NCBI GenBank assembly: GCA_022705425.1
Contig: JAKJEM010000002.1
Span: forward strand, 136,811 to 200,810
DNA length: 64,000 nucleotides
Direction: 5' to 3'
DNA from: Planctomycetota bacterium
GTDB lineage: Bacteria; Planctomycetota; Brocadiia; CAIUPP01
Below are positions 1 to 64,000 of this stretch, piece after piece. Below the pieces are notes generated by a model. That model was not told the origin of the DNA, did no database searches, and saw nothing but the letters and a program-made list of their open reading frames with translations. The position numbers and the translations under genes are program-made. Numbering within the stretch: position 1 is the first letter of the stretch; each line of letters opens with the position of its first letter.

Positions 1-75
1 GCAGCGTCGGCTGATTCGGGCCGGATTCCCGATCGAGCGACGGCGCGCGCGCGCGGGGTCCCAAGTCGGAGGGCG

Positions 76-1215
76 ATGAAGATGACGTGCCACACCTTCG
101 AGAAGGTTCGCGTTGAGATCGCCCCTCCGGTGGAGATCGGGCGCGCGGGCGGGCGGCTGTGGTTCCCCAACTTCCATCGTTTCGACGCCGGGCGGATTCT
201 CTGCGCGCCCACGCTGTCGGAGGACAAGGGGCAGGGGGAATGGCCGGTGGCGCTCTTCGTTACGGAGGACGCCGGCGCGCGCTGGCGGCGCCTGCGCGAC
301 CTGCCTTGCTACGGCATGGGCTCCGTGCCGCAGGAGTCGGGACGGCTGCTCATGCAGCCCTACGAACTGTGGCCGCTGCGCCCCGGGGCGCGCCGCGAGG
401 CTGCGGGGCGGGGGACCCTCCTTTCGCTTGGGGCCGGGGGCGACGCGGCCCTGGAGCGCGTGCCCGTGCGCTACCTGGGCTTCCCGCGCGACATCCAGGA
501 GTACAACGGCAATCAGTTGCTGGTTCTGGCGAACGGCCCGCTGCTGCGCCTGCCGGACGGACGCCTGCACGGCACACTCTACGGCAAGTTCATCGGCGAC
601 GAGCTCTACAGCCTGTGGTCGGTCGTCAGCGCCGACAACGGGCTGACGTGGGAGTACCAGTCCACGATCGCTCCTCCGTCGGCCGTGCCCGTTCCGCGCG
701 AGGGGGCCAATGAGGCCGACACCGTGCTGCTGCCGGACGGACGGCTGTTGTGCCTCTTCCGCGTTCTGGCGCGCACGCCCTTCTGGCGCAGCCTCAGCGC
801 CGACCTCGGTCGCACGTGGAGCGCGCCGGTGATGGTGGAGAACGCCGGGAGCGTCCTGCCGAGAATGCTCCGGCTGGAGAATGACCGCCTGCTGCTTTCC
901 GGCGGGCGCGAGGGGTTGTTCCTGTGGCTCTGCGCCGACGACGAGGGGAAGCAGTGGCGTCGCATGGACCTGGGCGAGCATCACAACGCGCACACCCCCG
1001 AGGCCCTTCGTTTCCCGCCGGATGTCATTGGAGGCGGCGTGGCCCGTTCGCCGCGGGCGTCATGCACCTTCTACACCGCCCTGATCGGTCTGGGCGCGAA
1101 CGAGGCGCTCCTGTGCTATGATCGGCTGGCCAACGGCTGGGGGGCCGCTCCCGGCCCGCACGGCGAGCAGAACGTCATCTTCTGTGTCCGTATCCGCGTG
1201 GACGCGCAGGTCTGA
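76..1215 (+). CDS. Sialidase-like BNR/Asp-box beta-propeller protein
   Basis: Predicted six-bladed-propeller protein of the sialidase (neuraminidase) superfamily, 379 aa. Three Asp-box-like motifs are visible: a degenerate one at residues 61-70 (TEDAGARW), and good matches at 185-192 (SADNGLTW) and 241-248 (SADLGRTW). No signal peptide is apparent at this start, so it may be cytosolic or the family of intracellular exo-acting glycosidases. The start has a GGAGG-type ribosome site five bases upstream. The next gene, 38 bp downstream on the same strand, is a large secreted carbohydrate-active protein, which supports a role in glycan turnover. Substrate cannot be told; many bacterial proteins of this fold act on sugars other than sialic acid. 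Confidence 0.8.
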   Translation: MKMTCHTFEKVRVEIAPPVEIGRAGGRLWFPNFHRFDAGRILCAPTLSEDKGQGEWPVALFVTEDAGARWRRLRDLPCYGMGSVPQESGRLLMQPYELWPLRPGARREAAGRGTLLSLGAGGDAALERVPVRYLGFPRDIQEYNGNQLLVLANGPLLRLPDGRLHGTLYGKFIGDELYSLWSVVSADNGLTWEYQSTIAPPSAVPVPREGANEADTVLLPDGRLLCLFRVLARTPFWRSLSADLGRTWSAPVMVENAGSVLPRMLRLENDRLLLSGGREGLFLWLCADDEGKQWRRMDLGEHHNAHTPEALRFPPDVIGGGVARSPRASCTFYTALIGLGANEALLCYDRLANGWGAAPGPHGEQNVIFCVRIRVDAQV

Positions 1216-1253
1216 CTCGGCGCGCGCCTCGCCTCGCATGAAAGGAACTGCCG

Positions 1254-4200
1254 ATGAAGACCTTCGTTGTGGCGGCCCTGGCCGTGGCGGCTTTCGGCGT
1301 GGCCCTCGACAGCGCGCAGGCGAAGGCGACCGCGCGGGAGGATACGGTCGAGAACCGCCGGCGCATGATCCTTGAGAACGATGCCGTGCGCCTGACCGTC
1401 CTGCCCGATCCGGGCGGCACGGTCATCGAGTTCACCGACAAGCGGACCGGGGTCAACTACGTCGCCGGCGGCGACAACGTCCTGAAGGGCCGCCTGGGCT
1501 GGGGTTGGAAGGACTACTACTGGCTTGAGTCGCTCGACCAACTCGGTCGGGGGGTGATGGGTCTTCCGTACAAGGGAGAGTTTCGCGACGTGCCGGGCGG
1601 CAAAGCCATCCACGTGTCCTGCGAGGTTGAGGGCCGGCGCTTCGAGCGCGAGCTGCGCCTGGCGGACCGGGGCGGCGAGCTCTACACCCTCGTCAAGATT
1701 ACGAACATCAGCGACAAGCCGTTGCGCCTGCAGTGCCGCTGGCACGCTTACAGCACCCTCGACGACGCCCTGGCCGAGAGTTCCTGCATCGTGGCCGCCG
1801 GTCCGAACGGGCAGGCGCGAAAGTGCTTCATCGGCTCCGGATGGGACCATCAGCTCATTACCGCCGACGGCTACTGGCTGGCCGCGAACTACCGCAACGG
1901 CACGGGGCTGTGGATGACCTTCAAGAAGGAGCAAAGCTCCGTCCACATGACCTGGACGGACTACAACCACGCGCGCAAGGCGCCCACCCGCGGCGCGTTC
2001 GTGGCGGAGCCGCACCCGGAGGCCGTGCTCGCCCAGCCGGGCGAATCGGCGCAGTACGAATGTTCCTTCCTGCCCTTCACCGCGCAGGATTCGCCGGAGG
2101 AGATGCCCCTGGGTGTGCTGAGCGACCCCGCCGAGCGCGAGCGCGCGCGAAGCTTCCTGCGGAACGTCAAGCCGAACCTGGCGGCCATCGGTCCCTACTC
2201 GATGACCCCCGGCCAGCCGCCCGCCGGCCTGAACGCCAAACCGGACGAGAACCGCTTCAGCTTCAGCCACCGCCGCCGCGACCGCTTCGCTCTGCGCCCC
2301 TGGGGCATTCTCGACGCCATGATGGACGTGCCGACCCTGCAGGATCGGAAGATCCGCTGCCGCTACTACGCGAGACTCTTCGACGACGTCCAGAAGCCCC
2401 TGAAGGTCTCCTTCCGCCTGCGCGCCGTGGACGACTACGGCACAGCCGTTCAGGAACAGGTCCGCGAGTACACGATTGACCCTGCGCAGGGCCGCGAACT
2501 GGACGTGCGCGACGACGTGGCGCTGGCCGGCCTGCCCGACGGGTGGTATCTCTTCACCCTCGACGGACTGGTTGAAGGTGAGAAGGACCCCGTCCACACG
2601 TACACCTGGCGTCGGCGGCTGATCGGCCAGGCCAAGCCGGCCTATGACGCGCTGTTGAAGGAGATGGTCGAGGGGCCGTTCGTGGAGCGGCCCTTCGTGA
2701 CGGCGCTACGCGCCGCGGAGTGGCCGGCGTCGGCGGGAGGCGTGGTCACGGTGCCGGTCGGCGTCGAGGACGGCAGTGGGCTGCCCCGCGCGGGCTGGCC
2801 GGTCCGGTGCGGCGTGCCCTTCGCCCAGGGGGCCTTGAAGCCCGATGCCGCCTTCGAACTGCGCGGGCCGGACGGAAAGGCCGTGCCGGTTCAGACGGCC
2901 CCGATGGCCACCTGGCTGGACGGCAGCCTGAAATGGCTGCTGGTGGACTTCCCGGCCGACGTTCCCGCCGACGGGTACGTCTTCTATACGCTTACCGGCA
3001 AGGCCGGCGCGCCGGTCACGGGGACGCCGGTCGCTGAACTCCGGGGAGAGGAGATTCGACTTCCCTCCGGCAGCTTCACCGTCTCCGGTGAGAACCTCCT
3101 GGGCCTCTTCGGTCCCGAGGACCTCTGGTGGGAGGACGGCGTTGGGCAGAAGTACTTCTTCCGCCTCCAGGGCGAAGGCGCCGGCGTTCGGATCGAGGAG
3201 AACGGCGTCAACCGCGCCGTTGTCAAGGCGGTCGGGGGATACTATAGCGACAAGGGCCGCCGCGCGTGCCTGGGCGAACTGCGCATGGAATGCTATCGGC
3301 AGCAGCCCTTCATCCGCCTGTATCACACGGTGACCTTCGCCGGCGACCCCTGGAAGGAGGGCCTGGGGAGCTACGGTATCCGCGTCCGCCTGCCGAAGGC
3401 GGCCTTTGCGTCGGCAACGGTCGAGCTCGACAAGCGCGAACTCACCGGGCGGGCGCTGACGATCTACCAACGCAGCAGCGACCACGCCGACGCGACGGCC
3501 GACGGCAAGCCGACGGCGGGGCGGCGCGCCACGGGGGCGGTCCTCTTCTCCGGCAGCGCCGGGAAGACCGCCGTGTACCACCGCGACTTCTGGCGCATGG
3601 CGCCGAAGAAGCTCGTCGCCGACGCCGCCTCCGGTACGGTGACGTTCTTCTACTGGCCCGCCGAGGCCGGGGCCATGAGCTTCCTTCCGCGCGAGGACGG
3701 CTGGATTCCGAGCAGCTCCTCCTCCGAGGCGCTGGCGGTGGGGCTCAGCCGCACGCATGAAATCCTCATCGCTCCGAAATGCACGGCCCCCGTCACGGCC
3801 ATCGAGCGGCTCTTCGGCGAGCCGGTGGTCGCCGTCGTTCCGCCGCGTTACCTCGTGCAGACGCGCGCCATGCTCCATCTCTCCGCCTACGATCCCGACC
3901 GACGCCCGATCATGGAGCGCGTCATTTCGAGCTGGTTCGACTTCTACAACGCCCACCGCGATCTTTTCGGCTGGTACGGCGAATGGACCTACGGGGCGAT
4001 CTCCGGCTTCTTCTCGCCGGGACCCTTCAACTGGTGGGACTACGGGCGCTATGCGTGGATCCTGAATGAGCAGGACATTGTCGAGACGCCGTGGCTCTGC
4101 TACCTGCGCAGCGGCGACCGCAAGTACCTCAAGTTCGCCGAAAGCAACACGCGGCACCTGATGGACGTGGCGACGATCCGGTGGAACCCCGTCTGGGCGC

Positions 4201-4817
4201 GCGCCGAGGGCTTCAGCCGCCGCCACCATGAGTGCATCTGGCTGAGCTCGGGCGATGCCGGCCACTCGATGCTCGATCCCTACCTGGACTTCTACTACGC
4301 CACCGGCTACCGTCCCGCGCGCGATGCCGCCGAGCGCCTGGCCGCGGGGATGATGCAGGTGACCTCGGGAACGTGGCGATACCTCTCCAATCCCATCTCC
4401 GGCCTGACGCGCATGTACCTGGACACGCAGAAGCCCCTTTACAAGGAGCACGCCGACCGCCTGTGGAACACGCTGTGCCATCCCGAGAAGAACGAATGGT
4501 GGGTGGGCGACCACGGCGACCGCATGGTCATGTGGTATTCGCAGATCAACCCGCAGTGCAAGGCGATCTGGACGGAGTGGACACTGAATCCCGCCAAGAA
4601 GGGGCGGTTCAGCGGCGTGGACGTGCTGACGGCGCTCTATCGGCAGACCGGCGACCGCAAGTACGCCGACGAGGCCGAAAAGGCGATTCCGACGCGGCTG
4701 GTGGACCACCGGGGCAACGCGGCCTCGGTCGGGACGCAGCACGTTCTGGCCGCGGTGCGCGCGCTGTGCTACGCCGCCGAGCCGTTGCCGCCACCGCCGC
4801 CAGCCGAGAAGAAGTAG
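1254..4817 (+). CDS. Large secreted exo-rhamnogalacturonan-lyase-like (PcRGLX/YetA-type) protein with mutarotase-like N-terminus
   Basis: A 1187-aa exported protein. Residues 1-23 form a signal peptide ending AQA. Residues about 30-300 look like a galactose-mutarotase-type beta-sandwich. From about residue 500 the sequence matches the beginning of the PcRGLX/YetA-like family (a receptor-like beta domain with the WLDGSLKWLLVDFP block near residue 555), followed by an aromatic-rich alpha/alpha-toroid region at about 880-1180. Members of that family include exo-acting rhamnogalacturonan lyases (PL26). Family members are usually shorter, so the extra N-terminal domain is notable. AAAGGA precedes the start. 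Probable role: outside-the-cytoplasm degradation of a uronic-acid polysaccharide; exact substrate is inferred only from family. Confidence 0.75.
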   Translation: MKTFVVAALAVAAFGVALDSAQAKATAREDTVENRRRMILENDAVRLTVLPDPGGTVIEFTDKRTGVNYVAGGDNVLKGRLGWGWKDYYWLESLDQLGRGVMGLPYKGEFRDVPGGKAIHVSCEVEGRRFERELRLADRGGELYTLVKITNISDKPLRLQCRWHAYSTLDDALAESSCIVAAGPNGQARKCFIGSGWDHQLITADGYWLAANYRNGTGLWMTFKKEQSSVHMTWTDYNHARKAPTRGAFVAEPHPEAVLAQPGESAQYECSFLPFTAQDSPEEMPLGVLSDPAERERARSFLRNVKPNLAAIGPYSMTPGQPPAGLNAKPDENRFSFSHRRRDRFALRPWGILDAMMDVPTLQDRKIRCRYYARLFDDVQKPLKVSFRLRAVDDYGTAVQEQVREYTIDPAQGRELDVRDDVALAGLPDGWYLFTLDGLVEGEKDPVHTYTWRRRLIGQAKPAYDALLKEMVEGPFVERPFVTALRAAEWPASAGGVVTVPVGVEDGSGLPRAGWPVRCGVPFAQGALKPDAAFELRGPDGKAVPVQTAPMATWLDGSLKWLLVDFPADVPADGYVFYTLTGKAGAPVTGTPVAELRGEEIRLPSGSFTVSGENLLGLFGPEDLWWEDGVGQKYFFRLQGEGAGVRIEENGVNRAVVKAVGGYYSDKGRRACLGELRMECYRQQPFIRLYHTVTFAGDPWKEGLGSYGIRVRLPKAAFASATVELDKRELTGRALTIYQRSSDHADATADGKPTAGRRATGAVLFSGSAGKTAVYHRDFWRMAPKKLVADAASGTVTFFYWPAEAGAMSFLPREDGWIPSSSSSEALAVGLSRTHEILIAPKCTAPVTAIERLFGEPVVAVVPPRYLVQTRAMLHLSAYDPDRRPIMERVISSWFDFYNAHRDLFGWYGEWTYGAISGFFSPGPFNWWDYGRYAWILNEQDIVETPWLCYLRSGDRKYLKFAESNTRHLMDVATIRWNPVWARAEGFSRRHHECIWLSSGDAGHSMLDPYLDFYYATGYRPARDAAERLAAGMMQVTSGTWRYLSNPISGLTRMYLDTQKPLYKEHADRLWNTLCHPEKNEWWVGDHGDRMVMWYSQINPQCKAIWTEWTLNPAKKGRFSGVDVLTALYRQTGDRKYADEAEKAIPTRLVDHRGNAASVGTQHVLAAVRALCYAAEPLPPPPPAEKK

Positions 4818-4935
4818 CCCGGCGCTGTCGCGCGGCGACGTGAACGGCGTACGACGACGGAGGAACGCGGGCCGCGGCGCGCGAAATGGACCCTGCGCGC
4901 GAGGCGAAGTCCTTGCCGCTCGGGGGCCGCCTGTC

Positions 4936-4964
4936 TTTTCTTTGATCGGGCTCGCCGATATAAT
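4936..4964 (+). promoter_or_regulatory. Predicted promoter of leuS
   Basis: A perfect -10 (TATAAT, 4959-4964) lies 33 bp before the leuS start; the -35 at the expected distance (TTTTCT, 4936-4941) is weak. The spacing would start transcription near 4971. The rest of the 179-bp gap after the preceding gene shows no coding potential; it contains an ACGACGACGG stretch resembling the GAC-rich repeats described elsewhere. Confidence 0.5.
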
Positions 4965-4996
4965 CCGGAATCGCGTCCCAATCGAACGGAGAGAAC

Positions 4997-7625
<2,629 letters not shown>

Positions 7626-7638
7626 CGGGGGAAGGGCG

Positions 7639-8916
7639 TCAGACTCCCCAGAAGATCCAGACGAAGGCGCACCCGGCCAGCACGGCGGCGATCGTGAACG
7701 GAATACCGATGGCCATGAAGTCGCGGAAGGTCAGAGTGTAGCCCCGTTTCCGGAGCAGGCCGATCGTCACGACGTTCGCCGAGGCGCCGATGGGGGTGAG
7801 GTTGCCGCCGAGGCAGGCGCCGATCAGCAGCCCGAACATCAGCAGCGGCACGGGGGTGCCGATCTGATCGGCCACCTTCTGAGCGACGGGGATCATCACC
7901 AGCAGGAAGGGGACGTTGTCCACAAAGGCCGAGACGAGGACCGAGAAGACCACGATCATCGCGAAGGCCAGCGCGGCATTGCCGCCCAGCGAGCCCGACA
8001 TGAAGGTTGACAGGCGGTCCATCCAGCCGGAATCGCTGAGCGCGCCGACCAGCACAAAGACACCCATCAGGAAGAAGGTCGTGTCCCAGTCCAGGGACTT
8101 GGCCAGTTCGCGCGTGCTGCCCCAGCGCGCCACAAGCCGGAACCACACCAGCGCCGCAAGGCCCAGCGCCATCGTGAAGACGCCGGCGAACCATGCGAAC
8201 TCGGGGTCAATCAGCGTGGAGAAGGACAGCCCCGCCACCAGCGCGCCCAGCAGCCACGAGGGCGTCCATGAGAGCGCCTTCTCCTGGGGAACGTGCGCCG
8301 GCTTCGAGGCGTGGCGGCGGAAGACCCAGGCCAGCACCCCCAGCGAAGCCAGCGCGCCGATCTGTACCGCAAAGAATATCCCCGGCCGGCCCTCATAGAC
8401 AAAGAAGTCCCAGAAGCCCATCTTCATGTACCCAGCCAGAATCATGCTCGGCGGGTCGCCGATCATCGTGGCCGTGCCCTGCAGGTTGCTGCTGACGGCG
8501 ATGCCGATCAGGAGGGGCACCGGGCTGATCTTCAGGCGGTCGGCCAGGCTGAGCGCCACCGGGGCGACCAGAAGCACCACCGCGACGTTCTCGACGAACA
8601 TCGAGATCGCTCCCGAGAGGGCGCAGAGCGACAGCATGGCCACGCGCGTGGAGCCGGCCCGGTCCACCAGCCACTCCGCCAGCAGGGCGGGCACGCGCGA
8701 CATCAGAAAGAGTTCGGCGAGGATCAGTGTGCCGAAGAAGAGCCCCATGACGTTCCAGTTGATCTTGACCAGGAGCGCCTCCTTCACCCCCAGCGCGCCG
8801 GTCAGGATCAGGAGCGCCCCGCCGATGCAGGCGACCCAGGAACGGCGCGTCGGCAGCGCGACGAAGAGCGCATAGGCGAGGACGAAGACAATCAGACTGA
8901 CCCACTCCGTTCTCAT
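7639..8916 (-). CDS. SLC13/ArsB/NhaD-type ion or anion permease
   Basis: Integral membrane protein of 425 aa with about eleven to twelve hydrophobic segments. The family signature is seen twice, as expected for the inverted-repeat ion transporter (IT) superfamily: an SNLQGTATMIGDPPS block near residue 145 and a GGNLTPIGASANVV block near residue 370, each a hairpin region that binds substrate and cation. Members move arsenite, citrate, dicarboxylates, sulfate or Na+/H+; the GDPPS form is commonest in the ArsB/CitM/P-protein branch. It converges on leuS with only 13 bp between. The 66-bp gap upstream has no clear promoter. Confidence 0.85.
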   Translation of the reverse strand: MRTEWVSLIVFVLAYALFVALPTRRSWVACIGGALLILTGALGVKEALLVKINWNVMGLFFGTLILAELFLMSRVPALLAEWLVDRAGSTRVAMLSLCALSGAISMFVENVAVVLLVAPVALSLADRLKISPVPLLIGIAVSSNLQGTATMIGDPPSMILAGYMKMGFWDFFVYEGRPGIFFAVQIGALASLGVLAWVFRRHASKPAHVPQEKALSWTPSWLLGALVAGLSFSTLIDPEFAWFAGVFTMALGLAALVWFRLVARWGSTRELAKSLDWDTTFFLMGVFVLVGALSDSGWMDRLSTFMSGSLGGNAALAFAMIVVFSVLVSAFVDNVPFLLVMIPVAQKVADQIGTPVPLLMFGLLIGACLGGNLTPIGASANVVTIGLLRKRGYTLTFRDFMAIGIPFTIAAVLAGCAFVWIFWGV

Positions 8917-8982
8917 GGTGACCTTTACTGTTCAGGGGATTGCGGCGGTTCCAACGGGCGGCGAACGTTGCATGCGTCGTGT

Positions 8983-10182
8983 TCAGCGTAGAGGCCCGCG
9001 CCCCTCCCTCAGCGGCGCCTTGGACAACTCCTCGCGATAGACCTCGGCGATCCGGCGCACCATGGTCTCCGCGCGGAACTGGTCGGCGAACAGCTCGCAC
9101 CCGCGCAGGGCCAGCCGCCGCGCGCGGGGGAGGTCGGCCAGGGCCTCGGCCATCGCCGCGCCGAGTCGCCCGACATCGCGCGCGGGCACGAGCCAGCCGG
9201 TTTCGCCGTGACGAATGACCTCTCGCGCGCCGTCCACGTCGTAGGAGACGGCCGGGCATCCGCTCAGCAGCGCCTGGGGCAGCACGCGCGCCAGACCCTC
9301 GCGCAACGAGGCGTGGACGAGGAGGTCCATCGCGCGTATCATTTCCGGTACGCGCTCCGGCGGGACCAGTCCGGCGAAGGTGATGCGCTCGCGCAGGCCG
9401 AGGGACTGCGCCCGAGCGTCGAGCGCGCCGCGGAGGAGTCCGTCGCCCACGAAGAGCAGCCGCGCCTGGGGGAAACGCCCGGCCAGTCCGGCGAAGGCGG
9501 TCAGGAGGTCGTCGTGCCCCTTCAGGTCGAAGAGGCGCGCGACCTTGCCGATGACCATCGCGTCCTCGGGGATGCCGAACTCCCGGCGCACACGCGCGCC
9601 GGCGTCGCTCTCGCGCAGGAAGGGCGCCACCTCCATGCCGCTGTAGATGGTGATGCACTTTCCGCGCGGGGCCACGCCGGCGGCGACGTACTGGTCGGTC
9701 ATGGCGTCGGCCACGCAGATCAGGCGCGCGTTGTCGCGCGAGGCCCAGCGTTCGAGCCGTCGGTAGAGGGCGTTGCGCAGGGGGGATTCATGGGGATGGA
9801 AGGAGGGGCCGTGCACGGTGTGGAGGATCACCGGCACGCCGGCGCGGCGCGCGGCCAGGCGTCCGAGAATGCCGGCCTTCGAGGAATGGGTGTGGACGAT
9901 GTCCGGCTGCTCGCGCCGGAAGTAGTCCGTCAGGGCGCGGTAGGCCGCCCAGTCCTTGCGGACGGAGACCTCGCGGACGAGTTCCGGCATCAGGAGCAGG
10001 TCCACCCCGTTGCGGCGCGCGCGGGCTTCGAGTTCTCCCTCGGGCCCGACGGCCGGCCCGCTTACGAGCGTGGTCCGATAGCCGCCGAGCCGGTCGAGGC
10101 CCTCCACGGTCAACAGCGTGTTTTCCTGTGCGCCGCCCAGGATCAGGCGGGTGATGACGTGGATGCAGCGGATCGGTCTCAT
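8983..10182 (-). CDS. GT4-family glycosyltransferase
   Basis: Retaining GT-B glycosyltransferase, 399 aa, probably acting at the cytoplasmic face of the membrane in polysaccharide, LPS or glycolipid assembly. The N-terminal half starts with an HVITRLILGGAQENTL block typical of GT4 acceptor domains; HTHSSKAGILGR and HTVHGPSF follow. The C-terminal nucleotide-sugar domain has GKVARLFDLKGHDDLL and the EGLARVLPQALLSG block; the second acidic residue of the usual E-x7-E motif is Q here, which is unusual but seen in active members. The ATG overlaps the stop of the upstream kinase gene (ATGA, 10179-10182), so translation should be coupled. Sugar donor and acceptor are unknown. Confidence 0.88.
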   Translation of the reverse strand: MRPIRCIHVITRLILGGAQENTLLTVEGLDRLGGYRTTLVSGPAVGPEGELEARARRNGVDLLLMPELVREVSVRKDWAAYRALTDYFRREQPDIVHTHSSKAGILGRLAARRAGVPVILHTVHGPSFHPHESPLRNALYRRLERWASRDNARLICVADAMTDQYVAAGVAPRGKCITIYSGMEVAPFLRESDAGARVRREFGIPEDAMVIGKVARLFDLKGHDDLLTAFAGLAGRFPQARLLFVGDGLLRGALDARAQSLGLRERITFAGLVPPERVPEMIRAMDLLVHASLREGLARVLPQALLSGCPAVSYDVDGAREVIRHGETGWLVPARDVGRLGAAMAEALADLPRARRLALRGCELFADQFRAETMVRRIAEVYREELSKAPLREGRGPLR

Positions 10183-11309
10183 AGCGCGGGCCTTCCGGTT
10201 TTCATCGCAATGGCGAGCACGATCAGGAGGAGCATGACCATCACCGTGGCGCCCATGCCGATGGCGAGGACCCAGAGAACGGTGAGGCCGCGGTCGCGCG
10301 CGGCGTCGGCGGAGAACTTCTCGACGGCCTCGATCAGCGCCTCCGGCGACGCAGGGCGATCCTGAGGGCGCTTGGCCATCATGCGGCTGAGGAGGCGTCC
10401 GAAACGGACGGAGAGCTCCGGGCGCGCCGCGCGCGCGTCCGGGGCTGCCGCCTCGGCGTGCAGCCGCAGCGTTTCCGCCACCGTGCGTCCTTCGAAAGGG
10501 GGGCACCCGGTGACGGCGTGATACAGCGTGCAGCCCAGGCTGTAGATGTCCGAGCGCGTGTCCGGCAGTTCGCCCCGGACCTGTTCCGGCGAAGCGTAGC
10601 AGGGGGTGCCGACGGCCTCCTCCGCCTCCTCGCCCGGCGCCAGGGCCAGGCCGAAGTCGCCCAGCTTGGCCGCGCCGGCGGGGGTCAGGAGGATGTTCGC
10701 CGGCTTGATGTCGCGGTGGACGATACCGCGTGACTCGGCGGCCCGGAGGGCCTTGGCCATCTGGAGCAGTACCGAGAGCGCCTGCGCTTCCGTAAGCCGC
10801 TCCCCCGACGCGATCAGCCGGTCGAGCCCGCTCCCGGCGACGTACTCCATGACGATGTAGTGCGTGTCGCGCCATTGGCCGACGTCGAAGACCTGCACGA
10901 TGTTCGGATGGGCCAGACGGGCGGCCAGGCGGGCCTCGCGCAGGAAGCGCGCCACATAGCGCGGCTCCGTTGCCAGATGCGAGGCGAGAACCTTCACAGC
11001 AACGCGGCGGTCCAGGCTCCGCTGGCGCGCGCAATAGACCGCCCCTGTGGCGCCGCGCCCGATGCGCGAGAGAATCTCGTAATCGTCCAGGCGCGGCGGC
11101 ATCCCCTCCTGCGCCATCGTCCGGCGAACGTCCAGCGTCTGCTCCTCTGTCAGAAGCCCCCCCTCTGTCAGTGCCCGGTCGAGGGAGAGCGATCGGCCCG
11201 CGCGTTCCGCTTCGCGCAGGAGGCGCAAAGCGCGCGCAGCCCCCGCGGCGTCAAGGTATCCCTTGCGCACGGCTGTGTGGATCAGGCGGTCTTGGAATTC
11301 GGTGGTCAT
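10179..11309 (-). CDS. Membrane-anchored Ser/Thr protein kinase
   Basis: Hanks-type kinase of 376 aa. Residues 1-70 form a small helical domain with GYLD...AL and GGLLTEEQ motifs, as seen ahead of many planctomycete kinases. The kinase domain spans about 76-335 with glycine loop RIGRGATGAVY, K106, HRD 198-200, DFG 218-220, SPE 240-242 and a DIYSLG block, so it should be active. One transmembrane helix follows at 342-368, leaving almost nothing outside the membrane, so no extracellular sensor is present. ATG at 11309 is chosen because the 35 upstream residues are translated repeat DNA. The stop overlaps the start of the GT4 gene. Confidence 0.9.
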   Translation of the reverse strand: MTTEFQDRLIHTAVRKGYLDAAGAARALRLLREAERAGRSLSLDRALTEGGLLTEEQTLDVRRTMAQEGMPPRLDDYEILSRIGRGATGAVYCARQRSLDRRVAVKVLASHLATEPRYVARFLREARLAARLAHPNIVQVFDVGQWRDTHYIVMEYVAGSGLDRLIASGERLTEAQALSVLLQMAKALRAAESRGIVHRDIKPANILLTPAGAAKLGDFGLALAPGEEAEEAVGTPCYASPEQVRGELPDTRSDIYSLGCTLYHAVTGCPPFEGRTVAETLRLHAEAAAPDARAARPELSVRFGRLLSRMMAKRPQDRPASPEALIEAVEKFSADAARDRGLTVLWVLAIGMGATVMVMLLLIVLAIAMKTGRPAL

Positions 11310-11320
11310 GGGTTGGGGAA

Positions 11321-11391
11321 GGATGGACGGCGGATGACGGACGGCAGACGACGGACGACAACGACGGCGGGCAGCGAACGACCGGAGGCGC
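11321..11391 (-). repeat. GAC-rich intercistronic repeat, copy 1
   Basis: A block made of GACG/GGAC-type units. On the plus strand it begins GGATGGACGGCGGATGACGG; its core is GACGACGGACGACAACGACG. It fills the gap between the class II aldolase and the kinase, twelve bases before the kinase ATG. On the coding strand it is pyrimidine-rich. Copies 2 (19374-19426) and 3 (40661-40722) have the same orientation relative to the following gene. Confidence 0.75.
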
Positions 11392-11398
11392 GGGGCGT

Positions 11399-12064
11399 TC
11401 ACGCCTTGCGGCACGGGGCCGAACGCGGACGAGGCAGGCCCACGGAGTCGGTGTAGCGGTGGATCGCCTCGATCTCCTTTCGGGTGAAGGGTACGGCGCC
11501 GCCGAGCGCGCGCGCGGCCAGCGTCGCCAGCGCGAAGTTCTCCAGGTTCTCCATCCGATGCAGCGCCTTCTCTACCGTCGGCCCGATGGTGATCACGCCG
11601 TGTCCACTCAGGAAGAAGGCGTCGCCGCAGCGCGCAGCCCTTTCCAGCGCGCTCCCGGCCTCGCCCGGCGGCGCAAAAGGGACCGTTTGCGGGATGCCCA
11701 TCGTGACGTAGATCTCGAAGTTGGTTGGCTTTGCGAAGTCATGCCGCGCCAGCGCAAAGCCCACGCACGCCGGGGGGTGGGCATGGACAACCGCGCCAAC
11801 GTCGGGCCGAAGACGGTAGATCGCGGCGTGGACCTTCAACTCCGAGGAGGGGCGGCCGCGCGTCGGAGCCGACCCGTCGAGCGCCACACGCGCCAACTCC
11901 GCCATGCGCACCTCGCCCAGCACGCTTCCGGTGGGAGTGATCCAGATCGTGCCGTCCGTCCCCCGCGCGCTGACGTTGCCCGCGCTGCCGGGGGTGAAGC
12001 GCAGGGCGTCCAACCGCCGGCACACGCGCAGAATCCGCCGCCGTATGTCCAAGTCCTCAGCCAT
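11399..12064 (-). CDS. Class II aldolase/adducin-family protein (fuculose/rhamnulose phosphate aldolase type)
   Basis: Zinc-dependent aldolase fold, 221 aa, the usual length for L-fuculose-1-phosphate aldolase-like enzymes, which split deoxysugar or pentulose phosphates to dihydroxyacetone phosphate and an aldehyde. Visible landmarks: GSAGNVSAR near residue 26-34, the S-E pair at 74-75 (catalytic acid), the metal-binding HAHP at 94-97, and SGHGVITIG near 160, which supplies the third histidine. A predicted promoter lies just upstream, divergent from the mutarotase gene. In this setting (glycan degradation) it may process deoxysugars such as fucose or rhamnose, but the exact substrate is not determined. 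Confidence 0.85.
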   Translation of the reverse strand: MAEDLDIRRRILRVCRRLDALRFTPGSAGNVSARGTDGTIWITPTGSVLGEVRMAELARVALDGSAPTRGRPSSELKVHAAIYRLRPDVGAVVHAHPPACVGFALARHDFAKPTNFEIYVTMGIPQTVPFAPPGEAGSALERAARCGDAFFLSGHGVITIGPTVEKALHRMENLENFALATLAARALGGAVPFTRKEIEAIHRYTDSVGLPRPRSAPCRKA

Positions 12065-12094
12065 CGTTGTTCCCTCGGGACCGCTTTCGCCGAA

Positions 12095-12123
12095 ATCCTA
12101 TTCGCCGCAGAGACGAAATGCAA
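12095..12123 (-). promoter_or_regulatory. Predicted promoter of the class II aldolase gene
   Basis: TTGCAT at 12118-12123 and TAGGAT at 12095-12100 on the minus strand, spaced 17 bp. It lies back to back with the promoter of the mutarotase gene in the 169-bp divergent gap. Confidence 0.6.
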
Positions 12124-12157
12124 GGACGACGCGCCCGATTTGCCGCGCGCGCGTGCC

Positions 12158-12186
12158 TTGTCTGCTCCGGCCTCTCCTGTTACCAT
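12158..12186 (+). promoter_or_regulatory. Predicted promoter of the mutarotase-GH4-esterase group
   Basis: TTGTCT (12158-12163), 17-bp spacer, TACCAT (12181-12186). Transcription would begin near 12193, only 8 bases before a TTG at 12201 but 41 bases before the ATG at 12234, which supports the ATG as the start. Confidence 0.55.
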
Positions 12187-12233
12187 GACCGCAACGCCGG
12201 TTGACCGGCCGATTCCTGCGACATGGAGTGACA

Positions 12234-13190
12234 ATGGACATACGGGAACTGAATGCCCGGTTCGCCCGGGAGGGCCGCATTTCCGTCGTCGAGGGACGCA
12301 ACGGCCTGCCGAAGGTTGTCCTGGCTCATCCCTGCGGCGCCGCCGCCGAAATCTACCTTCACGGCGCCCATGTCACGTCCTGGCGCAACGCCGCCGGACG
12401 AGATCTGTTCTTCCTCAGCGAACAGTCCTGGTTCGAGCCGGGCAAGCCGATCCGGGGCGGAATCCCCGTCATTTTCCCCCAGTTCGGGGCCGGGCCGCTG
12501 CCGCCGCACGGCCTGGCTCGCATTCACTCCTGGACCTTGGCCGAGACGGCCATCGGCCGGGCGAACAGCCTCAGCGTCTGCCTGAAGCTCGCCGACTCCC
12601 CCGACACTCGCGCCTTGTGGCCGAACGCCTTTGACCTGACGCTGCACGTCACCCTGGGCGACACCTACAACTGCGACAACGCCCTTTCCATCAGCATGAC
12701 CGCCGATAACACCGGCGAGAAGCCCTTCCCGTTCAAGGCCGCGCTGCATACCTACTTCGGCGTCGAGGACATCCGCCGGACGTCCGTGCTGGGCCTTCAG
12801 GGTGTCACCCTGGTGGACTCCCTGCGCGACAACGTCCGCGAGCGTGAGGAGCGCGCGGAGATCTCCTTCGACCGCGAGACCGATCGCGTTTACTGCGCCG
12901 CGCCCGATCGCGTGGCGATTCGCGACGACGCCCGACGCGCCTTCATCGCCATCGAAAAGGAAGGCATGCCCGACTACGTCGTCTGGAACCCTTGGGTTGA
13001 CAAGGCCCGGCGCATGCCCGACTTCGGCGATGACGAGTGGCCGGGGATGCTCTGCGTGGAGACGGGGGTCATTGACGCGCCGCGCGAACTGCGCCCCGGC
13101 GAACGTTGGACCGGGCGCACCACATACCATGAACACAGCACCCTCTCGCCGGTCTGGCTTCGCGGCGGGTGGGACTTCCGCCCCGCCTGA
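12234..13190 (+). CDS. Aldose-1-epimerase-family protein (glucose-6-phosphate 1-epimerase/YeaD-like)
   Basis: Interconverts alpha and beta anomers of a hexose or hexose 6-phosphate. The 318-aa protein has the family core: KPIRGGIPVIFPQFG at 71-85, HGLARI at 92-97, the HTYF block near 177, and VVWNPW followed by a C-terminal CVETG (catalytic glutamate). The ATG at 12234 has GGAG six bases upstream; a TTG start at 12201 lies too close to the predicted transcription start. The GH4 glycosidase and an esterase follow on the same strand at 60 and 46 bp, so the three are probably one operon for sugar release and use. Confidence 0.88.
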   Translation: MDIRELNARFAREGRISVVEGRNGLPKVVLAHPCGAAAEIYLHGAHVTSWRNAAGRDLFFLSEQSWFEPGKPIRGGIPVIFPQFGAGPLPPHGLARIHSWTLAETAIGRANSLSVCLKLADSPDTRALWPNAFDLTLHVTLGDTYNCDNALSISMTADNTGEKPFPFKAALHTYFGVEDIRRTSVLGLQGVTLVDSLRDNVREREERAEISFDRETDRVYCAAPDRVAIRDDARRAFIAIEKEGMPDYVVWNPWVDKARRMPDFGDDEWPGMLCVETGVIDAPRELRPGERWTGRTTYHEHSTLSPVWLRGGWDFRPA

Positions 13191-13250
13191 GGCCGGCGGC
13201 GGCGGATTGCAGCCGGCGATGACGCCGGGCTCATTTCTCGGGAGAATGTC

Positions 13251-14588
13251 ATGCGCAGACCGCGAATCGCGATGGTGGGCGGCGGAAGCTTCTCGTGGAT
13301 GCCCCACATCCTGAAGGACATCATGCTCAAGCCGGGGCTGGAACGGGCGGACATCCGGCTCCTCGACCTGAACCTGGAGGCCGCGGAGATCGTGGCCGCC
13401 GTCGGCCGGCGCTACATCGCCGATTGGAGCCTCGGGGCCGTGCTTCACGCCACCACCGACGCCGATGAGGCCCTCGACGGCGCCGACGCCGTGGTCATCA
13501 CCATCTCCACCGGCGGTCTCGACGCCATGGCGCACGACCTGCGCATCCCGGAGAAGTACGGCATCTTTGCCACCGTCGGCGACACCGTCGGCCCCGGCGG
13601 GTGGGCGCGCGGTCTGCGCAACATCCCCGTCTTCGCCTCCCTCGCCCGACAGATTCAGAAGCACGCGCCCGACGCCTTCATCCTCAACTACACGAACCCC
13701 ATGAGCACCCTGACGGCCACCCTCTGCGCCGTCAGCCGCCAGCCCGTCGTGGGGCTCTGCCACGGGCTCTTCGAGAACCTCCGCACGCTGATCCGCGTTT
13801 TCAAACTCAAGGGCGAAGAGGAGATCAGCGCCGACTACTGCGGCCTCAACCACTTTTTCTGGATGACGGACTTCCGCATCAAGGGGCGTCCGGGCTACCC
13901 GCTGCTGCGCGCCAGACTGCGCGGCGGCAAGCGCCTGGACGACCTCGTGCGCGACGCCTACGTGGACGCCCACGGCCACAGCTCCGTCCGGCGCCTGGTG
14001 GCCTCGGAGCTCTTCGAGGAGTACGGCTACCTGCCCTACCTCGGCGACCGGCACACCTGCGAGTTCTTCAGCCGCTACCTGGCGCCGGACGACAAGCGCC
14101 TGCGGCCCTATGGGATCGTCCGCACCTTCATCGAGGACCGTCGCCGCAAGCTGGCCCAGGCCCGGCAGCGGGCGCTCGACATCGCCGCCGGGCGGCAGAA
14201 GGTCGAGAAGAAGGCCTCGCGCGAAACGGCGGCGGACATCATCGCCGCCCGTGTGCTGAACCAGGACCTTCCCAACGTCGGCCAGATCTCGAACCTGCCG
14301 ATCGGCGCGGTGGTCGAAACGCCGGGCATGGTCAACGCCATGGGCTTCCGCCCCGTGGCCTGCGGCGCCATGCCGCAACCGCTGGCGAACCTGACGATGC
14401 CCCACGCCGTCAACCAGATGGCGATCGTCGAGGCCGGACTCGAAGGGAACTGGGAAAAGGCTTACGCTGCCCTCGCCGGCGACCCCCTCTGCTCGCACCT
14501 GACGATCCCCCAGGTCCGGAAGATGGGCCGCGCCCTGCTCGAAGCAAACCGAAAGCACTTGCCGCAGTTCTTCGCACGCCGGAAATAG
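13251..14588 (+). CDS. Glycoside hydrolase family 4
   Basis: NAD+ and Mn2+-dependent glycosidase that cleaves glycosides by a redox elimination mechanism; family members act on alpha-galactosides, alpha-galacturonides or 6-phospho-glucosides. The 445-aa protein has the N-terminal dinucleotide site (MVGGGSFSW, 8-16), the NYTNP block at 146-150, the metal ligands C170 and H171 (GLCHG), and GLNHF at 198-202, all characteristic of GH4. GGAGA lies a few bases before the start. Located between a mutarotase and an esterase. The substrate subfamily cannot be assigned from motifs alone; alpha-galactosidase or alpha-galacturonidase branches fit the neighbourhood. Confidence 0.92.
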   Translation: MRRPRIAMVGGGSFSWMPHILKDIMLKPGLERADIRLLDLNLEAAEIVAAVGRRYIADWSLGAVLHATTDADEALDGADAVVITISTGGLDAMAHDLRIPEKYGIFATVGDTVGPGGWARGLRNIPVFASLARQIQKHAPDAFILNYTNPMSTLTATLCAVSRQPVVGLCHGLFENLRTLIRVFKLKGEEEISADYCGLNHFFWMTDFRIKGRPGYPLLRARLRGGKRLDDLVRDAYVDAHGHSSVRRLVASELFEEYGYLPYLGDRHTCEFFSRYLAPDDKRLRPYGIVRTFIEDRRRKLAQARQRALDIAAGRQKVEKKASRETAADIIAARVLNQDLPNVGQISNLPIGAVVETPGMVNAMGFRPVACGAMPQPLANLTMPHAVNQMAIVEAGLEGNWEKAYAALAGDPLCSHLTIPQVRKMGRALLEANRKHLPQFFARRK

Positions 14589-14634
14589 CCCCGGCGGCCC
14601 GCTGCGCCCCAGCACCAGGGCTTTGGAGGATGCC

Positions 14635-15693
14635 ATGACCCGGTCGAAGCGCTTCGTCAACCTCTACGACGTGTTGCAGAACTGGCTCAAGACTCGCCGC
14701 CCGGACACCCTCTTCAGCGGCAGTACGCCGGAAGACGTCCGCGCCTGGCAGCGAAGCTTTCGCCGGCACTATCGAGGTTTCTTCGGGCCGTGGCCCGAGC
14801 GCGTGCCCTTGCGCCTGGAGGTGACGGGCGTCGAGGATCGGGGCGACCACTGGCGCAAGCGGATCCTCTTCGATTCCTGCGCGGGCGTGACGGTTCCGGC
14901 CTATCTGCTCGAACCGAAGGGCCTGGCCAGGGGGGAGCGGCGTCCGGGGATTCTCGCGGCCCACGGTCACGGGAACGGCAAGGCCGATGTTGTGGGCGTC
15001 ACGCGCGAGGAGAACAACCCGGACAAGCTGAAGACCCTCGACCGGCTCAAGTACGAGTACGGTCTCGACGCCGTCCGGCACGGCTACGTCGTCATTGCGC
15101 CGGACTGGTGTCCCTTCGGCGAGCGTCGCCCCGCCGTCGAATGGACGCGCCCGAACCGCGACCCGTGCAACGTCATGGACCTCGCGTGGCGGTACTTCGG
15201 GCGGCCCCTGCTGGCGCAGAACATCTGGGACGGGATGCGAGCGGTGGACGTGCTCGCCGCGCACCCCCGCGTGGACCCGCGCCGACTGGGCGTCATCGGC
15301 CTCAGCCAGGGCGGCACCATGTCCACGCACCTGCTCATCGCCGATCGCCGCCTCCGTGCCGGCGTCGTCAGCGGCTACATCAGCACCGTGCGCGGCGACG
15401 CGCTCGGCCCGCGCGGCAGGGGCAACACCTGCGGCGCGCAGCACGTCCCCGGACTCCTCCTGCACGGCGACATCCCGGAGATGCTCGGACTGGCCTGTCC
15501 GAAGCCCGTCCTGTTCGAGATGGGACGGCAGGAGGGCTGTTTCCACTACCCGGACATGATCGCCGCGTACCGGCGGCTCCGGCGCATCTACGCCGCAGCG
15601 GGTCGGGCGGACTGCATCGCCTCCGATATCCACCCGAACGGTCACCAGTGGAGCGGCGCAAAGGCCTGGGCGTGGCTGGAGCGCTGGCTCTGA
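14635..15693 (+). CDS. Alpha/beta-hydrolase, acetyl-ester/dienelactone hydrolase type
   Basis: Serine hydrolase of 352 aa with an N-terminal helical extension. Oxyanion-hole region AAHGHGNGK near 108-116, nucleophile S224 in GLSQGG, and a C-terminal HPNGHQW providing the catalytic histidine. Such proteins remove acetyl or other ester groups from carbohydrates. The ATG at 14635 is preferred over one at 14623 because GGAGG sits six bases before it. Last gene of the mutarotase-GH4 group. No signal peptide, so it acts in the cytoplasm on imported oligosaccharides, or on another small ester. Confidence 0.85.
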   Translation: MTRSKRFVNLYDVLQNWLKTRRPDTLFSGSTPEDVRAWQRSFRRHYRGFFGPWPERVPLRLEVTGVEDRGDHWRKRILFDSCAGVTVPAYLLEPKGLARGERRPGILAAHGHGNGKADVVGVTREENNPDKLKTLDRLKYEYGLDAVRHGYVVIAPDWCPFGERRPAVEWTRPNRDPCNVMDLAWRYFGRPLLAQNIWDGMRAVDVLAAHPRVDPRRLGVIGLSQGGTMSTHLLIADRRLRAGVVSGYISTVRGDALGPRGRGNTCGAQHVPGLLLHGDIPEMLGLACPKPVLFEMGRQEGCFHYPDMIAAYRRLRRIYAAAGRADCIASDIHPNGHQWSGAKAWAWLERWL

Positions 15694-15738
15694 CGCTCTG
15701 TGCAGTGTATCCGGTCAGTCTTGGGGGGGGCTCGGCAA

Positions 15739-15845
15739 CTGGACCATGTGTGGCACACCGGCTGCGCTGCGGCGCAGCGCCTGTGGCGCCCTCGCCTGTG
15801 CCTTACAGAGCCGCTCCCACAGCCGCGGGCGGCTGTGCCACATTC
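15739..15845. repeat. REP-like hairpin cluster between the esterase gene and tRNA-Leu
   Basis: Dense palindromic DNA. Clear hairpins: CACAGCCGC / GCGGCTGTG (15818-15837, 9-bp perfect stem, 2-base loop) and GCTGCGC / GCGCAGC around 15761-15778. The words TGTGGCAC and TGTGCCAC recur at both ends. It resembles the short TGTGGCAC-type dispersed palindromes often seen in planctomycete-like genomes (recollection, not checked here). No coding potential. Confidence 0.6.
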
Positions 15846-15881
15846 CCGAGAGTGGCCGATTACTTTGCAGTTCCGGGAGAT

Positions 15882-15910
15882 TTGACATCCCGGCCCGCCG
15901 GCGCTAGAAT
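15882..15910 (+). promoter_or_regulatory. Promoter of tRNA-Leu
   Basis: Consensus -35 TTGACA (15882-15887), 17-bp spacer, TAGAAT -10 (15905-15910), then the mature tRNA 5' end 20 bases further on. Confidence 0.85.
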
Positions 15911-15929
15911 TGCAGCGCAAAAGCACCGC

Positions 15930-16016
15930 GCCGAAGTGGCGGAACTGGCAGACGCGCTAGGTTCAGGACCTAGTGGGCGCAAGCTCTTCCGGGTTCGACT
16001 CCCGGCTTCGGCACCA
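15930..16016 (+). tRNA. tRNA-Leu (CAG)
   Basis: 87-nt class II tRNA. Acceptor stem GCCGAAG (15930-15936) pairs with CTTCGGC (16006-16012); discriminator A and an encoded CCA follow (16013-16016). The anticodon stem CTAGG/CCTAG closes the loop TTCAGGA with anticodon CAG at 15964-15966. A long variable arm and the GGTTCGACTCC T-loop are present. Reads CUG codons, the dominant leucine codon in this GC-rich genome. Confidence 0.97.
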
Positions 16017-16026
16017 GTTGTAACTG

Positions 16027-16062
16027 AAGGCCCTGCATCAGGATAGGATGCGGGGCCTTTTC
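16027..16062 (+). terminator. Rho-independent terminator after tRNA-Leu
   Basis: Stem AAGGCCCTGCATC (16027-16039) pairs with GATGCGGGGCCTT (16047-16059) around the loop AGGATAG and ends in TTTTC. Confidence 0.85.
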
Positions 16063-16281
16063 GCTTGCGTTTCGGTACAGCCGGTCTCCACCCGCCTCCG
16101 TCGCTGAGTAACGACGCCCGCCCGGGCAGTTCGGTCACTGTTCGTTGACACCCGGCACACGTCGAGTCGGGAGTGGCCCTCGGACGCCACGGGCAGGAGC
16201 CGGTCGTTACAGAACACGCGGACCCGGCGCTGCCCGGTCGGGGCGTTGTTGCACCGCGCTGCGTTGCGCCGCGGCACGGGC
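16063..16281. other. Non-coding spacer after tRNA-Leu
   Basis: Nothing recognisable was seen between the tRNA terminator and the promoter at 16282. Open frames crossing it in several frames lack start signals and family resemblance. No integrase, att-like duplication of the tRNA 3' end, or repeat was found. Confidence 0.5.
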
Positions 16282-16310
16282 TTGCCTGGCGACGTGGCGA
16301 ACCCTATATT
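16282..16310 (+). promoter_or_regulatory. Predicted promoter of the small orphan gene
   Basis: TTGCCT (16282-16287), 17-bp spacer, TATATT (16305-16310). It points at the 63-aa reading frame starting 78 bases downstream of the -10. Confidence 0.6.
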
Positions 16311-16387
16311 TCAAGAGGGAAGTCCGGCCTGCCGTTCGAGTGTGGCGGTTGGTTCTTGCTTTCTTGTCCGATGGACGGATTCCGGCC

Positions 16388-16579
16388 ATGACGAAGGGAG
16401 CCGAAGCGGTCCTCAGGTCGTGGATTGCGTTGCCGCTGGCAGACCAGTTGCAGGTGGCCACGGCCGTGGGGCACTATCTGACGACAAAGGACGAGGAGAA
16501 GGCGAAGCTCTTGAAGGAACTCCTGCCGGTTGCCGGCAAGCCCCGGCGCGCGAGAGAAGGCAGACGCGGGGGGGGCTGA
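16388..16579 (+). CDS. Small orphan protein, 63 aa, unknown
   Basis: Not recognised. The predicted product is a helical, charged protein: residues 1-47 contain two amphipathic helices (a VLRSWIALPLADQLQVATAVG segment and a KDEEKAKLLKELL segment), and the tail is rich in Arg and Gly. It has its own well-formed promoter, but only a weak ribosome site (GGA about 10-14 bases upstream). A longer frame starting at 16145 is rejected because it begins before the promoter and has low-complexity Arg/Ala composition. It could be a small regulator or DNA-binding peptide, or a chance frame. Confidence 0.45.
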   Translation: MTKGAEAVLRSWIALPLADQLQVATAVGHYLTTKDEEKAKLLKELLPVAGKPRRAREGRRGGG

Positions 16580-16723
16580 GTGCGTCGCTCCGTTCGGGGG
16601 CGTGTGCGTCAAGGGCTTCGTTCACGCGGCTGCGCTACGTCGGCTCATCCCAGGCCCAAACGGGCGATTCGCTGTCTGCCCGCAGACTTGCCGAGGCGGA
16701 TCTCTCCGCGTCATCGCCCATGT

Positions 16724-16752
16724 TTGCCGCGCGACCGGGGGGACGGTATCAT
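16724..16752 (+). promoter_or_regulatory. Predicted promoter of the first Gfo/Idh/MocA gene
   Basis: TTGCCG (16724-16729), 17-bp spacer, TATCAT (16747-16752). Start of transcription near 16759 excludes earlier in-frame starts and supports the ATG at 16822. The spacer from 16580 to here shows nothing else. Confidence 0.6.
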
Positions 16753-16821
16753 GGTCCGCGCTCTGGAGTGGCATCGGGGTTCCGGAGGAACCAGGACCGG
16801 CAACGGGAGCGCAGGCAAGGA

Positions 16822-17877
16822 ATGACAACGAAGACGCGGCGTCCACTGCGGATTGCGGTGGCGGGGTTGGGGCGCATCGGCTGGGGCCAGCACGCCAAGA
16901 CGTTGGCGGGGCGGGCGGACTTTGATCTGGCCGCCGTCTCGGACACGTTGCCCGAGCGCCGGACCGAGGCGGAGCGGGAACTGAAGTGCGCCGCCTACGG
17001 GGACTACGAGCGGATGCTGGACGAGGCGCGGCTCGACGCGGTGGTGATCGCCACGCCGACGCATCTGCACAAGGACATGGCGCTGGCGGCCTTGCGGCGC
17101 GGGGTGAACGTGCTGCTGGAGAAGCCGATGGCGCTGCACCTGGGGGAGGCGCAGGCGATCGTCCGCGCGGCGCGGGCGCGACGGAAGGTGGTGACGGTGT
17201 ACCAGCCTGCCCGCCTGGGCGCGGCGCACCAGCAACTGTTGCGCCTGATCGGCTCCGGCAGGATCGGCCCGGTCGTGCGCGTACAGGCGGGGCTCTTCAG
17301 CTATGTCCGGCGCAACGACTGGCAGGCCCTGCGCCGGTACGGCGGCGGGATGCTGAGCAACTACGGGGCGCACGCCATTGACGAAGTCCTGGCGCTGATC
17401 GGCTATGACGTGCGCCGGATCTTCTGCCAGCTTCAGCGCGTGGCCACGCTGGGCGATGCCGACGATGCGGTGAAGGTCGTCCTTCAGACGCGCACAGGCG
17501 TCCTCGGCGACGTGGACATCAGCCAGGCCTCGGCGATCTCCCCTTGGCGCATCATTGTGTGGGGTCGCTACGGGGCGATCCGCCAGCAGGGGGATGTCTT
17601 CCATCTGCGCTACCTTCGCCCGGAGAAGCTGCCGCCGCGGACGCTGAACCGCAGCCTGGCCAGCGCGGGGCGGAAGTACCCCACGGAGGATCTTCCCTTC
17701 ATCGAGGAAGAGGTGAAGACGGATCCGGCGCTGGCGGTGGACGTTTACGCCGACCTGGCGCAGGCGATCCGCGAGGGCACGCCGCCCTACGTGCGGCCCG
17801 AGGCGACGCTGGCAGTGATGCGCGTCATCGAGCGCTGCCGCCGCGACACGGGCGGGGTCTCCGAGATGCGTCGGTGA
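16822..17877 (+). CDS. Gfo/Idh/MocA-family NAD(P)-dependent oxidoreductase
   Basis: Sugar or inositol dehydrogenase-type protein of 351 aa. N-terminal Rossmann fold with GLGRIGWG (15-22); the family lysine lies in EKP at 100-102; the C-terminal alpha/beta sheet domain starts around 125 and carries NYGAHAIDEV, the segment that holds the catalytic Asp/His pair. A GGGAG ribosome site is 13 bases upstream. It converges on the GH32-like gene with 19 bp between. Substrate unknown; sugar oxidation or epimerisation is likely given the neighbours. Confidence 0.88.
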   Translation: MTTKTRRPLRIAVAGLGRIGWGQHAKTLAGRADFDLAAVSDTLPERRTEAERELKCAAYGDYERMLDEARLDAVVIATPTHLHKDMALAALRRGVNVLLEKPMALHLGEAQAIVRAARARRKVVTVYQPARLGAAHQQLLRLIGSGRIGPVVRVQAGLFSYVRRNDWQALRRYGGGMLSNYGAHAIDEVLALIGYDVRRIFCQLQRVATLGDADDAVKVVLQTRTGVLGDVDISQASAISPWRIIVWGRYGAIRQQGDVFHLRYLRPEKLPPRTLNRSLASAGRKYPTEDLPFIEEEVKTDPALAVDVYADLAQAIREGTPPYVRPEATLAVMRVIERCRRDTGGVSEMRR

Positions 17878-17896
17878 CGCCTGGGCGTGCGGCGGC

Positions 17897-19360
17897 CTAC
17901 CATTCCCAATTGCACTGCGGCGGGCGGAGAGGCTGAAGGGCGACGTTGCGGAAGGCGGCGTCGCCGTCCTCGAGGAAGAGCCCCAGCCGTCCCGTGCGCC
18001 GCGGCATGGTGCTGGCGGCAAGCAGCAACCGTCCGTTGACGTTGAGCTCCAGCGACGGCCCGTAGGCGATCAGGCGGAGGCGGTAGATGCCGTCGGGCGC
18101 GGGAGTCATGTGCCAGGACTGGGCCACGCTGCGTCCGCGCCAGAGGCTTTCGGGGCCGCGCCGGCGGTTGTACACATAGCGCACCATCTCTGCCGCGTAA
18201 CGTCCGGGAACGCAACTGGCGAAAACACCCTCGTCGCCCGTGTCGTTGCCGCGCAGGACGAGCCCGAACTCGCGCGCGGCGTTGCGGGCCGGCAGCCGCA
18301 CCTCGGCGGTCAGGACGAAGTCGGCGCAGGGCGCCGCCGCCAGCCAGATGCCGGCCGAGTCCACGGCGCGTCCGCGCAGCGTTGCGCCGCGCCAGGACCA
18401 GTCGCCGCAGGAGGGCGCGGCGGGGGTGGAAGGTCCCAGCCGCGCGGACGGTCCGGCGGCGAGGGGAGTCCAGTCAAAGCTCTCGACGACGAGCGCGCCG
18501 TCCGGTTCCGCGCGGGCGATCTTGGGGCTGGCGAGGAAGGCGTAGTTTCCTTCGCGGGTGAACCCCCAGTCCTTCGGCCCGCGCTGCCAGTGGAAGAGGT
18601 GGAGCTTGCCGCGCCAGAGGCAGGGCCTCGCGGACAGGTTCAGCCCCGGCAGGATCGAGTCGTCGTGCGGGCGGCGGTAGGGGCCCTCGATGCGCTCGGC
18701 CACGCGATAGACCTGGCGCGAGTTGCCGCCGGCGATGGCCGTCATGTACCAGCGTCCCCCCAGCGCGAAGACGGAAGGACACTCCCAGTCGAAGCAGTTG
18801 CTCACCGTGCAGGCGGGGGGCTTCACCTGCCAGCGGTAGCCGTCGGCGCTGGTGAAGTACCCCGCGCAGCCGCGCCGGTTCAGCAGGCCTTCACGGCGTC
18901 GCGCGCAAATGAAGCCGTGCAGGACGCCGTCCTTGAGGACCATGTGCGGGTCGCGCCAGTCCACGCGATACTCGCCGCGCTGCGCCGCCTCGTACCAGCG
19001 TCCGTCGGCCTCGATAACGGGGTTGCCGGGGGCCTTGGTCCAGCGCACCAGGTCGCGGCTGACGGCCAGGCCGGTCTTCTGCATCAGGCCGCGTTGCGAG
19101 AGGGCGGTGTAGAGCATGAACCAGGTGTCGCCCTTGCGGCAGACGCCCATCGTCCAGATCTGATCGCCGTCGAAGTCGCCGGGGTCGCCGGTGCGGATGG
19201 CGTCGGGCTGGGGGGTCCAGTGGATGCCGTCGTCGCTGGCGAGATGACCGACGACGTCGTGGCTGGGAAGGGAGAGATAGAAGGCGTGAAGGCGTCCCTG
19301 TTCCTCGACGACCTCGAAGTCGCCGATCTCGCACGGATTCTGCGCGGAGAGGAAATACAT
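17897..19360 (-). CDS. GH32-like glycosidase with C-terminal beta-sandwich
   Basis: A 487-aa protein with a five-bladed propeller of clan GH-J type followed by a lectin-like module (about 325-487). Two of the three GH32 active-site signatures are clear: RDP at 136-138 (WRDPHMV, transition-state stabiliser) and EC at 193-194 (WECPS, acid/base). The first one (NDPNG in invertases) is not recognisable; D14 in EIGDFEV is in the right place for the nucleophile, as in divergent bacterial members. Lacks a signal peptide. Lies downstream of a ThuA-Gfo operon on the same strand, separated by a GAC-rich repeat. Probable fructosidase or related exo-glycosidase; substrate uncertain. Confidence 0.8.
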   Translation of the reverse strand: MYFLSAQNPCEIGDFEVVEEQGRLHAFYLSLPSHDVVGHLASDDGIHWTPQPDAIRTGDPGDFDGDQIWTMGVCRKGDTWFMLYTALSQRGLMQKTGLAVSRDLVRWTKAPGNPVIEADGRWYEAAQRGEYRVDWRDPHMVLKDGVLHGFICARRREGLLNRRGCAGYFTSADGYRWQVKPPACTVSNCFDWECPSVFALGGRWYMTAIAGGNSRQVYRVAERIEGPYRRPHDDSILPGLNLSARPCLWRGKLHLFHWQRGPKDWGFTREGNYAFLASPKIARAEPDGALVVESFDWTPLAAGPSARLGPSTPAAPSCGDWSWRGATLRGRAVDSAGIWLAAAPCADFVLTAEVRLPARNAAREFGLVLRGNDTGDEGVFASCVPGRYAAEMVRYVYNRRRGPESLWRGRSVAQSWHMTPAPDGIYRLRLIAYGPSLELNVNGRLLLAASTMPRRTGRLGLFLEDGDAAFRNVALQPLRPPQCNWEW

Positions 19361-19373
19361 GGCGAGAGCTCCG

Positions 19374-19426
19374 GGGATGACGGGGGATGGACGGCGGACG
19401 ACGGCGTGAACGGCGAGCGACGGGCG
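19374..19426 (-). repeat. GAC-rich intercistronic repeat, copy 2
   Basis: Contains GGATGGACGGCGGACGACGG, which differs at one position from the start of copy 1, followed by GTGAACGGCGAGCGACGGGC. It lies 13 bases before the ATG of the GH32-like gene, pyrimidine-rich strand in the coding sense. Confidence 0.7.
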
Positions 19427-19457
19427 GCCGTGCTGTGCGGCGGGTGAGGGTGGCGCG

Positions 19458-20063
19458 TCAGCCCATCAGCTTCGGGTTGCGCGCGCGGAACTTGGCGGCG
19501 ACGGCCTGCGGCAGGTCGGCATAGTTGAAGAGCAGGGGGCCTTCGACCGTCGGGAGTCCGTCGGCGGGAATGTCCGCCTCGCGGGCGTGGAGGTCCTCCT
19601 CCCGGATGCAGAAGTAGAGCAGGCCGGGATAGGTCCCGCGCGGGTACTTCTTGAACTCCTGGCGGCGACCGATCATGCAGAGGACGTCCTGGTTCTTGCC
19701 GAGGGACTTCTTGACGCGAAGGACCTTGTCGTACTTGTCGTGCATCATGGCGTCGGTGCGGGGGGTGACGTCGAAGATGCAGACCTGCGAATCGGTGGCG
19801 GCGTCCACCGTGGCATTGCCGTTGAAGCGTCCGCCCTCCCTTTCGATAAGGGGGCGCAGGCGCTCCTCGAGGTCGAGGCGCAGGTTGTGGTTGAGGGTGA
19901 TCAGGGCCACCACGCGCGCGCTCGTGGCGCCGCTGCTCTTCTGCTGCGTGACGTAGGCGGCCGCGGCCATGTTGCGCTGCGCCTGGGCGGCGTGCGCCGA
20001 CGTCGGCGTCGCCGGGGGAGAGGGTTTCTTTCCGAAGAACGACTTGAAGAGTCCGCCGGCCAT
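19458..20063 (-). CDS. Conserved-looking cytoplasmic protein of unknown function, 201 aa
   Basis: Not recognised. Residues 1-45 are a low-complexity Ala/Pro/Gln linker after a short basic start (LFKSFFGKKP). Residues 48-200 look like one compact alpha/beta domain: VVALITLNHNLRLDLEERL, an acidic strand VCIFDVTP, LCMIGRRQEF and a C-terminal PLLFNYADLPQAV. No signal peptide or membrane segment; no catalytic motif stands out. The start is 11 bp after the Gfo/Idh/MocA stop on the same strand, so it is probably co-transcribed with the ThuA and oxidoreductase genes. Confidence 0.75.
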   Translation of the reverse strand: MAGGLFKSFFGKKPSPPATPTSAHAAQAQRNMAAAAYVTQQKSSGATSARVVALITLNHNLRLDLEERLRPLIEREGGRFNGNATVDAATDSQVCIFDVTPRTDAMMHDKYDKVLRVKKSLGKNQDVLCMIGRRQEFKKYPRGTYPGLLYFCIREEDLHAREADIPADGLPTVEGPLLFNYADLPQAVAAKFRARNPKLMG

Positions 20064-20074
20064 GAGGATCTCGC

Positions 20075-21136
20075 TTATTCCTTGATGCTGACGATGCGCC
20101 CCGATTCGGACGATTCTTTGCAGGCGTCGAGATAGACCTGAATGCGATGGCCGTCCTCAAAGGTGGGGGACTCGGCCTTGCCGCTGCGGATGCTGCGGAT
20201 GAAGCGGCTGTAGATCGGCACTTCGGGGGTCGTCACGTGCAGGGTGTTCCAGAGCAGGTGGCGGCGCTGGAAATCGCCGGTGCAGACCTGGAGCTTGTCC
20301 TTGCCGCCTTCGCTGTCAATCACCAGGGCGCCCTTGTCGCCGAAGACGCGGAGTCGCAGAGCGTTAGAGTGGCCGCTGGCCCAGCGGCTGGCGTGGATGA
20401 CTCCGAGCGCGCCGGTGTCGAACTGCGCGGTCATGGCGAAGCTGTCGTCGGCATCGAGCTTGTAGCCCTTCCAGGTATTGCGGGGCACGCCCTTGTCGAA
20501 GGAGCGGGTCTGCGCTGTCAGCGTCCGCACGTTGCCCGCCAGCAGCGTGGTGAAGACGAGGATGTGGCAGCCGATGTCCACCAGCGTTCCGCCGCGATGT
20601 TTGCGCGACATGCGCCAGAGGAAGGCCGGCTTCTCGCGCCAGTCGCCCCAGTGGTCGGTGGCCAGCCAGGACTGGAGGTAGCTTGCCTCGACGTGCATGA
20701 TGCGCCCGATGACGCCGTCGCGGATCAGTTCGCGCCCGCGTTCGAGGGCGGGGTAGCTGCGGTAGGAGAAGTTCACCATGTGCATCCGTCCGCTGGCCCG
20801 GGCGGCCTTGAGCATGGTCTTCGTTTCGGCGCTCGAAACGCCCAGGGGCTTCTCGCACAGGACGTGCAGCCCCTTCTTGAACGCGGCCAGGCTGATCGGC
20901 GCGTGGGCGGCGTCGCTCGTGACGATGCTGCACGCATCGAGCGATTCCTTGTCGAGCAGTTCCTGCGGGTCGGTGTACCAGGCGGGAATCTGGTGGCGCT
21001 CGGCAAAGGCCCTGGCCGCAGCGGGCAGGATGTCGCAGCAGGCGGCGAGGCGGACATTCTCTTCGCTCTTCATGCGTGAGGCGTGGCCGTTGGCCATGCC
21101 CCCGCAGCCGAAGACGGCATAACGGATGGGGTCCAT
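20075..21136 (-). CDS. Gfo/Idh/MocA-family oxidoreductase, ThuA-linked
   Basis: 353-aa NAD(P)-dependent sugar dehydrogenase-type protein. Rossmann glycine motif GCGGMANGH at 10-18, EKP at 95-97, and a VDIGCHILV segment near 183-191 carrying the Asp/His pair of the active site. It follows the ThuA gene by 30 bp. ThuA proteins and this family are commonly encoded together in disaccharide (trehalose-like or keto-sugar) use in other bacteria, which suggests a joint redox step on a disaccharide or its derivative. Confidence 0.9.
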   Translation of the reverse strand: MDPIRYAVFGCGGMANGHASRMKSEENVRLAACCDILPAAARAFAERHQIPAWYTDPQELLDKESLDACSIVTSDAAHAPISLAAFKKGLHVLCEKPLGVSSAETKTMLKAARASGRMHMVNFSYRSYPALERGRELIRDGVIGRIMHVEASYLQSWLATDHWGDWREKPAFLWRMSRKHRGGTLVDIGCHILVFTTLLAGNVRTLTAQTRSFDKGVPRNTWKGYKLDADDSFAMTAQFDTGALGVIHASRWASGHSNALRLRVFGDKGALVIDSEGGKDKLQVCTGDFQRRHLLWNTLHVTTPEVPIYSRFIRSIRSGKAESPTFEDGHRIQVYLDACKESSESGRIVSIKE

Positions 21137-21166
21137 GGGGTTCCTTTCAGCGGAGGGGGCTCGGGG

Positions 21167-21904
21167 TCAGGGGACGATCGGCTCCAACGGCTGCTTGGCG
21201 TTGACGACGACAGCCGGCTTGGAGACGAGCGGCCGCGCCCAGCGGCAAGCGTTGGCGATGATGCGCTGGACCTCGGGCTGGTGGTAAACGGGGAAGGTCT
21301 CATGTCCGGGGCAGAAGTAGAAGATGCGGCCGTTGCCGCGCTGGAAGCAGCAGCCGCTGCGGAAGACGTCGCCGCCCTGGAACCAGCTCACGAAAACGAG
21401 GGTGTCCGGGGCCGGGATGTCGAAGCGCTCGCCGTACATCTCGTCATGGGGGATGACGAACTGCTCGGGGATGCCCTCGGCGATAGGATGCCCCGGCTCG
21501 ATCGTCCACACGCGGGTGCGCTCGTTGGCCTCGCGCCAGCGCAGCACGCAGGAGGAACCCATGAGTTTGATGAAGATCTTGCTGAAGTGCGCGCTGTGGA
21601 GGCAGATGAGCCCCATGCCGGCCAGCACGCGGCGATACACGCGCTCGACGACTTCGTCCCCGACCTCCTTGTGCGCGCAGTGCCCCCACCAGGTCAGGAC
21701 GTCGGTGGAGTCCAGGACGGCCTGCGTCAGCCCGTGCTCGGGTTCGTCGAGTGTGGCCGTGCGCACCGTGAAGCCCGGCTGGGCGGACAGCGCCTTGGCG
21801 ATGGCCGCGTGCATGCCGTCGGGATAGACTTCCCGCGCCTTGTGCGTCGGTTTCTTCTCGTGACGGAACTCATTCCAGACCGTAACGCGCAGCGTCTCGC
21901 TCAT
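21167..21904 (-). CDS. ThuA-like (trehalose utilisation) domain protein
   Basis: 245-aa protein of the ThuA family, a class I glutamine-amidotransferase-like fold found in sugar metabolism loci. Visible core: [10 protein letters not shown] at the N-terminus, [11 protein letters not shown] near 70, LICLHSAHF, and [13 protein letters not shown] near the C-terminus. The ATG at 21904 has GGAAGGAAG before it; an upstream in-frame ATG lacks a ribosome site. First gene of a three-gene minus-strand unit with the oxidoreductase and the 201-aa protein. The enzymatic role of the family is not firmly established. Confidence 0.88.
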
Positions 21905-21985
21905 GGTTCTTCCTTCCTTGTCGAACGGGAATACAGCATGGATAAGGTCGCAAAAGCTTCCCGCCCTGTCAAGGCGCTTCGCGGC

Positions 21986-22014
21986 TTGCATTGGGGTGTG
22001 CGGCGGCCTATCAT
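21986..22014 (+). promoter_or_regulatory. Predicted promoter of the TPR lipoprotein operon
   Basis: TTGCAT (21986-21991), 17-bp spacer, TATCAT (22009-22014). Transcription from about 22021 supports the ATG at 22057. Confidence 0.6.
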
Positions 22015-22056
22015 AGAGAAGTTCCCGCTTCCCGCCCCCTTTTCGGATGGATGATC

Positions 22057-23097
22057 ATGAAACGCCTGGCCGTCACATTCGCCGCCGCCCTGACCGCCGC
22101 TGCGCTCTTCGTCGGATGTTCGACGGCGCCCGCGCGCGTCGTCATCGAGTACAAGCCGGCGAACTTCGAGGAGTCGCGCGCGCAGTCGGCGTTGATGAAG
22201 GCCGACGACGGCGCCCGCGCGGAGATTGACGTGGCCGAGTTCCTGCTGCGCCAGGCGGCGGACAAGTACGCCCAGGCGCGCGGGCTGCTCGAATCGCCGG
22301 AGCTTCCGCCCGACACGACCCGCCCGACCGAGGCGGAGGTCCGCGCCCTCTACGAAGCCGCCTTTGCGCGCTACCGCGACATGCAGGAGGCCATCGCGCG
22401 CCAGGCCCACCTCTACCAGCAGTTCATGAACCGCTACCCCGACAACTGGTTCGCGCGCCATCGCTACGCATGGTTCCTGGCCGACAACTACCTGCACTAC
22501 GACGCCGCCGCGCAGTGGGAGCGCGTGATCCGGATGCAGCCGGACTTCCCCTACGCCTACAACAACCTCGGCTCTCTCTACAATCACATGGGGCGCGACG
22601 CCGAGGCCATTCAGCTCTTCCGCAAGGCCATCGAGCTGAAGGATGACGATCCCGTCTTCCACGTCAACCTCGCGGTCAACTACTCGACCCACCGCAAGGA
22701 GGCGATGGCGCTCTACGGCTGGGACCTGCCGCGCACCTTCCGCGAGTGCATCGAGTCCTACCGTCGCGCGCGCGCCCTGCTGCCCAGGGACCCCGAAGTC
22801 GCGCGCGACCTCGCCACACAGTACGTCCTGGCGAAGTTCTTTCAGGTGCGCGACACGGCCGACGAGGCGCTCGACGCCTGGAACTATTACCTGGCGCTGG
22901 ACATCTCCCCCGCCCAGCGCGGCTACGCCATGCGCGAGGTGGGACGCATCTGGCTCCGCGAGAAGAAGGACCGCGCCACGGCGATCCAGTGGTTCGAGAA
23001 CGGGCAGGCCCTCGTCGGGCAGGACCCCGGCATCGAGAATCTGCTGAAGGAGGCGCGCGGCGAGAAGAAGGGGCCCGAGGAGGAGCCGGCGGAATGA
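22057..23097 (+). CDS. TPR-repeat lipoprotein
   Basis: 346-aa exported lipoprotein. Signal peptide with lipobox LFVG-C; the acylated cysteine is C21. Residues about 125-330 contain tetratricopeptide repeats (YAYNNLGSLYNHMGRDAEAI is the clearest). GGATGG precedes the start; another ATG two codons earlier is possible. The stop overlaps the start of the nucleotidyltransferase gene (ATGA at 23094-23097), so a coupled role in envelope or polysaccharide biogenesis is likely; a protein-protein scaffold is the best guess. Confidence 0.85.
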   Translation: MKRLAVTFAAALTAAALFVGCSTAPARVVIEYKPANFEESRAQSALMKADDGARAEIDVAEFLLRQAADKYAQARGLLESPELPPDTTRPTEAEVRALYEAAFARYRDMQEAIARQAHLYQQFMNRYPDNWFARHRYAWFLADNYLHYDAAAQWERVIRMQPDFPYAYNNLGSLYNHMGRDAEAIQLFRKAIELKDDDPVFHVNLAVNYSTHRKEAMALYGWDLPRTFRECIESYRRARALLPRDPEVARDLATQYVLAKFFQVRDTADEALDAWNYYLALDISPAQRGYAMREVGRIWLREKKDRATAIQWFENGQALVGQDPGIENLLKEARGEKKGPEEEPAE

Positions 23098-24512
23098 ACG
23101 ACCGGGAACTGGCGCAGGCCCTGGCCGGGGCGGGGCAGGGGCACGTGCTGCGCTGGTGGGAGGAACTCACCTCCGCGCAGCGGCAGAAGCTGGCCGGACT
23201 GGCGCGCCAGGTGGACCTCGATCAGGTGGCGCGTCTGGCGGAGGACGTGCGGCAAGGTCGCCTCAAGGAGACGCTGTCCGGTCCTATCGAGCGTCCGGCG
23301 TACGTCGCCCTCTCCGACGGCGAAGACCTCGAGCGGGAGGCCAACCGCGCGGCGGGGGAGGCGCTCCTGCGCGCCGGGAAGGCGGCCGCCCTGACCGTGG
23401 CGGGGGGACAGGGCACGCGCCTGGGATACGACGGCCCGAAGGGAACTTACCCGATCGGCCCGGTGACCGGGAAGAGCCTCTTCCGCATCCACGCCGAGCG
23501 GATCCAAGCCACGGGACGGCGATACGGGCACCCCCTGCCGTGGTACGTCATGACCAGCGATACTACCGACGCGCCGACGCGGCGCTACTTCGAACGGGAG
23601 GACTTCCTGGGACTCGACCGCGACGAGGTCTTCTTCTTCCGGCAGGGCATGATGCCGGCCCTCGACCGCCACTTCAAACTCGTGATGACCGCCAGGGACG
23701 AGATTCTGATGAGCCCGAATGGGCACGGCGGGACTCTGACGGCGCTGGCGGACAGCGGGGCACTGGCCGACATGGAACGGCGCGGCATCGAGCAGATCAG
23801 CTACTTTCAGGTGGACAATCCCGTTGTGCCGGCGGCCGACCCGGTCTTCCTCGGCGCGCACGTCCGCGCCGGCGCGCAGATGTCCAGCAAGGCCGTCTGG
23901 AAGCGCGAGCCTGAGGAGCCGATCGGCGCCTTCGTGCGCTCCGGCGGACGCCTGATCGTCCGGGAATACAGCGACCTGACCCCCGACGAAATGCGCCAGA
24001 AGACGCCCGACGGCCGGCTCCTCTACGGGCTGGGGAGCATCGCCATCCACGTCCTGCGCGTGGACTTTGTCCGCGAGGAAACGGCGGGCGGGTTGCGTCT
24101 GCCCTGGCACCTCGCCGAGAAGGCCTCTCTCGTCCTCGATGAGGCGGGGCGCGTCGTTGCGCCCTCGGGGAAGAACGTGCTGAAGTTCGAGACCTTCATC
24201 TTCGATGCCCTTCGCGATACGCGGAGTTCGGTGATTCTGGAGGTGCGGCGCGAGGAGGAGTTCCTGCCGGTGAAGAATGCCGTGGGGAAGGACTCGGCGG
24301 AGTCGTGCCGTGCGGGAATGAGCCGGCTTCATGCCGACTGGCTGGAGAAGGCCGGGGTCCGTGTGCCGCGCGATGCCGCGGGGCAGCCTCTTCACCCCGT
24401 TGAGATCAGTCCTTTGTACGCCCTGGATGCGGCAGAGGCGGCGGCGAAGGTCACCCGCGCCCTCCGCGTGGACGGACCCCTCTACCTCGGGCCGGACGGG
24501 GTCCGAGCATGA
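23094..24512 (+). CDS. UDP-sugar pyrophosphorylase (UDPGP/UAP1-type uridylyltransferase)
   Basis: Makes UDP-sugars from UTP and a sugar 1-phosphate. The 472-aa protein has the family signature VAGGQGTRLGYDGPKGTYP at 102-120 (nucleotide binding), YVMTSDTTD near 150, SPNGHGGTL near 205 (UAP/AGX-type), and QVDNPVV near 240, with K-containing segments beyond. These point to the eukaryote-like UDP-N-acetylhexosamine pyrophosphorylase branch (AGX/UAP) rather than GalU. Start chosen at the ATGA overlap with the TPR lipoprotein, with GGAGG upstream; coupled in turn to the GT2 gene by a second ATGA. Confidence 0.9.
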   Translation: MNDRELAQALAGAGQGHVLRWWEELTSAQRQKLAGLARQVDLDQVARLAEDVRQGRLKETLSGPIERPAYVALSDGEDLEREANRAAGEALLRAGKAAALTVAGGQGTRLGYDGPKGTYPIGPVTGKSLFRIHAERIQATGRRYGHPLPWYVMTSDTTDAPTRRYFEREDFLGLDRDEVFFFRQGMMPALDRHFKLVMTARDEILMSPNGHGGTLTALADSGALADMERRGIEQISYFQVDNPVVPAADPVFLGAHVRAGAQMSSKAVWKREPEEPIGAFVRSGGRLIVREYSDLTPDEMRQKTPDGRLLYGLGSIAIHVLRVDFVREETAGGLRLPWHLAEKASLVLDEAGRVVAPSGKNVLKFETFIFDALRDTRSSVILEVRREEEFLPVKNAVGKDSAESCRAGMSRLHADWLEKAGVRVPRDAAGQPLHPVEISPLYALDAAEAAAKVTRALRVDGPLYLGPDGVRA

Positions 24513-25483
24513 CCGGTGCGGGCGCCCCGCAGCTCAGTATCTGCGTGATTCATCAGGGGTGGCGGGGCTACCCCGAGCGCGCCTTGCGGTCGTTGGACGC
24601 GCCCCCCGGCGTTGAGACGGAATACCTGCTTGCAACCGGGGAGGCACCCTGGGTCGAGGCAGGGCTTGAGGCGACCCTTGGCGGCCGCCGGGTGCGGGTC
24701 GTGCGCCCGGCGGGCGACGACCGCGCGGCGGCGCGCAATGCCGCTCTGCGTGCCGCGCGCGGGGAGTTCGTGCTCCTCGTCGGTTCCGACATGACGGCGG
24801 CATCGGGGGCGGTGGCGGAGTTGATGGAGGTCCTGCGCCAGCGCGGGGGGGACGTCGTTTCGGCGCAGATGCTCAACGAAAACGGTCTGGCGCGCCGGAG
24901 CGCCTTTGTCTTTCCCTCCCTGGCGCGCGAGATGAACCCCTTCGGATGGCTTTGGCGGCGGCGACATCAGTTCCTGCGTCTGGAGCCGCCGACGCAGCGC
25001 GAGCCCTGCCGGGCGGCGGCGGTGCGGGCGCAGTTCCTGCTGGGGCGGCGGGAGACCTTTCGCCGGGTGGGCGACTTCGCGGAAGGCTACCGCTTTGCCG
25101 TGGAGGAACTGGAGTGGTGCGCGCGCGCGCGGCGGGCGGGGGTGGCGCGATGGGTGGCGCCGGGGGCCGGGGCTCACAACCTGGCCCCGCAGCGTCACGG
25201 CGAGGTTCCTCCGGAACACCGTCTGGCGATCGAGGCGTCGCTGGTGCGGCTGGCGGGGGCGATGCGCGGCCCGGCTTACGCGGCGGTCTTTCGCGCGGTG
25301 CGCCGGGGAAAGACGTTAGTCAAGTGGGGCGTTGCCGCGGCGTGGAACCGGGCGGTTCCGGCGCACAGCAACTTGATGGCGGCGGCGGAGCCGGTGCATC
25401 GCGCGCTGTGGCGCGGCGCGGGCGTCGCTCAGGCGCTGCCGGCGGATGCGGAATCCCACTCCCGGTGGGAAGCCATAATCTGA
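24509..25483 (+). CDS. GT2-family glycosyltransferase
   Basis: 324-aa GT-A glycosyltransferase, probably using the UDP-sugar made by the overlapping upstream gene. N-terminal strand SICVIHQGW, the AARNAALRAARGEFVLLVGSD stretch (donor binding, ending in a DxD-like SDM), and the FAVEELEWCARARRAG block near 198-213 (catalytic base region) match rhamnosyl/glycosyl transferases of GT2. No membrane segment. Translation coupled by ATGA (24509-24512). Eight bases separate its stop from the convergent CvpA-like gene. Acceptor unknown. Confidence 0.85.
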   Translation: MTGAGAPQLSICVIHQGWRGYPERALRSLDAPPGVETEYLLATGEAPWVEAGLEATLGGRRVRVVRPAGDDRAAARNAALRAARGEFVLLVGSDMTAASGAVAELMEVLRQRGGDVVSAQMLNENGLARRSAFVFPSLAREMNPFGWLWRRRHQFLRLEPPTQREPCRAAAVRAQFLLGRRETFRRVGDFAEGYRFAVEELEWCARARRAGVARWVAPGAGAHNLAPQRHGEVPPEHRLAIEASLVRLAGAMRGPAYAAVFRAVRRGKTLVKWGVAAAWNRAVPAHSNLMAAAEPVHRALWRGAGVAQALPADAESHSRWEAII

Positions 25484-25492
25484 GCGCAACGC

Positions 25493-26461
25493 TCACCCGC
25501 CCGGCGGGGCCAGGACGCGCCCGATCAACCGTCGAACGCGCGGGTCCTCCACCAGACCCCTCCAGTCGCCCGCCTCGGCGCGCCGCTTCAACTCCGGGTC
25601 ATTCAGCACCGACTGCGTCTCCGGGTCTTCGAGCAGCCTCCGGAGGTTGCGCCCGGCGACGCTCAAGCGTTGCGCCATCTCCTCGTGCGACTCCTCCGTC
25701 TGCGGCGCGGCGCGCAGTCCGCCGATACGTCGAAGGGACTCGGCGGAGTCGGGGTTCTCCATGACCCGCCGGAAGGACGGATTGCGTCGGATGGCCGCCG
25801 CATCGCCGTTGAGGACGCTCTCGCCGAAGGAGCGATCGCGCGCCAGGGCGGCCACGTCGGGGTTCTCCGCCAGGCAGCGAATCGCGGCGACGGAGGATGC
25901 CGGATCGCTCAAGGCGCGGGCCGCGAGGGCGGCGGTGTCGCCCTCCGGAGAGAGACGGCGCGCAAAGGGGTAGAGCAGGGGGCGCATCACCATGCGCGAC
26001 AGGGCCGACGTCAACGATCCATCCGCCGCAGGCAGGCGGGGGCCGAGGGCGATTCCGAGCAGGGAGTAGATCCACGCCAGGAAGGCGATCAGAAGCAGCG
26101 CCCCAACGGCGCCGAGGGCCAGTCCGCCGATGCGGTTGAAGCGCCCGGCGTCGCGCGGCGCTTCAGTCGGCGTCTCCTGACGGCGGTGACCCCGGCGGCG
26201 GAGGGCGAGGAGGAGTATCTCCGTGACGACGATCAGAAAGACCACCCCCAGCAGGAAGCCGACCGCCAGCGCTTTGAGTCCGGGCTCCGTCGCGCCGGAA
26301 TCGAGCCATCGCGCGATCACGCCGCCCAGCGACCATGCGCCGACGTAGATCACCGCCCCCTGCGCCAGGCCTGCCAGCCCCATCGCCAGCCCGCGCCGTC
26401 CGCCGCGCCACGTCATCCACCCAAGGATTGCCAGGGCGACGGCGTCGGCGACCAGCGGCAT
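25493..26461 (-). CDS. CvpA-like membrane protein with DP-repeat tail
   Basis: 322 aa. Residues 1-145 contain four hydrophobic segments arranged as in the CvpA (colicin V production) family. Residues 165-322 are cytosolic and contain repeating NP/DP motifs followed by leucine-rich turns (ENPDVAAL, RNPSFRRVM, ENPDSAESL, EDPETQSVL, NDPELKRRA, EDPRVRRLIG), a pattern like the DP domains of STI1-type co-chaperones. Last gene on the minus-strand nrd unit, 22 bp after the nrdG-like gene. CvpA family function is poorly known (envelope integrity, toxin export, purF association in enterics). Confidence 0.78.
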   Translation of the reverse strand: MPLVADAVALAILGWMTWRGGRRGLAMGLAGLAQGAVIYVGAWSLGGVIARWLDSGATEPGLKALAVGFLLGVVFLIVVTEILLLALRRRGHRRQETPTEAPRDAGRFNRIGGLALGAVGALLLIAFLAWIYSLLGIALGPRLPAADGSLTSALSRMVMRPLLYPFARRLSPEGDTAALAARALSDPASSVAAIRCLAENPDVAALARDRSFGESVLNGDAAAIRRNPSFRRVMENPDSAESLRRIGGLRAAPQTEESHEEMAQRLSVAGRNLRRLLEDPETQSVLNDPELKRRAEAGDWRGLVEDPRVRRLIGRVLAPPGG

Positions 26462-26483
26462 GGCCTTGTCTCCGGCGCGCCGG

Positions 26484-27221
26484 TCACACCGCCCCGGCCG
26501 CGACGATTTCGCTGGCCTGGTCCCCGCGGACGGCGCAGCGGCGGACGTATTTCGACGCGATGCGGCAGAACTCGCGCAGTTGCAGGCTGGTGTACGGCCG
26601 CACGTCGGCCAGGTCCGGGTCGAGGGTGTTGGCGGGCCGGAAGGATTGCAGGTAGAAGAGGCGGGCCCCCCGAATGGCCAGCGCGATGCGTTCGACGTCC
26701 GCGTCGTCGAGGTCCACAGGGTACATCGTGGTGCGGAACTCGTACTCGACTGTGCCGGAGATGAGCAGTTCGATGCTGCGGCGAATGGCGTCGAGCTTGA
26801 CCGGCGCGCGCGCGACGAGGGAGTACTTCTCGTCGAGCGGCGCCTTGACGTCCATGGCGACATAGTCCACCAGGCCCATGAGCAGGAGCTTTTCGAGCAC
26901 GTCGGGCTTGCTGCCGTTGGTGTCGAGCTTGACCAGGAGGCCCTCGTCGCGGAAGGCTTGGATCATCTCGGGGAGGTCCGGGTGCAGCGTGGGTTCGCCG
27001 CCGCTGACGACCACGCCGTCCACCCACCCGCGCTGCCGGCGAAGGGAGGCCATGACGGCGTCGAGAGGGATGCTCTCGGCGCCGTCAGGCGGGTCGAGCA
27101 GATACTGCGCATGGCAGAAACGGCAGCGGTAGTTGCACCCCGGCAGGAAGACGATGGCGGCGAGCCGGCCCTCCCAGTCCAGGAGCGTATTCGCCACGAA
27201 GCCTCTAATGGGCGGCGACAT
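26484..27221 (-). CDS. nrdG: Anaerobic ribonucleotide reductase activase, radical SAM (NrdG2 type)
   Basis: Uses a [4Fe-4S] cluster and S-adenosylmethionine to form the glycyl radical on NrdD. The 245-aa protein carries C29-x3-C33-x2-C36 (CNYRCRFC), a VVSGGEPTLHPDL block (SAM binding) and KLDTNGS. Start at 27221 is preferred: AAGG lies six bases upstream and the conserved part begins directly after; a start at 27233 is also possible. The gene overlaps the 3' end of the glutaredoxin gene by 17 bp. Located downstream of nrdD, as expected for its activase. Confidence 0.9.
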   Translation of the reverse strand: MSPPIRGFVANTLLDWEGRLAAIVFLPGCNYRCRFCHAQYLLDPPDGAESIPLDAVMASLRRQRGWVDGVVVSGGEPTLHPDLPEMIQAFRDEGLLVKLDTNGSKPDVLEKLLLMGLVDYVAMDVKAPLDEKYSLVARAPVKLDAIRRSIELLISGTVEYEFRTTMYPVDLDDADVERIALAIRGARLFYLQSFRPANTLDPDLADVRPYTSLQLREFCRIASKYVRRCAVRGDQASEIVAAGAV

Positions 27222-27498
27222 GCGCGCCTTCATGGAGGACGAGCTTGACGGCCTGCGAGTTGGGGACTTCCCCATCCCAGCGGGCCACCTGCCGGCCTTC
27301 CTTCTCAACGATGGTGACGGGAATGCTGGTAACGTCGTAGAAGGCCCCTTCGGCCCGCCCGTCGAGGGTCTCCAGGTCCTGGAAAACAAGGTCCACCTGC
27401 TTTTCCATTTCCCACTGCGACAGGAAATGACCGAGTTTGTTCTTGGTCGTCTGGCACTTGGCGCAGCCGTTCTTGCCGAACACCATGATCTTCGTCAC
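27205..27498 (-). CDS. Glutaredoxin/NrdH-like thiol protein
   Basis: 97-aa thioredoxin-fold protein with redox motif C12-A-K-C15 near the N-terminus and the cis-proline in SIPVT near residue 59. Sits between nrdD and nrdG in one unit, so it may supply reducing equivalents to the ribonucleotide reductase or keep the NrdD/NrdG thiols reduced. Class III reductases of the E. coli type use formate, but other subclasses use a NrdH-redoxin; this gene suggests the second kind. Inference from position. Confidence 0.85.
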   Translation of the reverse strand: MTKIMVFGKNGCAKCQTTKNKLGHFLSQWEMEKQVDLVFQDLETLDGRAEGAFYDVTSIPVTIVEKEGRQVARWDGEVPNSQAVKLVLHEGAHVAAH

Positions 27499-27561
27499 GA
27501 GAGTCCCTTTCGCGTATGATTTCCGACGCGCGCCGCGCGGAGCGCCCGCGCGGGCGGGGCG

Positions 27562-30015
27562 TCAGGAATGGCTTTCGAGGGTGCGGCGCGGGGCGAGCTC
27601 GACCGGTTTGCCGTCGGCCAGGGCCTGGACGCTGTAGTGGCCGCGATGGCGGTCCTTCAACTCGCCGAGCTTGCTCTTGTTCCAATTGCGGAGGCGGCTG
27701 AAGTAGCCGACGATGCGGGTGATGCCGTCCACGTCGGGCGATTCGCAATGCTCGCAGCGCTGCGCCAGGCGCGGGGTGACGCGGTGGCAGGAGTTGCACA
27801 TCGTGAACTCGGGGGACACGGTCAACTGCGCGGCCTGGGTGTTCTCGAAGGTCTTGCGGACGAGGGCCAGGACGCTGGCGGCGGAGGGGCGTTCCTCGCC
27901 GACAAAGGCATGGATGATGGCGCCCGATTCGATGAGGGGGTGGAACTTGCTCTGCAGGCGAATGCGCGTGATGAGGTCAATCGGCGCGTCGGCGCGCATG
28001 TGGATCGAGTTGGTGTAATAGACCTCGTCGTCGGCCGCGCTGCCGCGGACGACCTTTTCGGCCTGCGGGAAGCGCCGCAGGTCAATCTTGGCCAGGCGCC
28101 GCGCCGCGCTTTCCGCCGGCGATTCCTCGAGGGCGAACTTCAGGCCGCTCTTCTTCTGCTCTTCCTTGCAGCGGAAGTACATGTAGGTCACGATCTTGAG
28201 CCCGAGCTTGAGGATCTCCTCGCTCTCGTGCAGTTCCTGCCCGGTCAGGTACTGCATGCACTCGTTCAGGCCGAGGAGGCCGACGATGTAGGTGCATTTG
28301 TCGAGGTCCACGTACGGGCGCCCGTCGGCGGCCGTCTTGCCGATCTGCCACAGGGGCATGTGCGGTCCGCTCATCAGGCGCGCGATGAAGGCCTTCTTCT
28401 GGTAGTGCGCCTTGAAGGCGATGTCCATGGCGCGGTCTATCTCGGTGTAGAGGGCCTTGAGGTTGCCGGGGCCGGCGCGGTAGGCGCACTGGGGCAGGTT
28501 TACGGTGATGTTCTGGAAGCCGCAGAAGCGCATGCTCTCGAGATGCTTGAGCATGTAATTGTCTTCGATCGTGGTGCGCAGGCGGCAGCAGGCCGAGAGC
28601 GTCACCTCGTCGCGGTCGAAGACGAAATAGGGCGTGCCGTTCTCGCTGGCGATCTGGCAGGCGTACTTGAGCACCTCGAACTGGGCGGGGTCGGTGAAAC
28701 TCTCGGCGTTGACGTGGAAGTCGCACTTGGGGAAGGCGAAGATGTGTCCTTGGGCGTCGCCGCTGCGCCACACGTCGAGCAGGGCGCGCGTGAACTTCAT
28801 CGCCGTCTCGGCGTAGTCGCCGTAGGTGCGTCCGGTGAGTTTGCCCTCGGGGCCGATCGCGGGGATGCTCTGCATGTAGCGGGGGACGCCGGTGTGGATG
28901 TTGAAGTCGAGGAAGAGGGTCTGCCCCCCGCGGGAGAAGGCGCTTTGCGAGCCGCTGAAGATGAGGTGCTGCGCCTCCTGCCGCAACTCGCGGTCGCTCA
29001 GGCCTTCGAGATAGGGGGCGTAGAGGATGTTAATGTAGCCCACGCCCAGGGCGCCGGCGTAATAGGCCTGCATGGAAGCCAGGAAGGTGTTGAGGTGTCC
29101 CGTCAGCGTGCGCGCGTGCTTGGCGGGGGCCGAGGTGGTGTCGAGGTTCTGCAGGCACAGGCCGTACTTCTTGAGGTACTCCAGGGAGTGCGACGAGCAG
29201 TACACGCGCGTGGGGTAGCCCAGGTCGTGCAGGTGAACCATTCCCTGCAAGTGCGCCTCGGCCACGTCCTTGGTGAAGAGCTTCTTGAGGGCGTACTGCT
29301 TGAGGGTGTTCTCCGCAATGGCGAGGTTGATGGCTTCCGGATTGTTGGCGGCGATGTTCGAGTTCTCGTTGCTCTTGGCGAAGACGAGGTGCTCGAGGTC
29401 GTAGATCGGCATGCCGAGCTGCAACTGCTTCTCGAGGGAGGTGCGCAGCCCGCGCTCGAAGAGCTCGTTGTCCACCAGCTCGCGGATCAGGCTGGTGCTG
29501 ATGCGCGTCATGCCGCTGGCCAGGACGCGGCGCTCGACGCAGGAGGCGATTTCGGCGGCGACCTCGGAGGGGACGTCCGCTTCCTTCTCGAGGGCCAGCG
29601 CGATCAGCGCCTTGTTCCAGGGCTGCATCTCGTCGCGCGAGGCCGGGTCCACCATCAGCGAGATGTCCGTCGAGTTCTTGGCGCCGGCCACCTGCTTGCG
29701 GACCTTGACTGTTTCGCGGATGCGCGAGCGGCGCTCACGGTAGAGAATGTACGCCTTCGCCGTCTTGGCGTGCCCCGTCTCGATCAGCACCTTTTCCACC
29801 ATGTCCTGGATTTCTTCGATGGTGGGGATGCCGTTCGGGCCGTACTGCTTCTCCAGGAAGAGCACCACGACGTCGGCGATCTCCTCGGCCATCTGCCGGT
29901 CCTCGCCGCCGACCGCCTGCGCCGCCTTGAAGATGGCATCGGAGATCTTCTGCTGATCGAAACCCACCAACTGCCCCGTGCGTTTGCGGACCTGCTTGAT
30001 AATGCTCGTGCCCAT
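27562..30015 (-). CDS. nrdD: Anaerobic ribonucleoside-triphosphate reductase (class III)
   Basis: Reduces ribonucleoside triphosphates to deoxyribonucleotides without oxygen. 817 aa: an N-terminal ATP cone (about 8-100, allosteric activity site), the large glycyl-radical barrel, a C-terminal zinc site C740/C743/C754/C757 (CNSC and CEHC), and the glycyl-radical motif RIVGYFS with G770. The motif has V where many enzymes have C. Zinc-site and Gly are both intact, so the enzyme should be active with the adjacent NrdG. Located 52 bp downstream of nrdR in the same direction, and followed by a glutaredoxin gene and nrdG. It shows that the organism can make DNA precursors anaerobically. Confidence 0.96.
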   Translation of the reverse strand: MGTSIIKQVRKRTGQLVGFDQQKISDAIFKAAQAVGGEDRQMAEEIADVVVLFLEKQYGPNGIPTIEEIQDMVEKVLIETGHAKTAKAYILYRERRSRIRETVKVRKQVAGAKNSTDISLMVDPASRDEMQPWNKALIALALEKEADVPSEVAAEIASCVERRVLASGMTRISTSLIRELVDNELFERGLRTSLEKQLQLGMPIYDLEHLVFAKSNENSNIAANNPEAINLAIAENTLKQYALKKLFTKDVAEAHLQGMVHLHDLGYPTRVYCSSHSLEYLKKYGLCLQNLDTTSAPAKHARTLTGHLNTFLASMQAYYAGALGVGYINILYAPYLEGLSDRELRQEAQHLIFSGSQSAFSRGGQTLFLDFNIHTGVPRYMQSIPAIGPEGKLTGRTYGDYAETAMKFTRALLDVWRSGDAQGHIFAFPKCDFHVNAESFTDPAQFEVLKYACQIASENGTPYFVFDRDEVTLSACCRLRTTIEDNYMLKHLESMRFCGFQNITVNLPQCAYRAGPGNLKALYTEIDRAMDIAFKAHYQKKAFIARLMSGPHMPLWQIGKTAADGRPYVDLDKCTYIVGLLGLNECMQYLTGQELHESEEILKLGLKIVTYMYFRCKEEQKKSGLKFALEESPAESAARRLAKIDLRRFPQAEKVVRGSAADDEVYYTNSIHMRADAPIDLITRIRLQSKFHPLIESGAIIHAFVGEERPSAASVLALVRKTFENTQAAQLTVSPEFTMCNSCHRVTPRLAQRCEHCESPDVDGITRIVGYFSRLRNWNKSKLGELKDRHRGHYSVQALADGKPVELAPRRTLESHS

Positions 30016-30067
30016 GATAAACGAATCTCCCTTCCCTTACGGGATCAAATGAATGGCCGGGGGCCCC

Positions 30068-30526
30068 TCAGGCCTCCCGGTCCAGCATAGGTTTGACTTC
30101 CTGGACGAAATCGCTCACGTCCTGGAATTCGCGGTAAACGGAGGCGAAACGGACATAGGCCACCTGGTCAATCTCGCGCAGCTTCTTCATGACCAGTTGA
30201 CCGATGTGGCGCGACGTGACTTCCTTGTCGCAGTGCGAGTAAATCTCGTTCTCAATCTCGTTGACGACTCGTTCGAGCGTCTCGGTCGAAATCGGGCGCT
30301 TCTCTCCGGCGCGGATCAGGCCGGCGAGAATCTTGTTGCGGTCGAACTCCACGCGCCGTCCGTCCTTCTTGACCACGCGCAGGGGGAGCGTCTCGATCTT
30401 TTCGTAGGTCGTAAAGCGACGTCCGCAGGCCAGGCACTCGCGCCGGCGGCGGATCGTTGCCCCTTCCCCTGACGAACGCGAGTCAACGACCTTGTCCGTA
30501 TCCTGCCTGCAGTACGGGCAGCGCAT
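30068..30526 (-). CDS. nrdR: Transcriptional repressor NrdR
   Basis: 152-aa regulator of ribonucleotide reductase genes. N-terminal zinc ribbon with C3, C6, C31 and C34 (MRCPYC and CLACGRRF) and an ATP cone at about 49-139 (VVKKDGRRVEFD onward) that senses ATP/dATP. Length and layout are those of the universal bacterial family. GAGGAG precedes the start. First gene of the nrdR-nrdD-glutaredoxin-nrdG-CvpA unit, so it probably autoregulates the whole operon through the sites at 30613-30647. Confidence 0.97.
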   Translation of the reverse strand: MRCPYCRQDTDKVVDSRSSGEGATIRRRRECLACGRRFTTYEKIETLPLRVVKKDGRRVEFDRNKILAGLIRAGEKRPISTETLERVVNEIENEIYSHCDKEVTSRHIGQLVMKKLREIDQVAYVRFASVYREFQDVSDFVQEVKPMLDREA

Positions 30527-30612
30527 GGACGCTCCTCAACCTGTCCCAAGCGCAAAAGACCCTCTCGCGGCTCCGTTTCGGATGCAACGCCGATCGGACC
30601 TCTTGCGCGGAA

Positions 30613-30647
30613 ATACAACATATAGACGGGTGCACAGTATAGGACAC
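30613..30647 (-). promoter_or_regulatory. Candidate NrdR operator (two NrdR-box-like sites)
   Basis: Site 1 (30613-30628, ATACAACATATAGACG) matches the published NrdR box (ACACwATATATwGTGT) at 11 of 16 positions. Site 2 (30632-30647) is weaker (8 of 16) and covers the -10 of the promoter. Centres are 19 bp apart, about two helical turns; pairs in other bacteria are often spaced by about three. Position over and just after the start of transcription fits repression. Confidence 0.5.
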
Positions 30648-30665
30648 AACATCTTGAGCTGTCAA
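30637..30665 (-). promoter_or_regulatory. Promoter of the nrdR-nrdD operon
   Basis: On the minus strand: consensus TTGACA (30660-30665), 18-bp spacer, TATACT (30637-30642). Transcription would start near 30630, giving a leader of about 100 nt before nrdR. Confidence 0.8.
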
Positions 30666-30710
30666 GTGCGTGAGGTAATCGCTAGAACCGCGTTTTTGAG
30701 CCGTTAGAGG

Positions 30711-31277
30711 CTATTTCGACGATTTTCGCCGCATGACACGCTTTTTTGCGCGCGTCGCTTTCGCGCTTGGGGGCGTGGGCTCCAGGCCGAAACGCGTTGT
30801 CGTATGCCGTTGCAGATCAAAAAGTTCCACGACAACCCCCGCTTCAGCGAGAAGTTCCTTGGCCAGCGCGTCGGCGTAGTCGGACTGCGCCACGATGCGC
30901 CGGACACCTCCATTGATGAGCATCTTGGCGCAGAGAGAGCAGGGAAACGTGGTCGAGTAGAGGGTGGCGTCCTGCACGCGCACCCCGTGCGTGGCGGCCT
31001 GGATCAGAGCGTTCATCTCTGCATGCAACCCGCGGCAGAGCTCGTGGCGTTCGCCGGAGGGCACGTTGTGGCGCGCGCGGAGACAACCGACCTCGCGGCA
31101 ATGGCGCACGCCGCGCGGCGCGCCATTGTAACCTGTTGCAAGAATGCGTTTGTCGAGGACGAGGATCGCGCCGACGCGGCGGCGCAGACAAGTCGAGCGC
31201 TGGGAAACTTCGTGGGCGATTCGGGAGAAGTACTCATCCCAACTCGGGCGGTTGTCCTCGTGCGGGTGGTCTGTCAT
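30711..31277 (-). CDS. dCMP deaminase / ComEB-type deoxycytidylate deaminase
   Basis: Converts dCMP to dUMP, the substrate for thymidylate synthesis. 188 aa with the zinc-dependent deaminase signatures HAE at 85-87 and PCSLC with C113 and C116; the insert region with C60/C65 and H70 ([12 protein letters not shown]) matches the second zinc site of dCMP deaminases. The C-terminal 25 residues are Lys/Arg-rich and unconserved. The start overlaps the lipoprotein stop (ATGA). Near nrd genes and dut, consistent with a deoxynucleotide-supply neighbourhood. Confidence 0.93.
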
Positions 31278-32176
31278 TCGTTCCTTCCCTGGTCTTGAGG
31301 TGAGGGGGCGGGGGGAGGCGGGGTGGACGGCGGCGCTTCGGACGGCGGGGCGGACGATGCCGCTGCGGCGGCGAAGATCTCGCCGTAGGTCATCAGCCCG
31401 GTCGCCGAGGCCGCGCGGTCGCGCGCGTGGACTTCGAGCGCGTCGAGAAGGCGTCCGCTGCGGTCGTAGAGACGCCAGAGAATCTGCTGCGATGTGAAGT
31501 CGAGGAGAACGTAGTCGCCCTCGGCGAGCGTGCGCGCCAGCCAGGGGCGGGCTGTCGGCGCGAGCCCGGCGGTCGCGGGGAGTGCGATGTATCGGACGGC
31601 GCCGGCCGGCGCAACGCCGATCGGACGCGAGCGTTCGTAACCCGTTGCGCCGGGGGAGACGGCCAGCAATGTGCCCTCGCGTTCGAGCAGCCGGCCGAAG
31701 TAGTCAAGGTCGGTGGCGACATCTTTCGATACGATGGGGCGCGCAAGAAGCAGGATCTTCCAGACGCTACGGGTCAGGGAGAGGTCGTTGATGAGCGCCA
31801 GGGCGACCGCATCACCCTCGGCGACCGGGGCGGCGCTGTCGAGCAGACAGAAGTGCGCCGCGCCGACGCGGAAGGAGGAAAGGAGCGCGGAAGAGGAGGA
31901 AGCGGGGGCGGCCCCGTCGGCGGGCATCATGCGACGTCGCCAGAGAGGGGCGGAACTGCCCGCGCCCGGTTCGAGCGTCACGAGGGCGGCCGCGCGATGC
32001 GCGCGCGCCAGCTCGGTCAGGCGATCCGGCGCTTCCGCCGAGAGGGTCCCCGCGCCGATGAGCACGCGCGTGGCGGGCGCGTTGCGCTCGAGCGGCGGCA
32101 GGCCGCGCGCGCAACCGGCCGAGATCAGGGCCAGGGTCAGGCTGAGAGCGCACACAATCCGTCTGCACAAGTGCAT
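31274..32176 (-). CDS. Lipoprotein of unknown function, 300 aa
   Basis: Signal peptide with lipobox LISA-GC; the acylated cysteine is C22. The rest is a soluble domain (about 30-255) with no family recognised, and a Pro/Ala/Ser-rich tail after about 275. Strings such as [22 protein letters not shown] and a C-terminal [20 protein letters not shown] (segments of one alpha/beta domain) show no catalytic signature. Overlaps the downstream dCMP deaminase start by four bases, so the two are co-translated; the functional reason is not evident. Confidence 0.8.
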
Positions 32177-32217
32177 CGTCGTTTCCTGTCGTTCGATCCG
32201 TCCGGCAGATGACGAAC

Positions 32218-32247
32218 ATTGTAGAATGCCGACGGCGGGTTGGGCAA
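32218..32247 (-). promoter_or_regulatory. Predicted promoter of the lipoprotein-dCMP deaminase unit
   Basis: Minus strand TTGCCC (32242-32247), 18-bp spacer, TACAAT (32218-32223); start of transcription about 35 bases before the lipoprotein ATG. Confidence 0.55.
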
Positions 32248-32298
32248 GGGCGATCTCCGCCGCGCATGGGGAAGGCGTGGCCGCCGGGCTGTACCCGC

Positions 32299-32327
32299 TG
32301 GACGTCGCTGCCGGGGCAGGGTAACAT
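32299..32327 (+). promoter_or_regulatory. Possible promoter of the beta-helix gene
   Basis: TGGACG (32299-32304), 17-bp spacer, TAACAT (32322-32327). Weak match; position gives a 43-base leader. Confidence 0.4.
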
Positions 32328-32376
32328 GTGGAGGTGTTGCGTCGGCCTCCGGGGGTTCACTGAAAGGAATCGAGCC

Positions 32377-33705
32377 ATGAAGAGATCGGCATGGGCGGTG
32401 GCGCTTCTGGCGGCGGCGCTGGCGGGCGGCGCGGGCGTTGCGGCGGAGTACCATGTGGCTGCGACCGGGAAGCCGACGGCGGCGGGCACGGCGCAGGACC
32501 CGTGGGACCTCGATTCGACCCTGGCCGGCCAGCGGGCAGTCAAACCCGGCGACACCGTGTGGGTGCGCGGGGGGAAGTATCGGTGTGAAGGCGCCTTCAA
32601 GTCCGAAAGCGCGTTCATCCACGGGTACCCGGTCAAACTGGCGGGGACCAAGGACCGTCCGATCATCGTCCGCGTCTCTCCCGGCGAGCGCGCCGTGCTC
32701 GATGGCGGAGTCGGGGTCGTTACCGGGGCCGCGTATGTCTGGCTCTGGGGGCTGGAGATTGCGCCGCATGAGGAGATTCCCGTCGCGATTCGCGAGATTC
32801 AGGACCGCGGCTCGCATCCCAAACTCGACCGTCCGCACGGCGGCTTGAACGTCCTCGCCGGCCCCGGACTCAAGTTCATCAACCTCTACGTCCACGACAA
32901 CCTCGGCGGCGGCGTGGGCCTGTGGACGACCGCGACCGATGCGGAACTGTACGGCTGCGTCATCGTCAACAACGGCTGGAAGGCTCCCGACCGGCCCCAC
33001 GGCCACTGCCTGTACACGCAGAACAACGAGGGGGTCAAGACCGTCTCCAACAACATCATGGCGACACGCTATCCGAACGGTCAGTACACCATGCACGCCT
33101 ACGGTTCCAAGGCCGCCGATACAAGCAACTTCCTCGTGGAGGAGAACATCTTCTACGCGCGCGGCGCGTTCCTTATCGGCAGCGGGCGCGCGGGCCGCAA
33201 CAACGTAGCACGCGGGAATCTGCTCTACAAGATCGGCATGGCCTTCGGCTACGGCGCGGAGAATGAAGACTGCGTCATCCGCGACAACGTGCTCTTCGGC
33301 GGCGGAATCTCCGTCCGAAAGTACAAGAAGGCGCAGATCGAGGGGAACCTGCTGGCCGGGGGAAGGATCGGCGTGGATCCGGTCGGGCCGGACGTTGTGC
33401 AGAAGGACAACCGCCTGCTCGACGCGTCCGCCCTCGCCAAGGAACCGCCCAAGGCGGTGTTGCTGCCGAACAAGTACGATCCGACCCGCGCGCACCTGGC
33501 CGTATTCAACTGGTCCAAGGCGCCTGAGGTCGAGGTGGCCGTGTCGGCCTTCCTGAAGCCGGGCGAACGCTTCCGCCTGCTCGACCCGGAACACCTGTAC
33601 GAGAAGCCCGTCTTCGAGGGAACCTGCGCCGGGCCGGCGTTCAAGCTCCCGATGACGGCGGAGTTCGGGGTGTACGTTGTCCTCAAGGAGGACGGCGCGC
33701 GGTAG
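32377..33705 (+). CDS. Secreted right-handed beta-helix protein
   Basis: 442 aa with an N-terminal signal peptide (cleavage after about residue 23, GVAA). Residues about 35-350 show the short strand-turn repeats of parallel beta-helix proteins, rich in Asn/Gly ladders (FINLYVHDN, ELYGCVIVNNG, NNVARGNLLY, DCVIRDNVLF). The motif AGTAQDPWDL near the start is common in such secreted planctomycete and Bacteroidetes proteins, which include polysaccharide lyases and binding proteins. A small C-terminal beta domain (about 365-440) follows. AAAGGA precedes the ATG at 32377. Likely binds or cuts an acidic polysaccharide; catalytic residues were not identified. Confidence 0.82.
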   Translation: MKRSAWAVALLAAALAGGAGVAAEYHVAATGKPTAAGTAQDPWDLDSTLAGQRAVKPGDTVWVRGGKYRCEGAFKSESAFIHGYPVKLAGTKDRPIIVRVSPGERAVLDGGVGVVTGAAYVWLWGLEIAPHEEIPVAIREIQDRGSHPKLDRPHGGLNVLAGPGLKFINLYVHDNLGGGVGLWTTATDAELYGCVIVNNGWKAPDRPHGHCLYTQNNEGVKTVSNNIMATRYPNGQYTMHAYGSKAADTSNFLVEENIFYARGAFLIGSGRAGRNNVARGNLLYKIGMAFGYGAENEDCVIRDNVLFGGGISVRKYKKAQIEGNLLAGGRIGVDPVGPDVVQKDNRLLDASALAKEPPKAVLLPNKYDPTRAHLAVFNWSKAPEVEVAVSAFLKPGERFRLLDPEHLYEKPVFEGTCAGPAFKLPMTAEFGVYVVLKEDGAR

Positions 33706-33714
33706 GGTGTCGCC

Positions 33715-35391
33715 TCAGCGCACCCCCAGGCACACCAGCGTCAGGTCGTCGCTCTGGTAGGCGCCGGCGACGAAGGCCTGAACGTCCTGGAGGACGTTGG
33801 CCATGACCTCGCGCGCGGAGGCGGCGGGCCGGGCGACGGCGGCGTGGAGCCGGTCGGTCCCGAAGAGCTCCTGCCGGGCGTTCATGGCCTCGGTAATGCC
33901 GTCGCTGAAGAGCACCACGACATCGCCGGGCTGAAGGGGGACCGTTTCGGCCTGGAACTCGGCGTCCTCCATGGCGCCCACGGGGAAGTTGGTGACCTCC
34001 TGCAGTTCGGAGACGACGCCGTTGCCGCGCCGCAGCACGGGGGGCGGGTGGGCGGCGTTCGTCAGCGTCAGCGTCCGGGCGGCCGGATCGAGGGTGCCGT
34101 AGATCAGCGTCACAAAGCCGTCCACGTTGCGGGCGCACTGCTCGGCGTTGAGGCGCTTGACCAGCACGGCGGGATCGGGGTCTCCCTGGACGAAGGAGCG
34201 CACGTCGCTGGTCATCTGCGCCATCACCATCGCGGCGGGGATGCCTTTGCCGGCCACGTCGCCGATCACCATCGCCACCCGCCCGTCGGGCAGAGGGACG
34301 AAGTTGTAGAAGTCGCCGCCGACTTCGAGCGCCGCCTTGTACGTGGCGGCGAACTCGATGTTCGGGATTTCCGGCAGCGTGCGGGGCAGGAAGGACTCCT
34401 GCACCTGGCGGGCGAGTTGCAGGTCGCGCTCGATGCGCTGCTGGTTGATGAGGCGCTTGTGCATGCGCGCATTGGCCACGGAGAGGGCCATCTGGTTCGC
34501 TACCGCCGTCAGCAGGTCGAGGTCGTCGCGCGTGAAGCGCTTGTCCTGCCGGGTGGTGTCGAGGTGGACGATGCCGAGGGCCTCGTCGCCGGCGAAGAGG
34601 GGGGCGCACATCATCGAGCGGATCTGGAAGTTCATGATGCTCATGGCGGCGCCAAAACGCGTGTCACTCATGGCGTCGGCGCTGAGGATGGCCACGCGCC
34701 CCGAGATCGCCTTCTCGATGATCGAGCGGCTGACGGTGATGGCGGCGGGTTTGGCCTTGCCGCGCTCCTTGGCCGCGCGGGTGGTCAGGTCGCCGTTCTC
34801 CTCCTTGAGCATGACAAAGCCGCGGTCGGCCTGGGGAAAGACGCCGAAGAGTCGGTCGAGGATTTCCGCAAGCAGCTCGCCCATGTCCAGGCGGGTCTGG
34901 ACGGCGTTGCTGACTTCAAGCACCGTCCGCAGGCGCTCGGTGGCCTTGCGCAGGGCGTCCGGCTCCTGCTGCGGCCCGCCGGCCATGACGATGTCCATGA
35001 GTGTGCCGCGCACGTTGAGTGTCTCGACGACGGGGGGCTTCGCGGCGGCGTGCACGCCGGTGGGATCCTTCAGGTGCACGGCGGCGGCCAGTTCCTGTGT
35101 GCCGGTGATCGAGGCGTAGCGGAAGACATTCCCGGCAAAGCGTACCATGTCCCCGTCCTTGAGCAGCAGGGGCGCGGCGACCGGTTGATCGTTGACAAAG
35201 GTGCCGTTCCCGCTGCCCAGATCCTCGATGGTCGCCTCCATGCCGGTTACGCTGATGCGCGCGTGCTGGCGGCTGACGCTCAGGTCGTCTATGCGGATCT
35301 GGGCTTCGAAGGAGCGCCCGACCACGCTCGTATCCTTGAACTTGATCTCCTGCCCCTTGAGCGGACCTTCAATGCCGATCAGCAGCGGCAT
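33715..35391 (-). CDS. FHA-GAF-SpoIIE (PP2C-type) serine phosphatase
   Basis: Signal-transduction phosphatase of 558 aa. An FHA domain at about 1-95 (GR 25-26, SRQHA 40-44, NGTFVN 62-67) binds phosphothreonine; a GAF domain at about 150-305 is the likely ligand sensor; a coiled linker leads to the SpoIIE phosphatase domain at 330-558 with D360 (EVGGDFYNF), GDVAGKG (D378), SDGITEA (D497) and SDDLTL (D548/D549), all metal ligands present. AGGAGG precedes the ATG. It may undo the action of the window's Ser/Thr kinases or act on an anti-sigma antagonist; FHA suggests recruitment to phosphorylated partners. Divergent from the zinc-ribbon gene. Confidence 0.95.
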   Translation of the reverse strand: MPLLIGIEGPLKGQEIKFKDTSVVGRSFEAQIRIDDLSVSRQHARISVTGMEATIEDLGSGNGTFVNDQPVAAPLLLKDGDMVRFAGNVFRYASITGTQELAAAVHLKDPTGVHAAAKPPVVETLNVRGTLMDIVMAGGPQQEPDALRKATERLRTVLEVSNAVQTRLDMGELLAEILDRLFGVFPQADRGFVMLKEENGDLTTRAAKERGKAKPAAITVSRSIIEKAISGRVAILSADAMSDTRFGAAMSIMNFQIRSMMCAPLFAGDEALGIVHLDTTRQDKRFTRDDLDLLTAVANQMALSVANARMHKRLINQQRIERDLQLARQVQESFLPRTLPEIPNIEFAATYKAALEVGGDFYNFVPLPDGRVAMVIGDVAGKGIPAAMVMAQMTSDVRSFVQGDPDPAVLVKRLNAEQCARNVDGFVTLIYGTLDPAARTLTLTNAAHPPPVLRRGNGVVSELQEVTNFPVGAMEDAEFQAETVPLQPGDVVVLFSDGITEAMNARQELFGTDRLHAAVARPAASAREVMANVLQDVQAFVAGAYQSDDLTLVCLGVR

Positions 35392-35439
35392 GGCGCAGCC
35401 TCCTTGAAGCGATGTGCGGCTTGCCCGGCTCCTGAAAGT

Positions 35440-35468
35440 ACTATAGAGGTGCCGTCGCGGCTTTGCAA
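35440..35468 (-). promoter_or_regulatory. Predicted promoter of the SpoIIE phosphatase gene
   Basis: Minus strand TTGCAA (35463-35468), 17-bp spacer, TATAGT (35440-35445). Leader about 42 bases. Excludes the longer in-frame start at 35583. Confidence 0.65.
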
Positions 35469-35511
35469 GGTCGGGAGACGCGTTCTGACCTGCCCTGCGC
35501 CGTTCGCGCGA

Positions 35512-35540
35512 TTGACACGCGCGCGCCCCCCGCCTACAAT
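35512..35540 (+). promoter_or_regulatory. Promoter of the zinc-ribbon gene group
   Basis: Consensus TTGACA (35512-35517), 17-bp spacer, TACAAT (35535-35540), 66 bases before the ATG. Confidence 0.75.
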
Positions 35541-35606
35541 CCACTGGCGGCGCGGGTCGGACGCCCCGCCGTCGGACGATCATTCAACGAGCCATGAGGA
35601 TCGGCC

Positions 35607-36284
35607 ATGCAGGTCAAGTGCGATTGCGGCAAGACGCTCAACGTGCCGGATACCCTGGCGGGCAAGAGCGCGCGCTGCCCAGGGTGCAGCAAAGTCTTCA
35701 AGGTTCCCGGTACACCGCCGCCGGCAGTCCCGGCGACGAAAGTGCAGTTCAGTTGCGCCTGCGGCAAGAAGCTTTCCGCCCCTGTCTCGGCGGCGGGGAG
35801 GAAGATCGCTTGTCCCGGTTGCGCGAAGGAACTGACCGTTCCCAAGCCGGCCGGCGCGCCGTCCGACGCACCTGCCCCGCCCGCCGCGCCTGCCGCGCCG
35901 AAGCCCGCGCCCAAGGCGTCGGCCCCCGCGCCGAAGCCCCCGCCGCCGCCGCCGGCAGGAGACGATGAACTCGCCCTCGACGACGCGCCCCCGCCGCCCG
36001 AGCCGCCGAAGGCCGCCCCGCCTCCCCCGGAAGCGCCGCCCGAACCGGAGCCCGCCAAGGACGAATCCGTCGGCTACGGTGTGGCCGGCGTGAAGTGTCC
36101 GAACTGCAAGACCGACCTTGGCGCAGGTGCGCAGTTCTGCACGGAGTGCGGCACGAACGTCGCCACGGGCACGCGCGTCGAGGCTGTTGTCGCTCCCCCC
36201 AAACCGGCCCAGAAGGCCGCTGGGACGGGTGGGTTCATGGGCAAGCTCAAAGGTCTCTTTGCCGGGAAGAAGAAATCCAAGTGA
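35607..36284 (+). CDS. Triple zinc-ribbon protein with proline-rich linker
   Basis: 225 aa, no enzyme domain. Two N-terminal ribbons of the C-x-C...C-x2-C type (C5/C7/C24/C27, then a copy at about 49-71) are followed by an 80-residue Pro/Ala linker with an acidic patch, and a third CPNC...CTEC ribbon near 155-175, then a basic C-terminal helix (GFMGKLKGLFAGKKKSK). This layout is frequent in planctomycete-like proteins of unknown role. Probably a nucleic-acid or protein adaptor. The stop overlaps the GTG start of the next gene (GTGA). Confidence 0.8.
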   Translation: MQVKCDCGKTLNVPDTLAGKSARCPGCSKVFKVPGTPPPAVPATKVQFSCACGKKLSAPVSAAGRKIACPGCAKELTVPKPAGAPSDAPAPPAAPAAPKPAPKASAPAPKPPPPPPAGDDELALDDAPPPPEPPKAAPPPPEAPPEPEPAKDESVGYGVAGVKCPNCKTDLGAGAQFCTECGTNVATGTRVEAVVAPPKPAQKAAGTGGFMGKLKGLFAGKKKSK

Positions 36285-36646
36285 TCCCGCGATCCCGGAA
36301 CGCTACGGCGGGCCAAGCCCCGCGCTTCGCCCGCGCGGTGACGGCGGCAGGCGCCCTGCTGCTGGCGGCCTTTCTGGCGGGATGCGGAATGGTGGACGAG
36401 CGCGTGGGAGCGCCGCCATTTCACCCCGGAGGGGTCGGCTGGGAGGGGGTGACGGAGCAGGCGGAGTTCCGCCGCATCGTGCGCATGGTGCAGGGCAGTG
36501 TCAACGAGTTCGAGGACAAGCAGGGGCGGCTGCCGGACAGCCTGACCGAGCTTTCGCTGCTGGGCTACGGCATTCCCGCCTTGAAGAAGGGCTATCGTTA
36601 CTGGTACGACCCGCGCAGCGGCGCTGTGGGCGTCGAGCGGAAGTAG
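36281..36646 (+). CDS. Small lipoprotein, 121 aa, GTG start
   Basis: Begins at a GTG overlapping the preceding stop (GTGA, 36281-36284). An N-terminal basic segment, hydrophobic core and lipobox FLAG-C make C35 the lipidation site. The mature part of about 85 aa includes a helical FRRIVRMVQGSVNEFEDKQ, a LPDSLTEL turn and a C-terminal YRYWYDPRSGAVGVE hairpin, like the end of type II secretion pseudopilins. A longer frame upstream reads through the zinc-ribbon gene and is rejected. Function unknown. Confidence 0.72.
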   Translation: MIPRSRNATAGQAPRFARAVTAAGALLLAAFLAGCGMVDERVGAPPFHPGGVGWEGVTEQAEFRRIVRMVQGSVNEFEDKQGRLPDSLTELSLLGYGIPALKKGYRYWYDPRSGAVGVERK

Positions 36647-36664
36647 CTCCGCCTGGAGGGCGTG

Positions 36665-37684
36665 ATGACCCGGCGCTTGCTCGTCTCCTGCGCGGCGCTG
36701 CTCCTGGCGGTGGGGGGCTTTCCCGTTCTTGCGACGCCCTCCGGCGCCGGGCCCTTTCCCGTCCGGGAGGGGCGTTACTTGTGCGCCGACGCCGCCCGCG
36801 CGCGCGTGATCCCCGTTCGGCTCTACCTCCCGTATGGCGTTGAGCGTCCGCCGGTGATCCTCTTCTCCACCGGACTCGGCGCGCACACGGATCACTATGC
36901 CTACCTCGGACGCCACTGGGCGCAGCGCGGCTACGCCGTCTTCATGGTGCAACACCCCGGCAGCGATGCTGCCATCTTCCGCGAGAGCCGCGCCGATCCC
37001 TTCTGGGCCGTCATGCGCGCCGCGCTTCGCAAGCGCAACTGGGCCGACCGGCCCGGCGACCTGCGCCGCGTGCTCGATGAGATCGCCGCGCCCGAGGGGG
37101 GCGATTCCCCTCTCCGCCGCGCCGCGCCCGGGGTGCGGTTCAATGCCGAGGCCGTCGGCGTCGCGGGGCACTCCTTCGGCGCATACACCGCACTGGCCCT
37201 GGCCGGTCTTCGCGTGGACTTCCCCGGCAGCGGCCTGCGCGCCTTCGGCGATTCACGCGTCCGCGCCGTGGTGCAGATGTCCTTCCCCGGCGACATGGGG
37301 GGCGCGCTCGGGGCCGACGCTTTCGAAGGCATCCGAGTGCCCTGCCTGCACTTCTCGGGGACGCGCGACGACACGCCCATGCTCGCCTCGTGGGCGGACG
37401 ACCGGCGCATCCCCTTCGACCGCATCCCCGGACCCCACCAGTACCTTGTGACCTTTGCGGGGGCCGACCACTTCGCCCTGGCCGACAACGAGATCGGCCT
37501 CGACGGACGCCCGATCCTGCGCAACCCGGCAGTCCACCAGCTCGCCCTGGCGATCACCACGACCTTCTGGGACGCCTTTCTCCGCGACGATAGCAGTGCT
37601 CGCGACGGACTCCGGCGCGCCGACCTGGCGGGTCTCTCGCGCGGGCTGGGCGTCCTGGAGCGGCGGAACCTTCCGGCGGAGTGA
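36665..37684 (+). CDS. Exported alpha/beta-hydrolase (PAF-acetylhydrolase/dienelactone-hydrolase type)
   Basis: 339-aa serine hydrolase with a signal peptide (about 1-24, PVLA). VILFSTGLGAHTDHY near 65-78 forms the oxyanion region; S170 in GHSFGAY is the nucleophile; an Asp and a His (GADHFAL near 270) complete the triad. The arrangement fits platelet-activating-factor acetylhydrolase-like or chlorophyllase-like proteins. GGAGG sits shortly before the ATG at 36665. Acts outside the cytoplasm on an unknown ester. Follows the small lipoprotein by 18 bp. Confidence 0.84.
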   Translation: MTRRLLVSCAALLLAVGGFPVLATPSGAGPFPVREGRYLCADAARARVIPVRLYLPYGVERPPVILFSTGLGAHTDHYAYLGRHWAQRGYAVFMVQHPGSDAAIFRESRADPFWAVMRAALRKRNWADRPGDLRRVLDEIAAPEGGDSPLRRAAPGVRFNAEAVGVAGHSFGAYTALALAGLRVDFPGSGLRAFGDSRVRAVVQMSFPGDMGGALGADAFEGIRVPCLHFSGTRDDTPMLASWADDRRIPFDRIPGPHQYLVTFAGADHFALADNEIGLDGRPILRNPAVHQLALAITTTFWDAFLRDDSSARDGLRRADLAGLSRGLGVLERRNLPAE

Positions 37685-37697
37685 CGCGCCGACGCCC

Positions 37698-37726
37698 TTG
37701 CCATTCGCGGGCATTGGGGTTATAAC
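37698..37726 (+). promoter_or_regulatory. Promoter of dut-ftsK
   Basis: TTGCCA (37698-37703), 17-bp spacer, TATAAC (37721-37726), 43 bases before the dut ATG. Confidence 0.65.
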
Positions 37727-37768
37727 TCCTGCAAGACCGGGCCGTCTTTCGCCGAAAGGGAACGCCGC

Positions 37769-38224
37769 ATGGCCGACGACGCCGTCCGCATCGAACTCAA
37801 GCGCGCGCCGGGGACCGAGGACATTCCCGCGCCGCAGTACATGAGCGAACACGCCAGCGGCATGGACGTGCGCGCGGCCGTGGTCGAGCCGCTGACCCTC
37901 GATCCGGGAGGGATCGCCCTGGTCCCCACAGGTCTGTTCATGGCCATTCCTCCGGGCTACGAGGCGCAGGTGCGCGCGCGAAGCGGTCTGGCGCTGAAGA
38001 ACGGCATCATCGTCGTCAACGCGCCGGGGACGATAGACGCCGACTATCGCGGCGAGGTCCGCATCATTCTCGGCAACTTCGGGCGCGAGCCCTTCGTCAT
38101 CCGGCGCGGCGACCGCATCGCCCAGCTCGTCATTGCGCAGGTGGCCCGCGCCCAGTGGGCGCCCTGTGACGAGCTTTCGGACACGCGCCGCAACGCCGGC
38201 GGCTTCGGACACACGGGGGTGTGA
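37769..38224 (+). CDS. dut: Deoxyuridine 5'-triphosphate nucleotidohydrolase
   Basis: Hydrolyses dUTP to dUMP and pyrophosphate, keeping uracil out of DNA and supplying thymidylate synthesis. 151 aa, trimeric family length. All five motifs are present: SGMDVRA (30-36), RARSGLALKNG (69-79), GTIDADYRGE with catalytic D90 (87-96), RRGDRIAQLV (112-121) and the C-terminal GGFGHTGV arm. The last base of its TGA is the first base of the ftsK ATG, so the genes are coupled. Confidence 0.97.
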   Translation: MADDAVRIELKRAPGTEDIPAPQYMSEHASGMDVRAAVVEPLTLDPGGIALVPTGLFMAIPPGYEAQVRARSGLALKNGIIVVNAPGTIDADYRGEVRIILGNFGREPFVIRRGDRIAQLVIAQVARAQWAPCDELSDTRRNAGGFGHTGV

Positions 38225-40641
38225 TGGCCAGGAAGGCGAAGAACGGCGCGGAGGAAACGGGAAGCGGCGAGGCCAACCCGCGGCGCGACATGTATCTGCG
38301 CGCCGGCGGCCTGGCGCTGATGGCCGCGGCGCTGATCCTCTTCATGAGCGTCGCCAGCCTTAATCCCTACGATCCTCCCGCCGCCGACGTGCCGGAAATG
38401 GACCCGCCGGCGAACATCTGCGGCGTCGTCGGCGCCTACGTGGGATATCTCGTCTTCCTGCTGCTCGGATGGGGGAGCTACCTCGTCATCTTCGCGATGG
38501 CCGGCATCGGCGCGTTCATGTTCATGCTGCGCCCGGTGGACGACCGGGCAATGCGCGGCATCGGCGGCACGGTCTTTCTCGCGTCCTTCTGCGGGCTGTG
38601 CGCCCTGCTCTTCACCGTCGGGCACGGGCCCTTCGGCGCGGGCGGCCTCTTCGGGTTCCTGATCGCCGACACGCTCCTGACGCCGGTGGGAACGGGGGGG
38701 TACGTCATCGCCGTCGTCGGACTGATCGTCGGCGCGCTGCTGGCGGCGGACGCCTGGGTGATGTGGGTTGGGCGCAAGAGCGTCGAAGCCGTCAAGAACC
38801 GCCTCGCTGCGCCACCCACGCCTCCTGCCGAGACGGCCTCCGCCGAGCCGGAGCCGGAAAACGGCTCCGATAACCCCCGGCTCAGCATGGCCGAACAGAA
38901 GGAACTGCTGCGCAGACGCATCGAGGAACGCCGCGCCGAGGAGGCCGCCTCCGCCCGGACCGAAGCCGCCGACGCCCCGCCGGAGGGGGAGAAGAAGCCC
39001 GCCGAGCCGCCGAAGCCCACCCCGACGGTGGAGGAGCGCGCGCAGGCGCCCACCCTCGTCGCCAAGCCCAAGGAGCCGCCCAAACCCAAGACGCGCAAGG
39101 CTCCGCGCGAGCCGATCGGTGACTGGCACCTGCCGGGGCTCGATCTGCTCGATCCCTCCGACCCGCCCATGACGCGACTCCAGGATGAGAACATTGACCA
39201 GAAGCGCGAGATTCTCGAACGCACCCTCGAGGAGTTCGGAATCGCGGCCCAGGTGGTGGAAACGGACCGCGGGCCCGTCGTGACGCAGTTCGAACTCGAA
39301 CTGGCCCCCGGCGTCAAGATCGGCAAGATCATCGGCCTGTCGGACGACATCGCGCGCGCCCTCAAGGCCACCGCCGTCCGCGTCGTCGCCCCCATTCCCG
39401 GCAAGTCCACCGTCGGCGTCGAGGTCCCCAATACCCACCGCGAGACCGTCCGCCTCCGCGAAGTCCTCGACAGCGGCGTCCTGCAGCGCAAGCGCATGAC
39501 CCTGCCCCTCATCCTGGGCAAGGACAGCAGCGGCGAACCCCTCGTCGGCGACCTGGCCCAGATGCCCCACCTGCTCATCGCCGGCGCCACCGGCTCCGGC
39601 AAGTCCGTCTGCATGAACTCCATCATCATGAGCATCATGCTCACCCAGTCCCCGCGCGAGGTGAAGCTCATCCTGATTGACCCCAAGATGGTCGAGCTCT
39701 CCGCCTTCCGCGACATCCCGCACCTGATGGCCCCGGTCCTGACCGACATGAAGAAGGCGACCGCCACGCTGGAATGGGCCACGCGCAAGATGGACGAACG
39801 GTACTCCTTCCTGGCCAACGTCGGCGTGCGCAACATCGCCTCCTTCAACGCCCTCGGCGAGCCCGAAATCCGCAAGCGCCTCGACCTTCAGGAGGGCGAC
39901 GACCTCGAAGGCGTCATCTTCCACATGCCCTACATCATCATTATCATTGACGAACTGGCCGACCTGATGATGGTCTCCGGCAAGGAAGTGGAGAGCACGA
40001 TCACGCGCCTGGCGCAGAAGTCGCGCGCCGTCGGCATCCACCTCATCGTCGCCACCCAGCGCCCCTCCACCGACGTCGTCACCGGTCTCATCAAGGCGAA
40101 CCTGCCCTCGCGCATCGCCTTCCAGACCGCCAGCATGGTGGACTCGCGCACCATCCTCGACCGCAACGGCGCCGAGAAGCTCCTCGGCAAGGGCGACATG
40201 CTCTTCCTGCCCCCCGGCTCCTCGAAGATGATTCGCGGGCAGGGCTCCTTCACCAGCGACGAGGAAATCCGGCGGACGATTGAGTGGCTGACGTCGCGCG
40301 CCAAACCCGAGTTCGAAGAGGAACTGCTGAACCCCGGCGCGATTGACGGGTCGGCCGGCGCGGCCGAGGACGAGCTCTTCCCGCAGGCCGTGCGGATGAT
40401 CCTCGAAAGCCAGCGCGGGTCCGTGTCCCTCCTCCAGCGCAAGCTCGGCATCGGGTACAGCCGCGCCTCGCGCCTGATTGACCTCATGGGCGAGGCGGGG
40501 ATTGTCGGCGAGTACAAGGGCAGCGTCGCCCGCGAAGTGCTGATCAGCCTCGAGGAGTGGGACGCGCAGCAGGGCGGCGGCGAGGCCGCGCCCGCGCCCC
40601 CCTCCGGCGAGTCGTCCCCGCCGACGCAGGGCGGCGCCTGA
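38224..40641 (+). CDS. ftsK: DNA translocase FtsK/SpoIIIE
   Basis: Septal DNA pump that moves chromosome ends during division. 805 aa: about four transmembrane helices at 20-190, a Pro/Ala/Glu-rich linker (about 200-300), the RecA-like motor with Walker A GATGSGKS at about 454-461 and Walker B IIIIIDELADLM, and a C-terminal winged-helix gamma domain (about 735-790, SLLQRKLGIGYSRASRLIDLM) that reads polar DNA motifs. Start at 38224 overlaps the dut stop by one base; a GTG just before is less likely. Short linker and four helices match the SpoIIIE/FtsK form of non-proteobacterial genomes. Confidence 0.96.
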   Translation: MARKAKNGAEETGSGEANPRRDMYLRAGGLALMAAALILFMSVASLNPYDPPAADVPEMDPPANICGVVGAYVGYLVFLLLGWGSYLVIFAMAGIGAFMFMLRPVDDRAMRGIGGTVFLASFCGLCALLFTVGHGPFGAGGLFGFLIADTLLTPVGTGGYVIAVVGLIVGALLAADAWVMWVGRKSVEAVKNRLAAPPTPPAETASAEPEPENGSDNPRLSMAEQKELLRRRIEERRAEEAASARTEAADAPPEGEKKPAEPPKPTPTVEERAQAPTLVAKPKEPPKPKTRKAPREPIGDWHLPGLDLLDPSDPPMTRLQDENIDQKREILERTLEEFGIAAQVVETDRGPVVTQFELELAPGVKIGKIIGLSDDIARALKATAVRVVAPIPGKSTVGVEVPNTHRETVRLREVLDSGVLQRKRMTLPLILGKDSSGEPLVGDLAQMPHLLIAGATGSGKSVCMNSIIMSIMLTQSPREVKLILIDPKMVELSAFRDIPHLMAPVLTDMKKATATLEWATRKMDERYSFLANVGVRNIASFNALGEPEIRKRLDLQEGDDLEGVIFHMPYIIIIIDELADLMMVSGKEVESTITRLAQKSRAVGIHLIVATQRPSTDVVTGLIKANLPSRIAFQTASMVDSRTILDRNGAEKLLGKGDMLFLPPGSSKMIRGQGSFTSDEEIRRTIEWLTSRAKPEFEEELLNPGAIDGSAGAAEDELFPQAVRMILESQRGSVSLLQRKLGIGYSRASRLIDLMGEAGIVGEYKGSVAREVLISLEEWDAQQGGGEAAPAPPSGESSPPTQGGA

Positions 40642-40660
40642 CCCGCAGATGAGGCGTCCC

Positions 40661-40722
40661 CGCCCGTCGTCGTCGTGCGTCGTTGTCGTCGTCCGTCGTC
40701 CGCCGTCATGCCGTCCGCATCC
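40661..40722 (+). repeat. GAC-rich intercistronic repeat, copy 3
   Basis: On the plus strand it is pyrimidine-rich (CGTCGT/CCGTC units, with core CGTCGTTGTCGTCGTCCGTC). Its complement carries the GACGACGGACGAC-AACGACG core of copy 1. It fills the gap between ftsK and the DhnA-type aldolase, about 32 bases before the ATG. Confidence 0.72.
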
Positions 40723-40754
40723 CATGTCGCCCAGCCCCTCACAGGAGTGCCCCC

Positions 40755-41552
40755 ATGCTCGGCAAGAAGATCCGCCTCGAACGTATCATCCATCGCGAGA
40801 CCGGACGTTCCGTCGTCGTTCCCATGGACCACGGCGTCACCGTCGGCCCCATCAGCGGCATCGAGGACATGCGCGAGATGGTCAACGCCATGGCCGAAGG
40901 GGGCGCGAACGCCGTCCTGGGCCACATGGGCCTGCCGCTCTACGGGCACCGCCGTTACGGCAAGGACATCGGCCTCATCCTCCACCTCTCCGGCAGCACG
41001 GTCTGGAGTCCGGACCCGAACGCCAAGGTGCTTGTGAACACCGTCGAAAACGCCCTGCGCAACGGCGCCGACGGCGTCAGCGTGCACATCAACATCGGCG
41101 CCGTCAACGAATCGCAGATGCTCCACGACCTGGGCATGGTCGCCGTGAAATGCCAGGAGTGGGGGATGCCGCTGTTGGCGATGATGTACACGCGCGGCGC
41201 GAAGTTCAAGTCCGAAAACAGCGTCGAGGGCGTGCGCCACGCCGCGCGCATCGCCGCCGAGGTCGGGGCCGACATCGTCAAGGTCAGTTACACCGGCTCC
41301 TCCGAGAGCTTCGCGCGCGTGGTCGCCGGGTGTCCCATCCCCATCCTGATCGCCGGCGGCGAGAAGTCGGAGAACGACCGTCAAGTGCTGCAATCCGTGC
41401 GCGACTCCCTCGATGCCGGCGGCGCGGGCGTCTCCATCGGGCGCAACGCCTTCCAGCACAAGCACCCCGTGCGCTTCGTCCGCGCCGTCTGCGCCATGGT
41501 CCACCGCAAGGCCGGCGTCAAGGAAGCCCTGGCCATGCTCGAGAGCGATTAG
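40755..41552 (+). CDS. DhnA-type class I aldolase (ADTH-synthase/fructose-bisphosphate aldolase family)
   Basis: Schiff-base aldolase of 265 aa. DHG at 25-27, Y145 and K176 in IVKVSYTG (the lysine that forms the imine) match the archaeal-type FBP aldolase/2-amino-3,7-dideoxy-D-threo-hept-6-ulosonate synthase family. GAGAGVSIGRNAF near 222-233 binds phosphate. The members make fructose 1,6-bisphosphate or the first intermediate of an alternative route to dehydroquinate. No partner dehydroquinate synthase II gene is in this window, so the role is open; LsrF-like or sugar-phosphate aldolase activity is also possible. AGGAG precedes the start. Confidence 0.88.
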   Translation: MLGKKIRLERIIHRETGRSVVVPMDHGVTVGPISGIEDMREMVNAMAEGGANAVLGHMGLPLYGHRRYGKDIGLILHLSGSTVWSPDPNAKVLVNTVENALRNGADGVSVHINIGAVNESQMLHDLGMVAVKCQEWGMPLLAMMYTRGAKFKSENSVEGVRHAARIAAEVGADIVKVSYTGSSESFARVVAGCPIPILIAGGEKSENDRQVLQSVRDSLDAGGAGVSIGRNAFQHKHPVRFVRAVCAMVHRKAGVKEALAMLESD

Positions 41553-41644
41553 AACCGAGCGCCGCGCGGCGCATTGCTCGGCTTCGGCTCTGCGGCCCCG
41601 GCGCGTTTCGCCTATCCGCCGGTCATCCGTCCGGAGTCCCAACC

Positions 41645-42403
41645 ATGTCAAGAACGAACCGTGCGGCCATCGTCACCGGCGGGGCGCAGGGGATCGGCAA
41701 GGCCATCGCCCGGCGGCTGTTGCGGGAGGGGGTGTCGGTGCTGCTGGCCGACGTGGACGCCGGGGCGGGGCGCGAGACGGCGCGCGAATTTGCGGAACTG
41801 GGCCGGGTGGCCTTTCTCCGCGCGGACGCTTCAAAGGAGCGCGACGCCGTGCGCGCCGTGCGGGCGGCCCAGCGGCGCTTCGGCCGGCTGGACTACCTCG
41901 TCAACAACGCCGGGATCGGCGTCTGGAAGCCGATCGAGGAGGCCACGCTGGCGGACTGGGAGCGGATCATCGGCGTGAATCTGACCTCGGTCTTCCTGTG
42001 GACAAAGCACGCCGCCCCGGCCTTGCGCGCGGCGCGCGGCGCGGTCGTCAACATCTCCTCCACCCGCGCGGTCATGTCCGAGCCGAACGGCGAGGCGTAC
42101 GCCGCGTCGAAGGGGGGCGTCGTTGGCATCACGCACGCGCTGGCGGTCTCCCTCGGCCCGGCGGTGCGCGTGAACTGCATCCTGCCGGGGTGGATCGAGA
42201 CGTGCGAATGGCGGAAGTCGTCGCAGCGGCATCCGCCGAAGCACAGCGACGCCGACAAGGCGCAGCACCCCTGCGGGCGCGTGGGGCGCCCCGAGGACGT
42301 GGCGGCCCTGGCGTGGTTCCTCCTGTCGCCGGAGTCCGGCTTCATCACCGGGGCCTCGGTGCTGTGCGACGGCGGCATGACGCGGCGGATGATCTACGTC
42401 TGA
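41645..42403 (+). CDS. Short-chain dehydrogenase/reductase
   Basis: NAD(P)-dependent oxidoreductase of 252 aa, classical SDR. Coenzyme motif TGGAQGIG (11-18), NNAG (87-90), catalytic S138/S139, Y152 and K156 (YAASK), and the PG segment near 178 are all present. Likely oxidises or reduces a sugar or sugar acid, in line with its location next to an AGE-family epimerase. Its 3' end overlaps the convergent epimerase gene by 10 bp (42394-42403). The long reading frame upstream of 41645 in another frame is spurious. Confidence 0.9.
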   Translation: MSRTNRAAIVTGGAQGIGKAIARRLLREGVSVLLADVDAGAGRETAREFAELGRVAFLRADASKERDAVRAVRAAQRRFGRLDYLVNNAGIGVWKPIEEATLADWERIIGVNLTSVFLWTKHAAPALRAARGAVVNISSTRAVMSEPNGEAYAASKGGVVGITHALAVSLGPAVRVNCILPGWIETCEWRKSSQRHPPKHSDADKAQHPCGRVGRPEDVAALAWFLLSPESGFITGASVLCDGGMTRRMIYV

Positions 42404-43572
42404 AGCATCTCCTCGCAGAGCCGCCAGAGGAGAAACTGGCTTCGCGGCAGGTGGAAGGGGCCCGCCCAGCGGTTGCCCTTCACCGTCGAGGCAAGCGACC
42501 CGTCGCGGTGGAGGTACTTGAACCACTCGCCGTACTTCGGGTCGGGGAAGTGGCTGTAGGCCCAGTCGTGCAGGCGTTCGTACCAGGTCTCGTACTTCTT
42601 GAGGCCCGTCATGTGGTGCGCCAGGAGGGTGGCGTAGAGCGCCTCGTTGTGCGGCCACCAGAGCTTCATGTCGTGCTCGTACTGCTCGGGCGGCTTGCCC
42701 TCCACGTCCACGAAGTACAGCAGCCCGCCGTACTTGCGATCCCAGCCGCGCTCCAGGCTCCAGTCCATGATGAGACAGGCCTTCTCCGTCAGGCGTCGGT
42801 CGCCGGTGCGCCGGGCCTCCTCGAGGATGAACCACGCCGCCTCGATGGCGTGGCCGGGGTTGATGCAGCGCCCCTCGACGCAGTCCAGCCGTTCGCCCTT
42901 GGGCCCCACGTTTTCGAGGACCGCCTTCTCGCGCGGGTGCATGTGGTCTTCGAGCACCTCGCGGATGCAGAAGCGGATCATGTCGTCGTAGAGCGCGTCT
43001 TCGCCGATGCGGCGCATCTGCTGGCTGGTGACGATCAGGATCATCGGCATCGCCAGGCCCTTGGCGGCGCGTGTCTGGGGATAGACCTTCGGCGGCAGCA
43101 GGTCGGGGTTCTCGTAGTAGCGCACGAGCGTTTGATAGATTCGGCGCGCAGTCTGCATCCGCCGGGCGTCCTTCGCCGCGCGCCCGTACTCGGCGAAGGC
43201 GATGGCGCCGAAGGACTCGCTGAAGACGTAGCGCCGCTTGCGCAGGGGGCGGCCGTCGCGCGTGACGCGGAAGAACATCCGCCCGTCCGTGTCAAAGGCG
43301 TGCTTTTCGAGGAACCGAATGCCGTGGAGGGAGGCCTCCAGCCATTCCCGGCGCGGCTCGACTTCGTTGTACAGCAGCGCCAGGAGCCAGGCGAAGCGGC
43401 CCTGGATCCAGATCGCCTTGTCCGTATCAGCCACGGCGCCGTCGCGGTCAATGTAGTTGAAGTAGCCGCCGCAGCGGCGGTCAAGGGCGTGCTTCATCCA
43501 GAAGGGGACGGTGTCCTTCAACAACCCGTCGCGATGGAACGCCAGAAGTTCCTCGATGCGCGCGCGCTTCAT
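42394..43572 (-). CDS. N-acylglucosamine 2-epimerase (AGE)-family sugar epimerase/isomerase
   Basis: 392-aa (alpha/alpha)6-barrel enzyme that epimerises at C2 of an N-acylglucosamine, cellobiose or mannose. Landmarks: FWMKHALDRRCGGYFNYID near 22-40, KAIWIQGRFAWLLALLYNEV near 51-70, RCINPGHAIEAAWFILEE near 225-242 with the catalytic histidine, and KLWWPHNEALYATL near 302-315 with the second. Paired with an EamA transporter 54 bp upstream on the same strand, suggesting uptake and isomerisation of the sugar. Confidence 0.88.
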   Translation of the reverse strand: MKRARIEELLAFHRDGLLKDTVPFWMKHALDRRCGGYFNYIDRDGAVADTDKAIWIQGRFAWLLALLYNEVEPRREWLEASLHGIRFLEKHAFDTDGRMFFRVTRDGRPLRKRRYVFSESFGAIAFAEYGRAAKDARRMQTARRIYQTLVRYYENPDLLPPKVYPQTRAAKGLAMPMILIVTSQQMRRIGEDALYDDMIRFCIREVLEDHMHPREKAVLENVGPKGERLDCVEGRCINPGHAIEAAWFILEEARRTGDRRLTEKACLIMDWSLERGWDRKYGGLLYFVDVEGKPPEQYEHDMKLWWPHNEALYATLLAHHMTGLKKYETWYERLHDWAYSHFPDPKYGEWFKYLHRDGSLASTVKGNRWAGPFHLPRSQFLLWRLCEEMLQT

Positions 43573-43626
43573 AGCCGGCCGGCCTCCACAAGAGAGTCAG
43601 GGTCCTTCCTGCGCCGCACGGCGGCG

Positions 43627-44610
43627 TCAGTCCTTCTCCGATTCCGACACGTCGGCGGCTTGAATGACGGGTGAAGACACTCGTGCGGGGGGGCTTTCGA
43701 GCCGCGCCTTCTCGTGAGCAAAGAGAGCAATCGCCGCGCACATCAGCAGCGCCGCGCCCAGCCGGCGCACCAGCGTCCAGACGCCCACGCGCTGCTCCAG
43801 GTGGACGTGGCCCCCGTGCGCGATGGCCATGCCGATGAGGATGCTGACCGGCCCGCGCGTGGACTGGACGATGTTCCCGAAGACCGCGCCGATCATCCGG
43901 AAGCAGGCGAAGAGGAAGATCATCGCCAGGAACCAGGTGGCGGCGACGGGCAGGGCATCGCGCCATTGCGCGCGCCGGCGGTGCTCCGAGCCGTTGACGG
44001 CCACCAGCGTCAGCCCGACCGCCCCCGCGAATACATAGGCCAAGGCGTTCCCGAGCAGAATGCCCCGGAAGCCGCCGTCCGGCGCAAGGGCCTGCGTCAG
44101 CGCCACGATGCTCAGGTCCGAAAAAGAGTAGAAGACGCAGGCGCCGAGGACCGCCCCGCTCGCGCCCAGCGGCACCTGGCCGCCCCCGGAGTAGTTCAGC
44201 CCGGCGGCCGCCGCCAGGCTGGCCAGGACGGCGACCCATTGCAGGTGCGTCAGCGGCTGGTCGAAGGCCAGCACGGTGATGAGCGCCAGGACCAGGATCT
44301 TGAGCCCCAGCAGCGGCGACACCCGCGAGGCGTCCGTCAGCCGCACCGCCCGGAAGAGGCACACCTGGCCGAGGAGGTAGAAGACCACCGAACCCATCAG
44401 CGGCCAGAAATACGCGCGGACCTCCAGGGCGCGCTCCGTCCAGCAGAAGGGAAGGAGAACCAGCGCAAAGACACCCATCACCGCGTGCGACAGGGCGAAG
44501 AGCCCCAGCGACGTGTTCCCGCCGCGCGTGACGAAGATGCGCGAGAAGACGTAGCACAGCGATTGGCACGCCGCCGCCAGCAGTCCGAAGATGATGCCTT
44601 GTGCGATCAT
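43627..44610 (-). CDS. EamA/DMT-superfamily transporter
   Basis: 327-aa permease with ten predicted membrane helices arranged as two EamA halves (about 1-140 and 155-290), as in drug/metabolite and sugar/nucleotide exporters. Ends in a short cytosolic tail. Located 54 bp upstream of the AGE-type epimerase gene. Substrate unknown; small sugars, amino acids and other metabolites are all carried by the family. The 155-bp gap upstream of its start has no obvious promoter. Confidence 0.8.
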   Translation of the reverse strand: MIAQGIIFGLLAAACQSLCYVFSRIFVTRGGNTSLGLFALSHAVMGVFALVLLPFCWTERALEVRAYFWPLMGSVVFYLLGQVCLFRAVRLTDASRVSPLLGLKILVLALITVLAFDQPLTHLQWVAVLASLAAAAGLNYSGGGQVPLGASGAVLGACVFYSFSDLSIVALTQALAPDGGFRGILLGNALAYVFAGAVGLTLVAVNGSEHRRRAQWRDALPVAATWFLAMIFLFACFRMIGAVFGNIVQSTRGPVSILIGMAIAHGGHVHLEQRVGVWTLVRRLGAALLMCAAIALFAHEKARLESPPARVSSPVIQAADVSESEKD

Positions 44611-44765
44611 GGAACCCGGTCATCCGCCCGCCGTGAACCGATCTTCTCCGAAAGGTCGCCAAGAGGATATCAGGTTCCGGCATTCAACGGAATGGAAGCC
44701 ACAAGGCGGCAGGGGGGAGGGCGGCAAGAGGCGTTGCGCGGAGACGGGCGCTCCGGCGGCATCCG

Positions 44766-45275
44766 TTACCAGCGGTTCGTGTGGACACGTTCCGGTGTAT
44801 AGCGGCTTTTCAAGGCCGGGGTCTCCGCCGGGCGACCAATCGGGATGAAGGCGAAGGGCATCATGTGATCGGGGATGCCGAGCACCCGGCGCAGGCCGCG
44901 CACGCGTTCCTTGTGGGGAAAGACGCCGACCCACACGGCCCCGAGTCCCAGCGCGTGGGCCGCCAGGAGGATGTTCTGCGCGGCCGCCGCGCAGCCCTGA
45001 GCCCAGAACTCGTCGGTGGACCAGCGCCGCTTGTCACTGCACACCACGATGGCCGCCCCCGCCTCGCGCGCCATGCCGGCATAGGGATGCACTCCCGGGA
45101 CTTGGTCCAGGAGCTTGCGCTCCGTCACCAACATGAACTCCCAAGGTTGCTCGTTCATGGCCGAGGGGGCCTGCATCGCCGCACGCAGGAGGGTCTCAAT
45201 CTCATCGGTTCGCAGAGATTCCGCCGTGAGCTTTCGCACGCTGCGGCGCGTCAGCAAAGCCTCGATCGCTTCCAT
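44766..45275 (-). CDS. Nitroreductase-family flavoprotein
   Basis: 169-aa FMN-dependent enzyme. The N-terminal LLTRRSVRKL (FMN phosphate), SAMNEQPWEF near 38-47 and GLGAVWVGVF near 115-124 are family hallmarks. Members reduce nitro compounds, quinones or other small electron acceptors using NAD(P)H. The ATG at 45275 is chosen because the promoter at 45321-45349 would start transcription near 45314, leaving only about nine bases if the earlier ATG at 45305 were used. GAGGGA lies upstream of the chosen start. Confidence 0.85.
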   Translation of the reverse strand: MEAIEALLTRRSVRKLTAESLRTDEIETLLRAAMQAPSAMNEQPWEFMLVTERKLLDQVPGVHPYAGMAREAGAAIVVCSDKRRWSTDEFWAQGCAAAAQNILLAAHALGLGAVWVGVFPHKERVRGLRRVLGIPDHMMPFAFIPIGRPAETPALKSRYTPERVHTNRW

Positions 45276-45320
45276 GCGGCGCCATCCCTCTTGCCAGTGG
45301 ATCATGACATTCCTGTCAAG

Positions 45321-45349
45321 ATTCTATTTGCGACTGCAGCGCTTGGCAA
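45321..45349 (-). promoter_or_regulatory. Promoter of the nitroreductase gene
   Basis: Minus strand TTGCCA (45344-45349), 17-bp spacer, TAGAAT (45321-45326). Confidence 0.7.
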
Positions 45350-45477
45350 TCGGGGATTTTCCTAAACGGCATAAGGGCCGTTGCTGCAACGACTTAGCGC
45401 GACCTGTTCACGAATCGCGTCGGTTCGTAAACAAGCCGAGTTAGCGATGCGGCGTCTCCGGCGCGCCTCACGGGGTT

Positions 45478-47103
45478 CTACAAGTCCTTTAACCATTCCT
45501 TGATAATGGCCACTTCGGGGAGTGAGCGGGTGGACTTGAGGTGGTAGCGCGCCAGAACGACCGCCGGGAGCTGGTTCGGCGCGACGCCGTATGAGCCGAT
45601 GATCTGCGGATCGGTGACCTTGCGCACGGGAATCTCCACGCCCAGTTCCGTCACGGCCCGGTCTATGCGGCTTTGCAGTTCCCGCGTGTCCTGATCTTCG
45701 CGGCAGAGGACATAGACGGTGGCCTTGTGCCGCGCGATGTACACGCGCACCTTTTCATTGATGCGGCGCTGGATGGCGGCGATGAGTTCGTCACGCGGAG
45801 GAATGCGGCTGACGAAGGTAATCTTGCCGTCAATGCAGATCGTCGGCACGTTGCGGACCATCAGCGAGGTCATAAAGACGAGGGACTCGCGGTGCTTGAT
45901 CTTGTGCTCGCGCCAGACGACGATCCCCTCGAACTCCGGCGCCACCTTCTTGACGGCATCCACCATGTACTGGCAGGGCGCGCAGGCTTCGGAATCGAGC
46001 GTGACGATGTCCACAATGACCTTTTCCGCCTCCCCGTATTCCCCCATGTCCAAGTGACCGCCGACGGCGGTCTCGACGGCGAGGGTCTTGGCGATTTCGC
46101 GCTGATAGGCGTCGGCAACCACCGGCGCGATGGCTTCGAGGTTTTCCGGGGGAACGGCGTAGGGCAGGTCGCAGCCCGGCGCCAGCAGGAAACCCCTGGT
46201 TCCGCCAATCTCCAGGCACGCGATGGCGTTCTTCTGCGCGTCGGTCGGCTTGCCCAGCAGCAGCACGGTCGTCAACTGCATGTTTCCGCCGAAGCTCACG
46301 TTTCTCGGCAGGCAGACCTCTTTGACATACTGCAGGGGGATGTTCTCGTCCACGGAGATGTTGTCCGGCTTGCACTCGCACATGGCCACCACGTTCTGCT
46401 GCGCGTGACCGCAGACGAAGAAGGAACCCATCGCGCCGCGCCGGCGAATCTCGTCGAAGACCGGTCGCGCCGCCGGCGTCACCCACTCCGCAAACTGGTC
46501 CGCGCTGATCTGGCTCGTCATGGGGTCCACCACGGCCACCACGTCGCAGCCGGCGTCAATGTAGTACCCGGCCATGGTACGGCAGACCTCGCGCGTGAAC
46601 TCCATGAGGTCGCGCACCTGCTGGGGCTGGTCGAACATCTTCATGAAGATGTCCGTTCCCATCAGGTGAAGGGCCAGCGTGAACGGTCCGGTGATGAGGC
46701 CGTAGAGGGCGATGTCGGGGTTCGCCTTGCGGAGCTTGCGCGCCACGGAAAGGGCCAGTTTGATGCGCCCTTCCGTTGCGCCGGGGACCTTGAGGTCGCG
46801 CAGGGAGACGCCGGCCGCCAGGGGATGCGAGGTCACCGCCGGGGGGTTCTCCCGCGCCCAGGTCAGCTTGCAGCCGAGCACCTCGGCCTCGATCTGCAGA
46901 TCGAAGGTCACGGGGATGCCGTCCGGCTGGTAGCGGCGGATGGCCTCCTTGACGCCTTTGAGCATCTTGTCCTCGCGGCGCAGGACCTCCTCGGCGGTTG
47001 CGCCGATGAGGGCGCCGGCGTGGCAGCCGACGAAGGGAATCCACGGCGTCCGATCTACTTCTTCGCAGCGCAACGCCTTCAACACTAGTTCGCGCGACGT
47101 CAT
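45478..47103 (-). CDS. UroD/MtaA-like methyltransferase fused to two thioredoxin-fold domains
   Basis: 541 aa. Residues 1-345 form a uroporphyrinogen-decarboxylase-like barrel of the MtaA/CmuA cobalamin methyltransferase kind (start TSRELVLKALRCEEVDRTPW; metal-ligand region C231-G-H233, and GCDLP with C311). Residues 358-450 are a thioredoxin domain with active-site C374-A-P-C377 and cis-Pro P420. Residues 453-541 are a second thioredoxin-like fold with a lone C467 and cis-Pro P513 but no CxxC. The family is usually 340-380 aa with no such tail. Start at 47103 because earlier codons lack homology. Function is inferred: thiol-linked methyl transfer or reduction. UroD/MtaA members move methyl groups between corrinoid proteins and thiols through zinc. 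Confidence 0.82.
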   Translation of the reverse strand: MTSRELVLKALRCEEVDRTPWIPFVGCHAGALIGATAEEVLRREDKMLKGVKEAIRRYQPDGIPVTFDLQIEAEVLGCKLTWARENPPAVTSHPLAAGVSLRDLKVPGATEGRIKLALSVARKLRKANPDIALYGLITGPFTLALHLMGTDIFMKMFDQPQQVRDLMEFTREVCRTMAGYYIDAGCDVVAVVDPMTSQISADQFAEWVTPAARPVFDEIRRRGAMGSFFVCGHAQQNVVAMCECKPDNISVDENIPLQYVKEVCLPRNVSFGGNMQLTTVLLLGKPTDAQKNAIACLEIGGTRGFLLAPGCDLPYAVPPENLEAIAPVVADAYQREIAKTLAVETAVGGHLDMGEYGEAEKVIVDIVTLDSEACAPCQYMVDAVKKVAPEFEGIVVWREHKIKHRESLVFMTSLMVRNVPTICIDGKITFVSRIPPRDELIAAIQRRINEKVRVYIARHKATVYVLCREDQDTRELQSRIDRAVTELGVEIPVRKVTDPQIIGSYGVAPNQLPAVVLARYHLKSTRSLPEVAIIKEWLKDL

Positions 47104-47273
47104 CGCATCTCTCCTGTGGAAAGCGTAACGGCGCGGGGAAGAATGCCCGCCCGCTCCGGCACGCGCTGATATGCTGGGAACAGGGCCGCCGCCCCTTCGA
47201 TCCCGGCGGTCATGGCGCGTATTCAAGCAGATCGGAGTGTCCGGCGCAAGAGAGACCCGAGACATCGCGCCCC

Positions 47274-47302
47274 TTGCGCCATCGCCCCCCGCGCATTAGA
47301 CT
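47274..47302 (+). promoter_or_regulatory. Predicted promoter of the ADP-ribosylglycohydrolase-family gene
   Basis: TTGCGC (47274-47279), 17-bp spacer, TAGACT (47297-47302). Leader about 42 bases. Confidence 0.6.
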
Positions 47303-47350
47303 TGTCGTCAGTTCAACTGCCGCCACACGCCCCGACCTTGAGAGAGTGCC

Positions 47351-48655
47351 ATGCCCGCGCCGAACCTGCGCAAGCTCTCGGACGAACTGGGCCTCTACGC
47401 ACAACTGAAGCGCGAATACGGCGCGTCCGGCGTCGAGGGCGTCCTGCGCGACACCGCACGCGCGATGAAGCGCGACCTGCGCCGGCTCAGAGCGCTGCGG
47501 GCCGATCCCCGGCGGGCGCGCGCGGAGCCGAACGATCTGGCAGCCATCCGCACACTGCGCCCCGCCGGACCGCGCCGGCTTTGGGCGCGCCTTGACCGGG
47601 AGCGCTATCTCGATCGCCTGGAGGGCGCCTTCCTGGCCCGGTGCGCCGGCTGCACACTCGGCGCGCCGGTCGAGGCATGGCCCATCGAGAAGATGGCGAA
47701 TCTTGCGCGCGAGACGGGCGGCGATTTCCCGCCCACCGACTACTGGACGCGCGTGCCGGAGCCCTATGCCCTGCGCTACAAGGTCGGCCTGCGGGAGGGC
47801 TACACCCGCGGCAGGATGAAGGGTGTGCCCGTGGATGACGATATCGTTTACACCCTGCTTGGACTCCTTGTGGCGGAGGAGTACGGCCCGCGTTTCACCG
47901 TGGCGCAGAACGGGCGCGCGTGGCTCAAGCACCTGCCCCTGGCCTGCACAGCGGAGCACGTCGCACTCGAGAACCTCAAGCGCGGCGTGCCGGCCCTGCG
48001 CGCCGGGGAGAAGGACAACCCGTACTGCGAGTGGATCGGCGCGGACATCCGCTCCGACCCCTGGGGCTACATGGCCCCCGGCTGGCCGGAGTTCGCCGCC
48101 GACATGGCCTGGCGCGACGCCTTTCTGAGCCACCGGCGTAACGGCCTCTACGGCGCCCTGTATTTCTCCGCCGCCATTGCCGCCGCCTTTGCGGTGGAGG
48201 ACCCCCTCGATGCGTTGCGCATCGGCCTGACGGAGATCCCCCGCAACAGCGCCCTGTCGAAGACGGTGCGCTGGGCGTTACGGATGGCGCCGGATATCCG
48301 CGACTACAAGGCCGCGCGCGCCGCAGTGGACGAGCGGTTCAAGGGCTACAGCGTGGCCCATACGCTGAACAACGCCTGCCTGACGATCTGGGGCGTGGCC
48401 ATCGGCGGGCGCGACGTGACGCGCGTGATCGGCGAAACGGTGGCAATGGGTCTTGACAACGACTGCACCGCCGCCACCGCCGGCTCGATCGTCGGCGCCG
48501 TGGTCGGGCGCAGGGGGGTTCCGGCGCACTGGACGCGTCCCTTCCGCAACACCGTCCACGCCTACTTCAAGACACACAAGCGCTTCCGGATCAACGACGT
48601 GCTCCGGCGTTTTGCCCGGCAGGCCGAGCGCGTTCACGACCTCGACCGGCCCTGA
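47351..48655 (+). CDS. ADP-ribosylglycohydrolase-family protein
   Basis: 434-aa all-helical hydrolase of the DraG/ARH fold, with an 80-residue N-terminal helical extension. LEGAFLARCAGCTLGAPVE at 90-108, metal-binding DDD at 162-164 and a C-terminal DNDCTAATAGSIVGA (near 369) provide the two-Mg site. The fold removes ADP-ribose from proteins or nucleosides, but relatives in carbohydrate loci act on other N- or O-glycosides. Followed by a GH38 mannosidase on the same strand, which argues for a glycan or nucleoside role here. Confidence 0.85.
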   Translation: MPAPNLRKLSDELGLYAQLKREYGASGVEGVLRDTARAMKRDLRRLRALRADPRRARAEPNDLAAIRTLRPAGPRRLWARLDRERYLDRLEGAFLARCAGCTLGAPVEAWPIEKMANLARETGGDFPPTDYWTRVPEPYALRYKVGLREGYTRGRMKGVPVDDDIVYTLLGLLVAEEYGPRFTVAQNGRAWLKHLPLACTAEHVALENLKRGVPALRAGEKDNPYCEWIGADIRSDPWGYMAPGWPEFAADMAWRDAFLSHRRNGLYGALYFSAAIAAAFAVEDPLDALRIGLTEIPRNSALSKTVRWALRMAPDIRDYKAARAAVDERFKGYSVAHTLNNACLTIWGVAIGGRDVTRVIGETVAMGLDNDCTAATAGSIVGAVVGRRGVPAHWTRPFRNTVHAYFKTHKRFRINDVLRRFARQAERVHDLDRP

Positions 48656-48724
48656 GGCGCGGGTTCAAGCGCCCGTTGCGCTGCCCGTGCGTCGCCGTCA
48701 TCTCCCGCTTCCGAAAGGACGTCC

Positions 48725-50860
48725 ATGCCTCCGGTCACCGTACACGTCGTCATGCAGGCGCACCTTGATCCGGTGTGGCTCTGGCCCTGGCAGGCCGGCC
48801 TCGACGAGGCGCTGGCCACCTGCCGCACGGCCTGCGACCTGCTGGACCGCTACCCCGAAGCGGTCTTCACCGCCGGCGAGGCATGGCGTTACGAGCAATT
48901 GCGGGACCTGGCCCCGGAGGTCTTCGAGCGCGTTCGCGCCCATATCGCCGCGGGGCGCTGGGAGGCCGTCGGAGGGTGGTGGATTCAGCCGGACTGCAAC
49001 TTCCCCGAGGGCTTCGCCGTCGAGCGGCAGATCGAATCGGGCAAGCGGTGGTTCCGAGAGAACCTGGGCCTCTTTCCCGAGGTGGCGTACAACGTGGACA
49101 GCTTCGGGCACGCCGCGACGCTGCCGGGCTATCTGCGCGCCGCCGGCCAGCGCTATTACGTCATGATGCGTCCGCAGGAGCACGAAATGCCCCTGCCGGC
49201 GCGCCTCTTCCGCTGGCGGGGCTTCGCCGGAGGGCCGGAGGTCGTCGCCTTCCGAATCGCCGGCGGGTACTGCACCGGCGGGGGGGCTGTCAACCCCGAT
49301 CACGTCCGGCGCGCCTGTTCCGAACTGCCCGAGGGGGTCGCGCACACGATGTGCTTCCTCGGCGTCGGCGATCACGGCGGGGGAATGACCGCGAGCCTGA
49401 TCGAATGGGTCCGCGAGAATGCCGGACGGATCGAAGGATGCCGCCTCGTCTTCTCCAGCCCGGCGCGCTTCTTCAAGGCCGTGATGCCCTTCGAGCGACG
49501 TCTGCCGCGCGTCACCGGCGAACTCCAGATGCACGCCGTGGGCTGCTACAGCGTCGAGCGCGGGATCAAGACGCGCCTGCGCCGCGCTGAACACCTCCTG
49601 CGCCAGGCCGAGACCGTCGCCGAGGCCGCCGGGGCCGCGCCGGGGGACTGGGCCGCGCTCGAGGAAGCCTGGCGGCTCGTCGCCTTCAACGCCTTCCACG
49701 ACACCCTCGGCGGCACGTGCATCCCCTCCGCCTATCCGGCGCAATACGACCAACTCGGCGCGGCCGCCACGGTGGCCGACCAGATTCTCCAAACCGGGCT
49801 GCGCCGACGCCTGTGCGCCCTGCCCGACGACCTCCTTCAGCGCATCGTGCTGCTGAACGCCTCCGATGCGCCCTTCTCCGGCTGGGTGGAGCACGAGCCC
49901 TGGACGCAATGGCGACGTTGGGAACCGGAGTGGCGTCTGCTCGATGAACGGGGGCGCGCCGTGCCCTTCCAACTCCTGCCGTCGGAGGCCGTGGCCGGAC
50001 GCATTCCGCGGCTGCTCTTGCGACTCGAGGCCGCCCCCGGCGCGTTGCGCGTGTTGCGCATCGAGCGTGCGGGCGGCGGCAGGGTGCGCGGCGGCGTATC
50101 AGCGGACGACGCCGTCGTCTCCAACACCCGCGGGGTCCGCCTTTCGGCGGCAGAGGGGGCGGCGCATCTTCGCGCGGGGGGGCTTGCCCTTGCACCCCGG
50201 CTGGAGTTGATCGAAGACCACTCCGACACCTGGTCGCACGGCATGGACCGCTATCCCGAAGGTCCGGCCCGGCGGGCGACGTGGGATGCCCTTTGCGCCG
50301 GCGAGAACGGCCCGCTGATGGCCTCACTCCATCAGAGCGGGCGCATCGGCGACAGCGTCCTTCACGCGGAATGGCGAGTCTATGCCGGAGAACCCTTCAT
50401 CGAGCTGCGCCTGGGCGTTCACTGGCGCGAGCGGCAGAAGGCGCTCAAGCTGACTCTTCCCTTGCAGGGGCGTCCGGCGCAGCGGCGCGACGGGATTCCC
50501 GGCGGGAGCCTCGTGCGCCCGAACACCGGACGAGAATGCCCCATGCGCGATTGGACCCTTTGCGGGCGCGGGGGCCGCGCGTTCGGTCTGGTCGCGCCCG
50601 ATGCCTGGGCCGTGGACGCCACTCCGGCCCGTCTGCGCGTGACGCTGCTGCGCAGCCCCTGGATGGCCCACCATGGTCCCCGGCGCGACATTCCCCCCGG
50701 CGCGCGCGTGGCGGACCAAGGCGAACACTTCTTCCGCTTTCGCTTCTTTGCCGGGGCCGGAGTGACGCCGGCCCTTCTCGAAAGCCATGCCCTGGCCCTG
50801 CATCGGCCTCCGGTTGCGGCGGACCTCACGCGCGGGATGCCCCGTCGTTGCGAGGCGTAG
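48725..50860 (+). CDS. GH38 alpha-mannosidase-like glycosidase
   Basis: 711-aa enzyme that probably hydrolyses terminal alpha-mannosides. The N-terminal 7-stranded barrel has the zinc ligands H13 and D15 (QAHLDPVWLW), and D125 in YNVDSFGH, the catalytic nucleophile; WWIQPDCNFPEG at 85-96 is also a family hallmark. A three-helix bundle (about 270-360) and beta-sandwich domains complete the usual layout. No signal peptide, so cytosolic. Lies 69 bp after the ADP-ribosylglycohydrolase-family gene. Converges with the esterase with 17 bp between. Deviates from the canonical human and E. coli MngB sequences but active-site residues are intact. Confidence 0.87.
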   Translation: MPPVTVHVVMQAHLDPVWLWPWQAGLDEALATCRTACDLLDRYPEAVFTAGEAWRYEQLRDLAPEVFERVRAHIAAGRWEAVGGWWIQPDCNFPEGFAVERQIESGKRWFRENLGLFPEVAYNVDSFGHAATLPGYLRAAGQRYYVMMRPQEHEMPLPARLFRWRGFAGGPEVVAFRIAGGYCTGGGAVNPDHVRRACSELPEGVAHTMCFLGVGDHGGGMTASLIEWVRENAGRIEGCRLVFSSPARFFKAVMPFERRLPRVTGELQMHAVGCYSVERGIKTRLRRAEHLLRQAETVAEAAGAAPGDWAALEEAWRLVAFNAFHDTLGGTCIPSAYPAQYDQLGAAATVADQILQTGLRRRLCALPDDLLQRIVLLNASDAPFSGWVEHEPWTQWRRWEPEWRLLDERGRAVPFQLLPSEAVAGRIPRLLLRLEAAPGALRVLRIERAGGGRVRGGVSADDAVVSNTRGVRLSAAEGAAHLRAGGLALAPRLELIEDHSDTWSHGMDRYPEGPARRATWDALCAGENGPLMASLHQSGRIGDSVLHAEWRVYAGEPFIELRLGVHWRERQKALKLTLPLQGRPAQRRDGIPGGSLVRPNTGRECPMRDWTLCGRGGRAFGLVAPDAWAVDATPARLRVTLLRSPWMAHHGPRRDIPPGARVADQGEHFFRFRFFAGAGVTPALLESHALALHRPPVAADLTRGMPRRCEA

Positions 50861-50877
50861 CATCGGACGCCGGGCGC

Positions 50878-51690
50878 TCAGAATCCCATCTGCTGCAGCC
50901 AGGTGATGCACAGCTCCGGCCAGACGGCCGCGTCCGGCAGTTCACCCGCCAGGCCCACCCCGTGCCGTCCCTTGGGAAAGACGTGCAGCGCAAAGGGACG
51001 CTTGCAGCGGCTCATGGCCTGCGCAAAGAGCAGGGCGTTCTCCACCGGCACGCCGCCGTCGTCGGCGGTGTGCCAGAGAAAGGCGGGGGGGGTCTGCGGC
51101 GTGACGGACAACTCGTTCGAGAGCGACTGGCGCAGCGCCTCGGGGGCGTCCGGGCCCAGGAGGTTGTTCGCCGAGCCCTTGTGTCCGAAGGCCCCGAAGC
51201 TGATGACGGCATAGCAGAGGATTCCCGCGTCCGGGCGGCAGCCTTGCCGCTCGACAGGGTCCGGGGACTCAGGCCGACCGGCGTCAAAGTGCGTCATGGC
51301 CGTCGCGGTCAGGTGTCCCCCGGCTGAGAAGCCGAGGATTGCCACGCGGTCGGGCCGCACGCGCCATTCCGCCGCGTGATGGCGCACCAGGCGTATGGCG
51401 CGCTGCGCGTCCATCAGGGGCGCCGGGTGCCGGTGCGGGGCGACGCGATACTTGAGGACGAAGCCGTGAATTCCCGCTGCCGTGAACCGGTCGGCCACGG
51501 GGATGCCCTCGTGGTCGGCCAGCCGGGCGTACCCGCCGCCGGGGCACACGATGACCGCCCCGCGCGGCTCGCGTCCGGCGGCCGGGCGGGGGATCAGCAC
51601 GGGCTGGATCTCGGCGCGTACGCCATCGGGCTCCGGCGCGCGTCCGGGCCATAGATTCATCGTTCCGTCGTCGTTCAGCGTGATGGGCAT
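50878..51690 (-). CDS. BD-FAE-type alpha/beta-hydrolase (acetyl esterase/xylan esterase family)
   Basis: 270-aa serine esterase. CPGGGYARLADHEG at 49-62 is the oxyanion-hole motif of the family, S122 in GFSAGG is the nucleophile, and GRHGVGL near the C-terminus gives the histidine. The DADDGG-type Asp segment (TADDGGVPVENALLF near 210) completes the triad. Members deacetylate xylan and other plant esters. Start at 51690 is supported by the promoter, which excludes an earlier one at 51909. No signal peptide. Confidence 0.86.
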   Translation of the reverse strand: MPITLNDDGTMNLWPGRAPEPDGVRAEIQPVLIPRPAAGREPRGAVIVCPGGGYARLADHEGIPVADRFTAAGIHGFVLKYRVAPHRHPAPLMDAQRAIRLVRHHAAEWRVRPDRVAILGFSAGGHLTATAMTHFDAGRPESPDPVERQGCRPDAGILCYAVISFGAFGHKGSANNLLGPDAPEALRQSLSNELSVTPQTPPAFLWHTADDGGVPVENALLFAQAMSRCKRPFALHVFPKGRHGVGLAGELPDAAVWPELCITWLQQMGF

Positions 51691-51731
51691 GCTCCTTCCT
51701 TTCTGTTCCATCGAGGCGCGAGCGTACGCCG

Positions 51732-51761
51732 AATGTACACTACTTCCGGGCGGGGACTCAA
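51732..51761 (-). promoter_or_regulatory. Predicted promoter of the BD-FAE hydrolase gene
   Basis: Minus strand TTGAGT (51756-51761), 18-bp spacer, TACATT (51732-51737); leader about 35 bases. Confidence 0.5.
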
Positions 51762-51776
51762 GCGCGACCGCCGGCC

Positions 51777-51805
51777 TTGCGGTAGATGCGCACACGGGGC
51801 ATAAT
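51777..51805 (+). promoter_or_regulatory. Predicted promoter of the enolase-superfamily gene
   Basis: TTGCGG (51777-51782), 17-bp spacer, CATAAT (51800-51805). Transcription from about 51812 favours the ATG at 51855 and excludes 51786. Confidence 0.55.
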
Positions 51806-51854
51806 GACACCGCGATCCTATTCGAGGTTGCCACCGCCGACGGAGACCGCGCCG

Positions 51855-53258
51855 ATGAGCAAGAGCACCGATGTGCGCGTTGTGGATTCGTGCCTGTACT
51901 TTCTTCCACTGGAGTTTCGCCTGCCGCTGAAGTTCGGGACCGAGACGGTTACACGCGCATCGTGCGCGCGCGTCGGCCTGCGCGTCGAGGGGCGCGACGG
52001 GCGCATCGCCGAAGGATGGGGGGAGACGCCGCTGAGCGTCAGCTGGGTGTGGCCTTCGGCGCTGTCCTGCGAGGCGCGCGAACAGGCGCTGCAGGGCCTG
52101 TGCCGGGACCTGGCGGCGGCGTGGCGCAGTTTCGCCGAGCGCGGACACCCGATCGAGGTCGGCCACGCCTTCATCGAAGGTCCGCTGCCGGCCTGCCTGA
52201 AGCGCCTGAACGCCCAGCGCGCCGCCGACGCTCAGGCTCCCGGACTGGCCGCGCTGGTCTGCAACTCCGCCTTCGACCTCGCCCTCCACGACGCCTACGG
52301 CATCCTCCACGACGCGCCGACGTACGAAACCTACAACGCCGCGTGGATGAACCGCGACCTGGCCGCCTGGCTGACGCCCGCCGAGGGCGCGGAGGTCTCC
52401 TTTGCGGGGCGCTATCCGCGCGACTTCCTCGTTCGGCCCCGGCCCGCGCGGCTGCCCGCCTGGCATCTGGTGGGGGGCAAGGACGCGGTGGACCCGTCGG
52501 AACTCACCGGGACGGAGCCGAAGGACGGTCATCCCGTGCTCCTGCGCGACTGGATCCGCCGCGATGGGCTCAAGTGTCTGAAGATCAAACTCCGCGGGAA
52601 CGACGCCGCCTGGGACTACGACCGCACCGTGCAGATCGGCCGTGCGGCGATCGAGGAGGGGGTGGACTGGCTGACGGCCGATTTCAACTGCACCGTCACC
52701 GACCCGTCCTACGTCAACGCCATCCTGGATCGCCTGGTGATCGAGGAGCCGCGAATCTACGGGATGATCCTCTACGTCGAGCAGCCCTTTCCGTACGACC
52801 TTGAGTCGAACCGGATTGACGTCCACTCCGTATCGGCGCGCAAGCCGCTCTTCATGGACGAAAGCGCGCACGACTGGCATCTGGTGCGGCTGGGGCGCTC
52901 GCTGGGCTGGACGGGGGTGGCGCTCAAGACCTGCAAGACGCAGACGGGCGCGTTGCTGAGCCTGTGCTGGGCGAAGGCGCACGGCATGACGCTGATGGTG
53001 CAGGACCTGACGAATCCGATGCTGGCGCAGGTTCCGCACGCCCTGCTGGCGGCGCACGCGGGGACCATTATGGGCGTGGAGACGAACGCCATGCAGTTCT
53101 ACCCCGACGTCTCCGCCCCGGAAGCCGCCGTTCATCCCGGTCTCTATCGCCGGCGCGAGGGCGTTGTGGACCTTTCCACCGTGCGCGGGCCCGGGTTCGG
53201 TTATCGGTTGGCCGAGATGCGTCGCGTCCTGCCGCCGCCGGCGGCGGCCTTCGGGTGA
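51855..53258 (+). CDS. Enolase-superfamily enzyme (mandelate racemase/muconate lactonizing type)
   Basis: 467-aa enzyme of the MR/MLE branch, which abstracts the alpha-proton of a carboxylate to dehydrate, racemise or cycloisomerise it. Active-site positions: K243/K245 (LKIKLR, general base on one face), metal ligands D276 (ADFNC), E309 (YVEQP) and D335/E336 (MDES), and K358 or K361 opposite (ALKTCKTQ). This is the KxK...K arrangement of MLE/dipeptide-epimerase or sugar-acid enzymes. A long insert (about 155-235) is unusual for the family, which is mostly 360-400 aa. Neighbouring glycan genes make a sugar-acid substrate plausible. GGAGA precedes the start. Confidence 0.82.
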   Translation: MSKSTDVRVVDSCLYFLPLEFRLPLKFGTETVTRASCARVGLRVEGRDGRIAEGWGETPLSVSWVWPSALSCEAREQALQGLCRDLAAAWRSFAERGHPIEVGHAFIEGPLPACLKRLNAQRAADAQAPGLAALVCNSAFDLALHDAYGILHDAPTYETYNAAWMNRDLAAWLTPAEGAEVSFAGRYPRDFLVRPRPARLPAWHLVGGKDAVDPSELTGTEPKDGHPVLLRDWIRRDGLKCLKIKLRGNDAAWDYDRTVQIGRAAIEEGVDWLTADFNCTVTDPSYVNAILDRLVIEEPRIYGMILYVEQPFPYDLESNRIDVHSVSARKPLFMDESAHDWHLVRLGRSLGWTGVALKTCKTQTGALLSLCWAKAHGMTLMVQDLTNPMLAQVPHALLAAHAGTIMGVETNAMQFYPDVSAPEAAVHPGLYRRREGVVDLSTVRGPGFGYRLAEMRRVLPPPAAAFG

Positions 53259-53264
53259 GGGGAG

Positions 53265-53687
53265 TCAGTCGGCATCGTCGGGGCGGCGTCGTTCGCCCTT
53301 GCGGCGGCTGAGCCGGCGCTTCGACTCGAGGCGTCGCTCCTTTGCCGCGCGCGACGGGCGCGTCCCCCTTCGGCGTTTCGGCGTCTGCGCGGCGCGCCGA
53401 ATCAACTCCGCCAGGCGCTCGATCGCATCGCGTCGGTTCATCTCCTGCGACCGGTGACGCTGCGCTTCGATCACCACCTCCCCCTCGCGCGTCAGGCGTC
53501 CGCCCGCCAGGCGCATCAGGCGCTGCCGAACCGCCTCCGGCAGCGAAGGGGAGCGCGCGGCGTCGAAACGGGCCAGGACCGCCGTCGCCACCTTGTTGAC
53601 GTTCTGCCCCCCCGGCCCCGAGGCGCCCACAAAGGACAGGCGCACCTCGCTCTCGGCGATCGCCAGCCGGTCGGTGATGCGGATCAT
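53265..53687 (-). CDS. arfB: Peptidyl-tRNA hydrolase ArfB (alternative ribosome rescue)
   Basis: 140-aa release-factor-like protein that frees ribosomes stalled on mRNA lacking a stop codon. The catalytic GGQ lies at 26-28 (GPGGQNVNK), and the C-terminal 45 residues are a basic Arg/Lys tail that enters the empty mRNA channel. Length is standard for the YaeJ family. The ATG overlaps the stop of the upstream lipoprotein gene (ATGA). It converges on the enolase-superfamily gene with 6 bp between. Confidence 0.95.
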   Translation of the reverse strand: MIRITDRLAIAESEVRLSFVGASGPGGQNVNKVATAVLARFDAARSPSLPEAVRQRLMRLAGGRLTREGEVVIEAQRHRSQEMNRRDAIERLAELIRRAAQTPKRRRGTRPSRAAKERRLESKRRLSRRKGERRRPDDAD

Positions 53688-55291
53688 TTCATCGGGCGTC
53701 CCAGCAGGTCCACGTTCTCGATCTTGAAGGAAAGGGTGAAATCCTTCAAGTTATCATGCAGCAGGACGACGACCTCCGCCTCGGCCGGCAGGTCCCCCGG
53801 ACACTGAAAGGTCAGCGAACACTCGTCATTGCTCGAAAAGGACCCGTGCGGCTTCAGAGCGATCTCCGCCTTGTGGGCGTCCAGGAAGCGTACGCTCTTG
53901 ACGGCGGCGTGGTCCACGACCAGGCGCAGGGTCAGTTCCGACGCGCCTTGCGGCCACTGGCTCTTGCCCGTCTTGCTGATCCTGGCGTCCAGCGCTTTGC
54001 CCTCCGCGCCGGACTTGAGCGCCATGAGGCCGAGCGCGACCTCCTTCTCGCCGGCGGCAACGGTGTAGGTCAGCGTACCCGAAAGCTCCCGGAGTCCCCG
54101 CGCGCCCGCCGGGGGCGGCAACAGGACGCAGTCGAGCGTCACGCCGGTCTTGTCCTTCGTCAGGCGCGGGAAGTTGATCCGCCGACGCCACTCGTTGTCC
54201 GGCAAGAGGTTCTCGCCCGTGTCGGCGACGGCGCTCGTCAGTGCGGCCTTCTTGATCGTCAGGACCGACCCCGGCAGCTCCCCGAAAAGGGCCAGGGAGA
54301 AGCCCTTGTCCTGCTGAAAGGGGCGGATGTCGCGTTCGCCGTCCGACTCGGTTACCAGTCGCGCTCCGACGACGCGCAGTTGCTTGAAGGCGCCGCCGGC
54401 GGCCGGAGGGGCGGGGGCCTGCGCGGCGAGGCCGATGGCTTCCAGCATGGCCTGTTGCGACGCCCGCGCGGCGGCCGTTTCCGCCGCATAGTCGAAGAGC
54501 GGCTTCGTCCCTGCCCCGATGACGGCCTGGATCGGTCCGCGCGTGCCGAAGAGAAGGCCGTTGAGGACGTCGCCCTCGGGGCCGTCCTGCGCGCCCGCCC
54601 CGGAGGCCGCGTGCGCCTTCCAGAAGGCTTCATCGTCGGCCAGCTTGCCGAGGGCTTCGAGAATCTTCGGGCCGTCGAAGACGGCCGTGACGCCGTTGGC
54701 CTGGCCCGCTTCCTTCTGGAAGTTGGTCATCCGTTCCGGCGCGCCGGGAAGGGCGAAGACCCATTCGCTGCGGAACTCATTGAGCATGGCGCCCATCATC
54801 GGCAACTGCTTCTTGAACTGGCTGCGCATCGTCTGCGCGCGCTGAGCCGCCTCCGCGTCCGACGGGGGCGGCTCCTTCGGGCGCGACTTCTCGGCCTTGC
54901 CCAGCTCCAGAACGTACCCCGCGCCCTGCGGTTTCCAGGAGACCGCCAGGCCCACGTCGGCCGTTGCCGCGAACTTGAGACGGTTCACGTCGCGGAAGTA
55001 CGCCGTCCCTTTGAACACAAGGGTGTCGTTTCCCTCGGCGCTGAAGGACACGCTCCTCCAGGCGTCCACGCCCTGTGAGTCCGACACAATGCGCCCGGCG
55101 GCCTTGAGCGCCTTCCGACGGGGGTCCGGCTTCTCCTCCCCGTCGAAGGACATCATCGGCTGACGCATCTCCACGGTCACCTTGCCGGAGCCATCGGGGT
55201 TGAGTGCGTACTCGCGCTTCTCCTTGAAGCACCCGGACATTCCGATCCCCGCCGCTGCGCAGGCGGCCAGTACCCAGTTCAGAGAGTTCAC
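53684..55291 (-). CDS. Lipoprotein of unknown function, 535 aa, GTG start
   Basis: Starts at a GTG preceded by AAGGAGG at an ideal distance. Signal peptide with lipobox GMSG-C; acylated cysteine C21. Residues 25-330 begin with YALNPDGSGKVTVE, a repeat-like beta pattern found in planctomycete-type surface lipoproteins, then a helical stretch and an all-beta C-terminal half (about 330-535). No enzymatic motif is seen. Its 3' end overlaps arfB by four bases. Role unknown; secretion to the outer surface or periplasm is the only supported statement. Confidence 0.8.
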   Translation of the reverse strand: MNSLNWVLAACAAAGIGMSGCFKEKREYALNPDGSGKVTVEMRQPMMSFDGEEKPDPRRKALKAAGRIVSDSQGVDAWRSVSFSAEGNDTLVFKGTAYFRDVNRLKFAATADVGLAVSWKPQGAGYVLELGKAEKSRPKEPPPSDAEAAQRAQTMRSQFKKQLPMMGAMLNEFRSEWVFALPGAPERMTNFQKEAGQANGVTAVFDGPKILEALGKLADDEAFWKAHAASGAGAQDGPEGDVLNGLLFGTRGPIQAVIGAGTKPLFDYAAETAAARASQQAMLEAIGLAAQAPAPPAAGGAFKQLRVVGARLVTESDGERDIRPFQQDKGFSLALFGELPGSVLTIKKAALTSAVADTGENLLPDNEWRRRINFPRLTKDKTGVTLDCVLLPPPAGARGLRELSGTLTYTVAAGEKEVALGLMALKSGAEGKALDARISKTGKSQWPQGASELTLRLVVDHAAVKSVRFLDAHKAEIALKPHGSFSSNDECSLTFQCPGDLPAEAEVVVLLHDNLKDFTLSFKIENVDLLGRPMK

Positions 55292-55393
55292 GGCGTCCTC
55301 CTTGTCCGGAACTTGTGAAAGCCGGTCGTTGCCCTGGAAGGGCGCATCGCCATAGTCATCATGCCGGCCGGGCCGCCGGAAGCCAATCGGCCC

Positions 55394-55423
55394 TTGTGCC
55401 CGAAGGCGGCGGTATTCTACCAT
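55394..55423 (+). promoter_or_regulatory. Predicted promoter of the radical SAM gene
   Basis: TTGTGC (55394-55399), 18-bp spacer, TACCAT (55418-55423), 30 bases before the ATG. Confidence 0.5.
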
Positions 55424-55452
55424 GTGGGCAGACCCTGACGAGGGAGAACGCC

Positions 55453-56391
55453 ATGCCCGCTGCCGAGCCGGACCTTTCGCCCCAGGCCCTTCGCGACTGC
55501 GACCTCTGCCCGCGCCGGTGCCACGCCGACCGGGCCGGCGGGCGGACGGGGTATTGCCGCTCGGGGACGGACTTCGGCGTCGGCTCGATCTGCATCCACC
55601 GGGGGGAGGAACCCGTTCTGGTCGGCGACCGCGGCATCTGCAACATCTTTTTCACCCGCTGCAACCTGCAATGCCGCTACTGCCAGAACTATCAGATCAG
55701 CCGCAACGCCGGAGCGATCGAGGAGGAATCGCTCGACCTGGCGGGCGTCCTGGCGCGGGTCGAGCCCCTGCTCGATGCCGGCGTGCGGCGCGTGGGGTTT
55801 GTCTCCCCCTCGCACGTCCTGCCGCAGATGATGCAGATCATCCGCGCCCTCGAAACGCGCCGTCCGAGGCCGGTCTTCGTGTACAACAGCAACGGCTACG
55901 ACCGCGCCGACGTCCTGCGCGCGCTGGAGGGGGCGATGGACGTCTATCTGCCCGACCTGAAATACAGCGACGGAGCGCTCGCGGCGCGGCTCTCGGGGGC
56001 GCCGGACTACCCCGAAATCGCCGCCGCCGCCCTGCGCGAGATGTTCCGCCAGAAGGGGTCCCGCATCAGCCTCGACGCGGCGGGGGGGATCGAGTCCGGG
56101 CTCATCATCCGGCATCTCGTGCTGCCCGGCCAGGTGGAGAACAGCCTGGGGTGCCTGCGCTTCATCGCGGAGGAGCTCTCGCCGGGGGTGCATCTCTCGC
56201 TTCTGGCGCAGTACCGACCCGTGCCGGACGTGGCGGACGACCCGACGTTGTGCCGCCCGTTGCGCCGCGAGGAGTACGAAGCGGTGCTGGCCGAAATGGA
56301 CCGCCTGGGCTTCTACCGCGGCTGGACCCAGGAGCCTCCCAGCGTCGAGTTCTACTCCCCGGACTTCCGGCGCGAGCACCCCTTCGAGTGA
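55453..56391 (+). CDS. Radical SAM protein, PflX/AmmeMemoRadiSam-like (COG1313)
   Basis: 312 aa. C70-x3-C74-x2-C77 (CNLQCRYC) ligates the SAM-cleaving [4Fe-4S] cluster. Additional cysteines C16, C19, C23 and C35 (CDLCPRRC, GYCRSG) at the N-terminus suggest a second cluster or zinc site, a hallmark of the COG1313 pyruvate-formate-lyase-activase-like proteins. Core blocks FVSPSHVLPQMMQII, VYNSNGYDR and YLPDLKYSD follow. AGGGAGA lies before the start. Physiological substrate unknown; a glycyl-radical enzyme or a modification target is likely by analogy. Confidence 0.87.
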   Translation: MPAAEPDLSPQALRDCDLCPRRCHADRAGGRTGYCRSGTDFGVGSICIHRGEEPVLVGDRGICNIFFTRCNLQCRYCQNYQISRNAGAIEEESLDLAGVLARVEPLLDAGVRRVGFVSPSHVLPQMMQIIRALETRRPRPVFVYNSNGYDRADVLRALEGAMDVYLPDLKYSDGALAARLSGAPDYPEIAAAALREMFRQKGSRISLDAAGGIESGLIIRHLVLPGQVENSLGCLRFIAEELSPGVHLSLLAQYRPVPDVADDPTLCRPLRREEYEAVLAEMDRLGFYRGWTQEPPSVEFYSPDFRREHPFE

Positions 56392-56434
56392 ACGCGCTCG
56401 CCTTTCGGGGCTTGCGTCCGCCCGGCCTGTAAGG

Positions 56435-57597
56435 GTGACGGCGCGTTTCCCGTGGTCACTCTGACGGGCCCGCGTCAGTCCGGCAAGACCACGCTGGTGC
56501 GCTCCGTCTTCGGCGACTACGCGTACGTGTCGCTCGATCAGCCGGACCACCGGCGCTTCGCCCTGGAGGACCCGCGCGGCTTTCTCGGCCAGTTCAAGAG
56601 CCCCGTCATTCTGGACGAAGCGCAACGCGCCCCGGAGCTCTTCTCGTACATCCAGACGATTGTGGACGACCGACCGGCGCGCCCGGGGCGCTTCATTCTC
56701 GCGGGCTCGCAGAACTTCCTGCTCCTGGAGAGCATCGCGCAGTCGCTGGCGGGCCGCTGTGCCGTGCTCCACCTGCTTCCTCTCTCCTTGGCGGAGCTTT
56801 GCGGGCGTCGCCCGCTCCTGCTGGACACCCTGGGACGCCGCCTGCCGAAATCCGCTGTGCCGCCGGCGCGCGGCGTGTTGGAGACGCTGCACGCGGGATT
56901 CTATCCCCGCATCCACGACCGGGGCCTTGCGGCGCGCGACTGGCTGGCCGGCTACTACCGGACCTACGTTGAGCGGGATGTCCGCCAGGTTCTAAATCTG
57001 GGCGACCTCGAAACCTTTGGGCGTTTCACGCGCCTCTGCGCCGGGCGGTGCGGCCAACTCGTCAACCTCGTCGGTCTGGCCTAAGACTGCGGCATCTCGC
57101 ATACCACCGCGCGGCGGTGGCTCTCGGTGCTGGAGGCGGCCTTTCTCGTCACGCTCCTGCGCCCGCATCATCGCAACTTCGGGAAGCGCCTGATCAAGAA
57201 CCCCAAGCTGTACTTCCTTGACCCCGGCCTGCTGTGCTATCTGCTGGACATCCGGTCCGCCGCGGAGTTGTTGCATCGCGCGGAGCGCGGCGCGGTCTTC
57301 GAGAGCTTTGTGGTCTCGGAGTTCTGCAAGAACTACCTGCACCGCGGGGAGACACCCCGGTTGCACTTCTGGCGCGATTCAGGCGCGCACGAAGTGGACC
57401 TTGTGGCGGACCGCGGGGCCGAGTGGGTGCCGGTCGAGATCAAGTCCGCGCAGACCGTCGCGCCGGGATTCTTCGACAACCTCGCCTGGTGGCGGAAGCT
57501 GGCCGGGCAGGAGAACGGGCCCGCTGCCCTGATCTACGGCGGCGATGACATGTACCGCCGAGGGGGTGTGTGCGTCTATCCCTGGCGCGTCCTCTGA
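56435..57597 (+). pseudogene. Decayed AAA+ ATPase of the DUF4143 family
   Basis: About 385 codons that match the ATPase/DUF4143 family, but broken in at least two places. Walker A (VVTLTGPRQSGKTTL, from 56452) and Walker B/sensor region (VILDEAQRAPEL, FILAGSQNF) are in one frame. The preceding residues (RVTARFP) are in the neighbouring frame, as if one C were lost at 56449-56451, and no good start codon is found. A TAA at 57082-57084 interrupts the LASDCGIS helix-turn region (a serine codon expected); the same frame continues intact to 57597 with the nuclease-like DUF4143 end (SGAHEVDLVADRG, VEIKSAQ). Two lesions suggest real decay rather than one sequencing error. Confidence 0.85.
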
Positions 57598-57616
57598 AGC
57601 GGTTCCGCGTCGTCTC

Positions 57617-60600
57617 CTACAGCTCCGCCCGCGTCGCCACCTCGACGGCGGCTTCGACGGCCGGATCCTTGGCGGCTTCGGCGGCGAAGCGCCCGCGTTC
57701 GACCAGTTCGATGATGCGCTGGCGCGCGCGCTTGGGCAGGTCGGAACTGCCGGCCAGCAGCTCCATGGCGTCGAAATACGCATTGGCCTCCGCCTGACGG
57801 CCCAGCTTCTGCAGGCACAGGGCGTGGTAGTAACGGTGGTTCCACGCATTGAAGCTGTAGGCCGGCTCGTAGCCGCTGAAGTAGGGGAGTTCGACGGCCT
57901 TGAGCCACCAGGCGCGGGCTTCGTCGAGGTTCCCGCGCTTCTCGCAGATGCAGCCGATGTGGTAGTAGCGCCGGTCCGGTTCCGTATCGCCGGGCAGTTC
58001 TGCGCCCAGGTTGCGGGGCATCTCCGGGAAATCCTTCAGGATGGCGAGCGCCTCGTCGAGCTTCCCGCCCCCGATGAAGAGGACGGCCTGCTGCATCCAG
58101 CGGCGGACCCAGAGGTGGTGCGGGCCGGGAATCTGCCAGTTCGCCGAGAACTCGAAGCCGGGCAGCAGGGCGTCGAAGCGGTCGAAGTCATTTTCGTCGA
58201 GGTAGAGGGACAAGAGGTCGTGGGCGATGCGGGGGCTGGCGTGGACGGCGTCCAGGCGTGCTTCGAGATACCGGCGGGCTTCGGCCTTGCGTCCGAGAGC
58301 GCGCAGGGTCTCGCATACCTCATGCGTCACGTACAGATCGGACCCCGGCGCAGCTTCGGCCTTCTGGAAGTACGCCAGTGCGCGCGCCGAATCCTTCGCT
58401 ACGTTCTTCTCGTAGTGGCCCAGGTTGCAGAAGAGCAGGTAGTGCTTTTCCCCGAGCTGCTCGGCCTGCCGCCAGAGAGCGACGGCCTCCTCCGTCCGGC
58501 GGCGCGCCATGAGCAGGTTGCCCAGGTGCCAGGCCGGTCGCGGGGCCTTGGGGAGCCGCGCGCACGCCCACCTCAGCGCGACAGCCGTCTCCGGCTGCCA
58601 GGCGTGATGGTAGGCGGGATCGAGAGTGCACGCGCGGCGAAGCAGCGCAGCGGCGGCCTGAGTGTCGCCGAGGCGATCCTTCAGGTGCGCGAGATGGAAG
58701 CAGACGATCGGCCCGGCGCCGGGGATGGACTCGAGGACGACGATCGCCTCCTCGACGAGCCCTGCGGCGAGATAGTCGAGCGCCGCTTCGTAGAGGGGGT
58801 GTTCGCTTCGTCCGACCTGCTCGATGAGTGCGCGCAGGGGCGCCGCCGGCGGCTTCAGGCGTCCGCGCGCGCGGATGAACATCTCCTCAAAGCGCAGGAA
58901 GGGGTCCTGCGCGTCCACCGCGCGCGCGGCGGCGATTTCCGCCGCCGCTTCGCCGAGACGCCCGAGCTTGCGCAGACACGCCGCCCGGAGCCCGCGCGGG
59001 CGCGTCAGCAGCGGGTGGGACTGCGCGAGGCGGTCGAGGTGGGTGAGGGCGTGCCACCAGTCGCCTTCGCGCATCCGCATCTCCGCCAACCGCGCGCGGG
59101 AGCGCGGTTCCCAGTCGTAGCGCGTCGCGAGTTCAAAGCACTGCCGCGCGTCTTCGGTCCGCCCCGCGTCCAGCAGCGCCAGCCCGTGGAAGTAGCGCAG
59201 CTCCAGCGAATCCTCGTCGCGCTTGCGGGCGGCCTCGAAGTGCCGCACCGCGTCCTCCGGGAACATCTGCCAGAGGGCGAGCTTGCCGAGTTCCCGCCGC
59301 GCCGGGCTGAAGTCCGGGTCCAGTGCCAGCGCTTTCTCGTAGGCCGCCTTCCGGTCGTGGTTGTTCCAATCGCGCGCCACCCGTTCCGCCTGCTGATAAA
59401 GCTCTTCCGTGCCGACGGGCTTGACCTCATGAACGACCTGATGGACCTCGCGCCAGCAGTCGCGCTTGTTCGGATGGCGCAGGCGGCAGAGGGCCAGGAT
59501 GCCCTCCTGTGGGTCGGTCAGGAGCACGCGCGTGCGCTGCTCCGGGCCGATGCGGCCCTTGAGGATAAGCCGCCGCGTTACGGCGCGGCGCGGGTCGAGC
59601 GGCAGCGGCTCTTCCACCGGCGGGCGCCCGTCGGAAAGAACGCGGAGGACGGCGCGCGGGTAATCCGCGTTGCCCATGACGTTGACGATCAGCTCCGAGC
59701 GTTCGTCGGACACGGCAGGCGTTTCCGCCCGCAGGGCCGCACCCGGTCCGGCGGCGTTGAAGGCGCCCGTGCCGCGCACGGGATACCAGCGTTCCGTCCA
59801 CTGGCACTCCGTCTCGGGCGGGACGCGGTCAAGGTGCTCCTGGATCACGATGCGCCCGCCCTGCACTTCGCCGTACACCTCGTTGAGGGTGTGGTGGGTG
59901 CGGCGGTAGCGCTCCATCATGGCCGGGTCCGTGCCCCAGGTCCAGTATTTCTTTCCCGGAACATCCGCCAGGTCGGCATAGTGAACGAGACCGAACTCGT
60001 CGTCGTGGTCGTAGTAGCCGAAGTAGGGCTCGCGGGCGTTGAGGTAGTAGAGGCCCAGGGCCTGCGGCGGAATGTCGCGGAAGAGGCTCATGTCGTGGCG
60101 CCGCCACAAAGGCCAGCTGAAGGTCGTGTCCTCCTGGCCGTGCATCGCGCCTTCGTCCTCGGGGAAGATGAAGCGGGTGTTCGGGCGCAGCACGAAGCCG
60201 CAGTTGTTCCAGTACATGTAACGCGTGTCGTGGGGGGTACGGTTGTAGAGGCGGACGCGCTGCTCGACGTAGGCGCGGCCGGGATAGAGGCGGTAGGTCA
60301 TCGCCCAGCGCGTGCGCCAGATGCGGTCGTATTCGCTCATCACGACCGCCGCGGAGCCGTCGGGGTAACGCTCGTAGCAGGTTTCGCGGGGGAGATTGGT
60401 CGTGCAGGAATGGGCGCGAGGGTAGTTCACCTCGATGCCGCCGGTGGTGTAGTTGAGGCCGAAGCCCGCATTATAGGAGCGCACGCCGGTGTTGTAGTTG
60501 GCCAGGTGGCGTCGCCCGATTTTGTCATACACGTCCCAGATGCGCCCGCCGATGTCCGGCGCGATCGTCACGCGCAGGTACTCGTTCTCCAGCGTCGCCA

Positions 60601-60763
60601 GGCGATAACGCCGCGGTTCCGGGCGGCGGTACATCGAGCCCCAGAAGGCGTAGGGGTAAACATCATAGGTGGACCACTGGGGAAAGACCGGGTTGGGATT
60701 GAAGGGGTCCTGGGAGTGGTACTCCATCGTGACAACGCGCTTTGTCAGGCGAACGGGGGTCAT
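57617..60763 (-). CDS. DUF5107 and TPR-repeat protein
   Basis: 1048 aa without a signal peptide. Residues about 25-370 match the DUF5107 beta domain (LENEYLRVTIAPDIGGRIW, YWNNCGFVL, RDIPPQALGLYY), which resembles galactose-mutarotase-type sandwiches and is found next to carbohydrate genes. Residues about 470-1040 contain roughly a dozen tetratricopeptide repeats. Family members of about this size occur in planctomycete, Lentisphaera and Firmicutes genomes; function is not established. GAGGAG lies before the start. Its stop is 19 bp from the end of the DUF4143 pseudogene. Confidence 0.85.
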   Translation of the reverse strand: MTPVRLTKRVVTMEYHSQDPFNPNPVFPQWSTYDVYPYAFWGSMYRRPEPRRYRLATLENEYLRVTIAPDIGGRIWDVYDKIGRRHLANYNTGVRSYNAGFGLNYTTGGIEVNYPRAHSCTTNLPRETCYERYPDGSAAVVMSEYDRIWRTRWAMTYRLYPGRAYVEQRVRLYNRTPHDTRYMYWNNCGFVLRPNTRFIFPEDEGAMHGQEDTTFSWPLWRRHDMSLFRDIPPQALGLYYLNAREPYFGYYDHDDEFGLVHYADLADVPGKKYWTWGTDPAMMERYRRTHHTLNEVYGEVQGGRIVIQEHLDRVPPETECQWTERWYPVRGTGAFNAAGPGAALRAETPAVSDERSELIVNVMGNADYPRAVLRVLSDGRPPVEEPLPLDPRRAVTRRLILKGRIGPEQRTRVLLTDPQEGILALCRLRHPNKRDCWREVHQVVHEVKPVGTEELYQQAERVARDWNNHDRKAAYEKALALDPDFSPARRELGKLALWQMFPEDAVRHFEAARKRDEDSLELRYFHGLALLDAGRTEDARQCFELATRYDWEPRSRARLAEMRMREGDWWHALTHLDRLAQSHPLLTRPRGLRAACLRKLGRLGEAAAEIAAARAVDAQDPFLRFEEMFIRARGRLKPPAAPLRALIEQVGRSEHPLYEAALDYLAAGLVEEAIVVLESIPGAGPIVCFHLAHLKDRLGDTQAAAALLRRACTLDPAYHHAWQPETAVALRWACARLPKAPRPAWHLGNLLMARRRTEEAVALWRQAEQLGEKHYLLFCNLGHYEKNVAKDSARALAYFQKAEAAPGSDLYVTHEVCETLRALGRKAEARRYLEARLDAVHASPRIAHDLLSLYLDENDFDRFDALLPGFEFSANWQIPGPHHLWVRRWMQQAVLFIGGGKLDEALAILKDFPEMPRNLGAELPGDTEPDRRYYHIGCICEKRGNLDEARAWWLKAVELPYFSGYEPAYSFNAWNHRYYHALCLQKLGRQAEANAYFDAMELLAGSSDLPKRARQRIIELVERGRFAAEAAKDPAVEAAVEVATRAEL

Positions 60764-60818
60764 GAATACTCCTCGGTTGAAGGGTTGGGCGCAGGAGTCG
60801 TGGCCCGGTGGAGCGGCC

Positions 60819-62663
60819 CTAGAGCGACATGGCGCAACGGAAGCCGCACTTGCGGCTGCGGCGCAGGCGCTTGCGGAACTCGACGCGCCAGCACCCCGAT
60901 TCCGCGCCGGCCTCCTCCCAGGAAACGCCGCAGACGGCGCGTCCGTCCGCATCGCCTTCGGGCGTGGCACCCTCATCCTGGCACCACTGGACGACGTTGC
61001 CGATCATGTCCGAGCAGCCGTAGGGGGACAGGCCCTTGGGATAGCGCCCGGCGACGGTGAGATCGCCGATGCCGCTCTCGGAGGTATTGCAGCGGCGCGG
61101 ATCGAAATCATTCCCCCAGGGGTAGCGTCGCCCGTCCGTGCCGCGCGCAGCCTTCTCCCACTCCGCCACGGTCGGCAGGCGCTTGCCCTTCCACTCCGCA
61201 AAGGCCCGCGCCTCCTCCCAGGTGATGTTCACGATAGGATGGTCAGCCTGACCCTCGGGAATCTCGCGATTCAGCCAGTGCGCCGGCGTCGGGGCGTTCG
61301 GGACCGACTTCAGAAACTTGAAGTATTCCGCGTTCGTCACCAACTGCGTGTCAACGTAGAACGCCGGAACGTCGGCGGTCTTCTGCGCTTCGGGCGGGCC
61401 GGAGATGAACTCGCCGCCGGGAATGTACTTCATCCCTGCCGGCGTGCCGAGGGCGTCTAGCTTGGCCATGTACTCGGACACGTCCGCGCCCAGTTTCGCA
61501 GCGTTGCGGAACTCACGCCGGGCCAGGGCCGGACGGTTCTCCGCCAGAAGCAGCAGCCCGTACTTCAGCAACGTCTCCGGACGGGTTTCGTCGAGGTTTC
61601 CCCGCAGAAGGCGCACGATGGAGTGGGGGGGGACGGACTGCTCGGCGGCGACGCGGTGCGCCAGGTTGCGGATTTCCGCCAGCTCCCGAACGGCCTGGAT
61701 CTTCTTCTGGATGCGCGCGTGGGTGAGGGCGCTCTGCTTGCGCTCCTGCTCCGTCAGGCGGGCCGGGGGAATCTCCAACTGCACCACGGAGGACTTCGGC
61801 GCCTGACCGCTGAGAATGCGCTCGATGTCCGCCGAGAGTTCCGCCGGCATCTGGTAGCGCTCCGACGGCTTCTTGGCCATCATCTTGGCGATCAGGTAGC
61901 AGACGTTGTCCGACAAGGCGGGGTTGTGGTCCTTGGGCCAGGGCAATGGAGCGCGGACGTGCTTTTCGAGGATCTCCGGCTTGGTGGGAGCGTCGAAGGC
62001 CGGCTTGCCCACCACGGCCCGGAAGAGCGTTGCGCCCAGCGAGTAGATGTCCGACCGGCAGTCCACGTCGAGCTGCCCCATGGCCTGCTCGGGGGAGATG
62101 TAGAAGGGCGTGCCGATGGCCGCGCCGCGCAGGCTCTCGTCGTCCTCTTCGTGCGCGCGGGCCAGACCCAGGTCGCAGAGCTTGGTCACGCCCTCGCGGC
62201 TCAGCATGATGTTGCCGGGTTTGATGTCGCGGTGGACGATGTGATGGACCTGGGCGTGTTCGAGCGCGCGGGAGACGTCGAGGGCGATCTTCAGCGCCCG
62301 CTTCTCGTCAATCACTCCGTCGCGGAGCATCTCGCGGTGCATCGTTTCGCCGTCCACGTACTCCATGGCGAAGTAGTAGTAGCCCCCCTCCTCGCCGGAG
62401 TCAATGGCCTGGACGACATTCGGGTGGTTCAGTTTGGCGGCGGCCTTGGCCTCCTCGCGGAAGCGCTCGATGAAGGATCGGTTGCGGGCCAGGGCCGGGC
62501 GGAGGATCTTGACGGCGACGATACGGTCCACACTCAGTTGGCGGGCCTTGTAGACCGTGCCCATGCCGCCGCGCCCCACGCGCTGCAGAAGTTGGTACCC
62601 GCCGACGACCGCCGTCGTCTTCTCGCTGTCGCTCTCGCGAGTCTTCTCCACTCTCACCGCCAT
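60819..62663 (-). CDS. Ser/Thr protein kinase with C-terminal FGE-sulfatase-type domain
   Basis: 614 aa. Kinase domain 23-285: glycine loop GRGGMGTVY, K52 (VAVKIL), HRD 144-146, and DLG (not DFG) at 164-166, which is common in bacterial kinases. A helical linker 300-400 follows. Residues 409-612 are a formylglycine-generating-enzyme/sulfatase-modifying-factor fold: PGGEFISG, RLPTVAEWEKAARG, and a C-terminal SPYGCSDMIGNVVQW...GCW...KCGFRCA. The usual RGGSW near the end is CGVSW here, and there are six cysteines in the last 63 residues. No transmembrane segment, so a cytosolic kinase with a binding or enzymatic partner domain. Its promoter overlaps the end of the next upstream kinase gene. Confidence 0.92.
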   Translation of the reverse strand: MAVRVEKTRESDSEKTTAVVGGYQLLQRVGRGGMGTVYKARQLSVDRIVAVKILRPALARNRSFIERFREEAKAAAKLNHPNVVQAIDSGEEGGYYYFAMEYVDGETMHREMLRDGVIDEKRALKIALDVSRALEHAQVHHIVHRDIKPGNIMLSREGVTKLCDLGLARAHEEDDESLRGAAIGTPFYISPEQAMGQLDVDCRSDIYSLGATLFRAVVGKPAFDAPTKPEILEKHVRAPLPWPKDHNPALSDNVCYLIAKMMAKKPSERYQMPAELSADIERILSGQAPKSSVVQLEIPPARLTEQERKQSALTHARIQKKIQAVRELAEIRNLAHRVAAEQSVPPHSIVRLLRGNLDETRPETLLKYGLLLLAENRPALARREFRNAAKLGADVSEYMAKLDALGTPAGMKYIPGGEFISGPPEAQKTADVPAFYVDTQLVTNAEYFKFLKSVPNAPTPAHWLNREIPEGQADHPIVNITWEEARAFAEWKGKRLPTVAEWEKAARGTDGRRYPWGNDFDPRRCNTSESGIGDLTVAGRYPKGLSPYGCSDMIGNVVQWCQDEGATPEGDADGRAVCGVSWEEAGAESGCWRVEFRKRLRRSRKCGFRCAMSL

Positions 62664-62714
62664 AGTTCTGCCTCACCGCCCCGCTCACTCGCCATCGAAC
62701 GTTCATTCCGGCAG

Positions 62715-62742
62715 ATTATAGTCTTCCCGGCGAACTTCTCAA
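62715..62742 (-). promoter_or_regulatory. Predicted promoter of the kinase-FGE gene
   Basis: Minus strand TTGAGA (62737-62742), 16-bp spacer, TATAAT (62715-62720). The -35 overlaps the stop codon of the preceding kinase gene, so the two kinases can be expressed separately. Confidence 0.65.
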
Positions 62743-63632
62743 GCGGATTCCGGCGCCGGGGCGGACGGCGGCACCGGGGAACCGCGGTCGCCGAAGTGCC
62801 GCTCGATCACCGCCGTCAGCGTTTCGCGCACCTCATCCACGCAGGAAGGGCGTTCCACCACGTCCTGCCGCACACAGCGCAACACCAGCGCATCCAGCGC
62901 CGGCGGGACGGACGGGTTGAAGTCGCGCAGCGACGGCGCGGACAGATTGCGCCCCGCGATAAACATCTTCGAGGACCCCGGCTCGGCCATGAGCGCCGGC
63001 ACGTGACGCCCGCTGAACAGAAAGTACATCGTCGCACCGAAGTTGAAAAGGTCGGTCTTTTCCGTCAGCGGACGCCGGTCCACCTGTTCCGGGGCCATGT
63101 AATCGCGCGTGCCGCGGATCGTTTGCGGGCAGGCGCCGGTCTCGCAGCAGAAGCCGAAGTCCACCAGCACCGGGCGGCCTCCCTGCGTCACGACGATGTT
63201 TTCCGGCTTCAGGTCGCCGTGGATCAATCCGCGCGCGTGAATGGCCGACAGGGAGGTCGCCACGCCGAGCATCATCTCCGCCAACTGCCCCAGGGGATAG
63301 CGCCGCTCGCGTCGAAGGTCGAGTCCGTCCACATAGTCCATCACCAGCGCCACGCTCTTGCGTTTGCGGAGGAAGCCGTTCTTGATCAGCCGGTGCGCGC
63401 GCACCACCCCCGGCGGATGCCCCTGCGGCCCCGACTCCAGCGCCTTCAGCCGCGCGTATTCGTTCTCCGCGTGACGCAGGTACTTGTAGCTCTCCGCGCT
63501 CTCGACGCTGAGCCACTTGATCGCCACGACGGCCTTCGACAGCCGCTCCACGGCGCGGAAGATCATGCTCTCCGCGCCTGCCCCGATACGCTCCTGCAAC
63601 TCGTATCCGTCAATTTCCACTTGCGGCGGCAT
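62739..63632 (-). CDS. Cytosolic Ser/Thr protein kinase
   Basis: 297-aa stand-alone kinase. Glycine loop RIGAGAESMIF, K39 (VVAIKW), HGD at 138-140 in place of HRD (arginine replaced by Gly, as in some RD-lacking kinases), DFG 158-160, and APEQ at 180-183. No regulatory domain, membrane segment or tail is apparent. Start at 63632 is supported by GGAG upstream and by the promoter, which would place transcription start only a few bases before an earlier ATG at 63695. Neighbours a second kinase in the same direction. Confidence 0.88.
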   Translation of the reverse strand: MPPQVEIDGYELQERIGAGAESMIFRAVERLSKAVVAIKWLSVESAESYKYLRHAENEYARLKALESGPQGHPPGVVRAHRLIKNGFLRKRKSVALVMDYVDGLDLRRERRYPLGQLAEMMLGVATSLSAIHARGLIHGDLKPENIVVTQGGRPVLVDFGFCCETGACPQTIRGTRDYMAPEQVDRRPLTEKTDLFNFGATMYFLFSGRHVPALMAEPGSSKMFIAGRNLSAPSLRDFNPSVPPALDALVLRCVRQDVVERPSCVDEVRETLTAVIERHFGDRGSPVPPSAPAPESA

Positions 63633-63705
63633 CACGTCTCCTGCGCTGCCCGGACCGGAAAGAAGAGGGGGGCGCCGACTGCCCCGTCGCTCCATCTACT
63701 GACTC

Positions 63706-63734
63706 ATTATAGTCTTGCCCCAGGAGACAGGCAA
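63706..63734 (-). promoter_or_regulatory. Promoter of the stand-alone kinase gene
   Basis: Minus strand TTGCCT (63729-63734), 17-bp spacer, TATAAT (63706-63711). Leader about 67 bases. Confidence 0.75.
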
Positions 63735-63756
63735 GGAAGCTCGCGCCCGTGCCCGG

Positions 63757-63785
63757 TTGTGATTCTCCCGCGCCTCCGCTAGAAT
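63757..63785 (+). promoter_or_regulatory. Predicted promoter at the right end
   Basis: TTGTGA (63757-63762), 17-bp spacer, TAGAAT (63780-63785). The ATG of the last gene lies 8 bases after the -10, at the expected transcription start, so its mRNA may be leaderless. Confidence 0.5.
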
Positions 63786-63792
63786 GTCGCCT

Positions 63793-64000
63793 ATGGAACA
63801 CGTCGAGGAAATCCTGGCGGCCTTGAAGGATCCGGCGCGCCTGGTTCGGCTGACCTTCTCGGGGCCGCGCGATCCCCGCAGCGCGCTCTGGCAGCGTATC
63901 ACCGTCCGCCCGGTGGAGATCGGCGGCGCGCGGATGCTGCAAGCCGTCCGGCAGGGGCAGCGCAAAGAGGAGTCCTTCAACTTCGCTCCGGCCGAGGCCG
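63793..64000 (+). CDS. N-terminal fragment, methyltransferase-like protein (runs off the window)
   Basis: 69 codons are visible. The start MEHVEEILAALKDPARLVRL and RITVRPVEIGGARMLQ resemble the N-terminal region of a class I SAM-dependent methyltransferase family found in bacteria, where a small basic domain precedes the Rossmann fold. This is a weak, memory-based match; the catalytic part is outside the window. No ribosome site is present and the ATG coincides with the predicted start of transcription. Confidence 0.5.
   Translation, partial: MEHVEEILAALKDPARLVRLTFSGPRDPRSALWQRITVRPVEIGGARMLQAVRQGQRKEESFNFAPAEA

Follow-up and report, generated by a model that had tools for sequence, protein, structure and literature searches.

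A UroD-type methyltransferase barrel fused to two thioredoxin folds, with an altered metal site and a co-occurring CobW-family GTPase, in Planctomycetota and other bacteria

The gene at positions 45478 to 47103 of the window (the whole stretch of DNA analyzed, 64,000 nucleotides, from a Planctomycetota bacterium) lies on the minus strand and, by open-frame reading, forms one stop-free frame for a protein of 541 amino acids, in which a barrel of the UroD/MtaA type is followed by two thioredoxin folds. Its start codon is at 47103 and its stop codon occupies 45478-45480. A longer in-frame open reading frame reaches 47265, but translation probably begins with the ATG at 47103, where close homologues start as well. 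The features of the gene are the following.

45478..47103, minus strand: UroD-Trx-Trx protein, 541 aa (open frame; Pfam and NCBIfam; same domain order in 81 full-length sequences)
46099..47103, minus strand: UroD/MtaA-type TIM barrel, residues 1-335 (PF01208, E 4.5e-57; model match to Methanosarcina mazei MtaA, 4ay7)
47020..47022, minus strand: H28, candidate replacement metal ligand (invariant, including the one-thioredoxin clade)
46411..46419, minus strand: F229-V-C231, with F in place of MtaA ligand H237 and C231 aligned with C239 (4ay7 alignment; F and C invariant)
46171..46173, minus strand: C311, putative second metal-ligand cysteine, MtaA C316 (invariant; 4ay7 alignment)
45754..46023, minus strand: thioredoxin domain 1, residues ~361-450, with CAPC and the cis-Pro motif NVPT (P420) (Thioredoxin_3; matches 1fo5 and 1nho)
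45973..45984, minus strand: redox motif C374-A-P-C377 (both cysteines invariant in 81 full-length and 6 one-thioredoxin members)
45481..45729, minus strand: thioredoxin-like domain 2, residues ~459-541 (MTH895 1ilo profile match; secondary structure in two models; CxxC count)

Both a profile match above cut-off (URO-D PF01208 at residues 2-329, 194.1 bits versus a cut-off of 23.9) and the barrel fold place the fused protein in the UroD superfamily. The NCBIfam model nearest to the barrel, mtaA_cmuA (TIGR01463), scored 150.9 bits versus a cut-off of 235.4, and the fused protein scored under every NCBIfam cut-off. Thioredoxin domain 1 matched Thioredoxin_3 (PF13192, residues 371-443, E 4.3e-10) and possesses the CxxC and cis-Pro of a thioredoxin, C374, C377, and P420 all being invariant. 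Domain 2 is assigned by fold similarity without a CxxC, through a profile match of the second C-terminal unit to MTH895 (1ilo, E 1e-4 to 1.8e-5); the CxxC was missing in 75 of the 81 full-length members. In an AlphaFold2 model of the whole protein (52 homologues; mean pLDDT 88, pTM 0.75), the UroD barrel was followed by two alpha/beta units with thioredoxin-like strand and helix order, and the modeled barrel matched M. mazei MtaA with a TM-score of 0.91 over the target and an rmsd of 2.0. When modeled alone, the C-terminal half was predicted at lower confidence (pLDDT 83, pTM 0.52) and resembled proteins with tandem thioredoxin folds, among them the PDI a-b domains, the QSOX1 oxidoreductase fragment, and Pyrococcus furiosus PDO (1a8l). 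The PDI a-b pair likewise combines one redox-active and one silent domain, but the domains of these proteins are oriented otherwise (rmsd ~14 to 21 over both), and here the pair is fused to a UroD barrel. An earlier reading of this DNA from sequence only had described a UroD barrel, a CAPC thioredoxin, and a CxxC-less thioredoxin fold in a single protein; this description was borne out by Pfam, the 1ilo match, and AlphaFold2, including the thioredoxin-like nature of the C-terminal part.

A scan of genome contigs covering 84,980 species yielded at least 487 relatives, of which the best 80 kept loci were analyzed. These best 80 cover all or nearly all of the query's length and, together with the window protein, form the full-length set (n = 81). 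The full-length fusion spans about ten phyla (Planctomycetota, Lentisphaerota, Bacteroidota, KSB1, Calditrichota, Fibrobacterota, Chlamydiota, SAR324, Spirochaetota, and Bacillota), and cultured isolates (Draconibacterium, Mariniphaga, and Maribellus) are among its carriers. The domain layout had been proposed to be new: no characterized homologue was found, but the layout is that of a conserved family and is not peculiar to one genome. Both the search and a quick tree grouped the window gene most closely with a Victivallales homologue (74% identity). A sister clade of ~460 aa, with the barrel and one thioredoxin, formed a separate branch in the quick tree and occurs in the home phylum (Planctomycetota) and in one Subdoligranulum record. 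Residues H28, H93, C231, E253, C311, D312, C374, C377, and P420 were invariant in all 81 full-length sequences. Over the same sequences, the mean majority fraction was 0.83 for thioredoxin 1, 0.70 for the barrel, and 0.51 for thioredoxin 2, so that constraint is strongest on thioredoxin 1. A barrel-only query of 294 home-phylum genomes returned the same eleven fusion-carrying genomes (48 to 65% identity) and no further barrel-clade match at E 1e-32 or better outside these eleven; their open frames are long enough for the thioredoxin, the frame in G195 being truncated at its start and not at the thioredoxin end. The barrel clade is always fused to thioredoxin in the sampled home phylum, and, judged by these sequences, the fusion is real and old.

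Upon alignment to 4ay7, F229 fell on the ligand histidine and C231 and C311 on the two ligand cysteines, the 4ay7 ligands being, with the alignment offset, H237, C239, and C316 in native numbering. The His-x-Cys...Cys zinc site of the TIGR01463 type was not found; here the pattern is F229-V-C231...C311. For comparison, 68 other UroD-type proteins were drawn from relatives as well as from the same loci. Position 229 was His in 65 of these proteins, Ser in two, and a gap in one, versus an invariant Phe in the fusion family, and position 28 was His in 1 of the 68 (L005, in which the ligand His is also kept). Because of this pattern, one ligand appears to have been lost and an invariant candidate replacement gained in the clade, and H28 is probably the replacement metal ligand. 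F229 and H28 could also be a sign of a different metal or chemistry or of no metal. The sequence-only reading was right that the metal site is unusual, and C231 and C311 proved invariant, but its CGH motif (residues 231 to 233) does not hold, since H233 varies: 76 of 81 members have His and the others Tyr or Gln, while the one-thioredoxin clade has Asn or Asp there. The actual change is from His to Phe229, along with the invariant H28.

Neighborhoods were counted over 87 loci. In 68 of these, a CobW-family GTPase, a feature absent from the sequence-only reading, was encoded nearby on the same strand, and in 26 of 44 directly adjacent pairs its start overlapped the UroD stop by 19 to 31 bases. 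The family signature of COG0523/CobW is GCxCC (PMC2770081); the partner GTPase matched the cobW profile but lacked the CxCC motif, reading GSxFCxC instead in all 68 of the 68 clustered partners. Among the 294 home-phylum genomes, a GSxFCxC CobW was present in 11 of 11 fusion carriers versus 1 of 283 noncarriers (Fisher P = 4e-19, with shared ancestry ignored and CobW matches below the top 30 loci assumed to be canonical). In the lone noncarrier with this motif among the top 30 CobW loci (G316), the gene lies at a contig edge, and an upstream partner could therefore be missing. The fusion was found in 1 of 297 genomes of the Bacteroidota sample (G343, the center of the search), the CobW of which has the sequence GSVFCVC; GCxCC was read at 19 of the 20 remaining best CobW loci in this sample, and one (L165) was unreadable by pattern. 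In the window's genome, the GSxFCxC CobW is unlinked to the fusion gene, being located on contig C44, so that the fusion and CobW co-occur even without linkage. CobW-type GTPases are known beside mtaA/mtaB, and in the corrinoid-methyltransferase-linked subfamily 13 of COG0523 a CobW-type gene lies beside UroD-type methyltransferase genes, as it does here (PMC2770081). The present system differs in the signature (GCxCC to GSxFCxC, compared with that of the family and not with subfamily 13's own) and in having a client that bears thioredoxin.

A corrinoid protein was encoded nearby in 39 of the 87 loci (with the D-x-H-x-x-G motif in 39 of 39), a homocysteine S-methyltransferase in 33 (with the GGCCGT zinc motif intact in 32 of 33), and a Met_synt_B12-like corrinoid-activation protein in 15, in agreement with the link to corrinoid methyl transfer drawn earlier. 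Some operons also contain a RACo protein or a second UroD with HxC. These extra genes come mostly from Bacteroidota, in which a corrinoid protein was found within three genes in 33 of 38 loci and the S-methyltransferase in 29 of 38; corrinoid-system genes were accordingly present in 33 of the 38 Bacteroidota loci and in a few others (with an activase in some). The Bacteroidota operon comprises the fusion, CobW, the corrinoid protein, homocysteine S-methyltransferase, and a corrinoid activase. Clostridial and spirochaete members lie near formate-tetrahydrofolate ligase or MTHFR-like and ETF genes. In most Planctomycetota members CobW alone adjoins, and the corrinoid link therefore rests on homology there.

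No corrinoid gene adjoins the UroD-Trx-Trx gene in the window. The window's genome encodes a homocysteine S-methyltransferase on C111, a pterin-binding gene on C209, and a corrinoid gene on C211, ~145 kb from the UroD-Trx-Trx gene. Full-length MetH was not found in this genome, only split parts, and the split methionine synthase of marine bacteria likewise consists of separate parts (PMC12478193). Among carrier genomes, MetH was over the cut-off in 17 of 27, and because these carry full-length MetH, the operon was rejected as a simple MetH substitute. Rfam gave only tRNAs, and no B12 or SAM riboswitch, for the window and for 17 loci. The nitroreductase downstream (44766-45305) was rejected as BluB (69 bits versus a cut-off of 150).

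Several neighborhoods have features of their own. The 25.7-kb circular Subdoligranulum record (L032, OY725850.1) has at 119-3501 a one-thioredoxin homologue, a BioB-like radical SAM protein, and a CobW reading GSIFCAC, an operon that differs from the Bacteroidota operon. The corrinoid protein on C211 of G000 (near 37.2 to 40.2 kb; L124, 9230-12180) bears an Ala/Lys-rich C-terminal tail; its gene is immediately upstream of that for a PocR-GAF-SpoIIE sensor, and corrinoid-linked signaling is possible. In two Chlamydiota loci (L058 and L064), the fusion adjoins a rhamnosidase-type glycosidase, a rhamnose isomerase, and a UroD-type gene with HSDG replacing HxCG.

Earlier work has described MtaA-type methyltransferases, mlp clusters, and CobW partners (PMC10418091, PMC2770081, PMC13222342). 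With the soluble coenzyme M methyltransferases MtaA, MtbA, and MtsA (4ay7; TIGR01463), the fused protein shares the barrel fold, two ligand cysteines, and, in many members, corrinoid partners, but its ligand His is replaced by Phe, H28 is gained, two thioredoxin folds are fused, and its scores are below the NCBIfam cut-offs. Mlps of type 1 mlp clusters, described by Kountz and Balskus, resemble it in being bacterial UroD-superfamily methyltransferases encoded together with a corrinoid protein and a reductive activase, in many cases with no folate methyltransferase; they are almost all His-Cys-Cys (PMC10418091), whereas the fused protein is without the ligand His. The main text of that paper mentions neither CobW nor a thioredoxin fusion (its single use of the word is in the title of a reference). 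Lacking the ligand His, the fused protein does not fit the set that defines a type 1 mlp cluster (Mlp2 and Mlp3, both His-Cys-Cys, together with a corrinoid protein and a Ram/RACE protein). In the split methionine synthase/glycine betaine demethylase MtgBCDE, a corrinoid protein is shared by the substrate and homocysteine methyltransferases, but the substrate enzyme is of the pfam06253 type (MtgB) and not a UroD-thioredoxin protein (PMC12478193). No description of a UroD-thioredoxin fusion that combines such a metal site with such a CobW was found in the open-access literature searched.

The mechanism that we favor, and to which we give about an even chance, is that of a UroD/MtaA-type methyltransferase linked to corrinoids and equipped with a thiol/disulfide module of its own and a dedicated CobW metal chaperone. 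The barrel would hold a metal via C231, C311, and probably H28 and would shuttle a methyl group between a methyl-corrinoid protein and a substrate with a soft atom. The soft atom is most likely sulfur, which is favored because two-cysteine metal sites in the UroD superfamily pair with S or Se and not with O substrates (PMC10418091); against a sulfur substrate, some members have carbohydrate genes or a GntP permease nearby, which would be consistent with a sugar or sugar acid bearing an O-methyl group. The thioredoxin pair may act as a PDI-like a-b module, in which domain 1 (CAPC) would perform thiol-disulfide exchange and domain 2 would be redox silent, and this module would serve either to reduce the disulfide form of the substrate or to maintain the cysteines of the metal site in reduced form for loading. 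The dedicated CobW-family GTPase, with its changed GSxFCxC motif, would supply the metal. Where an operon encodes a homocysteine S-methyltransferase that has no folate methyltransferase next to it, homocysteine is probably the final acceptor of the methyl group, yielding methionine. Much more tentatively, the system may represent a distinct class, in which the metal sites of chaperone (GCxCC to GSxFCxC) and client (HxC to FxC, with H28) have changed together, the PDI-like module links the reduction of a disulfide with methyl transfer, and methionine is made from a methyl-sulfur compound by a route independent of folate.

Methyl groups enter methanogenesis, acetogenesis, and methionine synthesis through UroD-type methyltransferases, and for many bacterial members of this group no substrate is known. 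The family described here suggests a variant of vitamin-B12-linked methyl transfer that is apparently undescribed despite its presence in about ten phyla, with a redox domain more constrained than the catalytic barrel and a metal chaperone tied to one client. It offers a testable pair for how CobW-family GTPases choose client and metal and for why a methyltransferase needs a private thiol-disulfide module.

In the nearest rival to the favored mechanism, the thioredoxin has a role in metal loading alone: domain 1 would dock on CobW, keep C231 and C311 reduced, and relay the metal, with no part in the methyl-transfer cycle. The thioredoxin-bearing clade and the GSxFCxC CobW co-occur almost perfectly, with genes that often overlap, and domain 1 is conserved above the barrel, as expected of a docking surface. 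We nevertheless consider this explanation rather unlikely, given that canonical MtaA-type genes also associate with CobW-type GTPases (PMC2770081), yet are not known to bear thioredoxin, and that a permanent private thioredoxin is not usually needed to reduce ligand cysteines. The enzyme might instead demethylate a methylated sugar or sugar acid, with the corrinoid protein and homocysteine S-methyltransferase salvaging the methyl group. Neighbors that fit such a substrate include a rhamnosidase and a rhamnose isomerase (Chlamydiota), GH120, melibiase-type, and GH28 enzymes (elsewhere), a GntP-type permease (several Bacteroidota operons), and an AraC regulator beside Bacteroidota operons, and aryl-ether O-demethylases exist in the UroD superfamily (PMC13222342). 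Carrier genomes are probably rich in carbohydrate genes, however, so that adjacency may be due to chance, and two Cys ligands favor S or Se (PMC10418091), while thioredoxin has no obvious role in ether cleavage; demethylation of a sugar is accordingly less probable still than a thioredoxin for loading only. Recycling of methyl selenide, as proposed for type 1 mlp gene clusters, is very improbable: the related Mlp2 methylates selenide in vitro (PMC10418091), but selD was over the cut-off in just 14 of 27 carrier genomes and under it in the window's genome and in the other tested Planctomycetota, Lentisphaerota, Chlamydiota, and Bacillota carriers, and the metal site is Phe-Cys-Cys, not His-Cys-Cys. 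On the same selD co-occurrence a general selenium role was rejected, and the earlier suggestion of a role with arsenic or selenium species was left unsupported. Finally, although the window's assembly consists of 288 contigs, a chance or assembly join of two genes was rejected as having next to no probability, the same domain order having been found in 80 other full-length homologues from independent assemblies and isolates (Draconibacterium, Mariniphaga, and Maribellus).

Other parts of the window contain further features. Positions 48725-53258 are carbohydrate related, with mannosylglycerate-hydrolase-like, pectin-acetylesterase-like, and enolase-superfamily-like genes (the last by eye, with no family match). 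An apparent single ATPase gene at 56452-57597 is split over two consecutive frames (56452-57084 and 57127-57597), neither of which matches an NCBIfam model, perhaps as a result of a frameshift or as a pseudogene. At 40683-41552, a DhnA-type aldolase scored over the NCBIfam cut-off for 2-amino-3,7-dideoxy-D-threo-hept-6-ulosonate synthase, the enzyme of the first step in the archaeal-type route to aromatic amino acids.
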